The notes beneath the pieces were generated by a model, which was not told the origin of the DNA, did no database searches, and saw nothing but the letters and a program-made list of their open reading frames with translations. DNA of 64,000 bases from Chryseobacterium sp. GTDB taxonomy: Bacteria; Bacteroidota; Bacteroidia; Flavobacteriales; Weeksellaceae. This document shows, one piece after another, positions 1 to 64,000 of this stretch (the first letter of the stretch is position 1; each line of letters starts with the position of its first letter). The stretch is taken from the NCBI RefSeq assembly GCF_008831505.1, contig NZ_CP044507.1, positions 186,001-250,000 of the forward strand, given 5' to 3'. The translations under genes were made by a program, and so were the position numbers.

Positions 1-2200
1 TTATCGCGTCACGCGTAAGCTTCAGGTATTTGTTCAGTTCTGCAACTTTTTCACCGTTAATGATCACATCGGACGAGGGAGTAAAGGAGTGGGTATCATC
101 GGCTACCGCGATTCCTACATTGCTCTGTTTCAGGGCGCCGGCGTCATTCAGGCCATCTCCCAGCATTGCGACTTTCTGACCTTTGTCCTGCAGCTCGCGT
201 ATAAAATTCAGCTTGCTTTCCGGATCCTGGTTAAACTTCATTTCCTGCGCCGTCGGAATCATGCTGCGCAGGTGGGCTTCCTCAGAAGAATTGTCTCCAC
301 TAAGCACATGTATTTGATAGCTAGTCAATTTGCCAAAGAGCCCGGGCAGATTTTCGCGGTATTCATTCTTAAAAATAAACCTTCCTAAGAACTCATTATT
401 TTTGCTGATGTAAACCGCAGTCTCCATGTGCTGTGACTGCTGCCCATTGAAACTTGCAGAACCAATTTTGTAATGTTGTCCGCGTACCGTTGCGCTGTAA
501 CCTTTGGACGGAATGTCCTGAAAGCCTTCTGCTTCAAAATAAGAATCCTCAACATCCAGAAACTGGTACAGTGATTTTGAAAGGGGATGATTGGAGTTCT
601 TCAGCAGTGATTTTAGGTTTAGCAGGTCGGCTTCTGCAATTTCCTGCCCGGCATAATTGATGCTCGACTTCTTGCTTTGGGTAATTGTGCCCGTCTTGTC
701 GAAAACAAGAGTACCCACCTTAGCCAGTTTTTCGATCGTCAGTGTGTCCTTCACGTAAAATTTATTCCTCCCCAGAATCCGCATGATATGACCAAAAGTA
801 AAAGGAGCCGAAAGCGCGAGGGCACAGGGGCACGCTACAATCAGTATGGCTGATACTACCTGCCACATTTTCTCTGCATCGATGCGGATCCAGTAAATTG
901 CGGCCAGCAGGGTAATTGCCAGAATAATGATAGTGAAATACTTGCTTATGGTGTTCGTAAGTGTATCCAGACCGGTTTCGTGCTTTTTGAAGGCTTCTTT
1001 GTTCCAGAGTTGGGTTAGGTAACTCTGGTCTACATTTTTGATGGCTTCTACTTCCAGGATGGAACCGATCTGTTTTCCGCCCGCAAATATCTTGTCGCCG
1101 GGTTGCTTCGTTACAGTGGCGCTTTCGCCGGTGATGAAGCTGTTGTCTATATTGCCGGAGCCGCTTATCAGTATAGAGTCTACCGGTATAATTTCATGGT
1201 TGCGCACCATGATTCTGTCGCCTATCTTCAGTTCGGACAGCAGGATGTTTTCCTGTTTCCCGTTAAAGTCCAACCGTGTAACAGCGATAGGGTAAAAAGA
1301 CTTATAGTCGCGGTCGTAAGAAAGTGCGCTGTAAGTTCTTTTCTGGAAGAACTTGCCCAGAAGCATAAAGAAGAGCAGTCCGCAAAGGGTGTCGAAATAG
1401 CCCGGGCCATAATCTGTTACGACTTCATATATGCTTCGGCCATACAGAACAAGTATACCAAGTACAATCGGCACGTCTATATTGATGACTTTATTCCGCA
1501 AGCCGTAAACCGCCGATTTGAAATAATCCGAAGCCGAATAGAAAACTACCGGCGTGGAAAGCAGGAAAAGAATGAATCTGAAAAGATGTTTATATTTATC
1601 AAACCAGAAATCCGTAGAGCCTAGAATTTCGCCCGCATATTCCGGGTAGGAGAAAAACATTCCGTTCCCGAAGGCAAATCCCGCGATACCCAGTTTGATG
1701 AGGAGGCTTTTGTCCCAGTGTTCATCTTTGCGGTCGGCAGTTTCCATATTGATAACCGGTTTATATCCCAGGTTAGTGAGGAAAGTGGCCAGCTCACTAA
1801 GTTTCAGCTGATGATGGTTAAATGATATCTGCACCGTTTTCCTCGTAAAATTAACCTGCGAATAGCGGATCTCCGGTTTCAAGGTGTGCAGGCTTTCCAG
1901 CAGCCAAATGCAGGAAGAGCAGTGTATAACAGGAATTTTAAACGTAACCAGGGTGGTTTCACCTTCAGAAAAATCTGTAACATTAGTGAAGATTTCCGGT
2001 GTATCCAGATAGCCGTATTCCAGGGAGTTTTCGTCCGGCCTCACCCCGGAATTGCGGTTCAGTTCATAAAAAGTCCCGAGATTATTAAGGTTCAGGATTT
2101 CATAAACCGATTTGCATCCGTTACAGCAAAAAATTCTGCTGTCGTAGCTTATGCGCTCTTTTTCTGCAGGTTGCCCGCAGTGAAAACAATTATCTGACAC
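1..2200 (-). CDS. ccoI: Heavy-metal (copper) translocating P1B-type ATPase, CcoI/FixI-like, 3' end outside window
   Basis: Inner-membrane copper-transporting P-type ATPase of the CcoI/FixI type, which supplies copper for cbb3 oxidase assembly. About 733 codons are present; the C-terminus lies beyond base 1. The N-terminus has a zinc-ribbon-like CFHCG...CCNGC segment, then a heavy-metal domain with CSSC, transmembrane helices, the CPC metal motif (CPCALAL) in the membrane, the DKTGT phosphorylation site and the GDGLNDAGAL hinge. The start is GTG at 2200: an in-frame TAG lies just upstream with no ATG between, and the SDNCFHC N-terminus fits the family. It diverges from a Crp/Fnr regulator, a common arrangement for microaerobic respiration genes. 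The cco oxidase genes are not in view, so the specific CcoI role is inferred from architecture. Confidence 0.85.
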   Translation of the reverse strand, partial: MSDNCFHCGQPAEKERISYDSRIFCCNGCKSVYEILNLNNLGTFYELNRNSGVRPDENSLEYGYLDTPEIFTNVTDFSEGETTLVTFKIPVIHCSSCIWLLESLHTLKPEIRYSQVNFTRKTVQISFNHHQLKLSELATFLTNLGYKPVINMETADRKDEHWDKSLLIKLGIAGFAFGNGMFFSYPEYAGEILGSTDFWFDKYKHLFRFILFLLSTPVVFYSASDYFKSAVYGLRNKVINIDVPIVLGILVLYGRSIYEVVTDYGPGYFDTLCGLLFFMLLGKFFQKRTYSALSYDRDYKSFYPIAVTRLDFNGKQENILLSELKIGDRIMVRNHEIIPVDSILISGSGNIDNSFITGESATVTKQPGDKIFAGGKQIGSILEVEAIKNVDQSYLTQLWNKEAFKKHETGLDTLTNTISKYFTIIILAITLLAAIYWIRIDAEKMWQVVSAILIVACPCALALSAPFTFGHIMRILGRNKFYVKDTLTIEKLAKVGTLVFDKTGTITQSKKSSINYAGQEIAEADLLNLKSLLKNSNHPLSKSLYQFLDVEDSYFEAEGFQDIPSKGYSATVRGQHYKIGSASFNGQQSQHMETAVYISKNNEFLGRFIFKNEYRENLPGLFGKLTSYQIHVLSGDNSSEEAHLRSMIPTAQEMKFNQDPESKLNFIRELQDKGQKVAMLGDGLNDAGALKQSNVGIAVADDTHSFTPSSDVIINGEKVAELNKYLKLTRDAI

Positions 2201-2221
2201 AGTACTTCTATATATGACCTA

Positions 2222-2229
2222 CAAAAATA
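2222..2229 (-). promoter_or_regulatory. Putative -7 element for the P-type ATPase
   Basis: TATTTTTG on the minus strand matches the Bacteroidetes consensus TAnnTTTG and lies 21 nt before the GTG start at 2200. No convincing -33 TTG is visible. Confidence 0.5.
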
Positions 2230-2241
2230 GGCCAAAAAAGG

Positions 2242-2272
2242 TTGTCCCTACGGTATAAAAATCCTACTTTTG
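2242..2272 (+). promoter_or_regulatory. Putative promoter of the Crp/Fnr gene
   Basis: TTG at 2242-2244 and TACTTTTG at 2265-2272, with a 20-bp spacer, fit the Bacteroidetes -33/-7 pattern. The gene starts at 2292. The two divergent promoters share under 100 bp, so one regulator could act on both. Confidence 0.6.
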
Positions 2273-2291
2273 CTGATAAATATCATAAAAA

Positions 2292-3005
2292 ATGTCGCAG
2301 GAAAAACAGGTGATTTTAGAGGCCAGCATCAGGGATATTTTCAGCAAAGAAAGCCTGAAGGAAAGGCTGTCTGCTGAAGATTTTGAACGATACCAGTCGG
2401 CTACTGAAACTGTGAGCTATCATAAGGGTGAAATTCTTTTTGATGAGCAGGAACTTCCAAAAAGTGTTTTTTATCTGCATGAAGGTACCGCCAAACTCTC
2501 CAAACAGGGTGCTTACGGCAAGGAACAGATCCTTAGATTCATTAAGGAAGGCGATATCATCGGTTACAGATCACTGCTGTGCGGCGAAAATTTCCAGGCT
2601 AAAGCAGAAGCGATGACGGATGTGCAGGCTACCAAAATACCGGCGGACCTGTTTATGCATCTGCTGGAACATGACAGTAAGATGTCTTTCGTAATGCTTC
2701 AGAAAATAGCATTTGAATTAGGCGAAAGTTCAAACACAGTTACCTTTTTGGCACAGAAAACTGTCCGCGAACGGCTTGCCGAAATCCTTCTTTTACTGGA
2801 GCAGAAGCTTGGAACCGATCCGGAGGGCTTCATCAAGATCTCACTTACACGCGAAGAGATTGCCAACCTTATCGGTACAGCCACCGAAAGTGCCATCCGC
2901 CTGATTTCCGAATTCAAGCAGGACAGCCTTATTGAAACCGAAGGCCGCAATATCCGGATCCTTAACCACGAGAAACTCATCAAGTTGGGACATGTGGTTC
3001 TTTAA
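2292..3005 (+). CDS. Crp/Fnr family transcriptional regulator
   Basis: Cytoplasmic DNA-binding regulator of 237 aa, the usual length for the family. Residues ~20-150 form the cyclic-nucleotide-binding-like beta-roll (YHKGEILFDEQ, then GDIIGYRSLL), followed by a dimerisation helix. A winged helix-turn-helix around residues 180-215 contains LTREEIANLIGTATESAIR. Only one cysteine (SLLCGEN) is present, so the N-terminal Cys cluster of oxygen-sensing FNR is missing and the signal is unknown. It diverges from the copper ATPase, which suggests control of respiration or copper genes; that link is inference. Confidence 0.88.
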   Translation: MSQEKQVILEASIRDIFSKESLKERLSAEDFERYQSATETVSYHKGEILFDEQELPKSVFYLHEGTAKLSKQGAYGKEQILRFIKEGDIIGYRSLLCGENFQAKAEAMTDVQATKIPADLFMHLLEHDSKMSFVMLQKIAFELGESSNTVTFLAQKTVRERLAEILLLLEQKLGTDPEGFIKISLTREEIANLIGTATESAIRLISEFKQDSLIETEGRNIRILNHEKLIKLGHVVL

Positions 3006-3077
3006 CTGAGAGTCTGTTCACCTCAGGGCCCTGTGCCCAACTGTCCTTCACCGGACAATAATCCATAAAAAACAACC

Positions 3078-3893
3078 ATGTCTGTACATTCAGAACTTAA
3101 GAAAATTACCACCGAAACTTTGCGGAAGATGAAGTTTGACGGTGAAAAGATCACCATGCTTACTGCATACGATTTTACAACGGCAAAGATGGTGGACAGC
3201 GGTGGAGTGGATTCCATTCTTGTAGGCGATTCTGCCGCCAATGTGATGGCCGGTTATGAAACCACTTTACCGATAACACTGGACCAGATGATATATCATA
3301 CCCAGTGTGTGGTGCGCGGAGTGGAAAGAGCGCTGGTTGTGGCTGACCTACCTTTCGGGACCTACCAGAGTAATTCGGACAAGGCCCTGGAGTCGGCCGT
3401 ACGTATGATGAAAGAGGGTGGTGCCCACGCCATTAAGATTGAGGGCGGTGTTGAGATCGAGAAATCCATTAAGAAAATAGTAAATGCCGGTATTCCCGTA
3501 ATGGGCCATCTCGGACTTACGCCACAGTCCATTTACCAGTTCGGAACCTATAAAGTAAGAGCTAAGGAAGATGCCGAAGCCGAAAAACTTTTAAGTGACG
3601 CTAAACTTCTGGAAGAACTGGGCTGTTTCGCGCTGGTGCTTGAGAAAATTCCGGCGGGACTTGCGAAAAAGGTTTCCGAAAGCATTTCTATTCCAACTAT
3701 CGGAATTGGTGCAGGTGCCGATTGTGACGGTCAGGTCCTGGTTTATCACGATATGGTTGGAATGAACAAAGGCTTTTCACCGAAATTTTTAAGACGTTAC
3801 CGCGACCTCTATACGGAAATCACGAGCGCAGTATCTGAGTATGTAAAGGATGTTAAGTCCGCGGATTTCCCTAACCAAAACGAAAGTTATTAA
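3078..3893 (+). CDS. panB: 3-methyl-2-oxobutanoate hydroxymethyltransferase
   Basis: Catalyses the first committed step of pantothenate (coenzyme A) synthesis, transferring a hydroxymethyl group from 5,10-methylene-THF to 2-oxoisovalerate to give ketopantoate. The 271 aa match the family length. Recognisable segments are [14 protein letters not shown] near residue 25, the metal/substrate segment [24 protein letters not shown], and [13 protein letters not shown]. The ATG at 3078 fits the family N-terminus. It is followed with no gap by a small membrane protein (TAA at 3891-3893, ATG at 3894), so the two are probably co-transcribed. Confidence 0.97.
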
Positions 3894-4220
3894 ATGAAAA
3901 ATACCCAAATGATTCAGGGCATCCTGTCGATCGCGGCAATATTCTGCCTGGTTGTGGGCTGGTTCAATTTGTTTTCGCCGGAAATCAACGCTCTTCTGTC
4001 CCAAAAAATCTTTTATATCTTAATTGGAGCCAGTTTCTTCTTCCAGGCTCCGTTTTTGAGCAATCCAAAAATGCGCTATCCCATGTATCTGGCTGCAGCC
4101 TTCTGCATTATAGGTGCATTGCTTCCGGACAGTTTGAATCTTCAGTTCCTTAAAACCGCAGGTTTGTTTGGTGGTGTACTTCTGTCCATCTTCAACCGGC
4201 CGCGTCAGGTTCGTAACTAA
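3894..4220 (+). CDS. Small four-helix membrane protein of unknown function
   Basis: 108 aa, not recognised. Four hydrophobic stretches (about residues 5-26, 38-57, 63-80, 87-102) predict an integral inner-membrane protein with very short loops. Its ATG directly follows the panB stop codon, so translational coupling with panB is likely. Nothing in the sequence links it to pantothenate metabolism beyond this position. Confidence 0.7.
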   Translation: MKNTQMIQGILSIAAIFCLVVGWFNLFSPEINALLSQKIFYILIGASFFFQAPFLSNPKMRYPMYLAAAFCIIGALLPDSLNLQFLKTAGLFGGVLLSIFNRPRQVRN

Positions 4221-4316
4221 AATTTGCCCAATCATTTTGTAATCAAATCAGGATATTACTGTTGTTAAAAGCAGCAGTATGTCCTATGTCGTAATCCGAA
4301 AACCGCCAAATTCCCG

Positions 4317-4324
4317 TACTTTTG
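4317..4324 (+). promoter_or_regulatory. Putative -7 element of the pseudouridine synthase gene
   Basis: TACTTTTG lies 9 nt before the ATG at 4334 and 15 nt before a second in-frame ATG at 4340, so the leader would be only a few bases long. Confidence 0.55.
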
Positions 4325-4333
4325 CTTTTTTTA

Positions 4334-5044
4334 ATGAATATGGGAAATGCAAAGCTGCAGTTTGAGGCTTCACAAATCGTTTTTGAAGATAATCATCTAC
4401 TTATCGTCAACAAAGGAACGGGTCAGCTTGTACAGGGCGACAAGACCGGCGACCACTCTTTGCTGGACCTTATAAAGGATTTCATCAAAAAAAGAGATGC
4501 CAAGCCAGGTAATGTTTTCCTGGGGCTGGTGCACCGGATAGACAGGCCTACTTCCGGTTTGGTGATCTACGCCAAGACTTCCAAAGCGCTCACAAGGCTG
4601 ACCCAAATGGTTAAGAACCGGGAAATCAAAAAAACCTATTGGGCAGTTGTGCCCAAAGTTGAAATCCCCGAAAAGCAGCGCCTTATCCATTATCTTCAGA
4701 AAAACGAGAAGACAAATAAGGCAACTGTCTTTATCAAACCCACAGATAATGCCAAGGAATCCATCCTCAACTATCAACTGATAAAGACCCTGGACAATTT
4801 CCAGTTGCTTGAAGTTGACCTCGAAACGGGCCGTCATCACCAAATCAGGGCGCAGTTATCCAAGATAGGTGTTCCTATAAAAGGCGACCTTAAATACGGT
4901 GCCGCCCGGTCCAATCCGGACGGTGGCATTCATCTGCATGCGCGGCATTTAGAGTTTGAACATCCTGTTACCCATCACAACATCCGTGTAACCGCGCCGG
5001 TGCCTCTGCACGATGCGGTTTGGAAAGCTTGCGAAGAGGAATAA
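4334..5044 (+). CDS. RluA-family RNA pseudouridine synthase
   Basis: Isomerises specific uridines in rRNA or tRNA to pseudouridine. The catalytic motif is visible as GLVHRIDRPTSGLVIYAKT, where the Asp of HRID is the nucleophile. Downstream family segments include ETGRHHQIRAQL and GDLKYGA. About 236 aa; no N-terminal S4 domain, so it is a short RluA-type enzyme rather than RluC/RluD. An upstream in-frame TTG (4322) falls inside the -7 element, so ATG 4334, or 4340 (MGNAKLQF), is the better start. The target RNA cannot be told from sequence. Confidence 0.88.
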   Translation: MNMGNAKLQFEASQIVFEDNHLLIVNKGTGQLVQGDKTGDHSLLDLIKDFIKKRDAKPGNVFLGLVHRIDRPTSGLVIYAKTSKALTRLTQMVKNREIKKTYWAVVPKVEIPEKQRLIHYLQKNEKTNKATVFIKPTDNAKESILNYQLIKTLDNFQLLEVDLETGRHHQIRAQLSKIGVPIKGDLKYGAARSNPDGGIHLHARHLEFEHPVTHHNIRVTAPVPLHDAVWKACEEE

Positions 5045-5062
5045 ACGCAGGCGGGACTGAAC

Positions 5063-5850
5063 GGTCTTCAGTTCACCGGATTTCACTGTGTCCTCTGTTC
5101 AAACCTCCGTATTCTCCGTGGTTAATAAAAAACCCACTTCCTGAGGATCAAAACCCACTTTGTGTCCTTTTGAAAACCATTGTGCTCTTTGTGGTTAAAT
5201 AGATCAACTGCTTTTTCAATTCTGGCTCTTCAAAATATTTTGGGGTTGCTTCGCTACGCTTCGTTCTGGTCGCAATGACGGCTTTGTGAAAGTGGTGCCG
5301 CACTTATTCTTTTTACTTTTGCCTGGGTCTTCAGTTCACCCGATTTCACTTTGTCCTCTGTTCAAACCTCCGTATTCTCGGTGGTTAATAAAAACCCCAC
5401 TTCCTAAGGATCAAAACCCACTTTGTGTCCTTTTGAACCATTGTGCTCTTTGTGGTTAAATAAATCCACTACTTTTTCAACTCTGGCTCTTCAAAATATT
5501 TTGGGGTTGCTTCGCTACGCTTCGTTCTGGTCGCAATGACGGCGTTGTGAAAGTGGTGCCGCACTTACTCTTTATACTTTTGCCCTGGGTCTTCAGTTCA
5601 CCCGATTTCGCTGTGACCTCTGTTCAAACCTCCGTATTCTCGGTGGTTAATAAAAAAACCACTTCCTGAGGATCAAAACCCACTTTGTGTCCTTTTGAAA
5701 ACCATTGTGCTCTTTGTGGTTAAATAAATCCACTACTTTTTCAACTCTGGCTCTTCAAAATATTTTGGGGTTGCTTCGCTACGCTTCGTTCTGGTCGCAA
5801 TGACGGCATTGTGAAAGTGTTGCCGCACTTACTCTTTTTACTTTTGCCCT
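5063..5850. repeat. Three tandem copies of a ~263-bp non-coding repeat
   Basis: Copies begin at 5063, 5326 and 5588 (periods 263 and 262 bp) and are nearly identical; a few bases of a fourth unit may follow at 5851. Each unit has two related GTGGTTAA-ending blocks about 85 bp apart, a segment reading GGGGTTGCTTCGCTACGCTT, a GGTCGCAATGACGG segment, and a TACTTTTG box near its end (5314-5321, 5575-5582, 5839-5846). Reading frames through it are short and unconserved. This repeat fills the 893-bp gap between the pseudouridine synthase and aconitase; nothing else was recognised there except the aconitase terminator. Confidence 0.92.
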
Positions 5851-5882
5851 GGCGCTTCAAACCCAGTACATAAGCATAGTAA

Positions 5883-5914
5883 ACAGAAAAGACCGCAACA
5901 ATCGCTGCGGTCTT
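5883..5914 (-). terminator. Rho-independent terminator of the aconitase gene
   Basis: Stem AAGACCGCA (5889-5897) pairs with TGCGGTCTT (5906-5914) across an 8-nt loop. Read on the minus strand it is followed by a T-rich tail. Confidence 0.8.
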
Positions 5915-5937
5915 CCTTATATGACTATTATGTACTG

Positions 5938-8220
5938 TTACATTGCTGCCTGTCTTGCTGCTTCAGCTGCAATAAGGTTGAGTGCGGATCCTGCTTTGAA
6001 CCAGTCGATCTGCTGCTCGTTGTACGTGTGGTTTGCCATAATGGTGTCTTTCGTACCGTCGGCATGTACGATTTCCAAAGTAAGTGGCTTGCCAGGTGCA
6101 AACTGATCCAGATCCAGGAAGTTTACGGTGTCATCCTCTTCAAACTTCTCGTAATCTGCTTCGTTCTGGAAAGTTAGACCTAACATCCCCTGCTTCTTAA
6201 GGTTGGTCTCGTGAATCCTTGCGAAAGACTTCACAAGAACCGCCATCACGCCAAGATGCCTTGGCTCCATAGCGGCGTGCTCACGGGAAGAACCTTCACC
6301 GTAGTTCTGGTCGCCCACAACAATTGAAGAGATACCTGCTGCCTTGTAAGCTCTGGCAACCTTAGGAACTTCATCATATTCGCCCGTAAGCTGGTTTTTC
6401 ACCTTATTGGTTTCCATGTTATAAGCATTTATGGCGCCGATAAGCATGTTGTTTGAAATATTATCCAGGTGACCTCTGTACTTTAACCATGGGCCCGCCA
6501 TAGAAATGTGGTCGGTGGTACATTTTCCGAAGGCTTTTATCAGAACTTTAGCACCCGTAATGTTCTGCCCGTCCCATGGTTTAAAGGGTTCCAGCAACTG
6601 AAGTCTGTCTGAAGCCGGGTCTACCGCAACCTGAACATGAGATCCATCCTCAGATGGAGCCTGGTAGCCGTTATCGTCCACTGCAAAACCTCTTGGAGGA
6701 AGTTCAAAACCGTTAGGTTCATTCAGTTTAATTTGCTCACCGTTTTGGTTAGTCAGTGTATCGGTGATAGGGTTGAAATCCAGTCTCCCTGAAATTGCAA
6801 CTGCGGCAACCATTTCCGGAGAGGCTACAAATGCATGGGTATTTGGGTTGCCATCGGCTCTCTTCGCAAAGTTTCTGTTGAAGGAGTGGATGATTGAGTT
6901 TTTCTCGCCTTTTTCAGCACCTTCTCTGTCCCACTGACCTATACATGGTCCGCAGGCATTTGTAAAGATTCTGGCCGATTCAAACTTTCTGAAGGAATCC
7001 AGGAAGCCGTCTCTTTCTGCGGTGAATTTCACCTGCTCGGAACCGGGGTTGATACCTAAGATTGCTTTTGGCTTCACGCCTTTGGCAACAGCATCCTCAA
7101 CAATTGAAGCTGCTCTGGACAAATCTTCGTAGGAGGAGTTGGTACATGATCCGATAAGTGCCCATTCCACATCCAGCGGCCAGCCGTTAGCTTCAGCCTT
7201 TGCTCTGAATTCGGAAACGGGAGTCGCCAAATCCGGAGTAAACGGACCGTTCAGATGAGGTGCAAGTTCATCAAGATTGATCTCGATTACCTGATCGAAG
7301 TACATTTCCGGATTTGCGTAAACCTCCGCATCACCGGTCAGGTGTTCTGCAATCTGGTCAGCAGCATCTACAACGTCCTGTCTGCCGGTGGCAGCAAGGT
7401 ATCTTCTCATTGAATCATCATAACCGAATGTAGAAGTTGTAGCTCCGATTTCTGCACCCATGTTACAGATAGTTCCTTTTCCTGTGGCAGAAAGGTTTTG
7501 TGCTCCTTCGCCGAAATATTCAACGATGCAGCCTGTCCCTCCTTTCACAGTCAGGATTCCGGCTACTTTCAGGATAACGTCTTTTGCAGAGGTCCAGCCG
7601 TTCAGTTTTCCGGTTAATTTAACACCGATAAGTTTAGGCATCTTAAGTTCCCACGCCATTCCGGCCATTACATCTACAGCATCAGCACCACCAACACCTA
7701 TGGCTACCATACCCAAACCACCTGCGTTTACAGTGTGTGAGTCGGTACCAATCATCATTCCGCCGGGGAATGCGTAATTTTCCAGTACAACCTGATGAAT
7801 GATCCCTGCGCCCGGTTTCCAGAATCCAATACCGTATTTGTCGCAAACAGAACTCAGGAAATTAAATACTTCAGAGTTTTTGTTAATGCCTTCCTGTAAA
7901 TCGGCTTCAGCACCAACACGTGCCTGGATCAGGTGATCTGCGTGTGCTGTAGATGGTACTGCCACCTTGGCTTTACCAGCCTGCATAAACTGAAGAAGTG
8001 CCATTTGCGCAGTAGCATCCTGCATGGCCACACGGTCCGGTGCAAAATCCACATAAGAATTACCTCTTTCGTAGGCCTGAGTGGCATTTCCTTCCCAAAG
8101 GTGTGTATAAAGGATTTTTTCAGAAAGTGTTAGTGGCTTACCTACGGCTGCTCTTGCTGCGGCAACTCTCTCAGGATAACGCTCATACACTTTTTTGATC
8201 ATATCAAGGTCGAATGTCAT
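5938..8220 (-). CDS. acn: Aconitate hydratase
   Basis: TCA-cycle enzyme interconverting citrate and isocitrate through a [4Fe-4S] cluster. The 760 aa length and the N-terminus match the mitochondrial-type aconitase found in Bacteroidetes rather than E. coli AcnA or AcnB. Predicted cluster ligands are C359 (IGSCTNSS), C423 and C426 ([10 protein letters not shown]). The C-terminal swivel domain carries [17 protein letters not shown]. It is a single-gene transcript by layout: a terminator follows at 5883-5914 and a TAAATTTG box lies upstream at 8253-8260. Confidence 0.97.
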
Positions 8221-8252
8221 ATCTGTATGTTTTATTTGAAAATTTAGAAACC

Positions 8253-8260
8253 CAAATTTA
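8253..8260 (-). promoter_or_regulatory. Putative -7 element of the aconitase gene
   Basis: TAAATTTG on the minus strand, 32 nt before the ATG at 8220. Confidence 0.5.
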
Positions 8261-8367
8261 CGAATTTTTAAGTTTAAAACAGTTTATACCCATTTAGAAT
8301 AAGTATAAATAGAATGCAGCGAATCTATGGTGACTGCCTGAGGAACGCAATTGACGATGGTCCAGTT

Positions 8368-9372
8368 CTAAGTTGAGGCGTTATGCTTGTCTGTCTGCGC
8401 GATATTTTCTGAATTCCATTCTATTTTTTTCACGAAGGTATTCTGGCGCACCGGGCATTCCCACAATTCGCAGATCTCACATGAGAATGGTTTGCAGTCG
8501 TCCATATGAAAGTTGAACTCAATTCGCCTTGAAGAGTTTTCGGCAATGAGTTTTACAGCGTCCTCCATCTGTTGGTGGGCTTCCCGCAGTTCCAGATACC
8601 AGGGCAGGGTGAGGTGTGCGTCTATGTGCAGGCCGCTTCCGTGCTGCTGGATCCGCGTGTTATGGAGGTCTATCCACTGCGGCCGCCGGTTGTCATTCAT
8701 CACTTTGGCCAGTTTTGCAAGCATTCCTAAGTCAGCTTCGTCCATAATTCCGCTCAGTGCCCTGCGGATAATCCTGTAACCGATGAAGATTATATAAACT
8801 CCGAAAATAAATGCCACGGCGGCATCCAGCCAATAGATTTTTGTATAGTATACGAGAATCATACTTAACACTACACCTACTGTGGTTAAGGTATCGCTCT
8901 GGAGATGTTTTCCCGAACTCTGGAGAACGGGCGAATTCTCCTTCAGCCCCTTTCGGTATGAAATGTATCCCATCAGGTAATTGATTCCGGCGGTTACAGC
9001 GATGATTAGGATTCCCCAATCCAGTTGTTTGGGAATATTACCGTGCAGAAGTGAATCGGCAGCTTCCACAATGATAATGATACCGGCAAAGATAATCAGC
9101 GCTCCCTCTACGCCGGACGTTACAAATTCAACCTTGCCGTGCCCGTAGGGATGCTCAACATCTTTCGGTTTGGCTGCCAGGTAAAGTGAGTACAGACCCA
9201 TGAATCCTGCCACAATATTCACGATGCTTTCCATGGCATCGGAAAATACCGCATCCGAATTGGTGAGGTGCCATGCCACCAGTTTGGCGATAAACAGGAC
9301 AATACCCACCAAAGCCACATTCCTCTGGAAGGCAAAGTTTTTCCTGGGTGAATCTTGAATTTCTGACTTCAT
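8368..9372 (-). CDS. Cation diffusion facilitator (CDF) metal exporter with Cys-rich C-terminal tail
   Basis: Inner-membrane divalent-cation/proton antiporter, 334 aa. About five to six helices occupy residues ~15-200, with metal-site motifs SDAMESIV and GKHLQSD. The cytoplasmic domain follows, with WIDLHNTRIQQHGSGLHID. Unusually, the tail after the usual fold carries four cysteines, C293, C298, C301 and C306 (C-x4-C-x2-C-x4-C), preceded by HMDD, which looks like an extra metal site. The start is ATG at 9372; the longer frame begins with TTG. The transported metal (Zn, Fe, Mn or Co) cannot be assigned. Confidence 0.9.
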   Translation of the reverse strand: MKSEIQDSPRKNFAFQRNVALVGIVLFIAKLVAWHLTNSDAVFSDAMESIVNIVAGFMGLYSLYLAAKPKDVEHPYGHGKVEFVTSGVEGALIIFAGIIIIVEAADSLLHGNIPKQLDWGILIIAVTAGINYLMGYISYRKGLKENSPVLQSSGKHLQSDTLTTVGVVLSMILVYYTKIYWLDAAVAFIFGVYIIFIGYRIIRRALSGIMDEADLGMLAKLAKVMNDNRRPQWIDLHNTRIQQHGSGLHIDAHLTLPWYLELREAHQQMEDAVKLIAENSSRRIEFNFHMDDCKPFSCEICELWECPVRQNTFVKKIEWNSENIAQTDKHNAST

Positions 9373-9410
9373 ATTACATATCAATAAGGCTGAATGTTTG
9401 AGCCTTCTAA

Positions 9411-9437
9411 TAAAAAATGCTCACCTGAGTGAGCATT
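9411..9437 (-). terminator. Terminator of asd
   Basis: Perfect 9-bp stem (9416-9424 with 9429-9437) and CTGA loop, followed on the minus strand by a run of six T. It lies 4 nt beyond the asd stop codon. Confidence 0.85.
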
Positions 9438-9441
9438 CATT

Positions 9442-10434
9442 TTAAACTAATTTATTTTCTACCAGGTATTCTGCTATCTGCACCGCATTGGTGGCGGCAC
9501 CTTTTCGCAGATTATCGGCCACGATCCAGAGATTGAGGGTATTTGGTTGCGAGGAATCGCGCCGTATCCTTCCTACGAACACTTCATCTTTACCTTCGGC
9601 CAGTAGTGGCATGGGATAAATATTATTTTTTACATCGTCTAAAACAATAACACCTGCAGTTTCGGACAGGATTCTTTTAACCTCATCCAAATCAAATTCC
9701 TTTTCAAACTCAATATTTACACTTTCGGAATGCCCGCCCTGCACAGGCACGCGCACGGCTGTTGCTGTAAGGCTGAAACCGGAATCGCCCATAATCTTTT
9801 TGGGTTCGGTCATCAGTTTGATTTCTTCCTTGGTGTAATCATCATCAGCAAAAACATCACAGTGAGGCAGCGCATTCTGAAATATCCGGTAAGGATAGAC
9901 GGTTGGTACATTCCCGCTGTTCAGGATTTCGGCATTCAACTGGTCTACGGCATTTTTACCCGTGCCGGTAACCGACTGGTAAGTGGATACCACCACTCTT
10001 TTTAAATTATATTTAAGATTAAGTGGGTGAAGTACCATGACCAGCTGGATGGTGGAGCAGTTCGGGTTGGCAATGATGCGGTCCTCTTTTGTAAGTGAAG
10101 AAGCATTGATTTCCGGAACAACCAGTTTCTTATCTGCTTCCATACGCCAGACTGACGAATTGTCAATCACCGTTGTACCGGCTTCGGCAAAGCTGGGCGC
10201 GTACTTCAGCGATGTTGTGCCTCCGGCCGAGAAAAGCGCAATATCGGGCCTCATGGCGATGGCATCTTCCATGGAAACGATGGTGTATTCGTTTCCTTTG
10301 AAGGTTATTTTATTGCCTACTGATTTTTCTGAAGCAACCGGGATTAGTTCGGTAACGGGAAAGTCCCTTTCTTCCAGAACCTTCAGCATCACCTGTCCTA
10401 CCATTCCTGTGGCGCCTACTACTGCGATTTTCAT
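9442..10434 (-). CDS. asd: Aspartate-semialdehyde dehydrogenase
   Basis: NADPH-dependent reduction of aspartyl phosphate to aspartate semialdehyde, the branch point to lysine/diaminopimelate, threonine and methionine. 330 aa, usual length. The nucleotide-binding motif GATGMVGQ is at residues 7-14, the catalytic cysteine is C126 in NPNCST, and VQGGHSES carries the active-site His. It is flanked by its own terminator. Upstream of the ATG lies an unusual set of direct repeats (10446-10480). Confidence 0.97.
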   Translation of the reverse strand: MKIAVVGATGMVGQVMLKVLEERDFPVTELIPVASEKSVGNKITFKGNEYTIVSMEDAIAMRPDIALFSAGGTTSLKYAPSFAEAGTTVIDNSSVWRMEADKKLVVPEINASSLTKEDRIIANPNCSTIQLVMVLHPLNLKYNLKRVVVSTYQSVTGTGKNAVDQLNAEILNSGNVPTVYPYRIFQNALPHCDVFADDDYTKEEIKLMTEPKKIMGDSGFSLTATAVRVPVQGGHSESVNIEFEKEFDLDEVKRILSETAGVIVLDDVKNNIYPMPLLAEGKDEVFVGRIRRDSSQPNTLNLWIVADNLRKGAATNAVQIAEYLVENKLV

Positions 10435-10445
10435 ACTTTATATTG

Positions 10446-10480
10446 GTTCAAATTGTTTAATTTTTGTTCAAATCGTTCAA
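10446..10480. repeat. Direct repeats upstream of asd, possible operator
   Basis: GTTCAAATTGTTTAA (10446-10460) is repeated 20 bp later as GTTCAAATCGTTCAA (10466-10480), 13 of 15 bases alike. On the asd strand this gives GAAC-like half-sites spaced about 9, 11 and 9 bp, 12-46 nt before the ATG. No known regulator site is recognised. Confidence 0.45.
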
Positions 10481-10530
10481 AATTGTTAGTGACGGTCCAC
10501 TTCTTCATCATATCAACAAAACAGACTCTT

Positions 10531-10593
10531 TGTCATTCAGAAGTGATCTCATGAGGCTGAATATCTGCCTGTATAGATTCCTGCGGAATGACA
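10531..10593. repeat. Short element ending in inverted TGTCATTC/GAATGACA
   Basis: TGTCATTC (10531-10538) and GAATGACA (10586-10593) bracket 47 bp; the right part contains AGATTCCTGCGGAATGACA. It resembles degenerate extragenic palindromic elements and shares an AATGAC core with the tandem repeat at 5063-5850. It lies in the intergenic region between asd and the next gene. Confidence 0.4.
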
Positions 10594-10648
10594 TAATACG
10601 TACCAATAAATGGATGGTGTCTGAACCATCGGAACAATTTAAACGCTG

Positions 10649-11086
10649 CTAAGCGCCAAAAAGTCTCTGCCACTGGAATGCCCAAGCCATCAGCAAGAGC
10701 GCAACCAAGCCCATAATTACCCAACCCATACGCAGGGTATCGTTTGTTTTGAATTTTTTATTCAGGATGGTAAGCAGAACTGCCGCAACAATCATAGCAA
10801 ACGGATGTTCAACATAGGTGTTTCTGGCAGTCGAATCACTCATTAGAGTTCCGGCTTCGGTAGCAGCTTTAAAACCAGGTGAAAAGAAGAACAGCATCAC
10901 CAGTCCTACAAGTGCCTGAAGGTGGAAGAAAATCATGGTGAACAGTGTAGATTTTCTTAACAGTTTTGAAATTTTTCCTGAATAGCCAAACATGGTAAGC
11001 AGCAGTGCCACAAGGAAAATGACTGACAGCAAAAGGATTAGATAAGCAAAACCGCGGTGTGCCTGAAGCATAATGTTGAAATCCAT
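10649..11086 (-). CDS. Small four-helix integral membrane protein
   Basis: 145 aa with four predicted transmembrane helices (about residues 14-34, 49-69, 94-110, 122-138). A conserved-looking AHRGFAYL start, FFHLQ in helix 2 and EHPFAM before helix 3 give several histidines facing the membrane, a pattern like small haem-b membrane proteins. That resemblance is inference only. It has its own -7 box (11110-11117). No operon partner is visible; asd lies downstream across a 214-bp gap. Confidence 0.75.
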   Translation of the reverse strand: MDFNIMLQAHRGFAYLILLLSVIFLVALLLTMFGYSGKISKLLRKSTLFTMIFFHLQALVGLVMLFFFSPGFKAATEAGTLMSDSTARNTYVEHPFAMIVAAVLLTILNKKFKTNDTLRMGWVIMGLVALLLMAWAFQWQRLFGA

Positions 11087-11109
11087 AATTTATTTTTTTT
11101 AGTTAATGG

Positions 11110-11117
11110 CAAAGATA
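11110..11117 (-). promoter_or_regulatory. Putative -7 element of the 145-aa membrane protein gene
   Basis: TATCTTTG on the minus strand, 23 nt before the ATG at 11086. It lies directly beyond the terminator of the upstream receptor gene. Confidence 0.5.
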
Positions 11118-11146
11118 AAAAAAATCCCGACCTAAGGCCGGGATTT
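11116..11146 (-). terminator. Terminator of the TonB receptor gene
   Basis: AAATCCCG (11122-11129) pairs with CGGGATTT (11139-11146) with inner GC pairs. On the minus strand it is followed by eight T. Confidence 0.85.
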
Positions 11147-11178
11147 GAGGTTATTTGCGGGATAGAACCGCAGTCCTG

Positions 11179-14100
11179 TTAGAAAGAATATTTCATACCA
11201 AACATGGCAGACCAGGTAGTAAATCTGGAGCTTGCCGCTCTTGTTGGAGAGGTAAGCAACTCGTTACCCGATCTCTGCATCTGGAAAGTTGGATCCGGCG
11301 AAAGTGCTCCCGTTCTGCCAAGGATAGCAGCACCGTAAGAACTTACGTTGTTGTCCTGGATTCCCCACTCAGAGTTAAGCATATTTCCGAAATTGATTAC
11401 ATCCAGCGTTAACTGTACTTTATCACCTTTCTGAATCATATTCTTGAACAGATTCTGGCTTAATCTTACATCTACTCGGTTAAGCCACGGTAAAAGGAAT
11501 TTGTTCCTTGGCAGAATCTGTCCGCGGTATTCTTCCAGACCATTATCCTGTATGAACTTATCAAAAGCTTCCCTTTGCTGAGCTGCGGTGAAGAGCACTG
11601 TGGTATTGGCTCCTGATCCCGTAGTAATGTCGGCAAACTTCATATCGGCTGTATTTGTAGGGATATAAAGAAGGTCATTTGCAAGTCCGTCACCATTTAC
11701 ATCGTTAGAATAGTAGTAGGAGTATCTGCCCTGGTTGGCTCCGGAATAGTAAACACCAATTGTTGTACCGGTTGGTTTAAGTTCGTAAGATACGTTAGCA
11801 ACTATACGGTGAGGCACTGCAAAGTTAGAGATGCTCAGGAAATCCTGATTTGGCGTATCAACAACCGGGGATGCTAACCATGACGAAGATGCATTGGAAC
11901 CTGAGTTGGAAGACACTTCTTCAGCCTGTGAATAGGTATAGAACGCTGAGCCGGAAAGTCCTTTCCATGGACGCAGGTTTGCTCCTACAGTGGCAGAGAA
12001 GGCGTAGCCTTTACTGTCAGTATTTGTCAGGATAGTAGCGTTGTTCGCTCCGATTGCCGTATTGTACTGATAGGAAGCCGCGTTTGGATAATAAGCACGG
12101 TCTGCATAAGTCATTCTTTCAGAGGACGGTTTTCTGTTGGCTCCAAACTGGAATACAGCGTTAACGTCTTTTGTGTAAAGAAGGTCTGTACTTAATGTCA
12201 GCAAAGAGTTTGGAACTCTATAGTCAATACCTAAGCTGGATCTCCAAACCTTAGGCATCCTGAAATCACTGTCTACAAGTGCGAAAGTACTTGGAGCACC
12301 GTCTTTAGGCGACTGGATAAATACACTTTCAGCACCTGCAGGAACATTATTCAGGTGATAATAGATATCCTGCGGCTGGAAGGTTACATTGTTAATCCAT
12401 CCTGCAACCTGTGAGTAAGATGTAGGCTCTATAGTGTTCTGAAGTACACCGGCATTTGTTGGCATATTGGTTAACCATACAAACGGTACACGTCCGGAGA
12501 AGATTCCGCTACCACCACGGATGGTAAGTGTACGGTCGCCCATTACATCGTAATTAAATCCAAGACGCGGTGAAAGCATTACCCGGGATTTTGGCCAGCT
12601 GCCTGATGAGTAATGGGTAGGATTTCCGTCTTTATCCAATAGCTCCAGTGCATCAATCGCAGGGTTTGCTGTAAGTTCATTCTGGTAGAATGGCAGTTCT
12701 GCTCTTAAACCAAGAGTGAAGTTAAATCTGTCGCTAAGCGCGATTCTGTCCTGTACGTAAGCAGAACCCAAGCCGAAGTTAACGCGGGAATAAGTGTCCT
12801 GGTTTGCATAAGGATAAGTAAGTCCGAACATGATAGGCGCCACCTCATTAGGTGTACCCGTTGTTAGGAAGTCTGCAACAGAAGCATATCTGTAGTATCC
12901 GGTTCCCATACGCGTGTAGGAGTTACCGAATTTCTGCATCTCATAAGCTACACCAGCAGTAAACGTGTGGTTGTCTACGTTGTAGGTTAGGTTATTGGTG
13001 ATGGAGAAGTTATTGTTGATTACATCGTTCAGGTAAGAGAAGAGTTCGGTACCGAAGCTGATGTAGTTTCCGCCGGTAGGCGATCCGTCCCAGATGTCAA
13101 CAAACGGGAACAGGGTATCCGATGGAGTAGTCCTTAGGTCCTGGATTTTTGAATAGGTGAAAAGTAACTTGTTGGAAAGGCTTGAACTGAATGTAGAGTT
13201 AAGTTCAGCAGTAAGTGACTGTACTTTGTTTTCTACATTGAAGTTACCGTTCTCAAAAGTCATCGCTCTGTCGCTCACACGGCTCCAGGCAGATCTTGGA
13301 GACGGTCCGGAAGAAGCGTTTGCAACCTGCATGGAAGTTCCGTCCAGCACGTTGTAACGAACAGCAAATTTATGCTTATCGCTGATGTTCCAGTCCAGAC
13401 GTGCCAGGAATTTATCTCCCTGCTGCTGTGCCTCGTTGGCATAACCCTGGTATCTTCCCGGATCGTAACCCCAACGGTTGATCAGGTGGTTACGTACAGC
13501 GATAAGATCGGATTCCTTAACTCTCGTAATATTGTTTTCAGGATCTGAAACACCGTCCTGGGAAGCCTTCCAAAGATTCGCACCCGATGCGTTTCCACCG
13601 GTCATCGTCTCTCTTTCCGCGCTTATGAAGAAGAAAAGTTTATTCTGAACAAGCGGTCCGCCAATGGTGAAACCGTTAGTCATTTGCCCACCGGATACTT
13701 TCTCCAATTCATTGTCATTGATTTTCCATCCGTTCAGCTCCTTACCGTTATAATATCCGTATAAAGACCCGTGGAATTTATTGGTTCCGGATTTCGTAAC
13801 CGCGTTGATACCCGCACCGGTAAATCCGGACTGGGTAACGTCGAAAGGTGCGATGTTTACAGAAATCTCCTGTATTGCATCCAGAGAAATGGGCTGCGAG
13901 CTGCCTCCCGGAAGAAGGTTTCCGCTTAATCCAAATCCGTTGTTGAAGTTAGCACCGTCAACCTGAAGGTTGTTATATCTTGCATCTCTACCGGCAAATG
14001 AATTTCCGTTGGCCTGTGGTGTAAGCCTGGTGAATTCCGTGATACTGCGGTTAGCCTGTGGCAATTCCTGGATCTGCTTTTGACCTACATTGGTAGTAGC

Positions 14101-14508
14101 TCCTGTTTTGTTCACATTTACACTGCGGCCACCGGTAATAACTACCTCCGCGATATTTTCAGTCCTTTCGCCAATAACCGGGTTCAGCGAAAAAGGTTGT
14201 CCAAGCTCCAGGTATACATCTTCATAAACAAGCGGTGCATCACTGCCTGAAACAATTTCTACACGGTAAGGGCCGCCAACCCGCATGTTGGAAAGGTTGA
14301 ACGAACCGGATGCATTTGCTGTAGCGCTGTACACAGTTCCGGAAGGAATGTGGGTAGCAGTAATTTTAGCACCGGAACTTTGCTTCCCGTCACGTGACGT
14401 TACAATGCCTGTCATGCTGCTGGTTGTAACCTGCGCGTGTACAGTTCCATAACCTGCGAATGCTATTGCAGCAATCAGAACGGTCTTCTTCAAAGGATTA
14501 AAATTCAT
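11179..14508 (-). CDS. Oar-like TonB-dependent outer-membrane receptor with N-terminal carboxypeptidase-regulatory domain
   Basis: Large outer-membrane beta-barrel protein of 1109 aa. A signal peptide ends near residue 25 (TVHAQ), then a carboxypeptidase-regulatory-like domain (~residues 26-110), a plug domain (SVNVNKTGATTNVGQKQIQE, LPGGSSQPISLDAIQEI) and a long barrel ending in aromatic F at the C-terminus (GMKYSF). This arrangement matches Oar/TonB receptors of Flavobacteria. The ligand is unknown. It stands alone, with promoter and terminator, and no SusD partner. The single-gene context favours a general porin-like or adhesion-type receptor over a glycan-uptake pair. Confidence 0.92.
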   Translation of the reverse strand: MNFNPLKKTVLIAAIAFAGYGTVHAQVTTSSMTGIVTSRDGKQSSGAKITATHIPSGTVYSATANASGSFNLSNMRVGGPYRVEIVSGSDAPLVYEDVYLELGQPFSLNPVIGERTENIAEVVITGGRSVNVNKTGATTNVGQKQIQELPQANRSITEFTRLTPQANGNSFAGRDARYNNLQVDGANFNNGFGLSGNLLPGGSSQPISLDAIQEISVNIAPFDVTQSGFTGAGINAVTKSGTNKFHGSLYGYYNGKELNGWKINDNELEKVSGGQMTNGFTIGGPLVQNKLFFFISAERETMTGGNASGANLWKASQDGVSDPENNITRVKESDLIAVRNHLINRWGYDPGRYQGYANEAQQQGDKFLARLDWNISDKHKFAVRYNVLDGTSMQVANASSGPSPRSAWSRVSDRAMTFENGNFNVENKVQSLTAELNSTFSSSLSNKLLFTYSKIQDLRTTPSDTLFPFVDIWDGSPTGGNYISFGTELFSYLNDVINNNFSITNNLTYNVDNHTFTAGVAYEMQKFGNSYTRMGTGYYRYASVADFLTTGTPNEVAPIMFGLTYPYANQDTYSRVNFGLGSAYVQDRIALSDRFNFTLGLRAELPFYQNELTANPAIDALELLDKDGNPTHYSSGSWPKSRVMLSPRLGFNYDVMGDRTLTIRGGSGIFSGRVPFVWLTNMPTNAGVLQNTIEPTSYSQVAGWINNVTFQPQDIYYHLNNVPAGAESVFIQSPKDGAPSTFALVDSDFRMPKVWRSSLGIDYRVPNSLLTLSTDLLYTKDVNAVFQFGANRKPSSERMTYADRAYYPNAASYQYNTAIGANNATILTNTDSKGYAFSATVGANLRPWKGLSGSAFYTYSQAEEVSSNSGSNASSSWLASPVVDTPNQDFLSISNFAVPHRIVANVSYELKPTGTTIGVYYSGANQGRYSYYYSNDVNGDGLANDLLYIPTNTADMKFADITTGSGANTTVLFTAAQQREAFDKFIQDNGLEEYRGQILPRNKFLLPWLNRVDVRLSQNLFKNMIQKGDKVQLTLDVINFGNMLNSEWGIQDNNVSSYGAAILGRTGALSPDPTFQMQRSGNELLTSPTRAASSRFTTWSAMFGMKYSF

Positions 14509-14541
14509 ATCAAATAATTAGAGATTATTATTTCTGCGCTG

Positions 14542-14549
14542 CAAAAATA
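14542..14549 (-). promoter_or_regulatory. Putative -7 element of the Oar-like receptor gene
   Basis: TATTTTTG on the minus strand, 33 nt before the ATG at 14508. The rest of 14509-14732 is AT-rich with nothing else recognised. Confidence 0.45.
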
Positions 14550-14732
14550 ATCTTTAATTATTTAAGAAGTATTAACATTGGGTTAATTATTGGAAAATAA
14601 GAATACTGTTATCTTAAAATACTGATTAAGAGGAATGTGGCAAAAGGATACATGATTAATATCATGTTATGCGCGCCATAAGGCATTGAATAATCATCAA
14701 AAAAAATAATATATAGGCGGTCTGTAAATAAT

Positions 14733-15596
14733 TTAATCCTGAACGGCTTTAAGGCTTAAATCAATATTGGCTGCTGAATGCGTAAGTGCGCCCGCCGAAA
14801 TAAAATCGACTCCGGTAGCAGCTACCCTGTGCAGCATATCCCTTGTAATGCCGCCTGAAGCTTCGCTTTCGCATTTGTCGTTAATGAGTTGCACAGCCCT
14901 CGCCATCGTTTCCACATCCATATTATCGAGCATAATACGGTGAACGCCTGCCTTCAGTGCTTCTTCCACTTCCTCCAGATTACGGGTCTCCACTTCAATT
15001 TTAAGTGGCTTCTTCAGTTTCTTTATATAATCCTTAGCCATTTTCACCGCATTGGTGATGCTTCCGTTATAATCAATGTGGTTGTCCTTCAGCATGATCA
15101 TGTCGTAAAGCCCGTAACGGTGATTGGTGCCGCCGCCAATGGCCACCGCCCATTTTTCACAGATTCGGAAGTTAGGAGTAGTCTTTCTGGTGTCCAGTAA
15201 CTTTGTTTTCGTACCCAACAGCCGCGAATCCCATTCATGGGTCATGGTGGCGATGCCGCTCATACGCTGCATGCAGTTCAGCACCAGCCTTTCTGTTGAA
15301 AGTATCGAACGTGCACTTCCTGTGACATAAAAAGCAATGTCACCCACCTTTGCCTGCTGCCCGTCTTCAATCAGAACTTCTACATTGAGGTTCTTGTCGA
15401 ATTGGTTAAAGATGATCTTAGCCAGTTCCACACCTGCCAGAATGCAGTCCTCCTTTACAAGAAGTTTCGCTTTTTGCTGAAGATCCTTAGGAATAGTAGA
15501 AAGCGTAGAGTGGTCGCCATCCTGAATGTCTTCTTCCAGGGCGTTTTTAATAAAAATCTTAAGTGCTTCCTTGGTTACGTATGCCGGTTTTTTCAT
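14733..15596 (-). CDS. nadC: Nicotinate-nucleotide pyrophosphorylase (carboxylating)
   Basis: Converts quinolinate and PRPP to nicotinate mononucleotide in de novo NAD synthesis. 287 aa, usual length. Recognisable segments are EEDIQDGDHST near residue 20, LNCMQRMSGIAT, LLDTRKTTPNFR and the IEVETRNLEEVEEAL/IMLDNM region of the phosphoribosyl barrel. It is the last gene of a nitroreductase-nadB-unknown-nadC cluster on the minus strand. No terminator hairpin is seen after it, and nadA is not in the window. Confidence 0.97.
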   Translation of the reverse strand: MKKPAYVTKEALKIFIKNALEEDIQDGDHSTLSTIPKDLQQKAKLLVKEDCILAGVELAKIIFNQFDKNLNVEVLIEDGQQAKVGDIAFYVTGSARSILSTERLVLNCMQRMSGIATMTHEWDSRLLGTKTKLLDTRKTTPNFRICEKWAVAIGGGTNHRYGLYDMIMLKDNHIDYNGSITNAVKMAKDYIKKLKKPLKIEVETRNLEEVEEALKAGVHRIMLDNMDVETMARAVQLINDKCESEASGGITRDMLHRVAATGVDFISAGALTHSAANIDLSLKAVQD

Positions 15597-15623
15597 TTTG
15601 AAGATGATATTGGTAGTTTAAAC

Positions 15624-16784
15624 TTATCTGTAATATTGAATTTCTCTTTTCCATAAATACAAATCTTCCCCGTCTACATTTTTAATACATTCTATCCAGT
15701 TATTATATTTGTCTAACTTATATTTAAAAATGGTCACTGTGGGATTCCTGTCTTTTTTGTTTTCTCCCCAATTATCCAAGTAAAAAAGTTTTTTAATTTG
15801 ATTGCGTTTATCATATTCAAATCGAATTTGATGCTGTAGGTTCCCTTGGTAATAATGTGTTTTTCTATTTAACTTTCCATCATCAAAATAGGTGTATTGC
15901 GTTGAAGAAACACTTGCATATCCTCCTTCTTTAATTTCTTCGTGATATTTTCCGCTTTCATCTAAAATTAAGTATGTGTATTTGTCGTCCTGTAGTTGGG
16001 TCTCTTTAATTATTCTGCCTAGGGAATCCCGTTCGAACTTGGTGTGACCCTTTTGAAACAACTTTTTATTATAGTAATCAGTTTCATAATCATAGAATTT
16101 TGATTCTTTAATCTGAAAATCCTTGTCATAGTAATTTACTTGAGTGAGTTTTTGTCGAAAAACCGAATCATATCCCCTTTGGAAAGAATTTTCTCCAACT
16201 TTTTTCCATATAAAATCTGTCACTGTAAAAATACTGTCGGTCCGCGATAATGTGTCAAATTTTGTTAATATAAAAGGAGTGTCAAATTCGCGGTTATTAA
16301 AATAGGTTTTAGTCGGTTCATTTTCCCATTTGGTATGAGATTGAGTAAACTTTAATTTTTTGCTTATGCCGGCATAAATAAATTTTTCTTCACTCGTAGA
16401 ATATTTGCTTTTGGATTTTTTCTTTATTAACCTTCCTAAGCTGTCATACTTATAATTGTAGTCACGCAAAATCTCACCGGATTTATAATACCAGGTTTCT
16501 GCTGTAATTTTGCCGTCTTTATCGTAATAAGTTTCATTATTAGTGTATCTGCAGAAATCACTTTCAAACCAGCTTCTCCTCATACTTGCTCTTAAATTCT
16601 CAGGAGTCGTTATTATTGCATGTCCATATTCACTATCTCCCTGCATAAAAGTATACGGACCCGAATTATTCAGGAAAACAACATATTCTTTAACATACTT
16701 AGGATTTCCCATAATTGAGTCCCTCATAACCTGAGCTTTACAATAAGAACAAATCAGAAACAGAATTAAGCCAAATTTTTTCAT
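15624..16784 (-). CDS. Secreted protein with YD/MORN-like repeated strands, unknown function
   Basis: 386 aa. A signal peptide (MKKFGLILFLICSYCKA, no clear lipobox) is followed by many short strand repeats such as YYDKDGKITAETWYYKSGE, YKYDSLGRLIKK, YYDKDFQIKES, FERDSLGRIIKE and FEYDKRNQIKKL. These resemble RHS/YD or toxin_YwqK-like repeats that form beta-sheets in exported proteins. The gene is markedly more AT-rich than the flanking nadB and nadC and sits between them, 8 nt after nadB. It looks like an acquired insertion in the NAD operon. No partner or function can be named. Confidence 0.75.
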   Translation of the reverse strand: MKKFGLILFLICSYCKAQVMRDSIMGNPKYVKEYVVFLNNSGPYTFMQGDSEYGHAIITTPENLRASMRRSWFESDFCRYTNNETYYDKDGKITAETWYYKSGEILRDYNYKYDSLGRLIKKKSKSKYSTSEEKFIYAGISKKLKFTQSHTKWENEPTKTYFNNREFDTPFILTKFDTLSRTDSIFTVTDFIWKKVGENSFQRGYDSVFRQKLTQVNYYDKDFQIKESKFYDYETDYYNKKLFQKGHTKFERDSLGRIIKETQLQDDKYTYLILDESGKYHEEIKEGGYASVSSTQYTYFDDGKLNRKTHYYQGNLQHQIRFEYDKRNQIKKLFYLDNWGENKKDRNPTVTIFKYKLDKYNNWIECIKNVDGEDLYLWKREIQYYR

Positions 16785-16792
16785 CTTGTATG

Positions 16793-18394
16793 TTAGTAGC
16801 CGGTAATTGTTAACGGTTTCTTTTCCAGATCTTTATTGTAGAATGAGCCTTTGTTCTCCTTCATCTGTATGGAATGTTTGATGATGAGGTAGGATACATT
16901 CACCAGGTTTCGGAGTTCGGACAGTTGTGGCGAGAGGATGGAGTAGTTGTACAGCTCCGTAACCGCATCAAAGATTTCCTGCTGCTTTCTTTTGGCCAGA
17001 AGCAGGCGTTCATTACTGCGTACTATGCTTACCAGGTCACTCATCATTTCCTGAAGCTGGCGGCGCAGGTAGGTAATGATCACCATTTCGTCCATCATCT
17101 TCATGCCGGCTTCATTCCATTCCGGTACCGCTTTCAGGTCATCAAAGTTAAAATCGTTGATGGTAAGGAGTTCCACCGTCTTCAGTGCAGCTTTGTGACC
17201 GAAAACCAAACCTTCCAGCAGCGAATTGGAAGCCAGTCGGTTGGCACCGTGGAGTCCGGAGTTGGTGCATTCGCCCACAGCGAAGAGGTTTTTAATTGAA
17301 CTTTGGCCGTCGCGGTCCACTTCTATGCCGCCCATGAGATAATGGCAGGCCGGAACTACGGGAATAAGCTGTTTGAAAGGATCAATGCCTTCGCTCAGAC
17401 ATTTCTGGTAAATATTGGGGAAGTGTTCCACAAACTTTTCACGGTCCATTTCGCGGCAGTCCAGTCCTACATAATCATCGCCTGAAATCTTCAGTTCATT
17501 GTCGATGGCCCGGGCTACAATATCACGGGAAGCCAACTCTTCGCGTTCATCATATTTATGCATGAATTTTTCGCCGTTTTTCAGACGAAGCTTGGCGCCG
17601 TCGCCGCGCAGGGCTTCGGAAATAAGGAATAGCATTCCGTCCCGTTTGGAATATAAAGCAGTGGGGTGGAACTGATAATACTGCATATTGGAAACTTTGC
17701 CGCGTGCACGGTGCACAAAGGCAATCCCGTCGCCGGTGGCAATTTCCGGATTGGTGGTGTTCTTGTAAACGTGTCCCGCGCCGCCGGTGGCTACGAGGGT
17801 AATCTTAGCCGTGATTTTCTTTATTTTCTTATTCTTTGCATCCAGGATATAGGCGCCGTAGCAGGAAATATCACCTTCAACAAGTTCCTTTCCGGGTACA
17901 TGGTGCTGCGTAATGAGGTCAATGACGTAATGGTGCGGCAGCATTTCAATATTTGCCGACTTTGTGACGGTCTCCAGCAAAGCCCTTTCAATTTCGGCAC
18001 CGGTGATGTCTTTATGATGTACAATACGGTTTTCGGTATGTCCGCCCTCGCGTCCCAGTTTAAAGTCGCCGCCCTTTTCCATGTCGAAGCGGGTGCCCCA
18101 GTCCACGAGTTCCCGAAAACGTTCCGGACCTTCGCTTATCACCATCTTTACCGTCTCCAGGTTGTTTTCACCATCTCCGGCGCGCATGGTATCGTCTATA
18201 TGTTTCTGGAAATTATCATTATTGAAATCGGTAACTACGGCCAGTCCGCCCTGGGCATATTTGGTATTGCTTTCGTCCTCATCGGCCTTCGTAACGATGA
18301 TGATTTTGGCCTCAGGCATCCTTTCGGAGATCTTGATGGCGTAAGAAAGTCCCGAAATTCCGGAGCCAATGACAAGTACATCTGCTTTGATCAT
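16793..18394 (-). CDS. nadB: L-aspartate oxidase
   Basis: FAD-dependent oxidation of L-aspartate to iminoaspartate, the first step of de novo NAD synthesis. 533 aa. The FAD motif GSGISGLSYAI is at residues ~10-20; ATGGAGHVYKNTTNPE and FHPTALY are fumarate-reductase-family active-site segments; GLHGANRLASNSLLEG is near residue 380. It starts 5 nt after the stop of the nitroreductase gene, so the two are co-transcribed. Confidence 0.96.
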   Translation of the reverse strand: MIKADVLVIGSGISGLSYAIKISERMPEAKIIIVTKADEDESNTKYAQGGLAVVTDFNNDNFQKHIDDTMRAGDGENNLETVKMVISEGPERFRELVDWGTRFDMEKGGDFKLGREGGHTENRIVHHKDITGAEIERALLETVTKSANIEMLPHHYVIDLITQHHVPGKELVEGDISCYGAYILDAKNKKIKKITAKITLVATGGAGHVYKNTTNPEIATGDGIAFVHRARGKVSNMQYYQFHPTALYSKRDGMLFLISEALRGDGAKLRLKNGEKFMHKYDEREELASRDIVARAIDNELKISGDDYVGLDCREMDREKFVEHFPNIYQKCLSEGIDPFKQLIPVVPACHYLMGGIEVDRDGQSSIKNLFAVGECTNSGLHGANRLASNSLLEGLVFGHKAALKTVELLTINDFNFDDLKAVPEWNEAGMKMMDEMVIITYLRRQLQEMMSDLVSIVRSNERLLLAKRKQQEIFDAVTELYNYSILSPQLSELRNLVNVSYLIIKHSIQMKENKGSFYNKDLEKKPLTITGY

Positions 18395-18399
18395 GTTTC

Positions 18400-19020
18400 C
18401 TATAAAAATTTAAACAGTTTGTCGTCCGGCTTCCGTACTTTTTTCATCCGCTGAAAATCATCGTCGTCGGCACGGTAACCCAGCGCTAAGGTCACTGCAA
18501 CTCCTTCAGTGCTGGTGTCAAGCTTTAAAATTTGCTCCAGGACCTCCTTTTTGAAACCTTCCATGGGGCAGGTGTCCACATTTTCCAGCGCGGCAGCAAA
18601 CATCAGGTTTCCCAGGACAATATAGGCCTGTTTCTCGGCCCATTGCTGTACTTCTATATTTTGAGTGTAGGTTTCAATACCCCGGCGGAACATTTCCATA
18701 CTTTCCACCGGAACTTCACGGACTTCAGATATATGGCGGAAATAGCCGTCTACATAATGTCCGTCCACTTCCTTTTTTGCAATAATAACGATAAGATGTG
18801 AGCAGGTTGAGATTTGTGACGGGTTGTGAAAGGCGGGAATCAGGTTGTTTAACATTTGCTGACTTTCAACCACTACAATTTTGTAAGGCTGCAAGCCTAA
18901 AGAACTTGCGGAAAGTTTTCCGGCCTCCAGAATATCCTTCACGGTTTCTGCGGCAACCTTCCGGCTAGGATCAAATTTTTTAACAGAATAGCGCTTCTGT
19001 AAAGATTCAATATAGTTCAT
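18400..19020 (-). CDS. Nitroreductase-family NAD(P)H-dependent flavin oxidoreductase
   Basis: 206 aa FMN-dependent oxidoreductase of the NfsB-like nitroreductase family. The N-terminal RYSVKKFDPSR provides FMN-contacting Arg/Lys residues, and ASSLGLQPYK and GYRADDDD are family segments. The start is ATG at 19020: longer in-frame sequence upstream runs through the -7 element (19025-19032) only 4 nt before this ATG, so the transcript is predicted to be leaderless. It leads the NAD-synthesis operon. The physiological substrate (quinone, nitro compound or other) is not predictable. Confidence 0.88.
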   Translation of the reverse strand: MNYIESLQKRYSVKKFDPSRKVAAETVKDILEAGKLSASSLGLQPYKIVVVESQQMLNNLIPAFHNPSQISTCSHLIVIIAKKEVDGHYVDGYFRHISEVREVPVESMEMFRRGIETYTQNIEVQQWAEKQAYIVLGNLMFAAALENVDTCPMEGFKKEVLEQILKLDTSTEGVAVTLALGYRADDDDFQRMKKVRKPDDKLFKFL

Positions 19021-19024
19021 GAAA

Positions 19025-19032
19025 CAAATATA
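19025..19032 (-). promoter_or_regulatory. -7 element 4 nt from the nitroreductase ATG
   Basis: TATATTTG, then TTTC, then ATG (19020) on the minus strand. Transcription should begin at or next to the start codon. No clear -33 TTG is visible. Confidence 0.6.
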
Positions 19033-19137
19033 GGAATTGACGTGTAAGGAGTTGTTATAAAACAGATATTTTACAGGTTTCGAACGGAAATTTGCTAACT
19101 TAGAAAATTGGACACACAAGTGCCAGCACCTTTTTCT

Positions 19138-19989
19138 ATGATTCCTGTCTTTTTCCACAAATTTTATTCCGTAACCGACACCTTGTGCAATATCATTCTG
19201 TTGTGTTTAATTATGTTGGTTTCAGTTTCGGTTAAAGCACAGATGAGTGAATTTTCTAAAATTGAAGTGAAGTATATGACCACTTTTCTGCGCGACACAA
19301 CCGACGTGACAAGTAAAAGGCAGGAAATAACGGTGTTGAGGGTTGGCGACAACAGATCCATCTTTAAAAGTGAGATGAAGTTGGTTCGGGATTCCCTTTT
19401 AAACGAAAACGAAGCACAGGTTAAACGGGAGGTAGCAATGGGTCAGTTCACCTTACGGATGCCAGGAAATCTACCAAGGGTTGCCTTCAGACCGGAGGTC
19501 TACAGGTACGGAGAGAAGATCACTGTCTATGATCAGTTAAGCTTAGACGTGTATTCCTTTGACGCACCCAATGCGCTGAAATGGAACATCACCAAAGAGA
19601 AAAGAAAGATTGCAACCTACAACTGCCAGAAAGCGGTGGCGCGGTACGGCAATAGAGATATTATTGCCTGGTTTACCAACGAAGTACCAATGGACGAAGG
19701 TCCTTATACCTTCAAAGGGTTACCGGGACTTGTGGTTGAAGTGTATGACTCTAAAAAACATTACCATTTCAGCCTGATCAGTGTGAGGCAATGGATGAAA
19801 CGGATGACACCACCGCTGCGTAATGTAATACCAGCGACCTACGAACAATTCAGTAAAAAACGTCAGGAGTACCGCGACGATCCTACTGCTTACGTATCCC
19901 AAAACGGTATAAAGTTACCGGCACCCGCTAAAGAGCTGCGTGACCTTGCGCGAAGTAACCGTCAGCGGGATAATAACTTTCTCGATTAA
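19138..19989 (+). CDS. GLPGLI family secreted protein
   Basis: About 283 aa. A hydrophobic signal segment (LCNIILLCLIMLVSVSVKAQ) is followed by the family hallmark FKGLPGLVVEV around residue 200. The GLPGLI family is common in Bacteroidetes; its function is unknown and it is thought to be exported. The longer frame begins with TTG at 19108; ATG at 19138 is preferred. Its stop codon abuts that of rnhA on the other strand (19989/19990), with no terminator between. Confidence 0.85.
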   Translation: MIPVFFHKFYSVTDTLCNIILLCLIMLVSVSVKAQMSEFSKIEVKYMTTFLRDTTDVTSKRQEITVLRVGDNRSIFKSEMKLVRDSLLNENEAQVKREVAMGQFTLRMPGNLPRVAFRPEVYRYGEKITVYDQLSLDVYSFDAPNALKWNITKEKRKIATYNCQKAVARYGNRDIIAWFTNEVPMDEGPYTFKGLPGLVVEVYDSKKHYHFSLISVRQWMKRMTPPLRNVIPATYEQFSKKRQEYRDDPTAYVSQNGIKLPAPAKELRDLARSNRQRDNNFLD

Positions 19990-20469
19990 TCAGAAAAGAC
20001 CACCGTCCTTCTGGCTTTCAAAATAAGCATCGACCTCCAGTATGGGTGATTGGGCAGCTTTTACAGCCAGCTGGTCGCAGATTTCGTTTTCCACATGCCC
20101 GGCGTGGCCCTTTACCCAGTGAAAAGTGGTTTTGTGTGTTTTCAATAACGGTACTAAACGGCGCCACAGGTCGGGGTTCTTCACGTTTTTAAAACCTTTC
20201 TTTATCCAGCCATAAATCCATTTTTGGTTAATGGCATCGGAAACATATTTGCTGTCTGTAAAAATGTGGATGTCATTATCCGGCGACTTCAGTTTCTCCA
20301 GCGCGACAATCACCGCCATAAGTTCCATACGGTTGTTGGTGGTTAGACGGTAGCCTTTGGAAAAACGCTTCTCGTAGTTCTTTTCCGGAACTTTCATCAC
20401 AATACCGTAACCGCCCCTGCCGGGATTACCGCTGCAGGCACCGTCTGTGTAGATTTCAATTCTCAGCAT
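19990..20469 (-). CDS. rnhA: Ribonuclease HI
   Basis: Degrades the RNA strand of RNA-DNA hybrids. 159 aa. The acidic catalytic set is visible: D in YTDGACSGNPG, E in NNRMELMA, D in FTDSKYV, and the final D with the flexible-loop His in VKGHAGHVENEICDQLA. It follows dnaB by 13 nt on the minus strand, so a dnaB-rnhA replication operon is likely. Confidence 0.96.
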   Translation of the reverse strand: MLRIEIYTDGACSGNPGRGGYGIVMKVPEKNYEKRFSKGYRLTTNNRMELMAVIVALEKLKSPDNDIHIFTDSKYVSDAINQKWIYGWIKKGFKNVKNPDLWRRLVPLLKTHKTTFHWVKGHAGHVENEICDQLAVKAAQSPILEVDAYFESQKDGGLF

Positions 20470-20482
20470 TTAATATCAGTTC

Positions 20483-22078
20483 CTAGAATGCGAAATCGTC
20501 ATCATCGTCCAGATCGTTCATGGAGGAACCGGAAAGGCCTGAAACTCCGGAATTATCCGGCAGGTCAAAAGCGGCACCCGGCTGGATGGTGGTCTTGATC
20601 TTTTCAAAACCGCTGGGTTCGTCCTGCTGTCCGAAATTGGAAGGCTGATAGCCGTACCCGCCACCAAAGAGATCGAGGTCGGCAAATTTCGCGATATTTT
20701 TGTGGAAGGATAATCTTACATCCGCTGTGGCACCGTTCCTGTGTTTTGCGATGATGAGTTCTGCCTGGTTTTCGGTTGGTGTTTCCGCACCGTCTTCGTC
20801 ATTATCCCAAGTGGCGATCTTATAATATTCCGGCCGGAAAATGAAGGACACAATATCCGCATCCTGCTCAATCGCACCGGATTCACGCAGATCCGACAGC
20901 TGTGGTCTTTTTCCCGGCCTGGTCTCAACACTTCGCGACAACTGCGACAGGGCAATCACCGGCACGTTCAGTTCCTTGGCGATAGCCTTCAGTGACCTGG
21001 AAATCGTGGCAATTTCCTGCTCCCTGTTTCCCGCACCCTTGCCGGAATTGGCGGTCATCAGCTGAAGGTAATCCACCATGATAATTTTTACGCCATGCTG
21101 CATTACCAGCCTACGGCATTTTGCACGGAAGTCGAACACCGATAGTGACGGTGTTTCATCAATATAAAGCGGCGCATTTTCCAGAGCTGACACGTTGGAG
21201 AACAGTCTTTGCCATTCTTCATCACTCATCTGTCCTTTCCGTAGTTTTTCGGAAGAGATGCCGGTTTCCGAGGCAATCATACGGGTGATAAGCTGCACGG
21301 AAGCCATTTCCAGTGAGAAGAGCGCCATGGGAATGTCATGCTGAACCGCAATATTCCTAGCCATAGAGAGCAGGAAGGCAGTCTTACCCATTGCCGGACG
21401 TGCGGCAATAATGATGAGGTCGGAATTCTGCCAACCACCGGTTTCTTTATCGATATCGCGGAAGCCGGAGGGGATTCCGGAAATCCCTTCCTTGTCCTTC
21501 AGGGATTTTATGGTTTCAATGGCCTGCTTCACCAGCGAGTTGGCCGTGTCAAATCCTTTTTTGATGGTGCCGTTGGTGATCTCAAAGAAGCTTTGCTCGG
21601 CTTTATCCAGAAGTTCAAATACATCCGTAGTTTCCTTGTAAGAACTGTCAATAACGTTTGCCGAAACATTGATTAGGCTTCGCAGGATGTATTTTTCAAG
21701 TATCACCCGCACGTGGTATTCGATATGGGCACTGGACGAGACGCCCAGAGTAAGTTCAATGATATAATGGTCGCCGCCGGCCTGGCCCAGTTTCTCAGCT
21801 TTTTTCAGTTCATTGATGACGGTAACCATATCCACAGGGTGGTTTTCCAGATACATTTTCTGGATGGCTTCAAAGATTGTCTGATGCCGCGGATCGTAAA
21901 ATACATCAGGCTGCAGCAGGTCTATGGAATAATCCAGTCCTTTCTTGTCGATAAGGAAGGTACCAATGACCAAACGTTCAAAATCCAGCGCATTTGGGGG
22001 CATTTTACCGTCTGAAATAGAGAGTTCGCGGGCAAAATTTCCGTGTATAAGAGAGGATAAAGTTTCTTTTTGAGCCAT
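20483..22078 (-). CDS. dnaB: Replicative DNA helicase
   Basis: Hexameric 5'-3' helicase that drives the replication fork. 531 aa. An N-terminal primase-interaction domain (~residues 25-130) is followed by a RecA-like domain with Walker A ARPAMGKT (GKT at 231-233) and Walker B region IIMVDYLQLM, then RESGAIEQDAD. The C-terminal ~70 residues are a low-complexity acidic tail (NDLDDDDDFAF), common in Bacteroidetes DnaB. The -7 element lies exactly 4 nt before the ATG, so the mRNA is predicted to be leaderless. Confidence 0.97.
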   Translation of the reverse strand: MAQKETLSSLIHGNFARELSISDGKMPPNALDFERLVIGTFLIDKKGLDYSIDLLQPDVFYDPRHQTIFEAIQKMYLENHPVDMVTVINELKKAEKLGQAGGDHYIIELTLGVSSSAHIEYHVRVILEKYILRSLINVSANVIDSSYKETTDVFELLDKAEQSFFEITNGTIKKGFDTANSLVKQAIETIKSLKDKEGISGIPSGFRDIDKETGGWQNSDLIIIAARPAMGKTAFLLSMARNIAVQHDIPMALFSLEMASVQLITRMIASETGISSEKLRKGQMSDEEWQRLFSNVSALENAPLYIDETPSLSVFDFRAKCRRLVMQHGVKIIMVDYLQLMTANSGKGAGNREQEIATISRSLKAIAKELNVPVIALSQLSRSVETRPGKRPQLSDLRESGAIEQDADIVSFIFRPEYYKIATWDNDEDGAETPTENQAELIIAKHRNGATADVRLSFHKNIAKFADLDLFGGGYGYQPSNFGQQDEPSGFEKIKTTIQPGAAFDLPDNSGVSGLSGSSMNDLDDDDDFAF

Positions 22079-22082
22079 AGTG

Positions 22083-22090
22083 CAAAGATA
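22083..22090 (-). promoter_or_regulatory. -7 element 4 nt from the dnaB ATG
   Basis: TATCTTTG, then CACT, then ATG (22078) on the minus strand. This implies a leaderless dnaB transcript. Confidence 0.6.
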
Positions 22091-22181
22091 GTTTTTTTGC
22101 GATGTCTAAGAGAAGTGATTAACTAACATAAAGTGCAGATGCTTGATAAAAGTCTGCACCTGAACAGAATAGGCTGTTGAT

Positions 22182-22215
22182 AAAAAAAATCACCCTGCGG
22201 AAGGCGGGGTGATTT
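22182..22215 (-). terminator. Terminator of the T9SS cargo gene
   Basis: AAATCACCC (22187-22195) pairs with GGGTGATTT (22207-22215) with inner GC pairing. Eight A on the plus strand become the T-run on the minus strand. Confidence 0.85.
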
Positions 22216-22235
22216 ACAGAATTGCTTAGTTTAGA

Positions 22236-24305
22236 TTAATCTCTGTTTTTTACCAGGATCCATCCGGAGTACTGCGTTGGTACATCGGTTACAGGGTCGT
22301 TCCAGGTTATGGTATACCAGTAAGTTCCGGTTTCCACTTTTTTCTTGCCTGTGCGGCCATCCCACTGGTACAGGTTTTTCTGATTTCCTTCATGGATTTT
22401 TGTTCCATAACGGTCATAAACATTTAGGATGAGATTTTTCTTGTGGCCGAGAGCCGAATAATCCAGGTAATCATTAACACCATCGTCATTTGGGGTAATT
22501 GCGTTGATGAGGTTTGGAACTGTTACCTCAATAAGTGCAGGGTCGCAGTCGTAGGCATCTTTAACATAAATCATGGCCTGACCACGGGGTACATTGGTGA
22601 ATACATTGGAGTCCTGCCAGTTGATTCCATCAATTGAATACTGGTAAGGAAGCGTACCTCCTGTAGCAGTGATGGTAATGGTATTGTTTGTAATATCAAG
22701 TTTTGTAATTACAGGCGTTGGCGACGCGTACACTTTTACCGTTTGTCTGGTCACACAGCCGTCTGTCGTGAGATCTACCCAATACTCACCGACAGTTACG
22801 TTAGGCAGCACTTGTGTAGTAGCACCTGTGCTCCATTGGTAAGCCTGGAAGCCTGGTCCTGCATCAAGGGATGTTCTGTCTTCAACACAGATAATTTTAT
22901 CCTTAAGGACTGATGAGTACGCAGGCGGTGTAACTACAAGATTGATTTTTGCGATATTCCAGCAGCCGTTTACGCTGATAATTCTGGCGTATACCGTTGT
23001 TGAGCTGGACAGGTACACATTCGGGTTGGCAATGCTGTTCGTGTCACTGATCGCGTCCTGAAGTGAAGGGTAGAATTTCTTGGTATTGGGAACCGTAGTT
23101 GTAATGTCAGCTGTTGTAAGATCAAACTCAGACATTTGCGGGTTGCCGGGCAGGAAACATTCTGTAAGAGTCGCTTCTTTTACATCAATCGGTGGGTAGA
23201 ATGCCAGGGTGATGGTAGTGCTCTCTTCACAGCCGAATTCATTGATGTATTTCACGTAAACAATTCCCTGTGCTGACATATAGGCCTGCGCTGCGTTATT
23301 GGAAATCTCATTGGTTCCGTTCTGCATATCCGATAAAGTAGGAAAGTACTGAATGGAGGTCATATTCTGAGTTCCGTTATAAACCGTAGCTGTAGTAAGG
23401 TCGTACAGCGCTACACCACTTGTGTAGTTGCTGCAGGCAGTAAGTGTTGCCGGTGTCAGTTGGAATGATACATTCTCAAAATTAACTGTTCCAAATTCTT
23501 TACATTTACTGATGGGACTGTCCGGGTTGTTAGGGTCCACATAAGAAATTGCATAATGGTATGTTGTAGTGGTATTTACTGAGATTGGATTGACAATCGG
23601 GTTATCTCCGGCCAGCAGGTCATTCGTATTCAGGTGATAAGAAACTACAAAGTTTGGATTTCCATTTACGATTTGTGGTGTAAGAGTAGAGAAGTCAAAC
23701 ATCTGTGGGAACTCGCAAAGCTTTACGGTCCCGTCAAAATTTTGTCCCGGTTGCTGGAAAGGATAGGGCTGAATGGCAGGATCGTCAAAAGGTGAAAGTA
23801 ACTCGGCAGTACCGCTCCACTGCAGGGTAAAGCCGTTGGTTGATTCACTATAATTATCTACGACAAGATAATAGGTTTGGCCGGGCAGTACATCAAGATA
23901 TCCACTCCACTGAACTTGCACAGCAGGATGAACTACAGTTAGACTAAGACCTGTAGGACCGTCTACACCCGAATAATTACATCTTATTGGCGCACCAGCA
24001 CCAATTCCTACTTGCGAGCATGGAATATTGGGTCCATAAACTGCGAAGTCATAGTCATCATCAGGGTCGTTGGGGTTAATTGTAAAGGCCAGTGTACCTG
24101 CCGATCCGGCAGTAAACTGATACCAAACGGTCATGTTTTCGTCACTGTACATACATCCCCCAAGTTCTTCATCAACAAGACCGATGCCCGAAGGTGTATA
24201 AGAAATATTGGAGTTTCCGCATACGGGAATTGCAGATATACAGTCTGACTGACCATAGCTGAAAGCCGATATTATAATTAATAAGGAGAGTAAAAGTTTT
24301 TTCAT
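22236..24305 (-). CDS. T9SS type B sorting domain (gliding-motility-associated C-terminal) secreted protein
   Basis: 689 aa exported protein. The signal peptide MKKLLLSLLIIISAFSYG is followed by a PPC-like domain (residues ~20-165; MTVWYQFTAGSAGTLAFTI), several Ig/SprB-like repeats, and a C-terminal type B sorting domain (ITPNDDGVNDYLDY, YDRYGTKIHEG, WDGRTG, TGTYWYTI). The last region is the signal for export by the type IX secretion system and cell-surface attachment or release. It follows a TPR-like gene by 11 nt. The actual activity is unknown; adhesion or surface structure is the usual guess. Confidence 0.88.
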   Translation of the reverse strand: MKKLLLSLLIIISAFSYGQSDCISAIPVCGNSNISYTPSGIGLVDEELGGCMYSDENMTVWYQFTAGSAGTLAFTINPNDPDDDYDFAVYGPNIPCSQVGIGAGAPIRCNYSGVDGPTGLSLTVVHPAVQVQWSGYLDVLPGQTYYLVVDNYSESTNGFTLQWSGTAELLSPFDDPAIQPYPFQQPGQNFDGTVKLCEFPQMFDFSTLTPQIVNGNPNFVVSYHLNTNDLLAGDNPIVNPISVNTTTTYHYAISYVDPNNPDSPISKCKEFGTVNFENVSFQLTPATLTACSNYTSGVALYDLTTATVYNGTQNMTSIQYFPTLSDMQNGTNEISNNAAQAYMSAQGIVYVKYINEFGCEESTTITLAFYPPIDVKEATLTECFLPGNPQMSEFDLTTADITTTVPNTKKFYPSLQDAISDTNSIANPNVYLSSSTTVYARIISVNGCWNIAKINLVVTPPAYSSVLKDKIICVEDRTSLDAGPGFQAYQWSTGATTQVLPNVTVGEYWVDLTTDGCVTRQTVKVYASPTPVITKLDITNNTITITATGGTLPYQYSIDGINWQDSNVFTNVPRGQAMIYVKDAYDCDPALIEVTVPNLINAITPNDDGVNDYLDYSALGHKKNLILNVYDRYGTKIHEGNQKNLYQWDGRTGKKKVETGTYWYTITWNDPVTDVPTQYSGWILVKNRD

Positions 24306-24316
24306 GAGGTTCCGGG

Positions 24317-24976
24317 TTATTTGGTTAATGTTGTTAAAACGGATTCATTGAAAGAGGCGTAATATTCCGCGATTTCCATTCCCCAGTTTGGGTCCGTTTT
24401 AGTTTTAGGTGTAAAAGTCCTGAACTTCTTCAGTGCTTCCTTATAAAGTTCAATACCTTCAGTCTTACTGCCTCCCTTATCTGCCGAAGTATGATACTTA
24501 AGTTCTGCCCTAAGCAGTGCAGCTCTCGGATTGTTAGCATCAAGTTTTAATGCCATTGCCAGGTAGTCAGCAGCCATTTTTCTGTCCTTTTCCGAGTTTT
24601 TTAAAGCAGCTTTTTGTGCGTGAAGCATTCCAAGTAACGCCACAAACTCTACATTGTTCAATTGCTGTTTGGTAACAGGTGAAAGATACTTAAGGCCAGT
24701 TACAGGGCCATCCAGTGCGGCATCAGATTTTCCCTCCTTCACGTAGGCCTGGCTTTCCTTCAGGCAGTTAAGGGCCGTATAGTAAATAGGCTGCCAATGG
24801 CTGTTTCCGTTACCAGCCAGGCTGGCAAAACTGTATCGGAGATTAGTAAAGTCCTGTACCGTGGTGGCAGTCTTCATTTTTCCGAGATTTTCAAGCATCT
24901 GCTTTTCGTAATTGCCTTGTGCACTGACGATTGCAGCAAAAGCAAATAAATAGAAAGTAATTAATATTTTTTTCAT
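24317..24976 (-). CDS. Secreted TPR-like helical-repeat protein
   Basis: 219 aa. The signal peptide (FAFAAIVSAQG, cleavage near residue 20) is followed by mostly helical sequence with a TPR-like stretch around residues 110-160 (DYLAMALKLDANNPRAALLRAELKY). Probably periplasmic. It precedes the T9SS cargo gene in an apparent two-gene operon, so it may assist folding, export or assembly of that protein; this is inference from position only. Confidence 0.7.
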   Translation of the reverse strand: MKKILITFYLFAFAAIVSAQGNYEKQMLENLGKMKTATTVQDFTNLRYSFASLAGNGNSHWQPIYYTALNCLKESQAYVKEGKSDAALDGPVTGLKYLSPVTKQQLNNVEFVALLGMLHAQKAALKNSEKDRKMAADYLAMALKLDANNPRAALLRAELKYHTSADKGGSKTEGIELYKEALKKFRTFTPKTKTDPNWGMEIAEYYASFNESVLTTLTK

Positions 24977-24995
24977 GTCTAAAAAGTAATGTCAT

Positions 24996-25026
24996 CAAAA
25001 TTAGATATTTATTACGTAATCAACAA
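24996..25026 (-). promoter_or_regulatory. Putative promoter of the TPR-like/T9SS cargo operon
   Basis: On the minus strand, TTG (25024-25026) and TAATTTTG (24996-25003) are separated by 20 bp, matching the Bacteroidetes -33/-7 pattern. The ATG is 19 nt downstream. Confidence 0.6.
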
Positions 25027-25060
25027 ACTTTTCCTTTTTTAATGTGAAATCGTAATGAGA

Positions 25061-26296
25061 CTAATACTCCATCTGCCTTAATTTCTTATTTCGGCTCACT
25101 GCCAGTGCTATAAGAAGGGTCATCGTTCCTCCAAAGACTACCGACCGCACCACACCCAGCAATTTAGCTGCCAGGCCACTTTCAAACTGTCCCAGTTCAT
25201 TACTGCTCATAATAAAAATTGAATTCACACTCAGTACACGTCCGCGAATTTTTTCAGGAGTTTTAAGCTGCACGATCGTTCCGCGGATCACTACTGAGAT
25301 TCCATCCAGAATTCCGCTGAGCACAAGGAAAAAGAAAGAAAGCCAGTATAGTCTGGACAGACCAAATCCTATGATACAGAGGCCGAATCCCGCTACGGCA
25401 AAAAGCAGGATTTTTCCCTGGTTTCTGCGTAACGGCACAAATGCCAGCGTGACGATAATAATCATGGCTCCGATGTCGGGAGCAGCGTTCAGTAACCCGA
25501 ATCCTTCGGAACCTACTTTCAGGATATCACTAGCGAAAACGGGGATCATGGCCACCGCACCGCCAAAGAGTACCGCAAACATATCCAACAGCAAAGCACC
25601 GAGAATCTCTTTTGTTTTGTAGATGTACTGCAGCCCCTCTTTCATGCTTTCCATCACTTTCATCTTTTCGCCCTGATTTTCACTGTGGTGTTTGTTGATG
25701 AACCAGAAAAAGAGCGAAGCCAGAAACATAAGGGCTACAATAATAAAGAGCGTTCCGGAAATATCAAACCAATGAATGAAGAAGCCGCCCAGTGCATGTC
25801 CGGAAACCGAAGCGGTTAGGAAAGTGGCCTGGTTCAGGGTTACTGCCGCCGCCAGTTTCTTTATTCCGACTACTTTTGGAATCATGGACGGAACCAGCGG
25901 ACCAATAAATGCGCGGCAGATGCCGGTGAAGAAAACAGTTCCGTAAATGAAATAAGTAATTTCCCGGTTGGTAAGCGTGTGGGTACCCTCGGCAAAAAAA
26001 GCCAGTGCCGCCAGAAAACCGATCAGGATGACATAAGCATAATTGCAGATGAGCAGCAGCCGTTTTTTTTCGGTATTGTCTATTACGTGACCGGCATAAA
26101 GTGCTGAACTCACGGCCGGAATGACTTCGGAAAGACCTATGAGGCCAATTGCGAACGGATCTTTGGTGAGTTGATAGACCCACCATCCTAAAAGTGTAGC
26201 CAGCATCCGGAAGGAAAGGACAAGGAAGAAACGCCCTGCCATCAGGTTCCTGAATTCCGGTATTTTCAGGGTTTGAACCGGTCGGAAAGAAATCAT
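25061..26296 (-). CDS. MFS transporter (EntS/multidrug-exporter-like)
   Basis: 411 aa major facilitator protein with about 12 predicted transmembrane helices. The N-terminal half carries LGWWVYQLTKDPFAIGLIGL and YAGHVIDNTEKKRLLL, typical of the EntS-like exporters in this superfamily. The substrate is not determinable; the subgroup exports siderophores or drugs. The ATG at 26296 lies 4 nt after a TATATTTG box, so the message is predicted to be leaderless. It stands alone on the minus strand, divergent from the SMR exporter. Confidence 0.85.
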   Translation of the reverse strand: MISFRPVQTLKIPEFRNLMAGRFFLVLSFRMLATLLGWWVYQLTKDPFAIGLIGLSEVIPAVSSALYAGHVIDNTEKKRLLLICNYAYVILIGFLAALAFFAEGTHTLTNREITYFIYGTVFFTGICRAFIGPLVPSMIPKVVGIKKLAAAVTLNQATFLTASVSGHALGGFFIHWFDISGTLFIIVALMFLASLFFWFINKHHSENQGEKMKVMESMKEGLQYIYKTKEILGALLLDMFAVLFGGAVAMIPVFASDILKVGSEGFGLLNAAPDIGAMIIIVTLAFVPLRRNQGKILLFAVAGFGLCIIGFGLSRLYWLSFFFLVLSGILDGISVVIRGTIVQLKTPEKIRGRVLSVNSIFIMSSNELGQFESGLAAKLLGVVRSVVFGGTMTLLIALAVSRNKKLRQMEY

Positions 26297-26300
26297 TCGG

Positions 26301-26308
26301 CAAATATA
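26301..26308 (-). promoter_or_regulatory. -7 element 4 nt from the MFS transporter ATG
   Basis: TATATTTG, then CCGA, then ATG (26296) on the minus strand. It is divergent from a second leaderless promoter about 65 bp away. Confidence 0.6.
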
Positions 26309-26372
26309 TAAATGGGGGAGTTAAAATAATCTATCAAATGAAGCATTAACATATGCACATTTCTTATTTTGT

Positions 26373-26380
26373 TATTTTTG
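26373..26380 (+). promoter_or_regulatory. -7 element 4 nt from the SMR transporter ATG
   Basis: TATTTTTG, then CCAT, then ATG (26385). No room exists for a 5' UTR riboswitch. Confidence 0.6.
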
Positions 26381-26384
26381 CCAT

Positions 26385-26720
26385 ATGAACTGGATTATAC
26401 TGATTATCGCTGGGCTTTTTGAAACAGGATTCGCCACGTGTCTGGGAAAAGCGCAGGAAACCGAGGGCCGTGAAAGTCTGTACTGGTGGCTGGGCTTCGG
26501 CAGCTGCCTTTTTATTTCCATGTTCCTGATGTACAAATCGATAAGTGGAGAAAACGCAATTCCCATCGGCACTGCCTATGCAGTTTGGACGGGAATTGGT
26601 GCGGTAGGCGGTGTACTGGCCGGAATATTCATATTCAGCGAGCCGGCCACCTTCTGGCGGATTTTCTTTGTAATTACGCTTATTGCCTCTGTGGTAGGGC
26701 TAAAAGCAGTATCCTCTTAA
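26385..26720 (+). CDS. SMR-family efflux protein, SugE/Gdx type
   Basis: Small multidrug resistance family inner-membrane exporter, 111 aa with four helices. The essential membrane Glu is in AGLFETGFA (residues ~9-17), and the sequence IPIGTAYAVWTGIGAVGG is the helix-3 signature. The Glu context and GENAIPIGTAYAVW fit the SugE/Gdx subgroup, whose members often export guanidinium. No guanidine riboswitch is visible and a leaderless transcript is predicted, so the substrate remains open. Confidence 0.87.
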   Translation: MNWIILIIAGLFETGFATCLGKAQETEGRESLYWWLGFGSCLFISMFLMYKSISGENAIPIGTAYAVWTGIGAVGGVLAGIFIFSEPATFWRIFFVITLIASVVGLKAVSS

Positions 26721-26729
26721 ATATTCACT

Positions 26730-27101
26730 TTATTCGTTACTTGTCGCTTTGGTAGAACTGATGACAATTGCTGCCACACCCACTGCTCCAATTACATAAG
26801 CGGCAGTCTGGATCTTGGCATTCCTGAGATCTTTGGATTCTTTTACGTTCTTTTTGGCGATGGAGACGCGTGTGGAATCTCTTTTAGTGGAATAACCTAC
26901 GATGCTGTCAGCGGTTAGGTTGGAGAACAGCATTTTTTTGGTTTCAGTGCTGTTTTTCAGTTTGAAACTGTAAGGTTTTCCGGCTCTGAGGTTGGAGAAA
27001 TTATTCTGATTTACATCGTCGGAATATTTTGTAGTCGCGCAGGACGAAAGGGCAAAAACACCGGCCAGTAAAATTGATTTAGAGGATAAAGATAGTCTCA
27101 T
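26730..27101 (-). CDS. Small lipoprotein with C-terminal hydrophobic segment
   Basis: 123 aa from ATG 27101; the longer frame starts at TTG inside the -7 box. The lipobox FALSSC gives lipidated C21. The middle part is soluble (RAGKPYSFKLKNSTETKKML...). The C-terminal ~20 residues (AAYVIGAVGVAAIVISS) are hydrophobic. Function unknown. It converges with the SMR gene, with 9 nt between the stop codons. Confidence 0.72.
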   Translation of the reverse strand: MRLSLSSKSILLAGVFALSSCATTKYSDDVNQNNFSNLRAGKPYSFKLKNSTETKKMLFSNLTADSIVGYSTKRDSTRVSIAKKNVKESKDLRNAKIQTAAYVIGAVGVAAIVISSTKATSNE

Positions 27102-27119
27102 TGGATTTTTTTGTTTGCT

Positions 27120-27127
27120 CAAATTTA
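27120..27127 (-). promoter_or_regulatory. Putative -7 element of the 123-aa lipoprotein gene
   Basis: TAAATTTG on the minus strand, 18 nt before the ATG at 27101. Confidence 0.5.
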
Positions 27128-27169
27128 TAAATTTTTTTCACAAGAGCAGGAACCTCTGCCAAATTGCGC

Positions 27170-28669
27170 TTAAATTTTATATCCGGTTAAGAGATCGGCA
27201 ATCTGTCTGTCATTGGCCAGTCGGGGGATCTTATTCTGTCCGCCCAGCTTTCCTGCCGCTTTCGCATATTCGTGGAAAGCATTGCGGGAAAGGCGTGTAA
27301 TTTTCAGCGGCTGCAGCACATTGCCTGTGATAAGGTCATTATAATAAGTGTTCCGCCGGCGCATTTCTTCATCCAGTTTCTGGCTGAATGCACTCAGGTC
27401 CTCAGGCTCTTTTTCAAATTCAACAAACCATTCATGGTAAGGCAGTCCAACCTCGGGAGTAACCTGTGGAGCCAGATGAAACTCGGTAATCTGTGCAGGG
27501 AGATTCTGGACCGTGGATTTCAGTGCTTCTTCCACTTCGAAGGCAATCACATGTTCCCCAAAAGCCGATGTATAATGTTTGGTGCGTCCGGAAACCATGA
27601 TGCGGTGCGGGTTTTTACTGATGAAACGGACTACGTCGCCAATAGAATATCTCCAAAGTCCGGAGTTGGTGGTAAGTATAAGTGCGTAATCTTTGTTGAG
27701 TTCTACATCTTTAAGCGTAAGCCTTGTGGCCTCCGGCTTGCCATATTCTTCCAGTGGGATGAATTCGTAAAATATTCCATGATCGGTTAGCAGCAGTAAA
27801 CCTTCCTGCTGATAATCATCCTGAAAGGCAAAAAATCCTTCGCTGGCAGGGAAGGTCTGGATAATGTCCACCTCACCGCCCAGAAGCTCTCTCATCTTTT
27901 CACGGTAGGGTTCGTAGTTTACTCCACCTGTTACAATAAGCTGCAGATTGGGGAAAAGTTGGGTGATTTTCCTGCCGTTCCTTTCAATGAGTTTTTCAAA
28001 ATACATGATCAGCCAGGGTGGTATCCCGGAGATAAGCGTCATGTTTTCCTTTTCGGTTTCCACAGCGATCTGGTTCACTTTGGCTTCCCAGTCGTCGATC
28101 ATATTGGTATCCCAGCTTGGCAGTCTGTTTTTCTGTAAGTAGGCGGGGATATGGTGAGCTACAATTCCGGACAGCCTGCCTGTTTTGATTCCGTACACCT
28201 CTTCGAGTTCGGGGCTGCCCTGCAGGAAGATCATCTTGCCGTTTACGAAATCGGCATTTCCTTTTTTTGCGATATAGTGGAAGAGTGCACTCTGCGCGCC
28301 TGCCAGCTGAAAAGGCATGCCTTCTTTAGAGATTGGGATGTATTTTGAACCGGACGTGGTTCCGGATGTCTTTGCGAAATATAAGGGAGTGTCGCTCCAG
28401 AGGATGTTGCGCTGCCCTTTTTTCATCTTTTCAATAAAGGGGCGCAATCCTTCGTAATCAGTAACCGGAACTCTTGCCTGAAAATCCTCAATTGAATGTA
28501 TCTCTTCAAAATGATGCTGTCGGCCAAAAAGTGTCTTTTCGGCAGTACGCACCATCGCAAGTAACTGTTCCTCCTGCCTGGCTTCAGCATTCAGTTTAAA
28601 ATCCCGGGTTTTCTTTACATGATTACCTGCCCAAATCTGTGCGGCTTTTTTCTTTAGGAAATTTAGCAT
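27170..28669 (-). CDS. GH3 auxin-responsive promoter family protein (acyl-adenylate enzyme fold)
   Basis: 499 aa member of the GH3 family, ANL-type adenylating enzymes that in plants conjugate amino acids to hormones; the bacterial substrate is unknown. Visible motifs are the ATP-binding FAKTSGTTSGSKYIP (residues ~95-110), PASEGFFAF and LWRYSIGDVVRF, and SGRTKHYTSAFGEHV in the C-terminal domain. The start is ATG at 28669 (MLNFLKKKAA). The -7 box ends 4 nt before this ATG, so the longer upstream frame is not translated. Cytoplasmic, single gene. Confidence 0.87.
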   Translation of the reverse strand: MLNFLKKKAAQIWAGNHVKKTRDFKLNAEARQEEQLLAMVRTAEKTLFGRQHHFEEIHSIEDFQARVPVTDYEGLRPFIEKMKKGQRNILWSDTPLYFAKTSGTTSGSKYIPISKEGMPFQLAGAQSALFHYIAKKGNADFVNGKMIFLQGSPELEEVYGIKTGRLSGIVAHHIPAYLQKNRLPSWDTNMIDDWEAKVNQIAVETEKENMTLISGIPPWLIMYFEKLIERNGRKITQLFPNLQLIVTGGVNYEPYREKMRELLGGEVDIIQTFPASEGFFAFQDDYQQEGLLLLTDHGIFYEFIPLEEYGKPEATRLTLKDVELNKDYALILTTNSGLWRYSIGDVVRFISKNPHRIMVSGRTKHYTSAFGEHVIAFEVEEALKSTVQNLPAQITEFHLAPQVTPEVGLPYHEWFVEFEKEPEDLSAFSQKLDEEMRRRNTYYNDLITGNVLQPLKITRLSRNAFHEYAKAAGKLGGQNKIPRLANDRQIADLLTGYKI

Positions 28670-28673
28670 AAGG

Positions 28674-28681
28674 CAAAAGTA
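28674..28681 (-). promoter_or_regulatory. -7 element 4 nt from the GH3-family ATG
   Basis: TACTTTTG, then CCTT, then ATG (28669) on the minus strand. Leaderless transcript predicted. Confidence 0.6.
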
Positions 28682-28715
28682 AAGAAAGTATCCTGATCTT
28701 AGGTTACCAACAAAG

Positions 28716-28741
28716 AGCATCCGACAGAACTGCCGGATGCT
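28716..28741 (-). terminator. Possible terminator of the peptidase-lipoprotein operon
   Basis: AGCATCCG (28716-28723) pairs with CGGATGCT (28734-28741). The minus-strand tail CTTTGTTGG is only weakly T-rich. Confidence 0.5.
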
Positions 28742-28760
28742 TTAAGGTGGTGTTGATGTT

Positions 28761-29447
28761 CTATCTCACAAGATTGTTCTTTTTCAGCTGGTCCCCAAAT
28801 TCGCGCTGGAAACGGACGGCATCTGCCTGGAGCTGTTTCAGGAGTTCTGCCTGGTTAACGGGTTCGCGCAGGGAGCGTCCGCCATAGTTGGTGAAATACT
28901 GCCTGCCGTTGGCATTAGTTACCTCGTATATGGTAGCCTGCAAATTAGGTACTTCAATGCGTGATACCTGCATCATGTTCATTCCCGCAGTGCCACCCAG
29001 TGCTGTGAGGTCGTTCGCCAGTTCTTTGTTGCCCAGCTCACCCAATCGCCATCCTCCATCTGCCTGACTGGTGCCGATAACTGTTACCACGGCATTGTCC
29101 GCTACAAGTGGAGTGGAAAGGCGGCGCGAATCTTCCAGCATTGTGGCTATGGAGTCACGCTGGTTTTGTATTAGCCGTTCAAAGTTTAAGGTCATTTCCG
29201 GTACTGCCTTACCCGGCGCTGATCTTTCCAGTGCGGCTGCATCAATACCCAGGTTAAATTCCTTATAGTTCTTTACCAGTGATAACAGGTCATTTTTTCC
29301 TTTCATAACGGCCTCCTCAGAGGTTTTGAAGAGATTTTCCTTTACAGGCTGGTTACCGTCATTATTGTTCATGCCCGAATTTTTATTGCAGGACGTCAGC
29401 AAAAAAGTAAGCAGTCCGGCTAAAAGTATAAATATAGTATTTTTCAT
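28761..29447 (-). CDS. Lipoprotein of unknown function, partner of the papain-like lipoprotein
   Basis: 228 aa, not recognised. Signal peptide with lipobox LLTSC (lipidated C20), an Asn/Gly-rich linker (GMNNNDGN), then a mainly alpha/beta soluble domain with GTSQADGGWRLGELGNKEL in the middle and a helical Gln/Leu-rich end (ELLKQLQADAVRFQREF). It starts 17 nt after the stop of the papain-like lipoprotein gene, so the two are surely co-transcribed. It could be an inhibitor, substrate or partner of that enzyme, but nothing in the sequence proves it. Confidence 0.72.
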   Translation of the reverse strand: MKNTIFILLAGLLTFLLTSCNKNSGMNNNDGNQPVKENLFKTSEEAVMKGKNDLLSLVKNYKEFNLGIDAAALERSAPGKAVPEMTLNFERLIQNQRDSIATMLEDSRRLSTPLVADNAVVTVIGTSQADGGWRLGELGNKELANDLTALGGTAGMNMMQVSRIEVPNLQATIYEVTNANGRQYFTNYGGRSLREPVNQAELLKQLQADAVRFQREFGDQLKKNNLVR

Positions 29448-29464
29448 GTCAGATATTTTTTTGA

Positions 29465-30058
29465 TTATTTCTTAGCGATATCGTACCAGGTAGACCAGTG
29501 TGTTGAAGTCCCGGGAGGGTTCTCGTATTCTTCATAGGTGATGAACCTTTCCTGGCCCGAGCAGGGTGCCCATGGATCGTTCAGGGCCAGATAGCGCGTA
29601 CCATTCAGGGTAATATATCCTTTTATCACAAGTACATGCCCTACAACACCGGGAGTGCCATAAGCGTAGCCCATAGGTTTTTTAGCACAGAAGATCTGTT
29701 TTTTCAGGGCATCCCAGCTAAGTGCGGTATTGGTTTCCGTGAATTTCAAACCTGCAAAATCCAGCTCCAGCCAGCCCGGCTTGTTGCACGCCGAGTTTTT
29801 TGGACAATTGCTCCCCTGATTCTGAGGTGTACAGCAGTTATTCATGCTGAATCGGTGATTGGCAAGGCTGCATTGTGTTACACTGATTGCAAAATGCTGG
29901 GCAAGCATTTGCGTGGTAGCCGCCCAGCACCAGTTGTTGGTTTCCTGCGGACGCAGAGTATTAGCCACATTACCGAGGGTTTCCGGTTTACAGCAGCTGC
30001 TTAGGATGAGCAGCAAGGCAAAAAATCCCATCAACGCGTTTTTGAAATCATTTTTCAT
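29465..30058 (-). CDS. Lipid-anchored papain-like (C39/C70-type) cysteine peptidase
   Basis: 197 aa. Signal peptide and lipobox-like LSSC (lipidation at C22). Probable catalytic residues are C44 in NNWCWAATTQM, H141 in GVVGHVLVIKGY and N160 in YLALNDPWAP, the order of papain-like folds of the C39/C70 type. About eight further cysteines (63, 75, 76, 85, 91, 124, 166 and C23) suggest disulfides and an extracytoplasmic location. It heads a two-gene operon with another lipoprotein. The substrate is unknown; peptide or isopeptide cleavage at the cell surface is plausible. Confidence 0.8.
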   Translation of the reverse strand: MKNDFKNALMGFFALLLILSSCCKPETLGNVANTLRPQETNNWCWAATTQMLAQHFAISVTQCSLANHRFSMNNCCTPQNQGSNCPKNSACNKPGWLELDFAGLKFTETNTALSWDALKKQIFCAKKPMGYAYGTPGVVGHVLVIKGYITLNGTRYLALNDPWAPCSGQERFITYEEYENPPGTSTHWSTWYDIAKK

Positions 30059-30202
30059 CGTATTGTTTTTTTTGTGTTTCCTACTCTGTTGGCTTTTCGG
30101 ACTCCGCCATTATTTTATGTAAAATTAAATGGAAGAGCGGAAAAAAATACAGGAAAAACACTTATTTTATAAATAATATTCATAATCGTGTGTTCAGATA
30201 TT

Positions 30203-30231
30203 AAAAAAAAGCTGCTTCATAAGGAAGCAGC
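30203..30231 (-). terminator. Terminator of the 127-aa lipoprotein gene
   Basis: GCTGCTTC (30211-30218) pairs with GAAGCAGC (30224-30231); minus-strand tail of eight T. Confidence 0.85.
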
Positions 30232-30259
30232 CTGATATTGATTTTTCAGATTGGATGTT

Positions 30260-30643
30260 TTATCTGGTGCAGTTTGCAGTCCAGGTCTTACCGTCTTTTG
30301 TGTAGAATATATCCAGGTCGTTATTGTCAATCTTGATGTAACTGGTACCGGTTGATCCTACGCTTACGAGTGTATTGTCGCCGGTTTGCTGAAATTCTAT
30401 TCCGTTAAGGTCAGGAATTCCGTTCGAGAACTTGAAGTTGTACTTGGTTCCGCTCGCGATCTTTGTAACAAAGACTTTTCCGTCGGCAGTGTTAATGTTA
30501 TTGCTGCCGTCCACATAGGAGATACTGCCGTTATAAGTTCCGGCAAAGAAATCATTGTCTGCAGGATCATCATCGCGGCTGCACGATACAATTACGAATA
30601 GAGAAAGAATGAGGATGCCAAATGTTTTCAGGAGGTTTTTCAT
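30260..30643 (-). CDS. Small lipoprotein, lipocalin-like size, unknown function
   Basis: 127 aa. Lipobox VIVSC gives lipidated C21, followed by an acidic Ser-Arg-Asp-Asp-Asp linker and ~100 residues of alternating beta-strand sequence (FFAGTYNGSISYVDG, KYNFKFSNGIP, YIKIDNNDLDIFYTKDG). This fits a small beta-barrel or sandwich of the kind seen in many Bacteroidetes lipoproteins. It has its own terminator. No function is recognisable. Confidence 0.75.
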   Translation of the reverse strand: MKNLLKTFGILILSLFVIVSCSRDDDPADNDFFAGTYNGSISYVDGSNNINTADGKVFVTKIASGTKYNFKFSNGIPDLNGIEFQQTGDNTLVSVGSTGTSYIKIDNNDLDIFYTKDGKTWTANCTR

Positions 30644-30669
30644 ACTAAAAATTTTATGTTAAGTTAATG

Positions 30670-30939
30670 TTATTTTGCTAGAGGATGGCGCGGAGGCCTT
30701 GGCGGTCTTGGTGGCGCGTCCGGTCTGCGGGGTCTATCTCCCGGATACAGTTTTTGTCCGTCCGGTGTGATAATATAAGGTCTTTCGCCCGGTTTTGGTG
30801 GTGCAGGTCTCGCCTTCTTCGCCTTTTTATTCTTAAGAAATTTAGGCAGCGGTGGCTTCGGAGGTTTGGGCGGCAGTTTTTGAGCCGATGTATATCCTAA
30901 ACCCAGTACGATAAGCATTGATGTCAGAATATTTTTCAT
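30670..30939 (-). CDS. Proline-rich small secreted protein
   Basis: 89 aa. Signal peptide (MKNILTSMLIVLGLGYTSAQ), then KLPPKPPKPPLPKF, a Lys-rich patch, the segment PYIITPDGQKLYPGD and a C-terminal Pro/Arg tail (PRRPDAPPRPPRPPRHP). The mature part is over 25% proline and strongly basic, so it is probably extended and may bind polyanions or the wall. It lies 26 nt upstream of the 127-aa lipoprotein gene on the same strand, a possible operon. Confidence 0.68.
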   Translation of the reverse strand: MKNILTSMLIVLGLGYTSAQKLPPKPPKPPLPKFLKNKKAKKARPAPPKPGERPYIITPDGQKLYPGDRPRRPDAPPRPPRPPRHPLAK

Positions 30940-31048
30940 AATACAGATATTTTAAGCGCTACAGATTCAAAAAGGATGCAAATCTGTGCAGCGGTGTAAA
31001 TTCTGAATACACTGCATGAAATTTTGTAAATTTGACCACTTCAAAAAG

Positions 31049-31072
31049 CGGTTTCAGAATGTCCTGAAACCG
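31049..31072. promoter_or_regulatory. 9-bp perfect inverted repeat beside the mfd -7 box
   Basis: CGGTTTCAG (31049-31057) and CTGAAACCG (31064-31072) with a 6-nt loop end exactly one base before TATTTTTG (31073-31080). It is flanked by A5 on the left and T5 on the right, so it could act as a terminator-like hairpin in either direction or as an operator in the mfd promoter. Confidence 0.6.
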
Positions 31073-31080
31073 TATTTTTG
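31073..31080 (+). promoter_or_regulatory. Putative -7 element of mfd
   Basis: TATTTTTG, 17 nt before the mfd ATG at 31098. A second candidate, TAAATTTG, is at 31027-31034, upstream of the hairpin. Confidence 0.55.
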
Positions 31081-31097
31081 CTTGCTACATTTTACGC

Positions 31098-34000
31098 ATG
31101 GAATTAAAAAACATCAGCGAAAGTTTACTCCCGGAACTTCTGCGGCTGAATTTCGGTGAAACACTTTTTTCAGAACTTGACAAAAACAGGGCGGTCACTG
31201 TAAAAGGATTTGCCGGCTCTGCACCATCTTTACTCGCTGCCGAATATTTTTTCGTACATAAGAAAAACCTCCTTTTCCTCGTGAATGACAAAGAAGAGGG
31301 ACTTTATATTACTGCCGAGATGGAAGAGCTGGTGGGTCAGGAGAACGTTCTCTATTTTCCACCGTCCTATCTTGAGCCTTATCAGGTGGAGAAAGTTCAG
31401 AATGCAAACCTTGTTTTAAGGACTGAAGTTCTGAATTCTCTGAGTTCATCGACTAAACCACGTGTAATTGTGGCCCCGTTTGCTGCACTGAGTGAGAAAG
31501 TACTTCAGCAGGAAGATTTCAAGGCGATAACGCATACGATAAAGGTGAGAGACCTTCTGGATTTTGATTTTATACTGGAGCTTCTGACTCAGTACGAATT
31601 TCATCAGACCGATTTTGTGTCGGAGCCCGGTGAATTTTCTGTACGAGGCGGGATTCTGGATGTCTTTTCATATTCGGCCGAACAGCCATACCGTATCACC
31701 TTTTTCGGAAGTGAAGTTGAAAGTATTAAGGTGTTTGATCTTGAAACCCAGCTTTCCAAATCGTCGGTTCCGGAGTTTCAGTTGGTGTCCAACATGAATT
31801 TCACGGCGTCCGGTACCAAGGTTTCCTTTTTCAGCCTGTTGCCTGCCGATTCTGTTGTTTTTTCAAAGGATGCCTACCTTGGCATTAAAAGGATCCGTGA
31901 CTTTTTTGCCAGGGCCGAGCAAAATTTCAGTGAACTCAGTACGGCTCTGAAACATAAGCCGCCGGCAGAACTTTTTATTTCTGAGACTGAACTTACCGAA
32001 AGGATAACCTCTTTCCCTGTTATCGATTTTACTGCACAACAAATCTTTACTTCCGGAGTATTCCAACTGAGCCAACAGCCGCAGCCGGTTTTCCACAAAA
32101 ACTTTGAGATGCTTGCGCGGGATCTGAAGGAAAAGAAGGAGATGGGATATCAAACCTGGATTTCCTTTTCATCGGAGAAGCAGATGGAGAGGCTTGAAAG
32201 CATTTTGGAAGAACTGAACCACGATGTATCATTCCGCCCATTTAAAAGTGAGCTTCACGCTGGCTTCGTGGATGCTGACCTAAAGGTTTCGGTATATACA
32301 GATCACCAGATATTTGACCGCTTTCAGCGCTTTAAAGCGAAAAATAACTTCGCGAAATCTGAACAGCTCACCCTCAAAGATCTTCTTTCCCTGAAGGTAG
32401 GTGATTATATTGCCCATATTGACCATGGAATTGGAAAATTCATGGGTCTGGTAAAGATAAACAACAACGGCAAAGTGCAGGAATGCTTTAAACTCGTATA
32501 CAAGAATCAGGATTTGCTCTATGTAAGTATTCATTCGCTGGATAAGATCTCCAAGTACAACGGCCCCGACGGCAAAGAGATCGTGTTGTCCAAACTGGGC
32601 TCGCCGGCCTGGAAATCCCTGAAGCAGAAAACCAAAGCCAAGGTAAAGCAGATCGCCTTTGACCTTATAAAACTTTATGCACAGCGGAAATCGGCCAAAG
32701 GATTCAGTTACGCACCTGATTCCTATCTTCAGAATGAGCTTGAAGCCAGCTTTATCTATGAGGATACGCCGGACCAGGAGAAAGCTACCCAGGATGTAAA
32801 GAAAGATATGGAGGCGCAAACCGTAATGGACCGTCTGGTTTGCGGAGATGTAGGTTTCGGTAAGACTGAGGTAGCCATCCGTGCCGCTTTCAAAGCAGCT
32901 ACCGACGGAAAGCAGGTGGCAATGCTTGTTCCTACGACCATCCTGGCTTTCCAGCACTACAGGAGTTTTCAGGAGAGGCTTAAAGATTTCCCGGTCGCAA
33001 TTTCCTACATGAACCGGTTCCGGACGGCCAAACAGAAAGCTGAGACACTGGCGGGTCTTAAGGACGGCAAAATCGATATTGTAATCGGGACGCATCAGTT
33101 GGTTTCGGATAAGGTTAAATTTAAAGACCTCGGTCTGCTGATTATTGACGAGGAACATAAATTCGGGGTATCTGTTAAGGATAAGCTAAAGACGATGAAG
33201 GCAAATGTGGATACCTTGACGCTTACAGCTACTCCGATTCCGCGGACCCTTCAGTTTTCCCTGATGGCTGCGAGGGATCTTTCTGTAATCAAGACTCCAC
33301 CACCAAACCGTCAACCTGTGGAAACTCATATTGTAGGTTTTGATGAAGAGCTGATCCGGGATGCGGTTTCCTATGAAATACAGCGGGACGGTCAGGTATT
33401 TTTCATCAATAACAGGATAGAGAATTTGAAGGATATTGCCGGACTCATCCAGAGGCTGGTGCCCGATGCTAAGGTGATCACCGGACACGGCCAGATGGAA
33501 GGCAAACAACTGGAACAAAATGTCCTGGATTTCATGAACGGTAAATATGATGTGCTGGTCTCCACCACAATCGTGGAAAGTGGGGTAGATGTTCCCAATG
33601 CCAATACCATCTTCATCAATGATGCGCAGCGTTTTGGGATGGCAGACCTGCATCAGATGCGCGGACGTGTAGGCCGGAGTAACCGCAAGGCATTCTGCTA
33701 CCTTATTACGCCACCGTTTGATATGGTAACCTCCGATGCACGCAAGCGGCTGGAGGCAATTGAGCAGTTTTCGGACCTGGGCAGCGGCTTCCAGATTGCC
33801 ATGAAGGATCTTGAGATCCGTGGTGCCGGTGATCTTTTGGGTGCCGAGCAAAGTGGATTCATTAACGAGATGGGTTTTGAGACTTACCAGAAAATCATGC
33901 AGGAAGCTCTGGAGGAACTCCAGCATAATGAAGAATTTGAAGATCTTTTTGAGAATGAAGAAGACCGCCGGAAACTGATCAGTGCCACTAAAGAGGTAAA

Positions 34001-34451
34001 TATTGACACAGACCTTGAGCTGATGCTGCCGGACAGCTACGTGCAGAGTACGGAAGAAAGACTGAGCCTGTACCAGAGACTCGCGGAAGTGAAGTCGGCC
34101 GCAGAACTGGCTGTATTTGAAAATGAACTGAAAGACAGGTTTGGTAATTTACCGCAGGAAGCCCGTAACCTCCTGAAGTCGGTTGAGCTGAAATGGCTTG
34201 CCGCTGAGGTTGGGTTTGACAAGTTAATAGTGAAGAACGGCGTATTCCTGGGTTACTTTCCGGCGAATCCGCAAGACAGGTTTTATCAGAGCGATAAATT
34301 CCGCCACATCATCACTTATCTGACTCAAAATCCGGCGGAGGCAACATTGAAGGAAAAGAGTACTAACGAGGGTACGCAGTTAATGATGCGAAAGGAAAAG
34401 GTTAAAAACGTAGATGAAGTAACTGCGGTATTGGAAAGAATTTTAAATTAA
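31098..34451 (+). CDS. mfd: Transcription-repair coupling factor
   Basis: ATP-dependent translocase that removes RNA polymerase stalled at DNA damage and recruits UvrA. 1117 aa, usual length. The N-terminal UvrB-homology part contains the GGILDVF segment near residue 184. The RNA-polymerase-interaction (CarD-like) domain is around residues 430-490 (GDYIAHIDHGIGKFMGL), with Walker A GDVGFGKT (583-590) and the DEEH box at 684-687. Motifs TLTATPIPRTLQFS and QMRGRVGRS follow. The C-terminal TRCF domain begins near residue 960. It lies apart from other repair genes. Confidence 0.97.
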   Translation: MELKNISESLLPELLRLNFGETLFSELDKNRAVTVKGFAGSAPSLLAAEYFFVHKKNLLFLVNDKEEGLYITAEMEELVGQENVLYFPPSYLEPYQVEKVQNANLVLRTEVLNSLSSSTKPRVIVAPFAALSEKVLQQEDFKAITHTIKVRDLLDFDFILELLTQYEFHQTDFVSEPGEFSVRGGILDVFSYSAEQPYRITFFGSEVESIKVFDLETQLSKSSVPEFQLVSNMNFTASGTKVSFFSLLPADSVVFSKDAYLGIKRIRDFFARAEQNFSELSTALKHKPPAELFISETELTERITSFPVIDFTAQQIFTSGVFQLSQQPQPVFHKNFEMLARDLKEKKEMGYQTWISFSSEKQMERLESILEELNHDVSFRPFKSELHAGFVDADLKVSVYTDHQIFDRFQRFKAKNNFAKSEQLTLKDLLSLKVGDYIAHIDHGIGKFMGLVKINNNGKVQECFKLVYKNQDLLYVSIHSLDKISKYNGPDGKEIVLSKLGSPAWKSLKQKTKAKVKQIAFDLIKLYAQRKSAKGFSYAPDSYLQNELEASFIYEDTPDQEKATQDVKKDMEAQTVMDRLVCGDVGFGKTEVAIRAAFKAATDGKQVAMLVPTTILAFQHYRSFQERLKDFPVAISYMNRFRTAKQKAETLAGLKDGKIDIVIGTHQLVSDKVKFKDLGLLIIDEEHKFGVSVKDKLKTMKANVDTLTLTATPIPRTLQFSLMAARDLSVIKTPPPNRQPVETHIVGFDEELIRDAVSYEIQRDGQVFFINNRIENLKDIAGLIQRLVPDAKVITGHGQMEGKQLEQNVLDFMNGKYDVLVSTTIVESGVDVPNANTIFINDAQRFGMADLHQMRGRVGRSNRKAFCYLITPPFDMVTSDARKRLEAIEQFSDLGSGFQIAMKDLEIRGAGDLLGAEQSGFINEMGFETYQKIMQEALEELQHNEEFEDLFENEEDRRKLISATKEVNIDTDLELMLPDSYVQSTEERLSLYQRLAEVKSAAELAVFENELKDRFGNLPQEARNLLKSVELKWLAAEVGFDKLIVKNGVFLGYFPANPQDRFYQSDKFRHIITYLTQNPAEATLKEKSTNEGTQLMMRKEKVKNVDEVTAVLERILN

Positions 34452-34487
34452 ATTTTAAAGGAAGTGCGTCCGTAACATAAAATCAGT

Positions 34488-34495
34488 TAGATTTG
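34488..34495 (+). promoter_or_regulatory. Putative -7 element of lipoprotein array gene 1
   Basis: TAGATTTG, 17 nt before the ATG at 34513. Array gene 1 is thus probably transcribed separately from mfd. Confidence 0.5.
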
Positions 34496-34512
34496 TTTAA
34501 AATAAATCTAAT

Positions 34513-35370
34513 ATGAAAAAATATTTACTCTGGTTCGTCAGTTTCCCGCTGCTTGGTTTAATTCTCTCCTGTGTGCCGCCTGATCCTGCCATGGTGTACG
34601 GATGGAACACCAATACGCCTGCAGGAATTACCGGTCCGCGAATCCTCCATAAGATAGACAGTGCCAATGTGACACGTAAAGAATATGTATCATCGCCCTC
34701 GGGCGTACTGGAAACTGTAAAATATTATGATACCGATGACGTAATTAAACTTTTTTACAACAGCAATAATAAAGTCAGCAAAATGACGCTTACTGACCCG
34801 GACATGTCAATGGACCTCAATTTTTCATATAACAGCGCAAATAAGATCACCAATGCGGTTATGACTACCAAAATGAATAACAGCAATCAGACGGTGATGG
34901 AAGAGACTCATTACTGGCTGGTATACAATAATATTGGTCAGCTAATTAAGGCAGACTGGAAAAGCAAGCTCTTTCCTTCAATAACAGGACCTTTCACTCA
35001 TTACGGTGTCATCAACCTCACCTGGGTTGGTGATAATATTGTAAAGGTAATGCAGAACAATTCAGGCATTATTCACCCGGACGGGAGCATGGAGCCGCTG
35101 GATCCTATGGCCTCAATGGTTTATAAATTTGAGGATTACGATAACAAGATAAATCCATACACTACATTACCCGCAGAATTCAATATTGGAATGGGTATTC
35201 TGGCACCGCTCACCTTTTTCCAGTGCAGTTACAATAATCATCAGAAACTGCAGATGGAATTTTTAAACATGCCGGTAACCACCTATGGAAATTATATCTA
35301 TGACACCCAGAATTATCCCGTGTCAGATGTCAGCGGAGTTACGAAATATATCTACAAGCCGGTACAGTAA
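34513..35370 (+). CDS. Tandem lipoprotein family, member 1 of 4
   Basis: 285 aa. Lipobox LILSC (C20), then VPPDPAMVYGW. The body has strand repeats of YD-like type (FYNSNNKVSKMTLTD, FSYNSANKITN). Family markers shared with the next three genes are the DNKINPYTTLP segment and the C-terminal YIYDTQNYPVSDVSG...YKP. It is close to member 2 in its N-terminal YGW/YGF...GITGPRILHKI start. Function unknown; a surface or periplasmic lipid-anchored protein is inferred. Confidence 0.75.
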   Translation: MKKYLLWFVSFPLLGLILSCVPPDPAMVYGWNTNTPAGITGPRILHKIDSANVTRKEYVSSPSGVLETVKYYDTDDVIKLFYNSNNKVSKMTLTDPDMSMDLNFSYNSANKITNAVMTTKMNNSNQTVMEETHYWLVYNNIGQLIKADWKSKLFPSITGPFTHYGVINLTWVGDNIVKVMQNNSGIIHPDGSMEPLDPMASMVYKFEDYDNKINPYTTLPAEFNIGMGILAPLTFFQCSYNNHQKLQMEFLNMPVTTYGNYIYDTQNYPVSDVSGVTKYIYKPVQ

Positions 35371-35438
35371 CGGAAAAGTAATTTAATATAGCTGAAGGCG
35401 CATTTAGGTGCGGGGTCGGAAACTTTAACATCAAATTA

Positions 35439-35470
35439 TTGCCTTATCTTCAGAAAAAAAAGTAGTTTTG
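35439..35470 (+). promoter_or_regulatory. Putative promoter of lipoprotein array gene 2
   Basis: TTG (35439-35441) and TAGTTTTG (35463-35470) with a 21-bp spacer; the ATG is 28 nt downstream. Confidence 0.6.
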
Positions 35471-35498
35471 TATGTTATAAAAATTATAAAATTTTAAT

Positions 35499-36377
35499 AT
35501 GAAGAGAATATTACAATTTTTCAGTCTGATAATAGGTCTGGCCGTATTTAACTCCTGTGCGGAATCTGATCCTGCCGCAGTGTATGGTTTTGAGGATCCC
35601 AATGACATTTCGGGACCCCGTATGATCAGAAAGGTAAGTGATAATAACCGGACAGTGGAAGAATATGAACCCAATAACGGCAAGCTTTTCAAGGTAGTGC
35701 GCAATGCTTATACGGGTACTGCTCTGCAGGAGAACCAGAGTATTATCCTTTATTATCTTGGTAACAGGATTTCCAAGATGGAAATCATAACCACTGTTCC
35801 AAGTGGTCCGGGCACCGGCCGCCACGTACTGATCCCCAATTATGACAATACAACCGGAAGAATGGTAAGTCTGATGAATGATTTCTATGTGGGAAATACG
35901 CATACGAACCATTCAATAAGTATATTCAATTATGACGGCACAGGCAGGGTAATAAACGCTTACAAGAAGACAGCTGCGGTAAACCCAGCTACTCCTAATG
36001 TGTATGTATATCCGAACACGGTTACAGATGCCATTACCTACGACGGTCCAAATGTTGCCAAGGTGGAATCAAGCAAAAATGTCCTGGACATCAATACGGG
36101 AGTTATTACCAGCAGTGTGAAGAACACCTACGAATATGTGAATTATGACTGGCGGAATAATCCTTACCTGGGCATTTCAGACAATTATATTATCAATATC
36201 GCCAGTGTGTTTCCGGAAATGTACGCTTATATGTCCGACAATAACCCTGCGAAACTGAAGTTCACATCCGGTTCTGCACCAATGGTTGAAACGGTTTATT
36301 CCTATAAATTTGATACGCATAACTATCCTGTGACTAACGGCTTCAGGTCCTTCACCTACCAGCCGGCACCGCAGTGA
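35499..36377 (+). CDS. Tandem lipoprotein family, member 2 of 4
   Basis: 292 aa. Lipobox VFNSC (C20), then AESDPAAVYGFEDPNDISGPRMIRKV, closely parallel to member 1 (DPAMVYGW...TGPRILHKI). The middle carries YYLGNRISKMEI-type strands. The NNPYLG segment and the C-terminal YKFDTHNYPVTNG...TYQP match the family pattern. It has its own promoter. Function unknown. Confidence 0.75.
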   Translation: MKRILQFFSLIIGLAVFNSCAESDPAAVYGFEDPNDISGPRMIRKVSDNNRTVEEYEPNNGKLFKVVRNAYTGTALQENQSIILYYLGNRISKMEIITTVPSGPGTGRHVLIPNYDNTTGRMVSLMNDFYVGNTHTNHSISIFNYDGTGRVINAYKKTAAVNPATPNVYVYPNTVTDAITYDGPNVAKVESSKNVLDINTGVITSSVKNTYEYVNYDWRNNPYLGISDNYIINIASVFPEMYAYMSDNNPAKLKFTSGSAPMVETVYSYKFDTHNYPVTNGFRSFTYQPAPQ

Positions 36378-36451
36378 TAGCATGGGTCTGCCTGAAATTC
36401 ATGCATACCGCACTGCCGCATTATAAATCATAAAAATACAAACAACCGAAA

Positions 36452-37333
36452 ATGAAAAATATATTATATCTATTTGTATCGCTATTCCTTGTCCTGTCTG
36501 TTCAGTCGTGTAAACGTATGGGCGATGACGACGGAAACCTTCTGAACGATATGGATTACAATCAGGGAGGTATAGGTGAAGACCGTTTCTTTTATCAGGA
36601 GGTAACCTCAGCCGATACGATTGCCGGATATCACTACAACGGCAGAAAGCTTGTGAAAGTAGTAGGTAACAATACGGTAACCAACATCAGTTATTCCGGA
36701 GACCAGATTAATAAGATTGACTTTACCGGAGTGGTAGCAGGCGACAGTATAATCTACGCTCAGCTGTTTAACTATGATCCAAATAATAATACAAAGCTTT
36801 CAACAATAACTGAAACCAAAACTGTTTATCCTAACATTGCAGCACAAACGGCACCTCTGGTATTCCAGAAATCCAGAGCCCTGTATTCTGTTAAATTTAA
36901 TGCAAACTCAAAACTGGATTCAGTAATTATCCGGAGAGGAAATGAAGTACCTGCCCAGAATTTTGTATTTACATCTTACCAGAAGTCGGCTTATCAGTAT
37001 GATACGCTATGGAACGTTACTAAAGTGACCAACACCTACGGTAATGTGGTTGGGAATGTCCTGGGTGCCGCAATGGTTACTGAGTCTTATGACTTCTCTA
37101 ACTTTGATGATAAAAGAAGCCCATACTCGCTTCTTCCTTTCGGGTACCTGCTTCACAAAACATTTGAAAACTCATTCAACTCTTACCGGTTTTCTGTGAA
37201 TAATCCAAAGCGCGTAATGTACACAAGTGACGCAATCCCATTGCCTGTTCTGTATAACACCTTGTATACGTATGATAAGCTTGGGTATGCCGTATCTGGT
37301 TGGGGATCCAATTATGAATACCGGCCTTTCTAA
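36452..37333 (+). CDS. Tandem lipoprotein family, member 3 of 4
   Basis: 293 aa. Lipobox SVQSC (C20), a short acidic linker, then strands such as YHYNGRKLVKVVGNN and ISYSGDQINKIDF. Family markers: DDKRSPYSLLPFGY and C-terminal YTYDKLGYAVSGWGSNYEYRP. It lies 74 nt after member 2 and is followed by a clear terminator (37352-37385), so members 2 and 3 may share a transcript. Function unknown. Confidence 0.75.
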   Translation: MKNILYLFVSLFLVLSVQSCKRMGDDDGNLLNDMDYNQGGIGEDRFFYQEVTSADTIAGYHYNGRKLVKVVGNNTVTNISYSGDQINKIDFTGVVAGDSIIYAQLFNYDPNNNTKLSTITETKTVYPNIAAQTAPLVFQKSRALYSVKFNANSKLDSVIIRRGNEVPAQNFVFTSYQKSAYQYDTLWNVTKVTNTYGNVVGNVLGAAMVTESYDFSNFDDKRSPYSLLPFGYLLHKTFENSFNSYRFSVNNPKRVMYTSDAIPLPVLYNTLYTYDKLGYAVSGWGSNYEYRPF

Positions 37334-37351
37334 AACTGAAACTTTAACTAC

Positions 37352-37385
37352 GGGAAATGTAACTGCATTTCCCTTTTATTTTTAT
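37352..37385 (+). terminator. Terminator after lipoprotein array gene 3
   Basis: GGGAAATG (37352-37359) pairs with CATTTCCC (37366-37373) with loop TAACTG; T-rich tail. It lies only 8 nt before the next ATG. Confidence 0.82.
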
Positions 37386-37392
37386 TAAAATT

Positions 37393-38241
37393 ATGATGAC
37401 GGGAAAATTTAAGCAATTAGGTATTTCATTGGCAGCAGTCCTAGCGGTAACCTCATGTGCCGATTCATCGGGAGATTTAGTAGGTCTGGAAAACACCCTG
37501 CCCAATTACACCGAGGTGAAAGTTTTAAGCAAAGTAAATATTGCGGAAGCTGGTGCCACTCCGTACGATATAAATTATCTGTACAGCAGCGGAAAGCTTA
37601 CTGCAGTAACTGCCAATAATAACTCAGCCTCTTACACTTTGGAATACAGTGGCACCCAGATTTCCAAAATCATTAAAACTGATATGCAGGGCACGCAGCC
37701 TCAGGTTATTACTTCAATACTCAGCTACAGCGGCAACGTGCTTACACAGATCACCGGTACCATTACAGACGCGGGTACGGTTTCCGGTACGTTCAAATCG
37801 GACCTGGTTTATACCGGTGCTAAACCCAGTCAGATTAAGACCACACTTTATCTGCCAGGCTCAACCGTTGAGGCGGGAAAGCTGACATCAGACCTGGAAT
37901 ATTCAGGTAACAATCTTTCCAAATGGGTTTACAGCGCTGAAGTAAGCGCCGGTCCGGTGGTGGTTTCTCCTGTACAGTTTACTGCCACATTCAGTAATTA
38001 CGACGGTAATACCAATCCTTACCGTACACTGCCGTTTGCCTTTACAGTTGCAACAGCAAATTTTGATATAGACGGTGCCGGTCCTACTGGTCTTTCATCC
38101 AACAATTATCAAACGGTTACCATACAGACGGGAGCAACCTCACAGTCTGAGACTCGGACACATACCGTGGGTACAGCCGGATTCGTCACTAAAACCCAGT
38201 CACCTTCCGCAGCTTGGACTTTTGATTATCAGAATCTTTAA
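37393..38241 (+). CDS. Tandem lipoprotein family, member 4 of 4 (most divergent)
   Basis: 282 aa. Lipobox AVTSC (C22), then strand repeats (INYLYSSGKLTAVTANN, LEYSGTQISKIIK, LVYTGAKPSQIKT, LEYSGNNLSKWVY) and the family segment NYDGNTNPYRTLPFAF. The C-terminal YD motif is degenerate. The start ATG lies directly beyond the terminator of member 3, so either read-through or a promoter inside the upstream gene must supply transcription. Followed by its own terminator. Function unknown. Confidence 0.74.
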   Translation: MMTGKFKQLGISLAAVLAVTSCADSSGDLVGLENTLPNYTEVKVLSKVNIAEAGATPYDINYLYSSGKLTAVTANNNSASYTLEYSGTQISKIIKTDMQGTQPQVITSILSYSGNVLTQITGTITDAGTVSGTFKSDLVYTGAKPSQIKTTLYLPGSTVEAGKLTSDLEYSGNNLSKWVYSAEVSAGPVVVSPVQFTATFSNYDGNTNPYRTLPFAFTVATANFDIDGAGPTGLSSNNYQTVTIQTGATSQSETRTHTVGTAGFVTKTQSPSAAWTFDYQNL

Positions 38242-38263
38242 TACGCTACAGAAGTAAATAGAT

Positions 38264-38291
38264 CTCAACTTCGCCGAAGTTGGGATTTTTT
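38264..38291 (+). terminator. Terminator after lipoprotein array gene 4
   Basis: CTCAACTT (38264-38271) pairs with AAGTTGGG (38277-38284, one G-T pair), followed by ATTTTTTAT. It overlaps the predicted -33 of pth. Confidence 0.8.
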
Positions 38292-38311
38292 ATACATAAA
38301 AATTACTTTTG
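38280..38311 (+). promoter_or_regulatory. Putative promoter of pth
   Basis: TTG (38280-38282) and TACTTTTG (38304-38311) with a 21-bp spacer. The ATG at 38324 is 12 nt downstream. Confidence 0.6.
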
Positions 38312-38323
38312 CAAACTATAAAA

Positions 38324-38896
38324 ATGAAGGTCGTGAAATATTTGATTGTAGGACTGGGAAACAAAGGAGAGGAATACGCAGAAACGCGCCATAATATAGG
38401 TTTTAAAGTTGCAGAGAAGATTGCTGCAACCATTGAGGCTCCCTTTAAATCTGCTAACTTTGGCTGGCTGGCGGAAGGAAAATACAAAGGGCGCAAAGTC
38501 TTTATCCTGAAACCGGATACCTATATGAATCTGTCCGGTAATGCAGTGAAATACTGGCTGCAGAAAGAAAATATTCCGCTGGAGAATCTTTTGGTCGTTA
38601 CTGATGATCTGGCACTGCCCTTTGGCACACTGCGCATGAAAATGAAAGGATCCGACGCTGGCCACAACGGTCTTAAGAGTATACAGGAAAAACTTCAGAC
38701 GCAGAATTATCCTCGTTTACGCTTTGGAATCTCTGCGGATTTTTCAGAAGGGAAGCAGGTGGACTACGTTCTTGGGAGATGGGAGGAAAGTGAAAAAGAA
38801 AAACTTCCCGATCTAATCGGAAAGTTTTCTAATGCCTGTCTCTCATTTGTATTTGCCGGCATACAGAATACAATGACCGCCTTTAACGGTAAATAG
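38324..38896 (+). CDS. pth: Peptidyl-tRNA hydrolase
   Basis: Releases tRNA from peptidyl-tRNA dropped by ribosomes. 190 aa. Family motifs are VGLGNKGEEYAETRHNIGF near the N-terminus (with the catalytic His in TRHNIGF), KPDTYMNLSG, VVTDDLALPFG and GSDAGHNGLKSI. ATG 38324 is chosen because the longer frame begins at a TTG within the -7 box. It converges with a carbonic anhydrase gene, with 3 nt between stop codons. Confidence 0.96.
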   Translation: MKVVKYLIVGLGNKGEEYAETRHNIGFKVAEKIAATIEAPFKSANFGWLAEGKYKGRKVFILKPDTYMNLSGNAVKYWLQKENIPLENLLVVTDDLALPFGTLRMKMKGSDAGHNGLKSIQEKLQTQNYPRLRFGISADFSEGKQVDYVLGRWEESEKEKLPDLIGKFSNACLSFVFAGIQNTMTAFNGK

Positions 38897-38899
38897 AAG

Positions 38900-39535
38900 T
38901 TAAAGCCAGGTTACAACTCCGCTTTCTACACAGTAGTTGGCACCAACGATCTTAATGCTGCCTTCCTTTTCCAGATTTCTCAGCGTCTCACTTTGCGCCC
39001 GAATCTGGGAAATCGTACGCTTAATATTGCATACATTAAGCCTTTCAAGCAGATCTTCATTCGAGGAAGACCTTTCTTCTCCCTCGTTGATTACTTCATT
39101 AATGCATTCTTCGAAGTTGCCGATGAGGTGATTCAGGTTTTCCATGCCTAAACCTTCAACTTTTCGGGCGTCCAGACCACCTTTCAGGGCACCGCATTTA
39201 CTGTGTCCCAGTACGACTACGAGTTTGGAACCGGCTACATTGCAGGCAAACTCCATCGAACCCAAGATATCGCGGTTCACGAAGTTTCCGGCAATACGAA
39301 TGCTGAAAATATCGCCCAGGCCCTGGTCGAAAATAAGTTCGGCAGATGTACGGCTGTCAATGCAACTCAGAATGGCCGCAAAAGGCCACTGCCCGGCACG
39401 GGTGTCATTAACCTGCTCCAGTAGGTTACGGTTTACTTTAAGGTTCTGTACAAAGCGCTGGTTGCCTTCCTGCAGGAAAGTAAGTGCTTTTTCCGGGGTA
39501 GTTGTGGTTTGGGTTTCTAAAGTATGTGCTTTCAT
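38900..39535 (-). CDS. Beta-class carbonic anhydrase (1)
   Basis: Reversible hydration of CO2 to bicarbonate. 211 aa. The zinc ligands are visible as C58, H111 and C114, with the Asp60-Arg62 dyad (LSCIDSRTS and LGHSKCGAL). No signal peptide is evident, so cytoplasmic. It lies 30 nt after a SulP transporter gene on the same strand and is the last gene of the inorganic-carbon cluster. Confidence 0.94.
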   Translation of the reverse strand: MKAHTLETQTTTTPEKALTFLQEGNQRFVQNLKVNRNLLEQVNDTRAGQWPFAAILSCIDSRTSAELIFDQGLGDIFSIRIAGNFVNRDILGSMEFACNVAGSKLVVVLGHSKCGALKGGLDARKVEGLGMENLNHLIGNFEECINEVINEGEERSSSNEDLLERLNVCNIKRTISQIRAQSETLRNLEKEGSIKIVGANYCVESGVVTWL

Positions 39536-39565
39536 TAATTTTTATTGTAGGTTGTTATTCTTGAA

Positions 39566-41158
39566 TTAAATTGCTCTGCGGTGTGCGATAATGATGTGTG
39601 AATCCTGATCTTCCGCATATTCTTTGTAAGAGGTTTTAAATCCAAGCAGATTGACCTCTATGTCTTCTTCCTTTGCTCGGATGTTGGCAAATTCCTGTAT
39701 CATTTCCAGTATATCGGTTGCGATATAGGAAGTAGACCGTGCATCGATGCAAACCTTAGAATTAGGTTTCACATTTTTAAGTGTTTTTTTAATTGCCGCT
39801 TTGTTCAGGAAGGAAACTTCTTCGGCCAGTTTAATATTGATCTCATCGGCATCATTAAGCTGTTCGCGGCTCAGGTAGTATGCTCTTTTCATATTTCCCT
39901 GAAGGATGTAGAATACCGAGATCAGCAGACCAATACCGACTCCCTTAAGCAGATCCAGTGATACAACTGCAATAATCGTGGCAATAAAAGGAATAAACTG
40001 ATATTTACCTTTCTTCCAGAAATGCATAATGGTCGCAGGCTTGGCCAGTTTATAACCAATGAGGATCAGAACTGCCGCCAGTGTAGAGAGCGGAATAAGG
40101 TTCAGTATGAACGGGATGGTAAGGACAGAAACCAAAAGCAGCCCGCCGTGAATCATTGTTGACAGTTTGGAAGTTGCACCTGCATTCGCATTGGCAGAAC
40201 TTCTTACTACAACGGAGGTCATTGGCAATCCTCCGATAAGCGAGGAAAGCAGGTTACCGATGCCCTGTGCCCGCAGTTCACGGTTAGTATCGGTAATTCT
40301 TCTGTGCGAGTCCAGTCTGTCTGAAGCTTCAATACATAGAAGGGTCTCGATGGATGCCACTATCGCGATTGTAGCTCCAACTACCCATACCTGTACATTC
40401 AGGAACCCACTGAATGCTGGAAATACAAGCATCCCGCGGAAATCGTCCAGACTTTTTGGCACGGGCAGAGATACCAAATGTTCAGATCCGATAGCCAGGC
40501 TGCTGCCGGTAACGGTGAATAAATAATTAAGAAGTATTCCGGACACCACAGCAACGAGGGCCCCGGGAATCATCTTTATTTTCTTCAGCGCCGGAACATT
40601 ATCCCAGGCCAAAAGGATTGCTACCGAAACAAGTGTCACTATTACAGCACCCGGATGAATTCCACCTGCCATTGCTGCCAGTGAGTTCAGGCTGAATCCG
40701 TCAGCTCCCAAAACAGAATCTGTAAATCCGCTTTCAAAGCCAAATGCGTTTGGAATTTGTGTTATGATGATGATGATACCAATACCCGCCAGCATTCCCT
40801 CAATCACATTAGTTGGGAAATAGTTGGAAATACTTCCTGCGCGCAGGAAGCCGAGTAGAAGTTGCAGAAGCCCGGCTATTAACCCGGCACACAGAAACAG
40901 CTCAAAGCTGCCCAGGCCGGTAATAGCGGTAAGTACAATGGCAGTCAGTCCTGCCGCGGGTCCCGATACGGATATATTTGAATTACTTAGAAATCCTACC
41001 ACCAGGCCACCTATGATACCGGCTATGATTCCTGATAACGGCGGTGCGCCGGAAGCCAGTGCAATGCCGAGGCATAGCGGTAAGGCTACAAGAAAGACTA
41101 CGAGTCCTGAAGGGAAATTCTCTTTTATCCCTCCATATAATGATTTTGCTTTTTTCAT
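39566..41158 (-). CDS. SulP-family anion (probably bicarbonate) transporter with STAS domain
   Basis: 530 aa inner-membrane transporter. About 12-14 helices (residues ~10-410) include SNSNISVSGPAAGLTAIV and the signature GLPMTSVVVRSSANANAGATSK; a C-terminal STAS-like domain (~residues 440-530, SKVCIDARSTSYIATDILEMI) ends the protein. SulP proteins carry sulfate, bicarbonate or other anions; two flanking carbonic anhydrases favour bicarbonate here, an inference from context. The start is ATG 41158 (MKKAKSLYGG); the longer frame begins at TTG. Confidence 0.9.
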   Translation of the reverse strand: MKKAKSLYGGIKENFPSGLVVFLVALPLCLGIALASGAPPLSGIIAGIIGGLVVGFLSNSNISVSGPAAGLTAIVLTAITGLGSFELFLCAGLIAGLLQLLLGFLRAGSISNYFPTNVIEGMLAGIGIIIIITQIPNAFGFESGFTDSVLGADGFSLNSLAAMAGGIHPGAVIVTLVSVAILLAWDNVPALKKIKMIPGALVAVVSGILLNYLFTVTGSSLAIGSEHLVSLPVPKSLDDFRGMLVFPAFSGFLNVQVWVVGATIAIVASIETLLCIEASDRLDSHRRITDTNRELRAQGIGNLLSSLIGGLPMTSVVVRSSANANAGATSKLSTMIHGGLLLVSVLTIPFILNLIPLSTLAAVLILIGYKLAKPATIMHFWKKGKYQFIPFIATIIAVVSLDLLKGVGIGLLISVFYILQGNMKRAYYLSREQLNDADEINIKLAEEVSFLNKAAIKKTLKNVKPNSKVCIDARSTSYIATDILEMIQEFANIRAKEEDIEVNLLGFKTSYKEYAEDQDSHIIIAHRRAI

Positions 41159-41283
41159 TTTTTGGTAAAGTGTTGAGCATCCGTTTAACAGATAAACAGT
41201 GCAGATTGAAAATTTAAAAAAGTGCACAGCATTGCTGTCCTGAATATCAATATCCTGGTCAGTTTACATGTGAAAATACTTCG

Positions 41284-41574
41284 TTAAAGTTCCGGAGGGG
41301 GAGAAAAAATGGAGAGAAAGGGGGACAGATGTACCGAATCATCTGCTAAGTGGAAAGATTTGCTAAGCAAATCTGTTCCGAACTTCAGGAAATCATTTAT
41401 ATTTAAAGTATTCGGTATTGTTTTCTCGTGCAGTACCAATGGTCCGTGCTGGGTTTCTTCTTCAGAGACCATAACAGTTGAAACCGGAATATCCCAACCC
41501 AATGTGACAGCCATACTGGGTAAGACCATAAAGTTGAGAAAAATCGCTAATGTGATTAGACTCCAGATCCGCAT
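41284..41574 (-). CDS. Small secreted protein inside the carbonic anhydrase/SulP operon
   Basis: 96 aa from ATG 41574, or 103 aa from TTG 41595, which would overlap the upstream stop region. The N-terminus is a signal-peptide-like hydrophobic stretch (SLITLAIFLNFMVLPSMA), followed by a short soluble part with EEETQHGPLVLHE, helical INDFLKFGTDLL, and a C-terminal hydrophobic end (FLSIFSPPPEL). Not recognised. It is placed between a carbonic anhydrase and the SulP gene, so a role in inorganic-carbon handling is possible but unproven. Confidence 0.6.
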   Translation of the reverse strand: MRIWSLITLAIFLNFMVLPSMAVTLGWDIPVSTVMVSEEETQHGPLVLHEKTIPNTLNINDFLKFGTDLLSKSFHLADDSVHLSPFLSIFSPPPEL

Positions 41575-41587
41575 CGGTAAAGACTTT

Positions 41588-42271
41588 TTAATCAATGAAG
41601 TTCCTGTTTTTTTTCCTGCTCATCACCCAGTCGGAGTTCGTCAGGTTATATATTTTCTGAATATCCTTAAGGATACTCTCAAAATCAATTTCCTGGTCAA
41701 TTATCCTGCCTGTCTTCAGGTCAAAGACCCAACCGTGTACGATTGGATATTCATCTACGAGATACTGTTCCTGCACGACGGCCATTTTTATGACGTTGAT
41801 GCACTGTTCCTGCACATTAAGCTCTACCAGTCGGTTATAACGTGCTTGTTCGTCAGAAATCTGATCCAGTTCCGACTGGTGCAGCCGGTAAACATCCCGG
41901 ATATTGCGCAGCCAGGGGTTCAGCAGTCCCAGATCTTCCGAAGTCATTGCAGCCTTTACACCGCCACAGCCATAATGTCCGCAAACAATAATATGCTTAA
42001 CTTTTAAATGCTCTACCGCGTACTGAATCACCGCTGTAGAATTCATATCCAGGGTGTTAACCAAATTAGCCACATTTCGGGTTACGAAAACCTCACCTGG
42101 TTTCATACCCATCATTTCCTCGGCTGAAACCCTGCTGTCCGAACACCCAATATATAAATATTCCGGGCTTTGTGTTTCAGCAAGTGTCCTGAAAAAATCA
42201 GGATTTTCGGCAACCTTGCGCTCAACCCATTTACGGTTATTCTCGAAGATAGCGTCGTATGATTTGCCCAT
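41588..42271 (-). CDS. Beta-class carbonic anhydrase (2)
   Basis: 227 aa from ATG 42271 (MGKSYDAIF); the longer frame begins at TTG. Zinc ligands C43, H99 and C102 with Asp45-Arg47 are visible in IGCSDSRVS and VCGHYGCGG. The GCSDSR form and the C-terminal WVFDLKTGRIID match the Can-type cytoplasmic enzyme. It is the first gene of the cluster and has a -7 box 19 nt upstream. Confidence 0.95.
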   Translation of the reverse strand: MGKSYDAIFENNRKWVERKVAENPDFFRTLAETQSPEYLYIGCSDSRVSAEEMMGMKPGEVFVTRNVANLVNTLDMNSTAVIQYAVEHLKVKHIIVCGHYGCGGVKAAMTSEDLGLLNPWLRNIRDVYRLHQSELDQISDEQARYNRLVELNVQEQCINVIKMAVVQEQYLVDEYPIVHGWVFDLKTGRIIDQEIDFESILKDIQKIYNLTNSDWVMSRKKNRNFID

Positions 42272-42290
42272 AAGCAATGATTCAATATTA

Positions 42291-42298
42291 CAAAGTTA
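42291..42298 (-). promoter_or_regulatory. Putative -7 element of the carbonic anhydrase/SulP operon
   Basis: TAACTTTG on the minus strand, 19 nt before the ATG at 42271. Confidence 0.5.
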
Positions 42299-42407
42299 TT
42301 CAATTACTGATAACTTTTTCGGAAATCCAATAGATTTTATTAATAATGCAAAAATAGAATATTTACCGTGAAACCCGATATTTTTAACAGCATTTAACGC
42401 GTGATAT

Positions 42408-43268
42408 CTATTTAACAAGTGCCTTCAAATAGTCACCGTAGCCACTTTTGCCATATTTAGCGGCAGCTTCCAGCAATTGCGTTTCATCAATAAATCCTTT
42501 TGAAAAAGCGATTTCCTCAATACACGAAATCTTAAAGCCCTGACGTTTTTCCAGTACTTTCACAAATTCAGACGCTTCATGGAGCGAATCAAAAGTTCCT
42601 GTATCCAGCCAGGCAGTACCACGCGACATCACTCCCACCTCCAGTTGCCCCATTTCCAGGTAAATGCGGTTCACATCAGTGATTTCGAGTTCACCTCTCG
42701 GTGATGGTTTCAGGTTTTTTGCAATTTCAACTACAGAATTGTCATAAAAATAAAGCCCCGGCACAGCGAAATTTGACTTCGGATGGTCGGGTTTTTCCTC
42801 AATGGAAACAGCTTTAAATTGTTCATCAAATTCAACAACTCCATACCTTTCAGGATCTGAAACCTGGTAGGCGAAAACGCAGCCTCCTTTTACCATGGTT
42901 TTACTTTCCAAAAGTTTGGGCAAACCTGCACCGTAGAAAATGTTGTCGCCCAGAACCAATGCTACTGAATCGTCCCCAATAAATTCTTCGCCTAAAATGA
43001 AGGCCTGTGCCAGGCCGTCCGGCGTGGGCTGAACTTTATATTCGATCTTGCAGCCAATCGATGAGCCGTCGCCCAGAAGCTTGATGAACCCCTCCTGGTC
43101 ATGCGGTGTGGTGATGATCAGAATGTCCTTAATCCCCGCCAGCAGGAGCGTAGACAGAGGATAATAAATCATTGGTTTGTCATAAACCGGCATAAGCTGC
43201 TTGCTTACAGCGATCGTTAACGGATAAAGTCTGGTACCGGACCCACCGGCTAAAATTATTCCTTTCAT
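42408..43268 (-). CDS. rfbA: Glucose-1-phosphate thymidylyltransferase
   Basis: Makes dTDP-glucose from glucose 1-phosphate and dTTP, the first step of dTDP-rhamnose and related sugar synthesis. 286 aa. The nucleotidyl-transferase motif [11 protein letters not shown] is near the N-terminus, followed by [16 protein letters not shown] and VLGDNIFYG. It is the last gene of the ugd-rfbB-rfbA run and is separated from rfbB by a four-helix-bundle gene. Confidence 0.96.
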
Positions 43269-43284
43269 TTTGTGTTGTTATTTT

Positions 43285-43309
43285 GTTAGAAGGTTAGAAG
43301 GTTAGGAAG
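43285..43309. repeat. Left arm of inverted repeat around the four-helix-bundle gene
   Basis: Its reverse complement matches 43707-43731 in about 21 of 25 positions. The arm contains short tandem GTTAGAAG-like units. Confidence 0.6.
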
Positions 43310-43328
43310 TTTCAGTATAGGGGAAACG

Positions 43329-43682
43329 CTATTCCTTCAAGCTTGCTATTAAACGCACTAACATGTTTTTTATAAAATAAATTCTTTCTACAATTTCTTC
43401 ATTTTTTTTCATAAAATGCAGACGTTCTGCTATTTCCAGCTGAGTATCCAGTTCGCTAAGAGAACCCAGTGCGATATAAAGAAAACGTTTCAATTCCGCG
43501 CTTCCTTTTCTTCCACAGCCTTCGGCAATATTTGAAGGCACGGAAACTGCAGCTCTTTTTAGTTGACTTGTTAGCCCATAAATTTCTTCCTTTGGAAAAA
43601 CAGCAGTAGCACGATAGATCTCTTCAACAAGAATCATGGATTCCTGCCAAACCTTTAGATCCTTATGTGACCGAACATCCAT
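43329..43682 (-). CDS. Four-helix-bundle protein (23S rRNA intervening-sequence protein family)
   Basis: 117 aa. Signature segments are SHKDLKVWQESM, FPKEEIYGLTSQLKRAAVSVPSNIAEG and ALGSLSELDTQLEIA. The family forms a pentameric helical bundle related to proteins encoded in 23S rRNA intervening sequences and to the Avd accessory protein of retroelements; the cellular role is unknown. It stands between rfbA and rfbB and is flanked by an imperfect ~25-bp inverted repeat. The start is ATG 43682; a longer GTG start exists at 43691. Confidence 0.88.
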   Translation of the reverse strand: MDVRSHKDLKVWQESMILVEEIYRATAVFPKEEIYGLTSQLKRAAVSVPSNIAEGCGRKGSAELKRFLYIALGSLSELDTQLEIAERLHFMKKNEEIVERIYFIKNMLVRLIASLKE

Positions 43683-43706
43683 CTCTTCCACAGGTAATTA
43701 TAACAA

Positions 43707-43731
43707 CTTTCTAACCGTCTAACCTCTTAAC
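43707..43731. repeat. Right arm of inverted repeat around the four-helix-bundle gene
   Basis: CTTTCTAACCGTCTAACC... pairs with the arm at 43285-43309; together they enclose the four-helix-bundle gene as a ~450-bp unit. Confidence 0.6.
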
Positions 43732-43733
43732 CC

Positions 43734-44813
43734 TTAAGTGTATTGTCTGTCATAATACTCCTGGTAGCTTCCTGAAGTGACATGCTCCAGCCATTCCTGA
43801 TTCTCCAGGAACCAGTCAATGGTCTTGCTAAGGCCTTCTTCAAAGGTAACAGATGGTTTCCAGCCTAATTCTGCGTTCAGTTTCGTCGCATCAATGGCGT
43901 AACGCTTGTCATGCCCCGGTCTGTCTTTTACATAGGTGATGAGTTTTTCCGAATAACCAGCCGGCTTGCCCAGCTTTTCATCCATTTGTCTGATGAGTTC
44001 CTTTACCAAGTCAATGTTCTGCCATTCGTTAAAGCCGCCGATATTATAAGTTTCGCCGGTTTTTGCCTCAAAAAAGATGCGGTGAATGGCTTTGGCGTGG
44101 TCTATTACAAAAAGCCAGTCCCGTGTATACTTCCCGTCGCCATAGATAGGTAGTGGTTTTTCGTTGATGATATTTGAAATACAAAGCGGGATCAGTTTCT
44201 CTGGAAAATGATTAGGACCGTAATTGTTGGAACAGTTGGAAACGATGAAGGGCATGCCGTAAGTGTTCCCGTAGGCGCGAACTAAATGGTCCGAAGCGGC
44301 TTTACTTGCAGAATAAGGCGATTGCGGGTCGTAGGGCGTTGTTTCCAGGAAAAAACCTGTTTCGCCCAGACTGCCGTACACTTCATCCGTAGATACATGG
44401 TAAAACAGGTTGGTGCGCGTTTCATCCGGAAAGTTTCCATGGGTATGGTCTGGGTTTAAGGTCCAGAATTCGCGGCAAAGGTTCAGCAGGTTGGCTGTTC
44501 CGTTTACATTGGTGTTTATGAAGGCATTGGGGTCTGTTATGCTCCTATCTACATGACTTTCGGCCGCAAGATGGATCACGGCATCAGGATTATATTTTTC
44601 AAACACCTTTCGGAGTTCTTCCGGTTTGGTAATGTCCGCCTTTTCGAAAACATAATTGGGTTCGTTCTCTATATCCTTTAGGTTTTCAAGATTTCCGGCG
44701 TAAGTAAGGGCATCCAGATTGATGATTAAAGCTTCGGGATGGTTCTTTACAAATTCCCGAACAACATGGGAACCGATGAAGCCGGCGCCGCCGGTAATGA
44801 TGATGTTTTTCAT
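43734..44813 (-). CDS. rfbB: dTDP-glucose 4,6-dehydratase
   Basis: NAD-dependent SDR-type enzyme, second step of dTDP-rhamnose synthesis. 359 aa. Rossmann motif GGAGFIGSHVV at the N-terminus, HVSTDEVYG for the Thr/Asp/Glu active site, and YSASKAASDHLV for the catalytic Tyr-x3-Lys. It begins 2 nt after the ugd stop codon, so the two are tightly coupled. It supplies sugars for LPS or capsule. Confidence 0.97.
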   Translation of the reverse strand: MKNIIITGGAGFIGSHVVREFVKNHPEALIINLDALTYAGNLENLKDIENEPNYVFEKADITKPEELRKVFEKYNPDAVIHLAAESHVDRSITDPNAFINTNVNGTANLLNLCREFWTLNPDHTHGNFPDETRTNLFYHVSTDEVYGSLGETGFFLETTPYDPQSPYSASKAASDHLVRAYGNTYGMPFIVSNCSNNYGPNHFPEKLIPLCISNIINEKPLPIYGDGKYTRDWLFVIDHAKAIHRIFFEAKTGETYNIGGFNEWQNIDLVKELIRQMDEKLGKPAGYSEKLITYVKDRPGHDKRYAIDATKLNAELGWKPSVTFEEGLSKTIDWFLENQEWLEHVTSGSYQEYYDRQYT

Positions 44814-44815
44814 TC

Positions 44816-46144
44816 TTATTGGTTTATCACTGTGTTTTTTATTGTCCTTCGGCCTACACTTTTATAAAAAAATCCGTGCTGTTCCAGCGTATCAACGGAA
44901 TACATGTTCCGGCCGTCAAAGATGGCTTTATGTTTAAGGCGGTCCGCGATCAGGTCAAAATTAGGGTTTTTGAATTCTGGCCACTCAGTTACAATCAGCA
45001 GACAGTCTGCACCTTCAAGTGCAGAATACATATCTGCAGCATATTCAATTTGGTCGCCCAGAAGTTTGCGCACATTGTCCTCCGCAATGGAATCATATGC
45101 AACCACATTTGCTCCTCTGTCCAGTAATGCCCGAATATTGTCCAGGGAAGAGGCCTCACGGATATCATCTGTATTGGCTTTAAATGCCAGACCCCAAACC
45201 GCAATCCGGCGACCTTTCAGATCGCCGCCGAAATAATTTGCAATTTCCGGAATGAGGATGGTCTTCTGGGTGATGTTCACCTGCTCGGTGGCCTGTAGTA
45301 ACTGAAAGTCAAATTCCTCACTTTTCCCGGAAGTGATCAGTGCTTTTACATCTTTAGGGAAACAGCTTCCGCCATAACCAATGCCCGGAAACAGGAAGCG
45401 GTGACCAATCCGGTCGTCGGATCCCATGCCCAGACGTACCTTATCCACATCTGCTCCTACCTTCTCGCAGTAATTGGCAATTTCATTCATGAAAGTGATC
45501 TTGACTGCCAGGAAAGAGTTGGAAGCATATTTGGTAAGTTCAGACGATTTCTCATCCATAAATATAATAGGGATGCCTGTATTGGTGAACGGCTGATAAA
45601 TGGCAGACATTATTTCGCGAGCCCGTGCCGAACTGCAGCCAACTATCACCCGCGAGGGATTCATTGAATCTTCTACCGCGAAACCTTCCCGCAGAAATTC
45701 CGGGTTCGAAACTACGTCAAATGCGATGTCTGTCCGGGAGCTTATCACCTGCCTTACTTTATCGGCAGTACCTACAGGTACCGTGGATTTATTTACGATC
45801 ACTTTATAATCACTCATGTAAGTGCCTATTTTTTCGGCGACGCCCAGGACATAGGACAAATCTGCGCTGCCATCCTCACCAGGTGGCGTAGGGAGCGCCA
45901 GGTATATTACCTCACTTTTGTCAAGAGCTTCTTTAAGGTCAGTGGTGAAAAACAGCCGCTGAGCCTGGATATTCCGGGTAAACATCTCTTCCAGATTGGG
46001 CTCATAAATTGGTATTTTACCCTCTTTCATAGCCGCTACCTTTTGCTCATCAATATCTACACAATATACGGAGTTCCCCAGTTCGGCCAGCGTTGATCCT
46101 GTAACCAGACCTACGTATCCGGTCCCTACAATCGTAATATTCAA
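44816..46144 (-). CDS. ugd: UDP-glucose/GDP-mannose dehydrogenase family, probably UDP-glucose 6-dehydrogenase
   Basis: Two-step oxidation of UDP-glucose to UDP-glucuronate. 442 aa. NAD motif GTGYVGLVTG at the N-terminus; catalytic Cys in GIGYGGSCFPKDVKAL; WGLAFKANTDDIREA in the C-terminal domain. The start codon is TTG at 46144: MNITIVGTGYVG is the exact family N-terminus and no in-frame ATG lies before it. It is first in an operon with rfbB and rfbA. Confidence 0.94.
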   Translation of the reverse strand: MNITIVGTGYVGLVTGSTLAELGNSVYCVDIDEQKVAAMKEGKIPIYEPNLEEMFTRNIQAQRLFFTTDLKEALDKSEVIYLALPTPPGEDGSADLSYVLGVAEKIGTYMSDYKVIVNKSTVPVGTADKVRQVISSRTDIAFDVVSNPEFLREGFAVEDSMNPSRVIVGCSSARAREIMSAIYQPFTNTGIPIIFMDEKSSELTKYASNSFLAVKITFMNEIANYCEKVGADVDKVRLGMGSDDRIGHRFLFPGIGYGGSCFPKDVKALITSGKSEEFDFQLLQATEQVNITQKTILIPEIANYFGGDLKGRRIAVWGLAFKANTDDIREASSLDNIRALLDRGANVVAYDSIAEDNVRKLLGDQIEYAADMYSALEGADCLLIVTEWPEFKNPNFDLIADRLKHKAIFDGRNMYSVDTLEQHGFFYKSVGRRTIKNTVINQ

Positions 46145-46166
46145 AATTTTTACTTTATAATTGCGC

Positions 46167-46199
46167 CAAAATTACAGAAAATTTACCTTTTATTATCAA
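46167..46199 (-). promoter_or_regulatory. Putative promoter of the ugd-rfbB-rfbA operon
   Basis: On the minus strand, TTG (46197-46199) and TAATTTTG (46167-46174) with a 22-bp spacer; 22 nt from the TTG start. Confidence 0.6.
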
Positions 46200-46317
46200 A
46201 TAATAGAAGATGCTTAATGATAGCGGTTAGAACATTTTCCTGCGTGGTAGTATCTTATACATATATCAGGACTTTTCATGCCAGCGTACACCCAATAATC
46301 TGAGAATCAAATCTGTT

Positions 46318-46347
46318 TTGTGTTTTAAGAATTTATTTGTATATTTG
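46318..46347 (+). promoter_or_regulatory. Promoter of rimP-nusA-infB
   Basis: TTG (46318-46320), 19-bp spacer, TATATTTG (46340-46347): a close match to the Bacteroidetes promoter. Confidence 0.7.
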
Positions 46348-46365
46348 CACAGGAATTGCGGAAAA

Positions 46366-46431
46366 ATGAAAAGGCTTCGAAAGAGAGCCTTTTTTCGTAT
46401 CAGCAACCGTTCAGTAGATTATGGAGTTTAG
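46366..46431 (+). promoter_or_regulatory. Leader hairpin and tiny basic open frame before rimP
   Basis: AAGGCT (46371-46376) pairs with AGCCTT (46386-46391) followed by a T-run: a terminator-like hairpin in the leader. A 21-codon frame begins at ATG 46366, is rich in Lys/Arg (MKRLRKRAFFRISNR), runs through the hairpin and overlaps the rimP start by 11 nt in another frame. This could be an attenuator. Confidence 0.45.
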
Positions 46432-46888
46432 AGAAAAGATAGAAAGCCTGATTGGCGAATTTCTGAAAGAGCGTGAAGATCTGTTCCTTATTGATCTTCG
46501 CTTTTCTGCCGCAGATGATATCACTGTCATTTTAGATGGTGATCAGGGTGTGTCGGTTCAGGATTGTCTGGATGCGAGCCGCGCAATTGAATTCAATATG
46601 GACCGCGAAGAGCACGATTTCTCACTGCAGGTCATGAGTGCAGGGCTCAGCGAACCTCTGAAATCAGAAAGGCAGTTCCGTAAAAATATTGGTCGGGAGT
46701 TGGACGTCCTGCTTGCAGACGATACCAGGGTGGAAGGCGAGCTACTTACACTGGATGAAAAAAGTATTACCTTAGTACTCCGGTACCGAAAGCCCAAGGA
46801 AGTGGGGAAGGGCAAGGTTGATGTAGTGGAAGAAAGAGAGATTCCCTACTCAGAAATAAAAAAAGCGCTGGTAACAGTAAAATTTTAA
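46421..46888 (+). CDS. rimP: Ribosome maturation factor
   Basis: Assists 30S subunit assembly. 155 aa, usual length. An alpha/beta N-terminal domain (LIDLRFSAADDITVILDGDQGVSVQDC) precedes the SH3-like C-terminal domain (LSEPLKSERQFRKNIGREL). Standard rimP-nusA-infB order. A possible attenuator hairpin lies in its leader. Confidence 0.95.
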   Translation: MEFREKIESLIGEFLKEREDLFLIDLRFSAADDITVILDGDQGVSVQDCLDASRAIEFNMDREEHDFSLQVMSAGLSEPLKSERQFRKNIGRELDVLLADDTRVEGELLTLDEKSITLVLRYRKPKEVGKGKVDVVEEREIPYSEIKKALVTVKF

Positions 46889-46943
46889 CAATATGATGAC
46901 CGACGGAGTTTCCGTACTACTCATTATTATCACTATATAGATT

Positions 46944-48179
46944 ATGGACAGTTTAGCGTTAATTGAAGCGTTTGGCGATTTTAAAGACGAGAAAAGCATC
47001 AGTAAGATTGACTTGATGGCTATTATTGAAGATTCATTGAAAACGCTGCTAAGAAAAAGATTTGATTCAGACGATCACTTTGATGTCATTGTAAACCCTG
47101 ATAAAGGCGACTTTCAGATTTTCCTGAATAAAACTATTGTGGAAGACGGAATGTCCGAAGACGATGATCTGGAAATTGAATTGCAGGAAGCCAAAAAAAT
47201 AGATCCTACCTTTGAAGTGGGAGAAGATTATACCGTTGAAATTCCGATTGCTGAATTAGGCCGCAGAAATATCCTTACACTTAAGCAGATTCTTGCTACC
47301 AAACTTCAGGAGCATAATAACGGACTTTTGTATGCGCAGTTCCATGACCGTATTGGTGAGATTGTTGTTGGAGAAGTGCATCATATTAGGAAACAGCACG
47401 CGATACTGTTGGATGATGAGGATAATGAATTTATCCTGCCGAAGGAAAATCAGATCCCTTCAGACTTTTTCAAGAAAGGTGAAAGCATACGTGCGATTGT
47501 GGACAGTGTAGACTTTAAAGGTTCTAAACCGCAGATCATTGTTTCCCGAACTTCACCAAAGTTCCTGGAAAAACTTCTGGAGCTTGAGATTCCTGAGATT
47601 CAGGATGGTACTATCATACTTAAGAAGGTGGTAAGGATCCCCGGCGAAAAGGCGAAGATTGCTGTTGATGCCTATGATGACAGGATCGATCCTGTAGGTG
47701 CCTGTGTGGGAGTGAAGGGGTCCCGTATCCATGGCGTGGTGCGCGAACTGAAGAATGAAAATATTGATGTTATCCAGTGGTCCAAAAATCCTGAGATTAT
47801 GGTGAAAAGAGCCTTGGGTAATGTAACGGTTAATAAAATTGACATCAATGAAGAGCAATCCTATGCAATGGTGTATACTCCGGTTGAAGAGATTTCCAAA
47901 GTAATCGGCAAACAGGGGCAGAACATTAAGCTTGCTTCATGGTTAAGTGGTTTTGAAATTGATGTATACCGGGAAACCAGTGATGACGATGATGTAGAAC
48001 TGGACGAATTCAGCGATGAAATCAGCGAGTGGATCATCAAGGAATTTAAGAAAGTAGGATTAAACACTGCAAGAAGCGTCCTGGATAAGGATACTGAAGC
48101 ATTGGTAAACCTTGTGGATTTGGAAGAGGAGCAGATCGATGAGGTGAAGCAGGTTCTTAAGGAAGAACTGGAAGCTTAA
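46944..48179 (+). CDS. nusA: Transcription termination/antitermination factor NusA
   Basis: Binds RNA polymerase and nascent RNA to regulate pausing and termination. 411 aa: N-terminal polymerase-binding domain (residues 1-125), S1 domain (~130-200), and two KH domains with GVKGSRIHGVVRELK and IGKQGQNIKLAS. The acidic C-terminal repeats of E. coli NusA are absent, as is usual in Bacteroidetes. It lies 55 nt after rimP. Confidence 0.96.
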   Translation: MDSLALIEAFGDFKDEKSISKIDLMAIIEDSLKTLLRKRFDSDDHFDVIVNPDKGDFQIFLNKTIVEDGMSEDDDLEIELQEAKKIDPTFEVGEDYTVEIPIAELGRRNILTLKQILATKLQEHNNGLLYAQFHDRIGEIVVGEVHHIRKQHAILLDDEDNEFILPKENQIPSDFFKKGESIRAIVDSVDFKGSKPQIIVSRTSPKFLEKLLELEIPEIQDGTIILKKVVRIPGEKAKIAVDAYDDRIDPVGACVGVKGSRIHGVVRELKNENIDVIQWSKNPEIMVKRALGNVTVNKIDINEEQSYAMVYTPVEEISKVIGKQGQNIKLASWLSGFEIDVYRETSDDDDVELDEFSDEISEWIIKEFKKVGLNTARSVLDKDTEALVNLVDLEEEQIDEVKQVLKEELEA

Positions 48180-48243
48180 ACGCGCCTCGTAAAATGCTGT
48201 ACTGGGTACACGGGATTATAAAAATAAAATAGTAAATATTTGC

Positions 48244-51105
48244 ATGCCAAAAATTAGATTAAATAAAGCGTTAAAGGAATTCAATATTTCAATGTCGAGA
48301 CTTGTGGAGTTTCTGCAGGGGCAAGGCTTTGCTGTAGATGAAAATCCTAACGCTCAACTGGATGAAGCGGCATATGGAGCACTGAAGGCAGAGTTCATGA
48401 AGGACAGTGAGCAGCGTAAAGCTTCGCATGAAGTGGTTATGGCCAAAGTTCCTGAGGAAAAGCTGGTCGCGGAAGAGAAAGCACCGGAAGTGATTAAAGC
48501 GAGAGCTTCCGTAAGACCGGAAGCCAGGATCTTAGGTAAGATTGACCTTAACCCAAAGAAACCTGAAGCTCCTGCGGAAAAGCCGGCGCCGGCTCCGGAA
48601 ACACCTGTGCAGAAAGAAGAGCCTAAACAGGAGACTCCAGCTGTGATTGAAAGGCAGGAATTCAAGATTCTTGACAAAATTGATCTGTCGCAGATAGAAA
48701 GCGGAAAACCGCGCTCATCCAAAAAGGAGCAACAAAAGCCAGAACCTGCCAAAGCGGCAGAGGAAAAGAAGGAAACTCCAAAACCCACAGAAGCCCCCAA
48801 AGCGGAAACTCCCGTGGCTGAAGCAACTAATGCAGCAGATACAGAGACACCGTCGGTACCTGCAATTCAGGAATCTGAAAACTTAGGCGATAATAAAATT
48901 GAAACCGTATACCAAAAACTGGATGGTCCTAAAATCTTAAAGCAGACTGTAGACCTGTCCCAGTTCAATAAGCCTAAATCTCAGGGAGCCAACAGCGCTG
49001 GTGCCAAAAAGAAAAGAAAACGTATTGAAAAGCCAAATCCTGCCGGTGGGACTCAGTCCGGTAGCGGAGGTGCTGGAGGGCAGGGTAACAGACCCGGCGG
49101 TCAGGGTAACCGTCCGCCAGGCAACCGTCCACCACATCAGGGCGGCAATAAGCCGGGAGGCTCCAGACGAGGTGCAGACCGCGTAATGCCGGTTGAGCTT
49201 ACTGATGAGCAGGTGAAAAACCAAATCAGGGAGACTCTGGAGAAGCTGACCAACAAAGGCGGCAAATCCAAAGGCTCCAAATACAGAAAAGAAAAACGGA
49301 CTTACAGAAGGGAGCAGGACGAACTGCAGGAGCAGATTGATGCTGCAGACCGCACCCTGAAGGTGACCGAGTTTATAACCGTGGGCGAACTTGCAAGCTT
49401 GATGAACGTAAGTCCGACTGAAGTTATTTCAGCGTGTTTCTCACTTGGCGTAATGGTAACAATGAATCAGCGTCTGGAAGCAGATACGCTCTTGCTTGTT
49501 GCTGATGAATTTGGTTATAAAATCGAATTTTCCGATGCAGATATTGAAGAATCAGCTGCTGAGGAAGAAGCTGATGCAGAAGAAGATCTGGTACCGCGTG
49601 CGCCTATTGTAACAGTAATGGGTCACGTAGACCACGGTAAGACCTCGTTACTGGATTACGTAAGGAAAACCAACGTAATCGCAGGCGAGTCAGGTGGTAT
49701 TACCCAGCACATCGGAGCTTATAATGTACAGCTTGAGAACGGTCAGAAAATAACCTTCCTTGATACTCCGGGGCACGAAGCCTTTACCGCGATGAGAGCC
49801 AGGGGTGCACAGGTTACCGATATTGCTATTATCGTAATTGCTGCTGATGATGATGTGATGCCACAAACGAAGGAGGCGATTTCTCACTCCCAGGCTGCAG
49901 GGGTACCGATGATTATTGCACTGAACAAAGTGGATAAACCAAATTCCAATCCCGACAATATACGTCAGCAACTTTCCGGAATGAATATCCTTGTAGAAGA
50001 ATGGGGTGGTAACGTACAGTCTCAGGAGGTGTCTGCCAAATTTGGTAACAATATGGACGCATTGCTGGAAAAAGTACTTCTGCAGGCAGAAATTCTTGAA
50101 CTGAAAGCCAATCCAAATAAAAATGCACAGGGTGTCGTAATTGAAGCGTCGCTGGATAAAGGCCGCGGATATGTAGCAACAATTCTGGTTCAAAGCGGAA
50201 CACTGAAGGTGGGCGATTACGTTCTGGCGGGTAAAAACCATGGAAAAGTAAAAGCCATGCTGGACGAAAGAGGTAAACCAATGCAGTCCGCAGGTCCGTC
50301 AATGCCTGTAACGATACTTGGCCTGGACGGTGCTCCGGGAGCAGGTGACAAATTCAGGGTATTTGATGATGAAGGTGAAGCCAAAACTATCGCAACCAAG
50401 CGTGAGCAGCTTCAGCGTGAACTTTCTATCCGTACCAAAAAGCATACAACACTGGAAGAACTGGGCAGAAGAATTGCGCTGGGCGAATTCAAGGAGCTTA
50501 ATATTATCCTGAAAGGGGACGTGGATGGATCTGTGGAAGCTCTTTCAGATCAGTTGCAGCGTCTTTCAACCGAGGAAATCAGTATTAATATACTGCATCA
50601 GGGTGTAGGACCAATCACCGAATCCGATGTAAACCTTGCCACAGCCTCCGATGCCATCATCATTGGATTTAACGTTCGTGCCGGAGCAAATGCGAAAGAA
50701 CTTGCGGATAAAGAAGAAATTGAAATCCGTACTTACTCCGTGATCTATGCTGCTATTGAAGAAGTAAAAGAGGCAATGGAAGGAATGCTTTCACCGGAGA
50801 TTAAGGAACAGGTGGTAGGTAATGTGGAAATCCGTGAGGTATTCAAGATATCTAAGGTCGGAAGCATCGCCGGGTGTATGGTTCTCAGCGGAAAAGTAGG
50901 ACGTAATTCAAAAATCCGCCTGCTTCGCGACGGTATCGTGAAATTTGACGGCGAGCTGGAGAGTTTAAAGCGTTTCAAAGACGATGTAAAGGAAGTAACA
51001 AAAGGTTACGAATGTGGTCTGAACCTGAAAGGGTACAACGACATTGAAGTTGGAGATATACTTGAAGTCTACGAGGAAGTAGCCGTGAAAAAAAAGCTTA
51101 AATAA
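48244..51105 (+). CDS. infB: Translation initiation factor IF-2
   Basis: GTPase that brings initiator tRNA to the 30S subunit. 953 aa. An IF2 N-terminal helical domain (residues ~1-50) is followed by a long low-complexity linker rich in Pro, Lys, Ala and Glu, and a Gly/Arg/Asn-rich stretch ([16 protein letters not shown]) at ~280-310. The GTPase domain has G1 GHVDHGKT (460-467), G3 DTPGHEAF near 507 and G4 NKVD near 561. C-terminal domains follow to the end. It is the last gene of the operon, with terminator 51124-51149. Confidence 0.97.
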
Positions 51106-51123
51106 AAATGATTTTCTAATATT

Positions 51124-51149
51124 AAAACCTGCTGATTAGCAGGTTTTTA
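51124..51149 (+). terminator. Terminator of rimP-nusA-infB
   Basis: AAAACCTGCT (51124-51133) pairs with AGCAGGTTTT (51138-51147), GATT loop, T-rich tail. Confidence 0.88.
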
Positions 51150-51306
51150 TTTTAATTGAATTCTAATTTATATTTATTCTAAATAAGTAAGTTCCTCATA
51201 TTAATAATTTGTTAATATTGTATTCTGGTACAGAATGGTGGTGCGAATAATCAGATGATATGTTCAATTATTAAATAAATTGGCATACTTTAACAATTTA
51301 TATCTG

Positions 51307-51314
51307 TAAATTTG
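51307..51314 (+). promoter_or_regulatory. Candidate -7 element of the SusC operon
   Basis: TAAATTTG, 90 nt before the SusC ATG. A second near-match, CATATTTG, lies at 51367-51374, 30 nt before the ATG. The 299-bp region 51106-51404 is very AT-rich; apart from the infB terminator and these boxes nothing else was recognised. Confidence 0.4.
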
Positions 51315-51404
51315 AGATAAATATCTAATAATGCAAATCTTATTTGTGAGATTTAAATATTATTAACATATTTGCGTACTAAAATATATTAAAATTTTGT
51401 TAAT

Positions 51405-54314
51405 ATGAATGTTAAATTACGAGTATTAAGTGCAGGTGTTCTGTTTTTTATAGGGCACACTGTTTCAGCTCAGCAGCAGGAAGTGGATACCACGCAAACT
51501 GCTGAAATCGAGGAGGTAGTTGTACTAGGGTATAATAGAACTGCCACTAAACCAAAGGATGTTACAGCATCCACTACTGTGTCACAAGAAAAGTTTGAAA
51601 ACCGTCCTACGACATCTTTCTTGAATTCATTACAGGGAGAATCTCCCGGTCTGACTATTAATGCTGCATCTGGGCAACCTGGGTCAGGAAAAATTGATGT
51701 GATCATCCGGGGTATTGGTTCTTTAAGTGCAGGTTCTGAACCTTTATATGTTATTGATGGAATTATTTCAAATGCTACGCAGTTCAGAAACCTGAACGAT
51801 AACGACATTGAAAGTGCTTCTGTACTTAGAGATGCCGCGGCAACATCGATTTATGGTAACCGTGCGGCTAATGGTGTAATTGTTATCAAGACAAAGTCTG
51901 GTCGGTACAATGCTCCAATGAAGTTCTCATATAATGCTTCTACCGGGATGAGTTTGCTTCCGGAAAACAAATATGACCTTAATGATGCGAAGCAGGCGCT
52001 GAAACTGGAGCAGATGGCGGGCCAGGGTATGGGTGCTGATATGACAGATGCTGAAATAGCTGCATATAACGGTGTTGATACCAACTGGAGAAAAGTGTTC
52101 TTCAATCCTGGATTTACTCAGAGACATGACTTGGCGATGACGGTGGGTGGTGAGAATATGAATCTTTACTCTTCTCTTGGGTATATGGAGCAGACGGGTA
52201 TTGTACCTGCAACTTCAGATTTCAAAAGATTTACATTCAGAAATAATTTCAACGGTAGATCTGAGAACGAACGTTTTCTTTATGGAGCACAAGTTGCTCT
52301 TTCATATTCCAGAAGACATCAGCTGGATGAGGAAACCAACACTGCAATCAGAAATAACTCCGTTCAGAACCCTTTACATGGTGCTAACGCTGGATTGCCT
52401 TACTTAATGTCCGGACAGTATGCAAACGGTATCGACTTATATAACGCAATTGGAACCGACTTTAGCGGTGGTAAGAATATCTTTGCGCTGGAAGACGTTG
52501 TTAAAGGTTCAATGCCTAACCGAAGAAGTGAGATAGGGATTCTTACAAATGTTAACATGAGTTATAAGTTAACAGACGCGTTGACTTTAGGAAACAAAAC
52601 AGGTATCGACTGGAAAAACTCTGAAACCATATTTGCAAGAGCTCCATGGAACTATTTAGCTTTGGCAGTATCAATGGGTCAGGGGACAACTGCTTTACCT
52701 GCAGATCAGATACTTCCTGGTTTCGAAGATATGGCAAAAGCCAATGAGTTCAATATCAACAATGTAACAAGTCTGCAATATTCAAAAGTATTTGGAGAAA
52801 AACACACAGTTAACGCTGGTGCCTATCTGGATTATTTGAAGGTTCATTACAATACTACGAGCCAAAGAAGAACAGGTCTTGATTCCAGAACCTGGGTTTT
52901 TGGTAATGGTACTGGGTATGCGGCGCCACTGTATTTCGATAATGGAACAGGTGCACCAATTACTTATTATGTGCCAAGTGCTTCAGCAGGAAAAATTACA
53001 GCTGGTGGCCTAGCATATTTTGCTACTCTTGATTACGATTACGATGATAAATATGGTTTCAGTGGTTTGGTAAGAAGGGATGCTTCTTACCGTTTCATCG
53101 ACGAAAACAAATGGGCAACTTTCTGGTCTGTTGCCGGTAGATGGAACATCGATAGAGAAAGTTTTATGGAAGGTTCTGCTTTCGATATGCTTAAGTTAAG
53201 AGTTTCCTATGGTGTACAGGGTAACCAAAACATCATTGCAGTTGCTTCCGGAAATAACCCGATGCTTGCAGCGACTAACTTGGTTCGTGAGGTATATGTT
53301 ACTGGTAATGGGTACAACAACACCCCGGGTGCATTAGGCTTTGGTGGTTTGAAAAACCCGGATACGCAATGGGAAAAGATCTACCAATTTAACGTTGGTT
53401 TGGATTTTGTAACACTTAACAGAAAACTCGAAGGTAATATCGATGTATACGATAAAACTACAAAGGATCTATATAACGGAATTAACCTATCGGCTGTAAC
53501 CGGTCAATATGGTATTGATGGTAACAATGGTGAACTTAGAAACCGTGGTGTTGAAGGTTTACTGAAATATACTCCAATCAGAAATCAGGATTCTAAACTT
53601 ACATTCTATGTAAATGGTGGATACAACGAGAACAGGATTATGAATATCGCTGTAGAGGAGACATCAGGAGCAATTAGAAACGTTGTGGGAGGTCCGGCTT
53701 TCCAGTGGCATTATGCGCCGTACCTGGGTGTGAATCCATCTAACGGTAATGCGTTATTCCTTGATGCAAACGGTAATCCAACAGAAATTCTGGTAGCAGA
53801 TGTTGATGATCGCGCAACTGGTAAAAATATGTTCCCGCTTTGGAGTGGAGGTTTCGGATTTAATTCTGAATACAAAGGTTTGTATCTTGATACTCACTTC
53901 TCATTCCAACAGGGCGCATGGAAGTATGATAACGCAATGGCTTGGTTATATGATCCAACTTCCATCGGCGAATGGAACCAGGCTTCAGATATGTTGGATG
54001 CTTGGTCTCCTACAAATACAGGCGGATCGCAGCCATCTTTGAATGCCACTAACTTGACATTTGCGGATTATTCGGACAGATTCTTGAAAGATGCATCTTT
54101 CATCAGGCTTAAGAATATTGCACTTGGTTATAATCTTCCAAAACGTGTAATTGAAGGTACATTCGTGAAAAGTATGAAGGTTTTTGTACAGGCGGAAAAC
54201 CTTTACACATGGACCAAATGGCCAGGATATGACCCAGAACCAAACTTCTCATATTCACTGTCTGTATATCCGAATATGAAAACAGTTAGTTTAGGTACTA
54301 ATATTGAATTTTAA
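51405..54314 (+). CDS. SusC/RagA-family TonB-linked outer-membrane transporter, short form
   Basis: Outer-membrane barrel that imports oligosaccharides or peptides with its SusD lid. 969 aa. After the signal peptide (HTVSAQ) it passes quickly to EIEEVVVLGYNRT and the plug domain (LQGESPGLTINAASGQPGSG, YVIDGII, LRDAAATSIYGNRAANGVI); the usual N-terminal carboxypeptidase-regulatory domain is missing. The barrel ends with VSLGTNIEF. SusD follows 13 nt later. The ligand is unknown; no glycoside hydrolase or peptidase is linked. Confidence 0.94.
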   Translation: MNVKLRVLSAGVLFFIGHTVSAQQQEVDTTQTAEIEEVVVLGYNRTATKPKDVTASTTVSQEKFENRPTTSFLNSLQGESPGLTINAASGQPGSGKIDVIIRGIGSLSAGSEPLYVIDGIISNATQFRNLNDNDIESASVLRDAAATSIYGNRAANGVIVIKTKSGRYNAPMKFSYNASTGMSLLPENKYDLNDAKQALKLEQMAGQGMGADMTDAEIAAYNGVDTNWRKVFFNPGFTQRHDLAMTVGGENMNLYSSLGYMEQTGIVPATSDFKRFTFRNNFNGRSENERFLYGAQVALSYSRRHQLDEETNTAIRNNSVQNPLHGANAGLPYLMSGQYANGIDLYNAIGTDFSGGKNIFALEDVVKGSMPNRRSEIGILTNVNMSYKLTDALTLGNKTGIDWKNSETIFARAPWNYLALAVSMGQGTTALPADQILPGFEDMAKANEFNINNVTSLQYSKVFGEKHTVNAGAYLDYLKVHYNTTSQRRTGLDSRTWVFGNGTGYAAPLYFDNGTGAPITYYVPSASAGKITAGGLAYFATLDYDYDDKYGFSGLVRRDASYRFIDENKWATFWSVAGRWNIDRESFMEGSAFDMLKLRVSYGVQGNQNIIAVASGNNPMLAATNLVREVYVTGNGYNNTPGALGFGGLKNPDTQWEKIYQFNVGLDFVTLNRKLEGNIDVYDKTTKDLYNGINLSAVTGQYGIDGNNGELRNRGVEGLLKYTPIRNQDSKLTFYVNGGYNENRIMNIAVEETSGAIRNVVGGPAFQWHYAPYLGVNPSNGNALFLDANGNPTEILVADVDDRATGKNMFPLWSGGFGFNSEYKGLYLDTHFSFQQGAWKYDNAMAWLYDPTSIGEWNQASDMLDAWSPTNTGGSQPSLNATNLTFADYSDRFLKDASFIRLKNIALGYNLPKRVIEGTFVKSMKVFVQAENLYTWTKWPGYDPEPNFSYSLSVYPNMKTVSLGTNIEF

Positions 54315-54327
54315 ATTATAAATAGAA

Positions 54328-55785
54328 ATGAAAAAAATCAGATTATTAGCATATGCTATTTTGACTTCCTTTTCCATACTGTCTTGTACTGATGCTTATG
54401 AAATCATACAGGATGGGGAACTGACAGAAGAAGTGGCTCTACAGACGACAAAGGATCTTCGGGCGTTTCTAAATGGAAATGTTTACGGAGCCTTAAATAC
54501 GCAGAATTCAATCTGGCTATCGTCAGTATTTACTGACGAAACTGGATTAGCACCAAATAATTCCGGATGGTATTTTGCAGAGCACAGATATATTATCAAC
54601 CCTGATAACGGTTATGTGGCTGGTATCTGGGGAGATAATTACCTACTTATTAACAGAGTTAACAGACTGCTTAGAGCGGCAGAAAAAATTACTCCTGCGG
54701 CGTCAGAAGCAGCGAACTATAATTCAATACTTGCCGAAGCTCGTGCTATGAGGGCTCTGGCTTATTTACAGCTTCAGTCATATTTCACAACTGATATGGC
54801 CGATAATAATGCTTTAGGTGTGATTCTGTTAACAGATGTTCCAGAACTTACGGCACAAATGCCCAGAGTTGCGAATTCACAGATTTATGCTTTGATGGAA
54901 GAGGATCTTAACTTTGCTGATGCAAATCTGGATACTGTAAATCCACTCTCATATAAGTTTGTAACCAAAGGTATGATTCATGCAACTATGGCGCGGATGT
55001 ATGCTTACAGAGAAATGTATACTCAGGCTCAACAGCATGCCCAGTGGGTCGTATCTAATGGACCGGCTTTAACACCTGCTGCAACATATCCACAGATTTG
55101 GACCGATGCAATTCAGGGAGAAGTAATCTTTGCAAGAAGCCACCCGTCCACAGAAGGAGCTGGAGGTATTGCAAGATTTTGGACTACTAACACAACAGAC
55201 ATTACAGGTTCGCCCTTGTTAAAGATGGGTATGAATTTGTACAACCTTTTAACTCCCTCACCAAACTGGGGTGATGTTAGAAAAACGGTGTTCGTTGATG
55301 CTACTTCTGAAGGTAATACGATAGTTATTAATAAGTATCCAGGAAAAGCAAATACGCCGTTACGTAACGATGTGAAAATTTTCCGAACTTCAGAAATGTA
55401 TTTCATTTTGGCCGAGGCAGCTGTAGCTCAGGGAGACTTGGTTACTGCCGCTAATCTGGTTCGTTCTGTGAGACTAGCCAGAAAAGTAGCTAACAATACA
55501 ACCGCTGTTCCATCCATCACCTACGCAAATGCTGGTGAAGCTTGGAGAGACATACTAAAAGAAAGACGTATTGAACTGAGCTTCGAAGGTCACAGATATG
55601 TAGACCTTAGAAGATTGGGCGAAGTTGCGGGTGTAAGTATTGACAGAAGTCCACTTGATGACGGTGGTAAATTCCTTGGAGCACCTCTTACACTTCCAAT
55701 TTCGGATTACAGATGGACATTGCCTATCCCTTCTGCTGAGAAATTGGGTAATCCTTCTATCGTTCAGAACCCGGGTTATAACTAA
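54328..55785 (+). CDS. SusD/RagB-family nutrient-binding outer-membrane lipoprotein
   Basis: 485 aa surface lipoprotein that caps the SusC barrel and binds substrate. Lipobox SILSC (C20). The helical TPR-like fold is indicated by RVNRLLRAAEKI, EARAMRALAYLQLQSYF and the C-terminal family stretch WRDILKERRIELSFEGHRYVDLRRLG. It is the partner of the preceding SusC. Ligand unknown. Confidence 0.94.
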   Translation: MKKIRLLAYAILTSFSILSCTDAYEIIQDGELTEEVALQTTKDLRAFLNGNVYGALNTQNSIWLSSVFTDETGLAPNNSGWYFAEHRYIINPDNGYVAGIWGDNYLLINRVNRLLRAAEKITPAASEAANYNSILAEARAMRALAYLQLQSYFTTDMADNNALGVILLTDVPELTAQMPRVANSQIYALMEEDLNFADANLDTVNPLSYKFVTKGMIHATMARMYAYREMYTQAQQHAQWVVSNGPALTPAATYPQIWTDAIQGEVIFARSHPSTEGAGGIARFWTTNTTDITGSPLLKMGMNLYNLLTPSPNWGDVRKTVFVDATSEGNTIVINKYPGKANTPLRNDVKIFRTSEMYFILAEAAVAQGDLVTAANLVRSVRLARKVANNTTAVPSITYANAGEAWRDILKERRIELSFEGHRYVDLRRLGEVAGVSIDRSPLDDGGKFLGAPLTLPISDYRWTLPIPSAEKLGNPSIVQNPGYN

Positions 55786-55803
55786 TCTTAAATTATTTGA
55801 ATA

Positions 55804-56619
55804 ATGAAAAATATTAAATTTATAGTATCACTGTTCCTGCTGGGACTATTTGTATTTTCTTGTCGGGAAGATCATACCGAACCAGTATACAATGGTGAGT
55901 CCTACGTACACTTTAATGAAGGTGTGGTGAAATCAGAATTTGTGCAAATCGGTACAGCTTCAAAAGATGTTGTAATTTCTTACGGAACAATCAAGCCAGT
56001 TGTGGGTTCCCACCAAGTTAAACTGGTTGTTGATCCGGTAAAAAGTACAGCCGTTGCTGGAACTGATTATGAAATTATTAACGGTACTGATGAAATCACC
56101 AATGGTGAGGTTGCCGGAACGTTCACAATCAGAATGAAAGAACCGGCGGTTCCAGGAGTTACAAAAACTTTAGTGCTTAAGTTGGAGTCCAGTACGATTT
56201 CAACAGCTGTTTTCGACAATGAGTTTACACTAAACTGGAAACTTCAGTGTCTTATTAACAACTTCCTTGGGACTGGAACCTTCAATTATGCGGGATGGTT
56301 CAATGGTACAGGTCAGCATATGATCGAGGAAGTGCCAGGACAGCCTAATACACTAAGGATTATAGATTTCCCAACAATAGGAACAAACTTTGTCTTCACA
56401 TACGATGAGGCTGGTTTGGTATCTTTTGAACCACAGGATACAGGCGAGTTCCACCCTACTTATAATCAGAATATTATGCTGCGTATGTCGCAGAGTAATT
56501 TTGCAAATCATGGAAATTCAACCATTGATATGTGTGCTAGAAAACTTAATCTTAGAGTTAACTACTACGTATCAGCAGGTTCTTTCGGTAACCAGCCTGA
56601 AACTTTCACTGGCTTCTAA
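55804..56619 (+). CDS. SusC/D-operon lipoprotein with Calx-beta/DUF4843-like domain
   Basis: 271 aa. Lipobox LFVFSC (C20), then YNGESYVHFNEG and an Ig-like/Calx-beta-like domain (~residues 25-150; VVDPVKSTAVAGTDYEIIN, TFTIRMKEP). The C-terminal half is less typical and may bind ligand (FNYAGWFNGTGQHMIEE). It lies 18 nt after susD, so it is the third gene of the uptake operon and is probably a surface glycan- or peptide-binding accessory (SusE-like position). Terminator follows. Confidence 0.8.
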   Translation: MKNIKFIVSLFLLGLFVFSCREDHTEPVYNGESYVHFNEGVVKSEFVQIGTASKDVVISYGTIKPVVGSHQVKLVVDPVKSTAVAGTDYEIINGTDEITNGEVAGTFTIRMKEPAVPGVTKTLVLKLESSTISTAVFDNEFTLNWKLQCLINNFLGTGTFNYAGWFNGTGQHMIEEVPGQPNTLRIIDFPTIGTNFVFTYDEAGLVSFEPQDTGEFHPTYNQNIMLRMSQSNFANHGNSTIDMCARKLNLRVNYYVSAGSFGNQPETFTGF

Positions 56620-56640
56620 TTTGCTTCTATTTATAATAGA

Positions 56641-56668
56641 CCCCGCACCATGTGCGGGGTTTTTTATT
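56641..56668 (+). terminator. Terminator of the SusCD operon
   Basis: CCCCGCAC (56641-56648) pairs with GTGCGGGG (56652-56659); six T follow. Confidence 0.88.
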
Positions 56669-56681
56669 TCCTTTATTTTCT

Positions 56682-56689
56682 TACTTTTG
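56682..56689 (+). promoter_or_regulatory. Putative -7 element of the porin/bshC operon
   Basis: TACTTTTG, 16 nt before the ATG at 56706. Confidence 0.5.
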
Positions 56690-56705
56690 TTCTACAATTT
56701 TACTG

Positions 56706-58637
56706 ATGAGATACCTATTTTTCCTGGCGCTGCTCTTTTCCAACCTATACGCTTCACAGGTCGTGAACAAGACAGACAGCAATAGGGTGAAGCCTGCCGA
56801 CACTCTGGTTATTGATTCGGGTACCAGGGATTCTTTGAAGATTTTTAAACCTACCATACAGGATTATAAATCCTTTACACAGTTTTCAGAAAAACAGGTG
56901 ATTGACACTGTTCTTTCCGGCGAGAAAACTTATGTCTTCACCCAGTGGAACAACCGTGATAACTTTGGCAGGATTCAGTTCGCAAATATCGGAGCAGGCT
57001 TTAATCCCTTGGTTTATGAGTTAAATCCTGAACAAAATCTGACCTTACTTCCCGAAAACAAATCTTTTGGATTTCTGGGAATTAAAGATATACGCTACTA
57101 TGATGTAAAAACGCCCACAACTACGTTTATTTATCATAATGCGATGCGCAACGGCGCCGCACTCAATTCAACCTATACACAGAATATCGGCAACAATTTT
57201 AATTTTGCCCTTGAGTATATGGGACTCCGTTCGCAGGGAATCTATAGTAACTCCCTGGCTGCAAATAATAATACTGTTTTTTCCGGCCATTATATCTCGG
57301 ACAATTTGAAATACGAGGCCTTCGCACATTTTATACATCAGAATGTGAACAACCAGGAATACGGTGGAATTGCGAATGAGGAACTTTTCAGATCCGATGC
57401 CGATGCGTACGACAACAGGGCAAATGTGGAAGTTACTCTGCAGGGGGTGACCTCACAGTTTTCGGCGCGCAGGTATTACTTTAGCCACCAGTTTGCACCA
57501 TTTGATCCTGTAAAGTATCCATTCAAGATCCGTCATACCATTTACCATCAGGGTAATAAGTACCGCTTCTCGCAGGATGCGCTACAGGATTTTTTCTATG
57601 ACACACCTTCCGGGCTTGTGCCGGGATTTTCTTTAAGCACTGGAAAATTCTCCAATAACCTAAGCAATACAGTGAGTCTGGTTTTGGATAATGAGCGGTT
57701 CAGGATTGATGCAGGAGTCAGGCATCAGCTGATGACGCTCGGAGTTACAGAGCCATTGAACTTGGCCGATTTAAGTGTACCATCAGAAATCCGCGAAAAC
57801 AGAATAGGAGCGGTCGGAAATCTTGGGGTTGATCTTTGGGACCGAATCGCGCTTAATTCCTTTCTGGAGGTTTCCCGTGGTGAGCAGTTTGGAAATTACC
57901 TGCAGTCACGTAATCAGTTTAGGTTTGAACCTGTTGAAGGCTATTTTGTAAATGCTAAAGTGAACTTTCAGTCGGCTGCTCCCAGCTTCAATTATCACCT
58001 GAACACATCCCCTTATAAAGCCTATAATTTTTATGCAGGCGATCTGAAAAACCAGAATGTGCTTGAAATTGGGGGGAATGTTAATCTTAAATGGTTCGAA
58101 ACCCAAGTCTTCGCTAATTATTTCAGAATTGATAATTACACCTATTTCCGGGCTGCGGTCCCACAGCAAAGTGATACTCCACTGAATATATCGCAGATTG
58201 GTGGCGATGCGACCTTCAGGTATGGAAAGTTCGGACTTAATTCCAGGTTGCTTTTCCAGAAGACGCTGACCAACAGTGACCTGTTCCCTGCTCCTGATTT
58301 TGTAGGAAGGGCCAATCTGTTCTTTCAAACCAAAGCCTTTAAGAATGCTGCCGAAATCCAGACAGGGATGAAGGGGCACTTTTTCACCAAGTTCGGCTCG
58401 CGGGAGTATTCACCTATTCTCAATGAATTCACTGTTCCTGGACCTCAAGGATATCAGATTGGCGGAATTCCTGTAATTGATGCCTATTTCAATCTTAAGG
58501 TAAAGCGGATGTTCTTTTTTATAGAAGGCCAGCATCTAAATACCTTGATTGATAATAATAAAGTATTTACAGCACCCTATTACCCATTCTATGATTTTCG
58601 TCTTAATATTGGAATCGTTTGGTATTTAATAAGTTAA
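56706..58637 (+). CDS. Putative outer-membrane porin (Bacteroidetes Porin_10-like)
   Basis: 643 aa from ATG 56706 (MRYLFFLALLFSNLYAS, signal peptide); the longer frame begins inside the upstream terminator. The rest is a large beta-rich barrel with alternating polar/hydrophobic strands and aromatic girdle residues (FNPLVYELNPEQN, FLGIKDIRYYDVKTPTT, ending YYPFYDFRLNIGIVWYLIS). It matches the putative porin family of Bacteroidetes. Substrate unknown. bshC begins 9 nt after its stop. Confidence 0.8.
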   Translation: MRYLFFLALLFSNLYASQVVNKTDSNRVKPADTLVIDSGTRDSLKIFKPTIQDYKSFTQFSEKQVIDTVLSGEKTYVFTQWNNRDNFGRIQFANIGAGFNPLVYELNPEQNLTLLPENKSFGFLGIKDIRYYDVKTPTTTFIYHNAMRNGAALNSTYTQNIGNNFNFALEYMGLRSQGIYSNSLAANNNTVFSGHYISDNLKYEAFAHFIHQNVNNQEYGGIANEELFRSDADAYDNRANVEVTLQGVTSQFSARRYYFSHQFAPFDPVKYPFKIRHTIYHQGNKYRFSQDALQDFFYDTPSGLVPGFSLSTGKFSNNLSNTVSLVLDNERFRIDAGVRHQLMTLGVTEPLNLADLSVPSEIRENRIGAVGNLGVDLWDRIALNSFLEVSRGEQFGNYLQSRNQFRFEPVEGYFVNAKVNFQSAAPSFNYHLNTSPYKAYNFYAGDLKNQNVLEIGGNVNLKWFETQVFANYFRIDNYTYFRAAVPQQSDTPLNISQIGGDATFRYGKFGLNSRLLFQKTLTNSDLFPAPDFVGRANLFFQTKAFKNAAEIQTGMKGHFFTKFGSREYSPILNEFTVPGPQGYQIGGIPVIDAYFNLKVKRMFFFIEGQHLNTLIDNNKVFTAPYYPFYDFRLNIGIVWYLIS

Positions 58638-58646
58638 TAAACCGGT

Positions 58647-60230
58647 TTGAAATTATTTAAGAAAATACCTTTTGTGGAAATTAAGGAAATCCCTGATATG
58701 ATCAAGGATTTTCTAAACTCGGATATTTCTTACGCTGAGGGCCACCTCTTTTCGCCTGCCAATATTAAAGCTAAGATTGCAGCGAAAAGTGCTGATTTCA
58801 CCTCCGCACACCGGAAAGTGCTCTATGAAGTAATGCGGGAGCAGAATGCTGGATTGCAGGATGAAGTACAGCGTCAGCATCTGGATCTGCTTCGGGAAAG
58901 CACTACATTTACTGTGACCACGGGTCATCAGCTGAACCTGTATACAGGTCCCGTATTTTTCATCTACAAAATTCTTCAAACCATAAAAACTGCCACCTAT
59001 CTCAAATCACAGTTTTCGGAATACGATTTCGTACCTGTGTTCTGGATGGCTACAGAGGACCACGATTTGGAGGAAATCAGTTTTTTCAATACCGAAAACC
59101 AGCGTTATGACCTGTCTGCCACTTCAGGTGGCGCAGTGGGCCGTATTGTTCTGGACGATGTGTCGTTTATTGACGGTTTCGCACAGGAATTCAAGGATAC
59201 GGTATTTGGTACCGAATTGATTTTGATGATGAAGGAGGCCTATACTCCCGGCAATACGTTGGCTGAAGCAACGCGCAAGCTGGTGAACCGGCTTTTTGCG
59301 GAGTATGGCCTTCTGATTATTGACGGCGATGATGCACGTCTAAAACGGCTCATGATTCCGGCTTTCCGCGAAGAACTGATTAATTCTGAAATATTGAAAA
59401 ACACAACATCCAGGGTAGAGTTTCTGACCGCGCGGTATGGTAAAGTGCAGGTCAATCCGCGGGAGGTCAATCTTTTTTACCTCACTGAAAGCAGGAATCG
59501 GATTGATAAGTTAGGTGGAGAATTTGTGCTGGCCGACAGTGACCGGACATTTACCCAGGATGAGATCATCAGCGAACTTAAAAGTCACCCCGAAAGATTC
59601 AGTCCAAATGCGTTGATGAGACCTGTGTACCAGGAATCGGTTCTACCAAATATAGCCTATATCGGTGGAAATGCCGAGATCATGTACTGGCTGGAACTGA
59701 CAGGCTATTTTCAGGACAAAAACATTCCCTTTCCGGTTCTGATTCCGCGAAACTCCTTTTTAAATATCAGCAGTAAAACACTTAGCAAATTGTCCAGGCA
59801 TTCGCTTGAGATCGATGATTTCTTCGGAGATTATAGTGAGGTAATCAATTCCAAAATCCTGCAGGACAACGCAATCCTGAAATTGCTGAATGAAAAGGAA
59901 GAGGAAGTGGCCGCGGCTTTCAAATCCATCCGCGAAATGGCTGCCAGAACCGAAAAGAGTTTTGGGAACCTGGTTGCTGCAGAAGAAACCCGACAGCTTA
60001 AATCCTATAAAAGAATGTGCCGGCGGCTGCTTCGTGCCGAGAAGGTAAAACAGTATGAGCGCGTAACCGCACTTCAGAATCTTTTTTTAAAGGTGCATCC
60101 GGGTGGGAAGTGGCAGGAACGGGTGTATAATTTCAGTGTATATTACGCTTTTGAAGGTAATTCTTGGCTTAAATCTTGTTTGGAGGAAATGGATGTACAT
60201 ACGTCCAGTTTGGTAGTGATGGTAGATTAA
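58647..60230 (+). CDS. bshC: Bacillithiol biosynthesis cysteine-adding enzyme
   Basis: Adds cysteine to glucosaminyl-malate to give bacillithiol, the low-molecular-weight thiol of Firmicutes and many Bacteroidetes. 527 aa, usual length. Recognisable segments are TVTTGHQLNLYTGPVFFIYKI, PVFWMATEDHDLEEI (HxxxH-like), ALMRPVYQESVLPNIAYIGG and EIMYWLEL. The start is TTG at 58647: an in-frame TAA lies 9 nt upstream and the next ATG (58698) would drop the first 17 residues, which look native (KKIPFVEIKEIPDMI). Confidence 0.93.
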   Translation: MKLFKKIPFVEIKEIPDMIKDFLNSDISYAEGHLFSPANIKAKIAAKSADFTSAHRKVLYEVMREQNAGLQDEVQRQHLDLLRESTTFTVTTGHQLNLYTGPVFFIYKILQTIKTATYLKSQFSEYDFVPVFWMATEDHDLEEISFFNTENQRYDLSATSGGAVGRIVLDDVSFIDGFAQEFKDTVFGTELILMMKEAYTPGNTLAEATRKLVNRLFAEYGLLIIDGDDARLKRLMIPAFREELINSEILKNTTSRVEFLTARYGKVQVNPREVNLFYLTESRNRIDKLGGEFVLADSDRTFTQDEIISELKSHPERFSPNALMRPVYQESVLPNIAYIGGNAEIMYWLELTGYFQDKNIPFPVLIPRNSFLNISSKTLSKLSRHSLEIDDFFGDYSEVINSKILQDNAILKLLNEKEEEVAAAFKSIREMAARTEKSFGNLVAAEETRQLKSYKRMCRRLLRAEKVKQYERVTALQNLFLKVHPGGKWQERVYNFSVYYAFEGNSWLKSCLEEMDVHTSSLVVMVD

Positions 60231-60241
60231 TCCTAAAGCCT

Positions 60242-60249
60242 TAATTTTG
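60242..60249 (+). promoter_or_regulatory. Putative -7 element of the LysM-binding-protein gene
   Basis: TAATTTTG, 21 nt before the ATG at 60271. Confidence 0.45.
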
Positions 60250-60270
60250 TAAGGAATTCTTGTAATAAAG

Positions 60271-61935
60271 ATGATGAAGAAAATATTCATAATGTCCGTC
60301 TTCCTGCTGTTCAGCAGTGTTTCGGCGCAACAGAAAATGCATACTGTGGCCAAAGGCGACAATGCCTACAACATTGCCCGCAAATACGGCATTTCACTTG
60401 ACGAGTTTTATAAACTTAATCCTGCGGCCAAAAGTGGTAACCTCAAAATCGGAGATAAAGTTACTGTTAAAAACGGTTCTGCTGCCTCTGCCTCCTCAGC
60501 GGTTAGTTACATTACCGTCCAGTCCGGACAAACACTGTACGGTCTGCTCAGACAGTATAAAATCAGTGAAGCTGAACTCCGAAAGCTGAATCCGGGTCTG
60601 GAATCCAACCTTAAGATTGGCGACCGTATTGCTTTGCCTGCTTCTAACGTCAGCCGCTACGCAGACAGCAATACTTCGGGTACTTCTGAAAAAGCAAAAC
60701 CATCTGCGCCCGTATCTGCATCTGCCAACACCTACACTTCCAGCGGAATATCTTCTGACAATTTTGTTACCTATACTGTGCAGTCCGGCGATACAACTTT
60801 TGGCATCGTTAATAAATTTTCGGTAAGTCTGGATGATCTGATAAGGCTGAACCCGGATCTTGCGAAGGGCCTTAGAAGCGGAATGGTTTTGAAGGTGAAG
60901 CCGGCTGATAAAGCGTATGTTAAAAAGTCCGGCGATGAACTTAATGTTGTGGTCATGCTTCCTTTCGGTTATGAGTCCGGCGACAGCAAGTATAGAACTA
61001 TGTCCCTGGATTTCCTTTCGGGAGCCAAGCTCGCTATAGAAAGAAATGCACGCCGCGGGCAGAAACTGAATGTCAAAATTGTAGATGCGGGAAGTGAGGC
61101 CACCTTTAAGAACTCACTAACTCAAATTAACAGAGATAATACCGATCTGATCGTAGGTCCACTTTTCAAATCCAGTATACTTGAAGTGCTGGACTATGTG
61201 AAGGACAGCAAAATCCCGATTGTTGCACCTTTTGCCAATTCAGATGACCTTTATGGATTCAGTAATCTTATTATTGTTGAAACTAACGAGCAGACTTATG
61301 CGGACCGCATCATCCAGGAAGTAAAAACTGCCCACACTGACCAGAGAATTTTTATAGTTGCAGATGGTGACCGTACCCACGCAAATTATATCCGAACCGG
61401 ACTTATAAAGGCACTTAAGAATCCAAATATACAGTTGGTGAACTCACCGTCAGAGATTACGGCAGATACGAATATGATGACAGGACAATCAGTGCCCGTG
61501 ATCGCGGTTCTGGCCAGCAATGATGACAGTACAGGGCAGGCGTTTGCCGAAAAGATGATCGCAATGTCCGGTGAGGTGCAGGGAATGAAAGCATTCAGTA
61601 TGTTTTACGTACCTGCATTTGAAAAGAAGGCCGACGAGCTTGGTAAGGCTAGTTTAGTGTACGTAATGGACAGAACCATTAATACAGAAGGTTCTTTTGA
61701 AAAAGAGATTCTGTCTGAATTCAACAGAAAATATTGCAAAACCCCCGGTAAGTACGCAATTATCGGTTTTGATGTGATGAATGATATGTTAAGCCGCGAA
61801 AACAGCCGCGGTGAGATCTTCAGTCAGATGGGTAAGACCCAGACTCAGTTGGCAACCAAATTTGAATTTGAACGTATACATAGAAACGGTGCTTACGTTA
61901 ATACAGGTTACCGTGTAGTCCGTTTGGTACCCTGA
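60271..61935 (+). CDS. Fusion of three LysM domains with a periplasmic-binding-protein-like (type 1) domain
   Basis: 554 aa. Signal peptide (VFLLFSSVSAQQ), then LysM domains at about residues 23-66 (HTVAKGDNAYNIARKYG), 79-123 (ITVQSGQTLYGLLRQYK) and 164-208 (YTVQSGDTTFGIVNKFS), a Ser/Ala linker between the second and third, and from ~220 a type-1 periplasmic-binding fold (NVVVMLPFGYESGD, FLSGAKLAIERN, DLIVGPLFKSSI, IPIVAPFANSDDLYG). LysM binds peptidoglycan; the second half resembles amino-acid ABC substrate-binding proteins, but no ABC transporter is near. Probably periplasmic and wall-bound; ligand unknown. Confidence 0.83.
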   Translation: MMKKIFIMSVFLLFSSVSAQQKMHTVAKGDNAYNIARKYGISLDEFYKLNPAAKSGNLKIGDKVTVKNGSAASASSAVSYITVQSGQTLYGLLRQYKISEAELRKLNPGLESNLKIGDRIALPASNVSRYADSNTSGTSEKAKPSAPVSASANTYTSSGISSDNFVTYTVQSGDTTFGIVNKFSVSLDDLIRLNPDLAKGLRSGMVLKVKPADKAYVKKSGDELNVVVMLPFGYESGDSKYRTMSLDFLSGAKLAIERNARRGQKLNVKIVDAGSEATFKNSLTQINRDNTDLIVGPLFKSSILEVLDYVKDSKIPIVAPFANSDDLYGFSNLIIVETNEQTYADRIIQEVKTAHTDQRIFIVADGDRTHANYIRTGLIKALKNPNIQLVNSPSEITADTNMMTGQSVPVIAVLASNDDSTGQAFAEKMIAMSGEVQGMKAFSMFYVPAFEKKADELGKASLVYVMDRTINTEGSFEKEILSEFNRKYCKTPGKYAIIGFDVMNDMLSRENSRGEIFSQMGKTQTQLATKFEFERIHRNGAYVNTGYRVVRLVP

Positions 61936-61957
61936 AAACTTATTTCTTAAAGAAGTG

Positions 61958-61992
61958 CGGCATTGAAAATACATTTCAATGCCGTTTATTTT
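61958..61992 (+). terminator. Terminator of the LysM-fusion gene
   Basis: 11-bp stem CGGCATTGAAA (61958-61968) with TTTCAATGCCG (61974-61984), T-rich tail. Confidence 0.88.
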
Positions 61993-61995
61993 ACG

Positions 61996-62003
61996 TAAAT
62001 TTG
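61996..62003 (+). promoter_or_regulatory. Putative -7 element of fabD
   Basis: TAAATTTG, 25 nt before the fabD ATG. Confidence 0.5.
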
Positions 62004-62028
62004 CCGCATTAATTACTAATTAAAGTAG

Positions 62029-62895
62029 ATGAAAGCACTTGTATTTCCTGGGCAAGGTTCACAGTTTGTTGGAATGGGAAAAGAACTATACGATTCCCGC
62101 AAAGACATCAAAGACCTGATGGAATCTGCCAATGATGTCCTTGGATTTGATATATTGTCGCTGATGTTCAGCGGTGCTGAGGAAGATCTTAAAAAGACAG
62201 AAATAACCCAACCTGCCATTTTTATCCATTCTTTGGCTGCACTGAAAGCTACTGATGCATTGGGCACCGAAATGGTTGCAGGGCATTCACTGGGTGAATT
62301 TTCCGCGCTGGTGGCAAACGGAGTGCTCTCTTTTCAGGATGGTTTGAAACTGGTGCATGAGCGTGCCAGGGCCATGCAGGAAGCCTGTGATGCTCATCCA
62401 AGTTCAATGGCTGCTATCCTGGGGCTGGAAGACAGTAAAGTGGAGGAAATTTGCGCCTCTGTAAATGGAGTGGTCGTTCCTGCTAATTATAACTGTCCGG
62501 GTCAGCTGGTAATCTCCGGCGAAACTGAAGCGGTTGAAGAGGCCTGTGTACGGATGAAAGAAGCCGGTGCGAAACGGGCGCTTTTGCTTCCCGTGAACGG
62601 AGCCTTCCATTCACCTCTGATGCAGTCTGCTCAGGATCGTCTGGCGATGGCTATTTCAAATACAAAATTCAGAAATTCTACAATTCCCGTATATCAGAAC
62701 ATAACGACTACTGCCGTATCTGATCCTGAAGAAATCAAGAATAACCTGATTGCCCAACTCACTGGACCTGTGAAATGGACCCAAAGTGTTCAGAATATGA
62801 TTAAGGATGGTGCTACAAAGTTCGTTGAAGTCGGACCGGGTAAAACTTTACAGGGTCTTATTAAAAAGATAAACTCCGAAGTCGTAATTTCATAA
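62029..62895 (+). CDS. fabD: Malonyl-CoA:ACP transacylase
   Basis: Loads malonyl groups onto acyl carrier protein for fatty acid synthesis. 288 aa. FPGQGSQFVGMG near the N-terminus, catalytic Ser87 in AGHSLGEFSAL, active-site His in VNGAFHSPLM, and FVEVGPGKTLQGL near the C-terminus. It is 7 nt before a GHMP kinase gene on the same strand. Confidence 0.97.
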   Translation: MKALVFPGQGSQFVGMGKELYDSRKDIKDLMESANDVLGFDILSLMFSGAEEDLKKTEITQPAIFIHSLAALKATDALGTEMVAGHSLGEFSALVANGVLSFQDGLKLVHERARAMQEACDAHPSSMAAILGLEDSKVEEICASVNGVVVPANYNCPGQLVISGETEAVEEACVRMKEAGAKRALLLPVNGAFHSPLMQSAQDRLAMAISNTKFRNSTIPVYQNITTTAVSDPEEIKNNLIAQLTGPVKWTQSVQNMIKDGATKFVEVGPGKTLQGLIKKINSEVVIS

Positions 62896-62902
62896 TCTGC
62901 TT

Positions 62903-63817
62903 ATGATGGGCAGAATATTTTCGCCGGGAAAATTATTGCTGACTTCAGAATACTTTGTCCTGGACGGTGCTCTTGCTCTGGCTGTTCCTACAACGCCGGG
63001 TCAGGAGTTTTTTTTTGAAGAAAAGGAAAACGGCCGAAGCGAAGTCTTTTGGGAGGCATTACATCAGGGCCACCCTTGGCTGCAGGTGAAGCTGGATTAT
63101 AAAACCTGGACCATTCTGGATACCAATTTACCGCAACCGGCAGAATTTGTGCTTCGTCTGTTGCAGTATATCCAGCAATATTCACCTACAAAATTTCAAG
63201 GTTCTGACACCTATTACCTCAAAACCAACCTGCAGTTTCCGGCAGATTATGGTTTAGGCAGCAGTTCTACGTTGATAAATAATATAGCTGAGTGGTCGGC
63301 CTGTGATGCCTATGCTCTAAATGAGATACTCTTGCATGGCAGTGGCTATGATATTGCAGTTGCGCGGGAGAAGAATGCAGTACTGTTCCAGAACTCTCCG
63401 GAACTGATGGTGGAAGTGGTGAACTATTCGCCGCCATTTAAAGATGACTTAATTTTTGTGCACATTAACCGCAAACAGGACAGCCGTGCGGGAATTAAGC
63501 TTTACCGTAGTAAGGAAAAGTCTGCGGAACTGATCAACCGGTTTTCCGCGTTGACTCAGGAAATTTATGAATGTACTGCGTTGCATGATTTTCTGGAATT
63601 ATTGGAACTTCATGAAAATTTGGTTTCAGAATTCCTGGGAATACCGAAGGTTAAAGATCAATTGTTCACCGAGTACCCCGGAACCATCAAAAGTCTGGGC
63701 GCCTGGGGCGGCGATTTTGTAATGGCCTCCAGGGTTAAAGACTATCGTTCCTGGTTTGCGTCGCGTGGCTATACACGGGTTTTTGAGTGGGATGAATTGA
63801 TTTCAGCCAAACCGTAA
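62903..63817 (+). CDS. GYDIA family GHMP kinase
   Basis: 304 aa member of the GHMP small-molecule kinase superfamily in the Bacteroidetes GYDIA group, named for the motif seen here in HGSGYDIAVAR. The ATP-binding motif GLGSSSTLI and the N-terminal SPGKLLLTSEYFVL are present. It resembles mevalonate/phosphomevalonate kinases; a role in the mevalonate isoprenoid route is plausible but the substrate is not proven. ATG 62903 (MMGRIF) follows fabD closely, implying co-transcription. Confidence 0.9.
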   Translation: MMGRIFSPGKLLLTSEYFVLDGALALAVPTTPGQEFFFEEKENGRSEVFWEALHQGHPWLQVKLDYKTWTILDTNLPQPAEFVLRLLQYIQQYSPTKFQGSDTYYLKTNLQFPADYGLGSSSTLINNIAEWSACDAYALNEILLHGSGYDIAVAREKNAVLFQNSPELMVEVVNYSPPFKDDLIFVHINRKQDSRAGIKLYRSKEKSAELINRFSALTQEIYECTALHDFLELLELHENLVSEFLGIPKVKDQLFTEYPGTIKSLGAWGGDFVMASRVKDYRSWFASRGYTRVFEWDELISAKP

Positions 63818-63851
63818 ATGATTCTGTGCAAAATATTGGTGACCAATATCA

Positions 63852-63884
63852 TTGTGTTTTAACATGTATAGCTTAGTAAATTTG
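63852..63884 (+). promoter_or_regulatory. Putative promoter of the last gene
   Basis: TTG (63852-63854) and TAAATTTG (63877-63884) with a 22-bp spacer; 43 nt before the ATG at 63928. Confidence 0.6.
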
Positions 63885-63927
63885 CTTAAATTTGGCCCAT
63901 TCAATTCGAAAAAAATCTATTTCTAGC

Positions 63928-64000
63928 ATGAAACACATCAAAATTATTCAGCAGCTGAATGATCTGGGTATAACAGGTTATCAGGAAGTGGTGTACAATC
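63928..64000 (+). CDS. pckA: Probable phosphoenolpyruvate carboxykinase (ATP), 5' end only
   Basis: Only 24 residues are in the window (IIQQLNDLGITGYQEVVYN near the start). This resembles the N-terminus of flavobacterial ATP-dependent PEP carboxykinase (ELGITG...EIIYNPS). The enzyme converts oxaloacetate to PEP in gluconeogenesis. The identification rests on this short stretch, so it is tentative. Confidence 0.55.
   Translation, partial: MKHIKIIQQLNDLGITGYQEVVYN

What the first reader, a model, noticed from the sequence alone, without database searches (positions are those of the whole stretch)
34513..38241. Array of four paralogous lipoproteins of unknown function after mfd
Four consecutive genes of 282-293 aa each have a lipobox Cys at residue 20 or 22, YD-like beta-strand repeats, a shared (N/S)PYxxLP-type segment and, in three, a C-terminal Y-x-(Y/F)D...Y-x-V motif. 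Members 1 and 2 share the start DPAxVYG...GPRxxxK(I/V), so the array grew by duplication. Separate promoters and terminators suggest independent expression, as for variable surface proteins. I know no function for this family.
Basis: partly seen in the sequence, partly recalled or inferred. Interest (0 to 1): 0.6.

Follow-up and report, generated by a model that had tools for sequence, protein, structure and literature searches.

The report
Ancient lipoprotein paralogues between mfd and pth
Four neighbouring genes encode related outer-membrane lipoproteins with one shared fold; they are an old, stable gene set kept at one chromosomal spot across a bacterial family, not a fast-changing surface-antigen array, and their function is still unknown.

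Summary
Four lipoprotein genes (285, 292, 293 and 282 aa) lie head to tail between mfd and pth and are homologous: profile-profile probabilities are 97-99.8% for five of six pairs and 60% for LP2-LP4, against at most 0.3% for column-shuffled controls.

The array arose by duplication, but long ago. The tree gives four orthologous lineages, LP1 to LP4, in the same order in the window genus and two others. A member of the family sits next to pth in 37 genomes of 15 genera of the same family (Weeksellaceae), with 1-4 copies; five genomes have mfd next to pth and no such gene. In lineages that keep only the LP4 type, the gene nearly abuts pth (-1 to 17 nt). Loops are no more variable than strands, and no repeats suggest switching. 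This is a stable set, not variable surface antigens.

AlphaFold models (pLDDT about 88-90) of LP3 and LP4 have the same topology. Foldseek finds the Bacteroides 'porin-like' structures 3TZG and 4GHB, and Rhs/teneurin YD shells. All lie below Pfam and NCBIfam cut-offs. I found no published function. Best guess: outer-membrane-anchored binding or scaffold proteins with an aromatic interior, subfunctionalised. Fold and history are well supported; the role is inferred.

The parts
31098..34451 (+). mfd, transcription-repair coupling factor; left boundary of the conserved locus
   Evidence: TIGR00580, 974 bits against cut-off 800; upstream of the LP genes in most fetched loci
34488..34495 (+). TAGATTTG, possible -7 element of LP1 (no matching -33 TTG)
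   Evidence: pattern scan; weak
34513..35370 (+). LP1, lipoprotein, Cys20, 285 aa
   Evidence: ORF; alignment; orthologs in the same place in G004, G035, G053, G012, G024
35439..35470 (+). promoter-like TTG-N21-TAGTTTTG upstream of LP2
   Evidence: same layout as upstream of pth, found independently as direct repeat D2
35499..36377 (+). LP2, lipoprotein, Cys20, 292 aa
   Evidence: ORF; ortholog tree
36452..37333 (+). LP3, lipoprotein, Cys20, 293 aa; slowest-changing member (92% to nearest relative)
   Evidence: ORF; identities; AlphaFold pLDDT 89.9
37352..37373 (+). terminator-like hairpin after LP3
   Evidence: 9 pairs followed by TTTTATTTTT
37393..38241 (+). LP4, lipoprotein, Cys22, 282 aa; closest to the single-copy gene of most other genera
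   Evidence: ORF; tree; hhalign LP4 vs single-copy group 100%; AlphaFold pLDDT 87.8
38266..38282 (.). terminator-like hairpin after LP4 (CAACTTCGCCGAAGTTG, then GGATTTTTT on +)
38280..38311 (+). promoter-like TTG-N21-TACTTTTG of pth
38327..38896 (+). pth, peptidyl-tRNA hydrolase; right boundary of the locus (ATG at 38327 fits homologs better than the listed TTG at 38309)
   Evidence: TIGR00447, 181 bits against cut-off 100

Best explanation
LP1-LP4 are paralogous outer-membrane lipoproteins of a family specific to Weeksellaceae, fixed between mfd and pth. Shown: they are homologous, arose by old tandem duplication, and evolve as four separate orthologous lines with gene loss. Shown by prediction: after the lipidated Cys and a flexible linker of about 20 residues, the mature protein is one long antiparallel beta meander of YD/Rhs type, interrupted near its end by a short helical insert carrying the conserved D-x-K-x-(N/S)P(Y/F)..LP and S-x-NN motifs, like the Bacteroides 'porin-like' proteins BVU_2266 and BACUNI_01323. 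Inferred: they are soluble domains tethered to the outer membrane, not pores. One strand face is aromatic and conserved, the other polar and variable, so the sheet curls round an aromatic interior that is either a packed core or a ligand site. They most likely bind something (a glycan, lipid or partner envelope protein), and the four copies have divided this task. In lineages with only the LP4 type the gene is probably cotranscribed with pth, which suggests constitutive, housekeeping-level expression.
For: Homology. Tree with four ortholog lines in fixed order. mfd-LP-pth synteny. LP-pth spacing of -1 to 17 nt in 19 of 21 single-copy loci outside Chryseobacterium. AlphaFold models of LP3 and LP4 with matching strand/helix order. 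Foldseek to 3TZG (E 6.6e-5 and 1.6e-6, TM by target 0.58-0.62), 4GHB (1.5e-3), and Rhs/teneurin shells. One aromatic face per strand, mostly the lower-entropy one. Profile link to other Bacteroidota lipoproteins, probability 99.1.
Against: TM-scores of 0.5-0.6 are moderate. No ligand or experimental function is known for any relative, and no paper was found. The binding role is an inference from an aromatic face, which may be only a hydrophobic core. The location (surface or periplasm) is not settled, and outer-membrane rather than inner-membrane anchoring is assumed from what is usual for lipoproteins of this phylum.
Confidence: 0.5

Rival explanations
1. A variable surface-antigen array: paralogs exposed on the cell surface, switched or diversified to escape immunity, phages or predators.
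For: Tandem paralogs; LP1 and LP4 change faster (65% and 75% to the nearest species, where mfd is 93% and pth 90%); LP2 has its own promoter-like motif.
Against: Four old orthologous lines in fixed order; four copies in each of four genomes of the genus; loop entropy 2.00 is not above strand entropy 2.36; only short diverged repeats; +2 to +6 after Cys does not match the published lipoprotein export signal K-(D/E)2 or Q-A-(D/E)2 (PMC5080379).
Confidence: 0.1
2. The aromatic interior is only a packed core; the lipoproteins are structural or accessory subunits of an outer-membrane complex (for example envelope assembly or secretion), recognising a partner protein by the conserved helical insert.
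For: The most conserved non-aromatic residues (N188, D219, P224, P229, S248, N250, N251 of LP3) mostly cluster around the helical insert; paralogs could be subunits.
Against: No conserved partner gene other than mfd and pth and the nearby transporter pair was seen; the family is absent at the empty site in some relatives, so it is not essential to the phylum's core machines.
Confidence: 0.3
3. Real porins: the beta meander closes as a membrane-spanning barrel, as the PDB titles 'porin-like' suggest.
For: Best solved matches are titled porin-like; all-antiparallel meander.
Against: Lipoprotein signal with a flexible linker; the variable strand face is on average polar, not lipid-facing hydrophobic; Foldseek also matches soluble Rhs/teneurin shells.
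Confidence: 0.05

Closest known systems
BVU_2266 (PDB 3TZG; Pfam PF22054 BVU_2266-like)
   Same: Best solved full-length fold match to both modelled members.
   Different: Sequence identity 9-13%; no member passes the Pfam cut-off (one member at E 0.045); no hit to PF22054 in this genome.
DUF4595 'with porin-like fold' (Pfam PF15283); BACUNI_01323 (PDB 4GHB)
   Same: 4GHB is a fold match to LP3 (E 1.5e-3); a distant relative (L151) matches DUF4595 below cut-off.
   Different: No LP and nothing in this genome matches DUF4595. That 4GHB belongs to DUF4595 is from memory, not tested.
RHS/YD repeats (PF05593, TIGR01643) and Rhs/teneurin shells
   Same: YD-type strand-turn-strand units; weak RHS_repeat hits in 5 of 64 members (best 1.9e-5); Foldseek hits with E down to 1.7e-6.
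   Different: Small single-domain lipoprotein of under 300 aa, against shells of over 1000 residues in the Rhs matches; TM by query only 0.1-0.3; no toxin domain.
Unnamed Bacteroidota lipoproteins of 250-290 aa with YDxKxNP and YxYDxxxYP motifs (L141-L151)
   Same: Profile-profile probability 99.1 over 229 columns; same motif order.
   Different: Scattered loci in other families of the order and class; their own neighbours were not examined, but mfd and pth lie far apart or on different contigs in the five such genomes checked.

Membership tests
Bacterial lipoprotein (type II signal peptide) | N-terminal hydrophobic signal with lipobox and Cys | tested here: met
   Cys invariant in 62-64 rows, at residue 20-22 of the window proteins
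Surface-exposed Bacteroidota lipoprotein | Lipoprotein export signal after Cys: K-(D/E)2 or Q-A-(D/E)2 (Capnocytophaga), SDDDD (B. fragilis), SDDFE (F. johnsoniae) | tested here: not met
   +2 onward VPPDPA, AESDPA, KRMGDDD, ADSSGD against PMC5080379; the genus's own signal is unknown
DUF4595 (PF15283) | Pfam score over the gathering cut-off | tested here: not met
BVU_2266-like (PF22054) | Pfam score over the gathering cut-off | tested here: not met
   one of 64 members at E 0.045; none in own genome
BVU_2266-like (PF22054) | Shared fold | tested here: met
   Foldseek probability 1.00, TM by target 0.55-0.62
RHS/YD repeat proteins | RHS_repeat match over cut-off | tested here: inconclusive
   none in the window proteins; weak in 5 of 64 relatives
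Variable or phase-variable surface protein array | Switching sequences, recombining repeats, hypervariable loops or unstable copy number | tested here: not met
Porin | Channel activity and membrane-spanning barrel | not testable with these tools
   needs bilayer conductance; strand-face polarity speaks against it

The most novel reading that the evidence does not exclude
The YDxKxNPY-SxNN-YxYD lipoproteins form one phylum-wide, still unnamed class of outer-membrane binding proteins on an Rhs-type shell, and the mfd-pth locus is a Weeksellaceae site where one such gene expanded into four subfunctionalised receptors with housekeeping expression.
Probability: 0.25. Interest if true: 0.5.

Novelty: new member of a known kind. 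Interest (0 to 1): 0.3.

Why it matters
Bacteroidota envelopes are full of lipoproteins of unknown role. Here is a group kept in one place over 15 genera as ancient paralogs, with confident models and a fold link to solved structures for which I found no paper. It gives a tractable case for finding out what this fold does, and lets annotators name a family now called hypothetical. It also warns against reading tandem lipoprotein arrays as antigenic variation without a tree.

Tried and rejected
Pfam, NCBIfam, PHROGs and PDB sequence searches with the four proteins (PDB: LP1 alone) gave nothing above cut-off; the family profile against PDB sequences gave only weak matches. The 127-aa lipoprotein at 30260-30643 and the 228-aa one at 28761-29447 match the family profile weakly and chiefly by their N-terminal part, so they are not counted as members. 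L064 (G070) is probably the MbnP hit and was dropped from the tree; L067 is a long branch and doubtful. DUF4595 and BVU_2266-like searches across the class gave too few members for a profile-profile test. The search for a genome-specific export signal from SusD proteins gave too few N-termini. The first genome-contig query, the four window proteins together, was too divergent to seed. Literature searches for the fold and locus found nothing relevant.

Full report
Observation. The four ORFs, their lipobox Cys residues, the shared NPYxxLP-like segment, the C-terminal YxYD motif and the common start of members 1 and 2 are all present. Between mfd (TIGR00580) and pth (TIGR00447) I see no other gene on +. 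The four window sequences alone align at 18-28% identity to the first. Profiles built from the orthologs of each remove most doubt: five of six pairs reach hhalign probability 97-99.8, LP2-LP4 reaches 60, and column-shuffled controls stay at or below 0.3. Signal peptides were cut off before this test.

Distribution and age. A profile of the four finds matches in 57 of 120 genomes of the same family; a few weak ones are spurious (L064 is probably an MbnP protein). In 37 genomes of 15 genera the gene sits immediately before pth, in most with mfd upstream within the stretch read (my count from its listing). Named records show these to be Weeksellaceae: Chryseobacterium, Kaistella, Frigoriflavimonas and others. 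In five genomes (G010, G017, G022, G023, G027) mfd and pth lie about 20-155 bases apart with no such gene, and in most other relatives checked the two genes are not neighbours. The tree has four ortholog lines. The window genus (four genomes), G012 and G024 each hold all four in the order LP1-LP2-LP3-LP4; G047, of the same genus as G024, also holds four, but its first gene branches apart from the LP1 line. Chryseobacterium keeps an LP1/LP2-type gene plus LP3, or LP3 alone; most other genera keep one gene of the LP4 line. Duplication therefore predates the genera and was followed by loss. I cannot say whether the ancestral state was one gene or several.

Rate. To the nearest relative (G035) LP1 is 65% identical, LP2 83, LP3 92, LP4 75, against mfd 93 and pth 90. 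LP3 is as constrained as a housekeeping gene at that distance; LP1 and LP4 are faster. Column entropy is not higher in loops than in strands, in the whole family (2.00 against 2.36 bits) or among LP3 types (1.34 against 1.33). Repeats in the array are short and diverged, as expected of old paralogs. These facts speak against antigenic variation.

Expression. The flavobacterial promoter form TTG-N(17-23)-TAnnTTTG (from general knowledge) occurs upstream of LP2 and of pth, both with a 21-base spacer. The same pattern occurs 11 times on both strands of the 64-kb window, so two within these few hundred intergenic bases is unlikely by chance; AT-rich intergenic sequence raises the chance somewhat. 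The two sites also came out as a 79% direct repeat. LP1 has only the core, LP3 and LP4 none. Hairpins with T-runs follow LP3 and LP4. A reading consistent with this: LP1 alone or by read-through from mfd, LP2-LP3 together, LP4 weakly after a terminator, pth separately. In single-copy loci outside Chryseobacterium the gene lies -1 to 17 nt from pth in 19 of 21 cases, whereas most multi-copy loci and Chryseobacterium LP3-only loci have 76-139 nt. So in many genera this lipoprotein gene and pth are probably one operon.

Fold. AlphaFold with 62 window and relative sequences gave mean pLDDT 89.9 for LP3 and 87.8 for LP4, with the same order of strands, helical insert and final strands; the residues after the Cys up to about 40 are of low confidence. 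Foldseek against PDB gives for LP4 first 3TZG (BVU_2266, 'porin-like', E 1.6e-6, TM by target 0.62) and for LP3 an Rhs effector shell (1.7e-6, low TM) and 3TZG (6.6e-5, TM by target 0.58), then 4GHB and more Rhs or teneurin shells. Sequence profiles agree: distant Bacteroidota lipoproteins found join with probability 99.1, and several of those carry RHS_repeat matches above cut-off or a sub-threshold DUF4595 match. That comparison kept the signal peptides, but the aligned region runs to the C-terminus. LP1 and LP2 were not modelled; their fold is inferred from homology.

Mechanism. One face of the strands is aromatic and mostly more conserved, the other polar and variable, as expected of a soluble sheet with an aromatic interior and not of a membrane barrel. 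The strongest conserved non-aromatic residues (D219, P224, P229, S248, N250, N251) lie around the helical insert, N188 at a strand start. I infer an outer-membrane-anchored binding or scaffold protein and rate ligand binding and partner binding as near rivals. The published lipoprotein export signals are not matched (PMC5080379), but the signal of this genus is unknown, so surface exposure stays open. No coordinates were available to inspect the interior directly.

Verdict. A real, stable, lineage-specific paralog set on a known, functionally uncharacterised fold. It is a new member of a known kind, of moderate interest.

Noticed in passing
L083:2494-4881 (also L088, L099): In Chryseobacterium three tandem secreted proteins of 245-279 aa starting ...QVGI(N/G/S)T...LDVNGD lie between mfd and the lipoproteins; another paralog array at the same site.
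   Followed up: partly
window 38900-42277 (-): A SulP-type transporter (39566-41227) lies between two carbonic-anhydrase-like genes (38900-39535; 41588-42277 by eye); the first and the transporter follow pth in many relatives, suggesting a bicarbonate uptake pair.
   Followed up: partly
window 29465-30058 (-): Lipoprotein whose sequence (NNWCWAA...GHVLVIKGY...NDP) looks by eye like a papain-fold or C39-like cysteine peptidase; no NCBIfam hit.
   Followed up: no
window 30260-30643 (-): Small lipoprotein with CSRDDD after the lipobox, close to the published surface export signal; relatives lie upstream of mfd in several genomes.
   Followed up: partly
window 30670-30939 (-): 89-aa secreted proline/lysine-rich protein (PPKPPKPPLPKF...PPRPPRPPRH).
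   Followed up: no
L044:6516-8235 and L048:7302-9102: Two-copy loci in distant genera (G014, G025) with long branches; whether they are independent duplications is unresolved.
   Followed up: no
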